Origin: Deltaproteobacteria bacterium RIFOXYA12_FULL_61_11
GTDB taxonomy: Bacteria; Bdellovibrionota_F; JAHFAK01; YA12-FULL-61-11
Direction of reading: 5' to 3'
Assembly: GCA_001799195.1 (NCBI GenBank)
Contig: MGSU01000127.1
Span: forward strand, 1 to 6,916
DNA length: 6,916 bases
A program made the position numbers and the translations under genes. This document shows positions 1-6,916 of this stretch, in pieces. The notes below the pieces were generated by a model. That model saw nothing but the letters and a program-made list of their open reading frames with translations. It was not told the origin of the DNA and did not search any database. Each line of letters opens with the position of its first letter. The first letter of the stretch is position 1.

Positions 1-465
1 GGTGTAGACGATGGGTTTACCTGTGCAAAGGTGCTCCTCGCCGAGGCGATCGATGATCTCGGTACCCGAGGCGGCGACATTGCCAAGATAGCCGAAACCG
101 GTAGCGTGGGTGAAACGTTGGAGGAGTTCCTCGGGGAACCCCTGCGGAAAGGTCGCGAAGGGAACAGCGGTGATCAACCCGGCGAGTTCCCAGTGCCCTG
201 TCGTCGTGTCTTTACCTGCGGATCGTTCACGCATCTTGCCGTGAGCTCCTTTCGGGTTGGACACAGGTGGCAATCCCTCGAGGGGGGCGATGGCGCCGAG
301 GCCAAGGTCGCCGAGGGTTTTGAGTGCGCTGAGACCACCACCATGGCGCGCGATGTTGCCCAGGGTATCGGCACCCTGATCTCCGTAGTCGGCAGCGTCC
401 GGCAAGGCTCCGATCCCTACACTGTCCAGGACGAGGAGCAGGACTCTCGTGATAGGGGAGTTCAT
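1..465 (-). CDS. deoB: Phosphopentomutase, N-terminal part (runs off left edge)
   Basis: Phosphopentomutase interconverts (deoxy)ribose 1-phosphate and 5-phosphate in the cytoplasm, linking nucleoside breakdown to the pentose phosphate pathway. Only the first 155 residues are in the window and the frame stays open to base 1. The start carries the family signature VLDSVGIGALPDA (Asp14 fits the metal-binding aspartate), then GADTLGNIA near residues 31-39 and GKDTTTGHWE at 84-93. That last motif holds the threonine phosphorylated in the alkaline-phosphatase-superfamily mechanism; Thr87 is the likely equivalent. The usual length is about 390-400 residues, so well over half is missing. The ATG overlaps the stop of the upstream hydrolase gene as ATGA, with GGAG (474-477) 8 nt before it, so translational coupling is likely. 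No other family fits these motifs. Confidence 0.95.
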   Translation of the reverse strand, partial: MNSPITRVLLLVLDSVGIGALPDAADYGDQGADTLGNIARHGGGLSALKTLGDLGLGAIAPLEGLPPVSNPKGAHGKMRERSAGKDTTTGHWELAGLITAVPFATFPQGFPEELLQRFTHATGFGYLGNVAASGTEIIDRLGEEHLCTGKPIVYT

Positions 466-1331
466 AGTTCGAGCTCCATGCCTTCGCGTGCAGCCATACA
501 CTCGATACCGGTGTCACCCATGATAATGGCTCTTTCCTGGGTTGCGACTTCCATTTTGGTGACGATGTCGTCGGTATGGGTCGGATCATGATGGAACAGT
601 ACCAGTTTTTTGACCTTGGCTTCGACTGCGTAAGCGAGGGCATGGGCAATGCTGGAATGGCCCCAACCGCGGCACTTGGGATATTCTTTTTCCGTATACT
701 GGGAGTCAGCGATGAGGATCTCGGTGCCATAGAATAATTTTTTGAAATCATTTGATATTGTGTTAACATGACAGGTCACCGGGTGGACAATCTCGCTCGG
801 TGGTTCGTGGTCCGTGGCGAACACGATGACCTTGCCCTGGTGTTCGATGCGATAACCGAGGGTGTTGGTGGGGTGATTGAGGTAGCAGTAGGTGATGGTC
901 GCCTCTCCAAGGGTCAAGGGGATTCCATCGAGGTTGTTGAAGGTCAGGGTCGCGGCCATTTGGGATAGAGAAACCGGGAAGTAATCGAGATCCATCTGGC
1001 CTTCGAAGAGTTGGTCGAGGGTCTTTCCGGTGTTGCTGAGCCCCCCATAGATATCGAAGTGGTTACCTGGCCGGAAGGCAGGTTCGAAGAAGGGAAAGCC
1101 CTGGATGTGGTCCCAATGCGTGTGACTGATGAACAAGGAAGCGCGGATCGATTTGTTGCGGAACCGTTTGTTCAGGGAGCTGCCGAGTTCGCGCAGACCC
1201 GAACCGGCATCGAAAATCAGCAGTTCCTCTCCGGCCTCGATCTCGACACAGGTGGTATTGCCGCCGAAGATACTGGTGGCATGACCGGGAGTGGGAATGG
1301 ACCCACGTGTGCCCCAGAACCTGACGATCAT
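462..1331 (-). CDS. Metallo-beta-lactamase-fold hydrolase (Lactamase_B_2 / PhnP-like superfamily)
   Basis: The 289-residue soluble protein begins with MIVRFWGTRGSIPTPG, the hallmark opening of a bacterial MBL-fold hydrolase group. Metal ligands are visible: HTHWDH at 70-75 (H70, H72, D74, H75), H153 in LNHPTNTLGY, D174 in FATDHE, and H247/H248 in LFHHDP. RGWGHSS at 221-227 is also typical. No signal peptide or membrane segment is seen. Members are annotated as phosphodiesterases or simply MBL hydrolases; the substrate here cannot be read from sequence. The frame extends 36 codons further upstream, but ATG 1331 has GGAGG 7 nt before it and begins exactly at the conserved N-terminus, so I chose it. 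Its stop overlaps the deoB start by 4 nt, suggesting one transcript and a link to pentose-phosphate or nucleoside metabolism (inference). Confidence 0.92.
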   Translation of the reverse strand: MIVRFWGTRGSIPTPGHATSIFGGNTTCVEIEAGEELLIFDAGSGLRELGSSLNKRFRNKSIRASLFISHTHWDHIQGFPFFEPAFRPGNHFDIYGGLSNTGKTLDQLFEGQMDLDYFPVSLSQMAATLTFNNLDGIPLTLGEATITYCYLNHPTNTLGYRIEHQGKVIVFATDHEPPSEIVHPVTCHVNTISNDFKKLFYGTEILIADSQYTEKEYPKCRGWGHSSIAHALAYAVEAKVKKLVLFHHDPTHTDDIVTKMEVATQERAIIMGDTGIECMAAREGMELEL

Positions 1332-1373
1332 CCTCAGTCCTCCGCAGTGCGCAGCATCACGACGACCATTGCT

Positions 1374-1397
1374 TTGGGAATACAACATTTTTCCCAA
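1374..1397. promoter_or_regulatory. Perfect dyad TTGGGAA-N10-TTCCCAA, candidate operator
   Basis: Two exact 7-bp inverted arms, 1374-1380 and 1391-1397, are separated by 10 bp. The centres of the arms are about 17 bp apart, so they do not sit exactly one or two helical turns apart. The dyad lies inside the spacer and over the -10 of the putative hydrolase promoter, where a bound regulator would block or steer RNA polymerase. In RNA it could also form a stem with a 10-nt loop, but no T-run marks it as a terminator in the right place. Confidence 0.4.
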
Positions 1398-1406
1398 CGA
1401 TGTAAA
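1379..1406 (-). promoter_or_regulatory. Putative sigma70-type promoter of the hydrolase-deoB unit
   Basis: Reading the minus strand, TTTACA (1406-1401, five of six matches to TTGACA) lies 16 nt before TGTATT (1384-1379, four of six matches to TATAAT). Transcription would start near 1372, giving a leader of about 40 nt before ATG 1331. This is by eye only; the -10 box is weak and a 16-nt spacer is slightly short. Confidence 0.4.
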
Positions 1407-1498
1407 GGAATATGGACCAAGAGCTGGATTGTCGGGCATTGTTATCCTTCTTTGGAGAATTCAGTGGAAATCCGCCCGGAAAAGTAAATACTCGCAGT

Positions 1499-1530
1499 AT
1501 GAGGATGCCCGTTACCTGAGGAATCCTCAT
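1499..1530 (+). promoter_or_regulatory. Competing hairpins in the leader of the 456-residue protein
   Basis: ATGAGGAT (1499-1506) is exactly complementary to ATCCTCAT (1523-1530) with a 16-nt loop. A second copy, TGAGGA (1517-1522), can instead pair with the same 3-prime arm (TCCTCA, 1524-1529), forming a near-continuous 13-bp palindrome. The two pairings are mutually exclusive in RNA; as DNA, the tight palindrome could be a protein site. It lies 54 nt before the chosen GTG start. No U-run follows, so a simple terminator is unlikely. Confidence 0.3.
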
Positions 1531-1565
1531 GGCCTCGGTGGTTGGATGGGAACTGTTACTCGAGC

Positions 1566-1574
1566 GAGGAGGAG
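1566..1574 (+). promoter_or_regulatory. Ribosome binding site deciding the GTG start at 1585
   Basis: GAGGAGGAG is the only strong purine-rich Shine-Dalgarno match between 1500 and 1600. Its last base lies 10 nt before GTG 1585, while ATG 1546 has no comparable site (nearest GAGGA more than 20 nt away). The spacing is slightly long but workable. Confidence 0.5.
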
Positions 1575-1584
1575 TGCGAAGAAC

Positions 1585-2955
1585 GTGGGCTATCGGACCT
1601 TCTCGGTGTTTTTCCTGGCCTGTTGGTGCAGCGGTGTTGCCGCCGCTCCTGTTTCTGTGTTGCCCGATCACCCCTTCGGCGATCAACGCTACTCCCTCGA
1701 CGAACGGTTCTCGCTCGATCTGCTCACCGGTCTCGAACCGGTAGGAGGGCCGGGAGCTGAAGATGTCTGGTTGGTCTTCGCACCGCGCCTGTCCTACGCT
1801 GCTTCCGGCTTCTTGCTGAGCCTTGGGAACCCGCTCAGGGCTTCCCTAGCAGAACGCAAGCCGGTTCCAGGGATGTTCGATCATTGGCAGGACTGGCTCG
1901 CTCCGATCAGAGAGGTTGCCTATGATAGCGCCGCGTTCCATGTCGGCCTGGGAGTCCTCCGGGACGTCACGTTGGGCTCAGGGACTCTGGTGCGGAACTA
2001 CAGCAGTGCCCTGTTACGTGAGGAGACCAGGGTGGGCTTCCGTCTCTGGACCGACCCGAGGCGTTTGGTCGAGGTACAAGCCTTCTCCGCTTCACCTACT
2101 GAACCCGGACCCTTGGGCACCATGGTCTCCGTAAAACCTTTTCTGAAGACGGCCTCGACCCCGACCCCTCTTCAGAAGATGAGTTTCCGGGGTTCTTCCG
2201 TCGCGCATCTCGATGCACCCGCGAGGTATCATCAGAGCAGCACAGGTATGTCTATACTCGCTGAAGACGGTTGGGGCTACGAGCTCGCCGAGCGCCGGGA
2301 TCTATTTTTTTATGGTGGTGGTCTGACTCTGCCGTTGTTCGAGGATGCTCTCTATCATGTTCATTTCCTGGCCGACCTCAATGCTGTAGGAACCGATGGC
2401 ACGGGATTCCACTACGGAGCAGAGGGAAGCGCCACCGTACCGGGAAACCCCATCGATCAACGTTTGAAGGCCCGGCTCGAGTTGCGTTGGCTCCGTGGGG
2501 AATATCTCCCTGCGTATCTGGACCGCTGGTACGATCTGACCTCCCGCGAGATAAGCGGCCAGGGTGAAGCGAGGACCAAGGTCCAGGTCCTCGACGACCT
2601 GCCCGGTGCGGCCAGGCGGGGATACCTGCTCGAGCTCGGGTATGAGGTGCGCGAGTATCTCGGTCTGGAGCTCGAATACGAGCATCAGGACACCGTCCAT
2701 GGACAGGGATGGTTGGGGACCCTCTGGGCAAGACCGAGGTCACGTTTGCGCCTCGAGTTGACGGTAGGTGCTCCGCCCCTGGTGCGTCCAGGAAGGGATG
2801 GAACCCTGGTGCTCGGTGCGGGGCGCTACGATTTTTCCGATTGTTGGTTCGCCCAAGGGGGGATGTCCTCCCGCTTCGCTTTCAGACATTTCGATGGCGA
2901 GGGGCGTTACAGCCACCTTCTCGGGGCGCTGCTCGCGGTAGGAGCAAAGTTGTGA
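1585..2955 (+). CDS. Uncharacterised exported protein, probable outer-membrane beta-barrel
   Basis: I do not recognise the family. The 456-residue product starts with a classical signal peptide: Arg4, a hydrophobic core at 6-18, and AAA before Pro22 as the cleavage site. The rest is rich in alternating hydrophobic/polar strands (for example LVEVQAFSAS, LFFYGGGLTL, YLLELGYEV, LGLELEYEHQ, LRLELTVG) with glycine, Trp and Tyr, and it ends in LLAVGAKL, as expected of a barrel. A less strand-like stretch lies around residues 165-230. The frame opens at 1291, but the codons before 1585 are non-homologous-looking. GTG 1585 follows GAGGAGGAG (1566-1574), whose in-frame reading would be rare AGG codons, favouring a ribosome site over coding. 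ATG 1546 is the alternative (469 residues, charged extended n-region). The stop is 6 nt from the convergent neighbour's stop. Confidence 0.72.
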   Translation: MGYRTFSVFFLACWCSGVAAAPVSVLPDHPFGDQRYSLDERFSLDLLTGLEPVGGPGAEDVWLVFAPRLSYAASGFLLSLGNPLRASLAERKPVPGMFDHWQDWLAPIREVAYDSAAFHVGLGVLRDVTLGSGTLVRNYSSALLREETRVGFRLWTDPRRLVEVQAFSASPTEPGPLGTMVSVKPFLKTASTPTPLQKMSFRGSSVAHLDAPARYHQSSTGMSILAEDGWGYELAERRDLFFYGGGLTLPLFEDALYHVHFLADLNAVGTDGTGFHYGAEGSATVPGNPIDQRLKARLELRWLRGEYLPAYLDRWYDLTSREISGQGEARTKVQVLDDLPGAARRGYLLELGYEVREYLGLELEYEHQDTVHGQGWLGTLWARPRSRLRLELTVGAPPLVRPGRDGTLVLGAGRYDFSDCWFAQGGMSSRFAFRHFDGEGRYSHLLGALLAVGAKL

Positions 2956-2961
2956 AGGAAT

Positions 2962-3804
2962 TCAGAGTTTGACGATCAAGGACATGCTCGGTCCGACGAA
3001 GACAGTAACATCTTGTTTTGCATTGAAATATTCGAAGTTCATGCCGAGGTTGAGTTCGACCGGTACTTGCAGAGCATAGCTGTATTCCAACCCCATGCGG
3101 AGGGCCAGAGCCTTTTCGGTGACCTCGGGAAGACTGAGGGTTTCGTAGCCGGCAAGGCTGGTCCCCTTGGTCATGGTGAAGAACGGGAAATAATCGAGAT
3201 GGTACCGGAGTCCGTGGCGAGTGTCGCTGGTGAGCGGAAAGGAATGTTGGAGGGAACCGAACCAGCCCTCGAAGCGGCCCATTCCCTGGATCCCCATGTG
3301 TTCCGTCACAAAGGTTGTTTCAAAACAATAGTAGCCCCCAACGATGTTGAGGTCGCGATGCAGGTCCAAGCCTGCGTGGAGTTCCGTCCGGCTCGCTGGA
3401 CCAACACCGCTGTCGTCCATGCCTCCCTGCGCTTCGAACCAGGTGATGCCGCGCATATAGGACCCACCTAAGAACAGTCGTTGCAAACCCAACCGGACTC
3501 TGGGCCCCACCTCACCGGTCTGCATCACCGGCGGCATCATCGAGTACACGTTCGATCTGAAATCGAAGAGCCAATATTCGATGGCCACATCCGTCCATAG
3601 TTGCGATCGCGAGGTCGCGATTCTGCGATAGCGTGGGAGCACCCTCGACGTGTCTTCGGAATACACCGTTGGATCAGTGGGGCTTTCCGCCCCTACCCGT
3701 GGAGCCAGAGCCTCACCAGCCCGACCTGGAATGGCCGCTTCCTGGCTTGCTATTGCGCTGAGAATCCAAGAGGCTAGGAGAATCTTCAGCACGAGGCGAG
3801 GCAT
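2962..3804 (-). CDS. Probable outer-membrane beta-barrel protein, paralogue A (280 aa)
   Basis: Family not recognised. ATG 3804 has AGGAG 5 nt upstream and starts a signal peptide (positive residues at 3 and 7, hydrophobic core, cleavage near AIA at 17-19), so the 23-codon upstream extension is rejected. After a low-complexity linker (20-55), the mature part begins at YRR (59-61) and continues in amphipathic strands to the C-terminal VKL. Key motifs are YWLF (77-80), YSMMPPVMQTG (87-97), FLGGSY (111-116), AGLDLHRDL (134-142), HLDYFP (192-197) and DVTVFVGP (265-272). These recur in the gene at 3955-4761, about 45% identical over some 205 residues by hand alignment. It lies 150 nt downstream of that paralogue on the same strand and converges with the plus-strand barrel gene. 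Role unknown; transport, adhesion or structure are all possible. Confidence 0.8.
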   Translation of the reverse strand: MPRLVLKILLASWILSAIASQEAAIPGRAGEALAPRVGAESPTDPTVYSEDTSRVLPRYRRIATSRSQLWTDVAIEYWLFDFRSNVYSMMPPVMQTGEVGPRVRLGLQRLFLGGSYMRGITWFEAQGGMDDSGVGPASRTELHAGLDLHRDLNIVGGYYCFETTFVTEHMGIQGMGRFEGWFGSLQHSFPLTSDTRHGLRYHLDYFPFFTMTKGTSLAGYETLSLPEVTEKALALRMGLEYSYALQVPVELNLGMNFEYFNAKQDVTVFVGPSMSLIVKL

Positions 3805-3908
3805 GCTCACTCCTGGAACGATCGATGTTCTAGGACCGAACTGCAAGAAGTGAACCTCGCTCGGTCGTCCCAAGTAGGGGCTGCGAATGCGACAGTGCAG
3901 AGGGGGGC

Positions 3909-3930
3909 ACGACCCTCATGGAGAGGTCGT
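3909..3930. other. Small hairpin between the two paralogues
   Basis: ACGACC (3909-3914) pairs exactly with GGTCGT (3925-3930), and CTC/GAG inside can extend the stem across a one-base bulge. It follows the stop of the 268-residue paralogue by about 25 nt in the minus-strand transcript. It lacks a T-run, so it may be a weak or Rho-type transcript-end structure, or merely an mRNA-stabilising stem. The rest of the 150-nt gap shows nothing I can support. Confidence 0.3.
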
Positions 3931-3954
3931 AGGGCTAGGCGTTGTCGTACAGGG

Positions 3955-4761
3955 TCAGATTTTGTAATTCAAAGCCATACGAGGACCGTAAAACACGGTC
4001 ACGTCGGTCTCGGCGGTGAACATTTCGAGGTTCAGACCGAGGCTGAGATCGAGAGCATTGTCGAAAGCATGGACATAGGCCAAGGAGGTGCGCATCGAAG
4101 TCCCGTACTTGACCACTTCCGGGAGATGGAGAGTGCGATACCCTACTATGGCCACGCCTTTGACCTGTTTGGCAGCGGGGAAGATGTCGAGGTTGTATTC
4201 CAGGGCATGGGTGGTGGAGAGGTCCAGAGGAACCTTGTGCATGATGGAAGCGAAAAGGCCGGAGAAGGCCATTTTAGGGGATAACCCCATTTCCGTAGTG
4301 AGGTCGGTGTCGAAGGAATAATACCCCACGGCGAGGTAGAGGTCGCGGTGCAGGTCAATACCTGCCATCGCTTCCATGCGAGTGACCAAGCCGTTGCCCT
4401 TGTCGGCCATGTCGGGTTCTGCACTCTCGACCCAAGCGAGGGCCTTACTGTACTGACCGCCGAGGAAACAGCGACCGAAACCAAGCCTGAGTACCGGTGC
4501 CAAGTGGCCGGTTTGCATCGAGGGCGGTAACATGCTGTACATGTTCTGGTAAAGATTGAATAGCCAATAGCGGAATCCCGCGTTGACCCAGAAGCTCTCT
4601 TTGGAGAGCCGGGCTCTCCGGTACAGCGGCGCGCTGGTGGATAACGTGTGGTGGGTCGAGAGTTCGAGTTCCGGAGATGACGAGGGTGTTGCTTCGGTTA
4701 TCGCACCGGCAGGACCGGAGAGAAGCAAAAAAAAGAGAATAATCAGCGCGCTGCGCAGCAT
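3955..4761 (-). CDS. Probable outer-membrane beta-barrel protein, paralogue B (268 aa)
   Basis: Family not recognised. The signal peptide is clear: Arg3, a long hydrophobic core (5-15) and AGA at 18-20. ATG 4761 has a GAGGGGGG-type site 4 nt before it. After a Ser/Thr/Pro-rich linker (21-45), the barrel-like part starts at YRR (47-49) and carries YWLF (65-68), YSMLPPSMQTG (75-85), FLGGQY (99-104), AGIDLHRDL (133-141), LDIFP and DVTVFYGP, ending in YKI. The order and spacing match the 280-residue neighbour, so the pair is a tandem duplication that has diverged substantially. The divergence is greatest in the linker and in the loop after residue 110, where the two differ in length and charge; these would be extracellular loops if the barrel model is right. 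It probably heads a two-gene minus-strand unit. Confidence 0.8.
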   Translation of the reverse strand: MLRSALIILFFLLLSGPAGAITEATPSSSPELELSTHHTLSTSAPLYRRARLSKESFWVNAGFRYWLFNLYQNMYSMLPPSMQTGHLAPVLRLGFGRCFLGGQYSKALAWVESAEPDMADKGNGLVTRMEAMAGIDLHRDLYLAVGYYSFDTDLTTEMGLSPKMAFSGLFASIMHKVPLDLSTTHALEYNLDIFPAAKQVKGVAIVGYRTLHLPEVVKYGTSMRTSLAYVHAFDNALDLSLGLNLEMFTAETDVTVFYGPRMALNYKI

Positions 4762-4966
4762 GAACCCCCCTCAAGGGAGTGTCTCGAATCCGAGATACCC
4801 CAACACTAAGGCAGAAACGTAGCAGGGGTGTGGCAAGAAGGCAAGCATTTCTCGTGACGTTCCTAATCGACTGTCCATTACCAGGGGTAGCAGTCGTGCT
4901 CACGGGAGGTGCATCATGCTCGAAACCAACGCCATTTGGCTCCGGCGGAAATAACAAAATGAAGTT

Positions 4967-4984
4967 AATTTAATATGTTAAATT
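4967..4984. promoter_or_regulatory. AT-rich perfect dyad AATTTAA-TATG-TTAAATT
   Basis: Exact 7-bp inverted arms flank a 4-bp centre, in the only strongly AT-rich block of an otherwise GC-leaning window. The position, about 70-90 nt before the tetrad-repeat gene start, suits a regulator site or upstream promoter element. No protein partner can be named. Confidence 0.35.
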
Positions 4985-4990
4985 GGCATG

Positions 4991-5006
4991 AAGGTTGATT
5001 AACCTT
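4991..5006. promoter_or_regulatory. Perfect dyad AAGGTT-GATT-AACCTT
   Basis: Exact 6-bp inverted arms around a 4-bp centre, starting 6 bp after the neighbouring AT-rich dyad. The two dyad centres are 23 bp apart, roughly two helical turns, so two dimers could sit on nearly the same face of the DNA. It could also fold as a short tetraloop hairpin if transcribed. Confidence 0.35.
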
Positions 5007-5035
5007 GGAACGTTCGTATTGCTACGACCTTGGAA
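5003..5035. repeat. Direct repeat ACCTTGGAA, 25-bp period
   Basis: ACCTTGGAA occurs at 5002-5010 and again at 5027-5035, exact over 9 bp with starts 25 bp apart. The second copy ends 8 nt before the GGGAGGT ribosome site. This could be a pair of activator half-sites or chance; the first copy overlaps the right arm of the dyad at 4991-5006. Confidence 0.3.
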
Positions 5036-5055
5036 GCGTACTCGGGAGGTTTGTC

Positions 5056-6916
5056 ATGATCCATTTCTTCCGGCTTTCCTCAACACCTCTCTTTTCCTTG
5101 GTGATGCTGACCTTCCTGCTGATCGTGGTCCCCGGTTTTGCTCTTTCCCCGGACGATGATCCGGAAATCCGGAGCCTCCATGCAGAGGCGGATCGACACC
5201 ATGTGGCCTTCAAGACCTCGGTGGCAGAGGTCGAGCGGCTGAAAGCGGATTTCCAGACCACGAAGAGTCAGCACGACCGTGTTGCCGCCGAGTTGGCCAC
5301 CATGACGACCCAGCGGACCCAACTCGTCAATCAAGGGAATCTGATCAACGCCGCGGTGAAGAAGCACAAGGACGAATACGAACGCCTCATGACCCTGGCT
5401 ACCCAATACAAGAACCAGGGCAACCAGGCAGAAGCCAAACGGTATTACGACCTGGCTCAGAAAGAGAAAGCGAACGGCCAAGCGAAACAACAGCAACTCA
5501 CCCAACTCAAGTCCCAGGTCGATGCTCTCGAAACCAGGATGACCGCGAAGAAGCGCGAAGTCGATCAACTTGCTGCCATGCTCACCACGAAGAAAAATGG
5601 GGTCGAGCAGGCGATTGCGCGTACCCGGGACCTCGAACAACGTTTCAAGCAGGCGGTGGCCCGGTACGAGAGTGCCAGGAACTCGCTCGGGCAAGAAATG
5701 CAAAACGTCCACCGGATCGGTTTGGACCGGGGAAAGAATGAGGGACTCGCGGCGGGCAAAAATGCTGGTATCCAAGACGGCACCAGAGAAGGGCGCATCG
5801 AGGGTGAGCGGCAGGGACGTCTCGACGGTATCACCGAGGGAAAAGAGCGCGAGCATCGTCGGGGTTACAATGAGGGTGTGATCGAAGGCGAAGCCCGTGG
5901 ACGCAAGGAAGGACTGGCCAACGGCTCGCGGGATGGAGAACGCGAGGGCAGGGTCAAGGGCAGTTGGCAGCGTGGATATGCCGATGGCCATGCCCAGGGG
6001 CTCGAAGAAGGTTATGCCTCGGATGCGGAGCAACGTGGCCGCGAGAAGGGTGAAGAAGTCGGTCGGCGTGACGGTACTGCCCAGGGACAAGCTCAGGGCG
6101 CGATCCAAGGTAAGCATGACACCACCGCTGAATTCGAAAAGGGCCCGCTCGCCGAAACGACCCTCGAGCAACAGATTGGTCCGGTCAGCGCGAACGCGAG
6201 TTCGATGATCAAGAACTCACGGAATAGTTTGACCAATTCCGCAGGTAACCTCCCCGCCAGCGTGGCCACGGCCTGCTCCTACTCTCGAGAGGTGCTCCGC
6301 CGTTCCTGCATCGAAGGTTTCGAGGTAGCCTTCCACCAGGCCCGGCAGGATGCCTACAAGCATTACTTCGAAGAGGCTTTTGCCCAAGGGAGGAAAGAAG
6401 CCTATCGTACAGCCTTCGAGATGCACGCCGCCCAGCAGTATCCCGAGAGTTATCGCGAAGGACTGACCCAGGGCCGGGAACAAGGCTATTCAGAGGCCTA
6501 TCAACCGGCCTATCAGCGCTCGAAGACCGATGCCTTCGAGCACTTCCGCAAACTGGCCTACGAAAATAAAGACCAGCAGGATCCAGCAAGTTACGAACAA
6601 GGCAGGGTCAAAGGTCAGGCCGAGGGCTATGCCAAGGCTACCAAGGAACTCTTCGACCGGGGCTACGCCGCAACCTACGAACCCTCGCGCCGAGCAGCCT
6701 ATGAAGAGGCCTACCGGACGCACTATGAACGGACCAAGCAAGAGGTTGTCGCATACTACCAGAGTAATCCCGTGTTGGCCGTTGCCGAGCCAGAACTGCT
6801 CGACCAGGGACGGGATGGTGTGTTGCAACCGGGAGAGGTTTTCGATGTGCGACTGAGCCTTCGGAATAGCGGCTTTGCATCCTCAGGTGCCACGGTCCAA
6901 CTCTCCTTGCGCTTGC
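5056..6916 (+). CDS. Exported coiled-coil / GX3 tetrad-repeat protein with Ig-like C-terminal domain (3-prime partial)
   Basis: No named family fits the whole protein. ATG 5056 has GGGAGGT 5 nt upstream. Of the visible 620 residues, 1-29 form a signal peptide (Arg6, hydrophobic core 11-25, GFA cleavage). Residues 37-215 are a charged Gln/Lys/Glu-rich coiled coil with a likely turn near 118-141. Residues 222-352 carry glycine every fourth position (31 glycines, two one-residue slips). A linker at 353-405 is followed by C407 and C418, the only cysteines. Residues 421-556 continue a four-residue rhythm of Gly/Ala followed by Phe/Tyr. From 571 a beta-sandwich of the kind seen in surface proteins starts, with the DGVLQPGE turn (587-594) and LRNSG (602-606). 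GX3 arrays are known in FliH/YscL export proteins and in Yae1/Lto1, but those are cytoplasmic, whereas this one is exported. A surface stalk or periplasmic scaffold is my inference. Confidence 0.88.
   Translation, partial: MIHFFRLSSTPLFSLVMLTFLLIVVPGFALSPDDDPEIRSLHAEADRHHVAFKTSVAEVERLKADFQTTKSQHDRVAAELATMTTQRTQLVNQGNLINAAVKKHKDEYERLMTLATQYKNQGNQAEAKRYYDLAQKEKANGQAKQQQLTQLKSQVDALETRMTAKKREVDQLAAMLTTKKNGVEQAIARTRDLEQRFKQAVARYESARNSLGQEMQNVHRIGLDRGKNEGLAAGKNAGIQDGTREGRIEGERQGRLDGITEGKEREHRRGYNEGVIEGEARGRKEGLANGSRDGEREGRVKGSWQRGYADGHAQGLEEGYASDAEQRGREKGEEVGRRDGTAQGQAQGAIQGKHDTTAEFEKGPLAETTLEQQIGPVSANASSMIKNSRNSLTNSAGNLPASVATACSYSREVLRRSCIEGFEVAFHQARQDAYKHYFEEAFAQGRKEAYRTAFEMHAAQQYPESYREGLTQGREQGYSEAYQPAYQRSKTDAFEHFRKLAYENKDQQDPASYEQGRVKGQAEGYAKATKELFDRGYAATYEPSRRAAYEEAYRTHYERTKQEVVAYYQSNPVLAVAEPELLDQGRDGVLQPGEVFDVRLSLRNSGFASSGATVQLSLRL
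5719..6111 (+). repeat. Coding array of 12-nt units: glycine every fourth residue
   Basis: Within the exported protein, glycines fall at 222-262 (11 in a row at 4-residue spacing), 270-302 (9), 307-319 (4) and 328-352 (7). Position 266 is a Glu in register, and slips of one extra residue occur between 302 and 307 and between 319 and 328. The three intervening residues are mostly charged or polar, often Glu, Asp or Gln just before Gly. The DNA units are not identical, so the period is kept by selection on protein rather than by recent tandem duplication. Confidence 0.9.

Follow-up and report, generated by a model that had tools for sequence, protein, structure and literature searches.

The window analysed here, a stretch of 6,916 nucleotides from Deltaproteobacteria bacterium RIFOXYA12_FULL_61_11, ends in a gene whose product belongs to an exported protein family that is apparently undescribed and is built around two long arrays of four-residue repeats. 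With roughly even confidence, we place the protein, as a divergent member, in a family of rod-like structural proteins that are exported and whose helices, by zipper-type packing, would produce a stiff rod outside the cytoplasm. The exported family and the second array are new here; GX3 and glycine-zipper arrays were already known. As the family occurs in several phyla and carries two long tetrad arrays, it offers many natural variants for testing how a soluble glycine stripe of this length folds and packs, which the work on FliH (PMC2674601) did not settle. In these little-studied phyla, the family also points to an envelope or surface component that has yet to be characterised.

Layout of the protein and its glycine array

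The gene starts with an ATG at position 5056, with GGGAGG upstream of it (by eye). Its parts within the window are the following.

5056..6915, + strand: coding part of the exported protein, residues 1-620 (open frame)
5056..5142, + strand: signal peptide (sequence; N-terminal hydrophobic stretch by a simple rule)
5161..5706, + strand: spacer, a predicted long coiled-coil hairpin, residues about 36-217 (AlphaFold pLDDT mostly >90)
5719..6111, + strand: GX3 array, residues 222-352, with 31 on-register glycines (sequence; Pfam Yae1_N match)
6112..6309, + strand: non-repetitive hinge, residues 353-418, with cysteines C408 and C418 (sequence; homologue model)
6310..6744, + strand: second tetrad array, [G/A][Y/F]xx, residues about 419-563 (Gly/Ala and Tyr in excess at spacing 4; family profile)
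6745..6915, + strand: YYQSNPVLAV junction and start of the Ig-like domain, residues 564-620 (homologue alignment; Ig-type sandwich of the homologue)

The window stops inside the Ig-like domain, at a 6-N assembly gap of the contig (G000:C127) that occupies 6917-6922; the same frame runs on across this gap, giving a full protein of about 1095 aa. Cleavage by signal peptidase I is likely after Ala29 (PGFA followed by LS), and a lipobox cysteine is absent. AlphaFold models the spacer as a pair of helices that turns at about residue 121-123, and a fold search with it brought up nothing but generic coiled coils, RipA and SMC among them, with no match below E 0.001. The signal peptide, coiled coil and Ig-like start named in a preliminary description of this DNA are all present; its list of parts also had the GX3 array right, but missed the second, Tyr/Ala-rich tetrad array. 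A Pfam scan of the protein matched Yae1_N (PF09811) only, with 32.9 bits for the part in the window and 26.3 bits for the full-length protein at a cut-off of 27.5; this match is at the level of the repeat and is no evidence of Yae1 function. Scanning against NCBIfam gave FliH and SMC-type matches only, all of them sub-threshold.

In the translation of 5056-6915, on-register glycines occupy residues 222-262 (11), 270-302 (9), 307-319 (4), and 328-352 (7), which sum to 31, with zero off-register glycines in residues 222-352. Glycine pairs at spacing 4 numbered 27, versus 6.5 ± 2.0 in composition shuffles (n = 20,000; maximum 15, none reaching 27). The translation thus bears out the earlier account of a glycine at every fourth residue over 222-352 with two one-residue slips, and the coordinates 5719-6111 given for the array were correct. 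The slips, both +1, lie between 302 and 307 and within 319-328. That account had counted a single substituted register position; there are actually two (266, and another inside 319-328).

The 31 tetrad peptides are all distinct, all four glycine codons are in use, and identical 12-mers are absent from the array DNA. Mean 12-mer identity is 0.43; with the two fixed G bases left out it is 0.32 overall and 0.28 for neighbouring units. Since the tetrads differ, the codons vary and 12-mer identity is low, the units are not recent copies of each other, and the tetrad DNA is diverged as had been proposed. An artefact of tandem duplication was ruled out by the 31 different tetrads.

Elsewhere in the window, two adjacent genes on the - strand (2965-3873 and 3958-4761), divergent from the GX3 gene, encode similar small exported proteins that appear beta-barrel-like (outer-membrane; by eye) and have no Pfam match. 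On the + strand, 1408-2955 encodes an exported protein of about 515 aa, outer-membrane-type by eye, with neither a Pfam nor an NCBIfam match.

Relatives and family membership

Genome contigs searched with the window protein alone yielded no relatives. The route to the family led through Pfam Yae1_N matches in distant genomes and then through a family alignment. Among 290 genomes, the Yae1_N search found a protein in genome G256 whose parts come in the same order and which aligns co-linearly over 409 residues, from array 1 through the hinge and array 2 to the Ig junction. A profile of these two proteins retrieved three more paralogues from G256 (four in this genome), as well as single members in a Candidatus Wallbacteria MAG (G291, L102) and in Candidatus Muiribacterium halophilum (G292, L122). 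Scanning genome records with the family alignment gave 30 loci, mostly from Elusimicrobiota, plus Wallbacteria and Muiribacterium. In a draw of Elusimicrobiota genomes, 20 of 247 contained a strong match, mostly in single copy. Across the 386 genomes around the window's own, full-length matches were confined to G256 and the window's genome; the one other genome of the window's phylum lacked a family member, and plasmid records held no relative of the Wallbacteria member. Neighbourhood clustering revealed no conserved gene neighbour across about 30 loci. The other Yae1_N matches across genomes were mostly short GX3 tails on unrelated proteins, or genuine FliH.

Several further loci were noted in these searches. 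Short, near-perfect GX3 tails (IEQGKAQG-like) form the C-termini of transposase/nuclease-like proteins (by eye) in many unrelated bacteria (L006, L035, L036, L040, and L043). A clearly Elusimicrobiota-type member (L096, 5701-7548, + strand) lies in a MAG named Actinobacteria (HGW-Actinobacteria-6), probably through misnaming or binning, otherwise through transfer. In genome G131, a 753-aa exported protein (L137) combines a degenerate tetrad array with a similar Ig domain behind it, and is possibly a remote relative of the family. The window's own genome encodes a second, even longer exported GX3 protein of 867 aa (L005, G000:C68, 8634-11234, + strand). It comprises two GYxxGYxxG-type arrays, each with a terminal tail of CGSL, a hydrophobic stretch and RRR; the first tail reads in frame, with no stop, into an apparent second signal peptide.

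Family members share the order signal peptide, variable spacer, GX3 array, hinge, [G/A][Y/F]xx array, Ig-like domain, and variable C-terminus. Aligned to its homologues, the window protein shows signal peptide, GX3 array, hinge, [G/A][Y/F]xx array, YYxxNxVL junction, and Ig-like start in the same succession. Homologues with the succession signal peptide-coiled coil-GX3-Ig had been suggested as something to look for; the order was found, except that the coiled coil is no part of what is conserved. Judged from the sequences, the segment before the first array can be exchanged, as can the module that follows the Ig domain: the former is (i) a coiled coil, as in the window protein, (ii) Pro/Asn-rich, (iii) Pro/Gly-rich (PGQ-rich), or (iv) missing, and the latter is SH3-like in most relatives (SH3_3 passes the Pfam cut-off in two), helical, or the window protein's own module. 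All family members examined begin with an N-terminal hydrophobic stretch (simple rule), and the proposed export of the window protein is upheld by this signal peptide, here and in every one of them.

Over the first 80 array positions of six homologues, register columns are 98% conserved versus 45% for the remaining columns, with almost no length change. Together with the diverged array DNA, this agrees with the earlier view of an old, selected design. Across the family, Tyr or Arg is favoured after the glycine in array 1, and an acidic residue or Ala ahead of the next one; in array 2, Gly/Ala is paired with Tyr.

The GX3 array by itself is no proof of kinship, because glycine-fixed shuffles score nearly as high against the family (54.0 bits for the window array alone, equalled by 2 to 15 of 300 shuffles). 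Against a family profile from which the window protein was left out, the second array plus the Ig start score 107 bits; shuffles of this region that preserve the register or the tetrads, or that hold G, A, Y and F fixed (n = 300), stay at 75 bits or below. By this comparison of profiles, it is the second array and the Ig start that tie the window protein to the family; E-values from profiles including the window sequence were excluded as evidence of membership. The highest identity to another member is 28%, and in a tree the window branch, at 7.5 changes per column, is too long for placement. A motif of array 1, RCYxEG, occurs in all other members examined and is absent from the window protein, whose cysteines C408 and C418 lie in the hinge instead. 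This makes the window protein at most a divergent member, and RCYxEG may be the mark of a core group only.

Predicted structure and the proposed rod

For the Wallbacteria homologue, AlphaFold with the family alignment predicts two helices in array 1, of about 107 residues (3-109) and 43 residues (113-155), and two in array 2, of about 83 residues (187-269) and 65 residues (274-338), at a pLDDT of about 90. The hinge (residues 158-184) falls below 50. The Ig-type sandwich has a pLDDT of about 80 and matched many Ig-type domains at Z about 12. The window protein modelled alone gave a pLDDT of 50-60 over array 1 and below 50 over array 2. The earlier notion of the array as a long helix thus stands as a prediction, carried by the homologue and not by the window protein alone. 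In charged sequences AlphaFold may predict single helices too readily, and glycine is unfavourable to helix formation.

Low scores of this sort would also be expected if the arrays were entropic spacers, linkers that are disordered by nature, rich in glycine and highly charged, and the helices a modelling artefact. The Pro/Asn and Pro/Gly stretches that serve as spacers in relatives are clearly low-complexity linkers, which fits this explanation, as does the poor helix-forming tendency of glycine. We nevertheless regard it as unlikely: an exact four-residue register that is 98% conserved, with nearly no length change over about 80 residues across phyla, is unlike disordered linkers, and the confident homologue model also speaks against it.

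A search of solved structures returned no structure of such an array. Within the arrays it matched low-complexity G-rich stretches (a pyridoxal kinase linker, OCM3, and an ARID protein) and, weakly over a portion of array 2, Cry11Ba; it also picked up SH3-like domains. None of these matches helps to interpret the arrays. In fold searches, matches were confined to the Ig domain and generic coiled coils, and viral structures gave nothing below E 0.001.

Under the rod reading, each array is predicted to form one or two very long helices, with a flexible hinge between the arrays. The glycine stripe of array 1 and the Gly/Ala-Tyr stripe of array 2 would act as glycine-zipper and YG-zipper packing faces, along which at least two chains, or the two arrays folded back on each other, could pack backbone to backbone. 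The resulting rod would be stiff, with a length on the order of 15 nm, and would hold the C-terminal modules at a fixed distance. Its location is best read as the periplasm or the cell surface. The modules so held would be the Ig domain, with an SH3-like domain in most relatives and a possible Rossmann-like module in the window protein; the SH3-like domains of the relatives could anchor the rod to the cell wall. Tight packing of a glycine stripe in soluble helices is plausible because deca-GX3 dimerisation (PMC4523923) and the soluble YG zipper of SMN (PMC8287954), both established by experiment, and the FliH dimer with its shorter GX3 arrays (PMC2674601) provide precedents, and a stiff, at least dimeric rod is therefore favoured. 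We counted in favour of the rod the shared order, the kinship score, the conserved stripe, the helix pLDDT of about 90, the signal peptides, SH3_3, and the Ig-type fold. Counted against it were the low pLDDT of the window protein alone, the lack of conserved neighbours, and the lack of a solved array structure. The +1 slips, which interrupt a simple continuous stripe, are a further point against it.

In the family, the array contains an invariant cysteine that has no invariant partner, a pattern which suggests an intermolecular disulfide in most members. A broader proposal, which we hold only tentatively, is that the family represents a widespread, undescribed class of extracellular filaments or stalks. 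Very long, soluble, right-handed Gly/Tyr zippers would here replace the leucine coiled coil, running to more than 20 GX3 units in succession, a length that no solved example approaches, and the array cysteine would cross-link neighbouring chains in most members.

Alternatively, the arrays might chiefly be docking platforms, as in FliH and Yae1-Lto1, where the stripe binds the matching helix of a partner and builds no rod; the Ig and SH3-like modules would then direct the complex to targets on the wall or surface. Dimerising adaptors are indeed the best-studied case of GX3 arrays (PMC4523923, PMC2674601), several paralogues occur in some genomes (four in G256), and the G000:C68 protein could be a partner for the window protein. 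Most Elusimicrobiota carriers, however, have a single copy, so a second family member is no general partner, and the loci lack a conserved neighbour. We give such an adaptor function a small chance.

Comparison with known glycine-repeat proteins

With FliH/YscL (SctL), the window protein shares a long hydrophilic GX3 register, and Tyr is favoured at x1 in both; the window family also has Arg at x1 and acidic residues at x3 (FliH: PMC2674601). FliH has at most 10-12 GxxxG repeats (PMC2674601) compared with 31 glycines in three in-register blocks here, in line with the earlier remark that the array is longer than those of FliH. Earlier work presented FliH as essentially the only carrier of long GxxxG arrays, without a structural model, and in 2009 nothing comparable was present in the PDB set or Swiss-Prot entries searched; FliH itself is a dimer with GX3 arrays (PMC2674601).

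FliH profiles score on the window array, which would fit an export regulator of the FliH kind that stays in the cytoplasm and whose signal sequence was mispredicted. The match is limited to the GX3 part of these profiles, however; Pfam scans found no FliH C-terminal domain (PF02108) in the window protein, and the window's genome has a separate FliH at C13. Because that domain is missing and FliH is encoded elsewhere, the window protein is not FliH. Three family-carrying genomes tested gave no FliH match. The signal peptide disfavours a cytoplasmic location, and the family combines it with Ig and SH3-like domains and with a second, Tyr/Ala array. We consider a regulator of this kind very improbable.

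A weak resemblance (33 bits over 65 residues in a single comparison) links the window protein to clostripain-family (C11) proteins: its Ig start and a more C-terminal stretch, beyond the window, resemble modules (Ig and possibly Rossmann-like) behind Peptidase_C11 in relatives of G256. The window protein differs in having no peptidase domain. Secreted clostripain-family proteins with an Ig domain and following module like those of the window protein lie at L065, L076 (PF03415 confirmed), and L080.

Yae1/Lto1 likewise contains a GX3 array, and in Lto1 the deca-GX3 motif mediates the Yae1-Lto1 heterodimer (PMC4523923). These proteins are cytosolic, eukaryotic Fe-S adaptors with a motif of 40 residues, whereas the window protein is exported and bacterial, has an array of 131 residues and carries other domains. 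An adaptor role in Fe-S insertion into Rli1/ABCE1 is unexpected for it, since it is exported and bacterial. The distinction from both FliH/YscL and Yae1/Lto1 drawn in the preliminary description is therefore sustained. The YG-box of SMN resembles the arrays in its interdigitated Tyr and Gly at spacing 4 in a soluble helix. It has three glycines only, is hydrophobic and eukaryotic, and is unrelated in sequence, so that we claim a likeness and no homology. Its YG zipper, an experimentally solved dimer (PMC8287954), could by analogy serve as a model for how the arrays pack.
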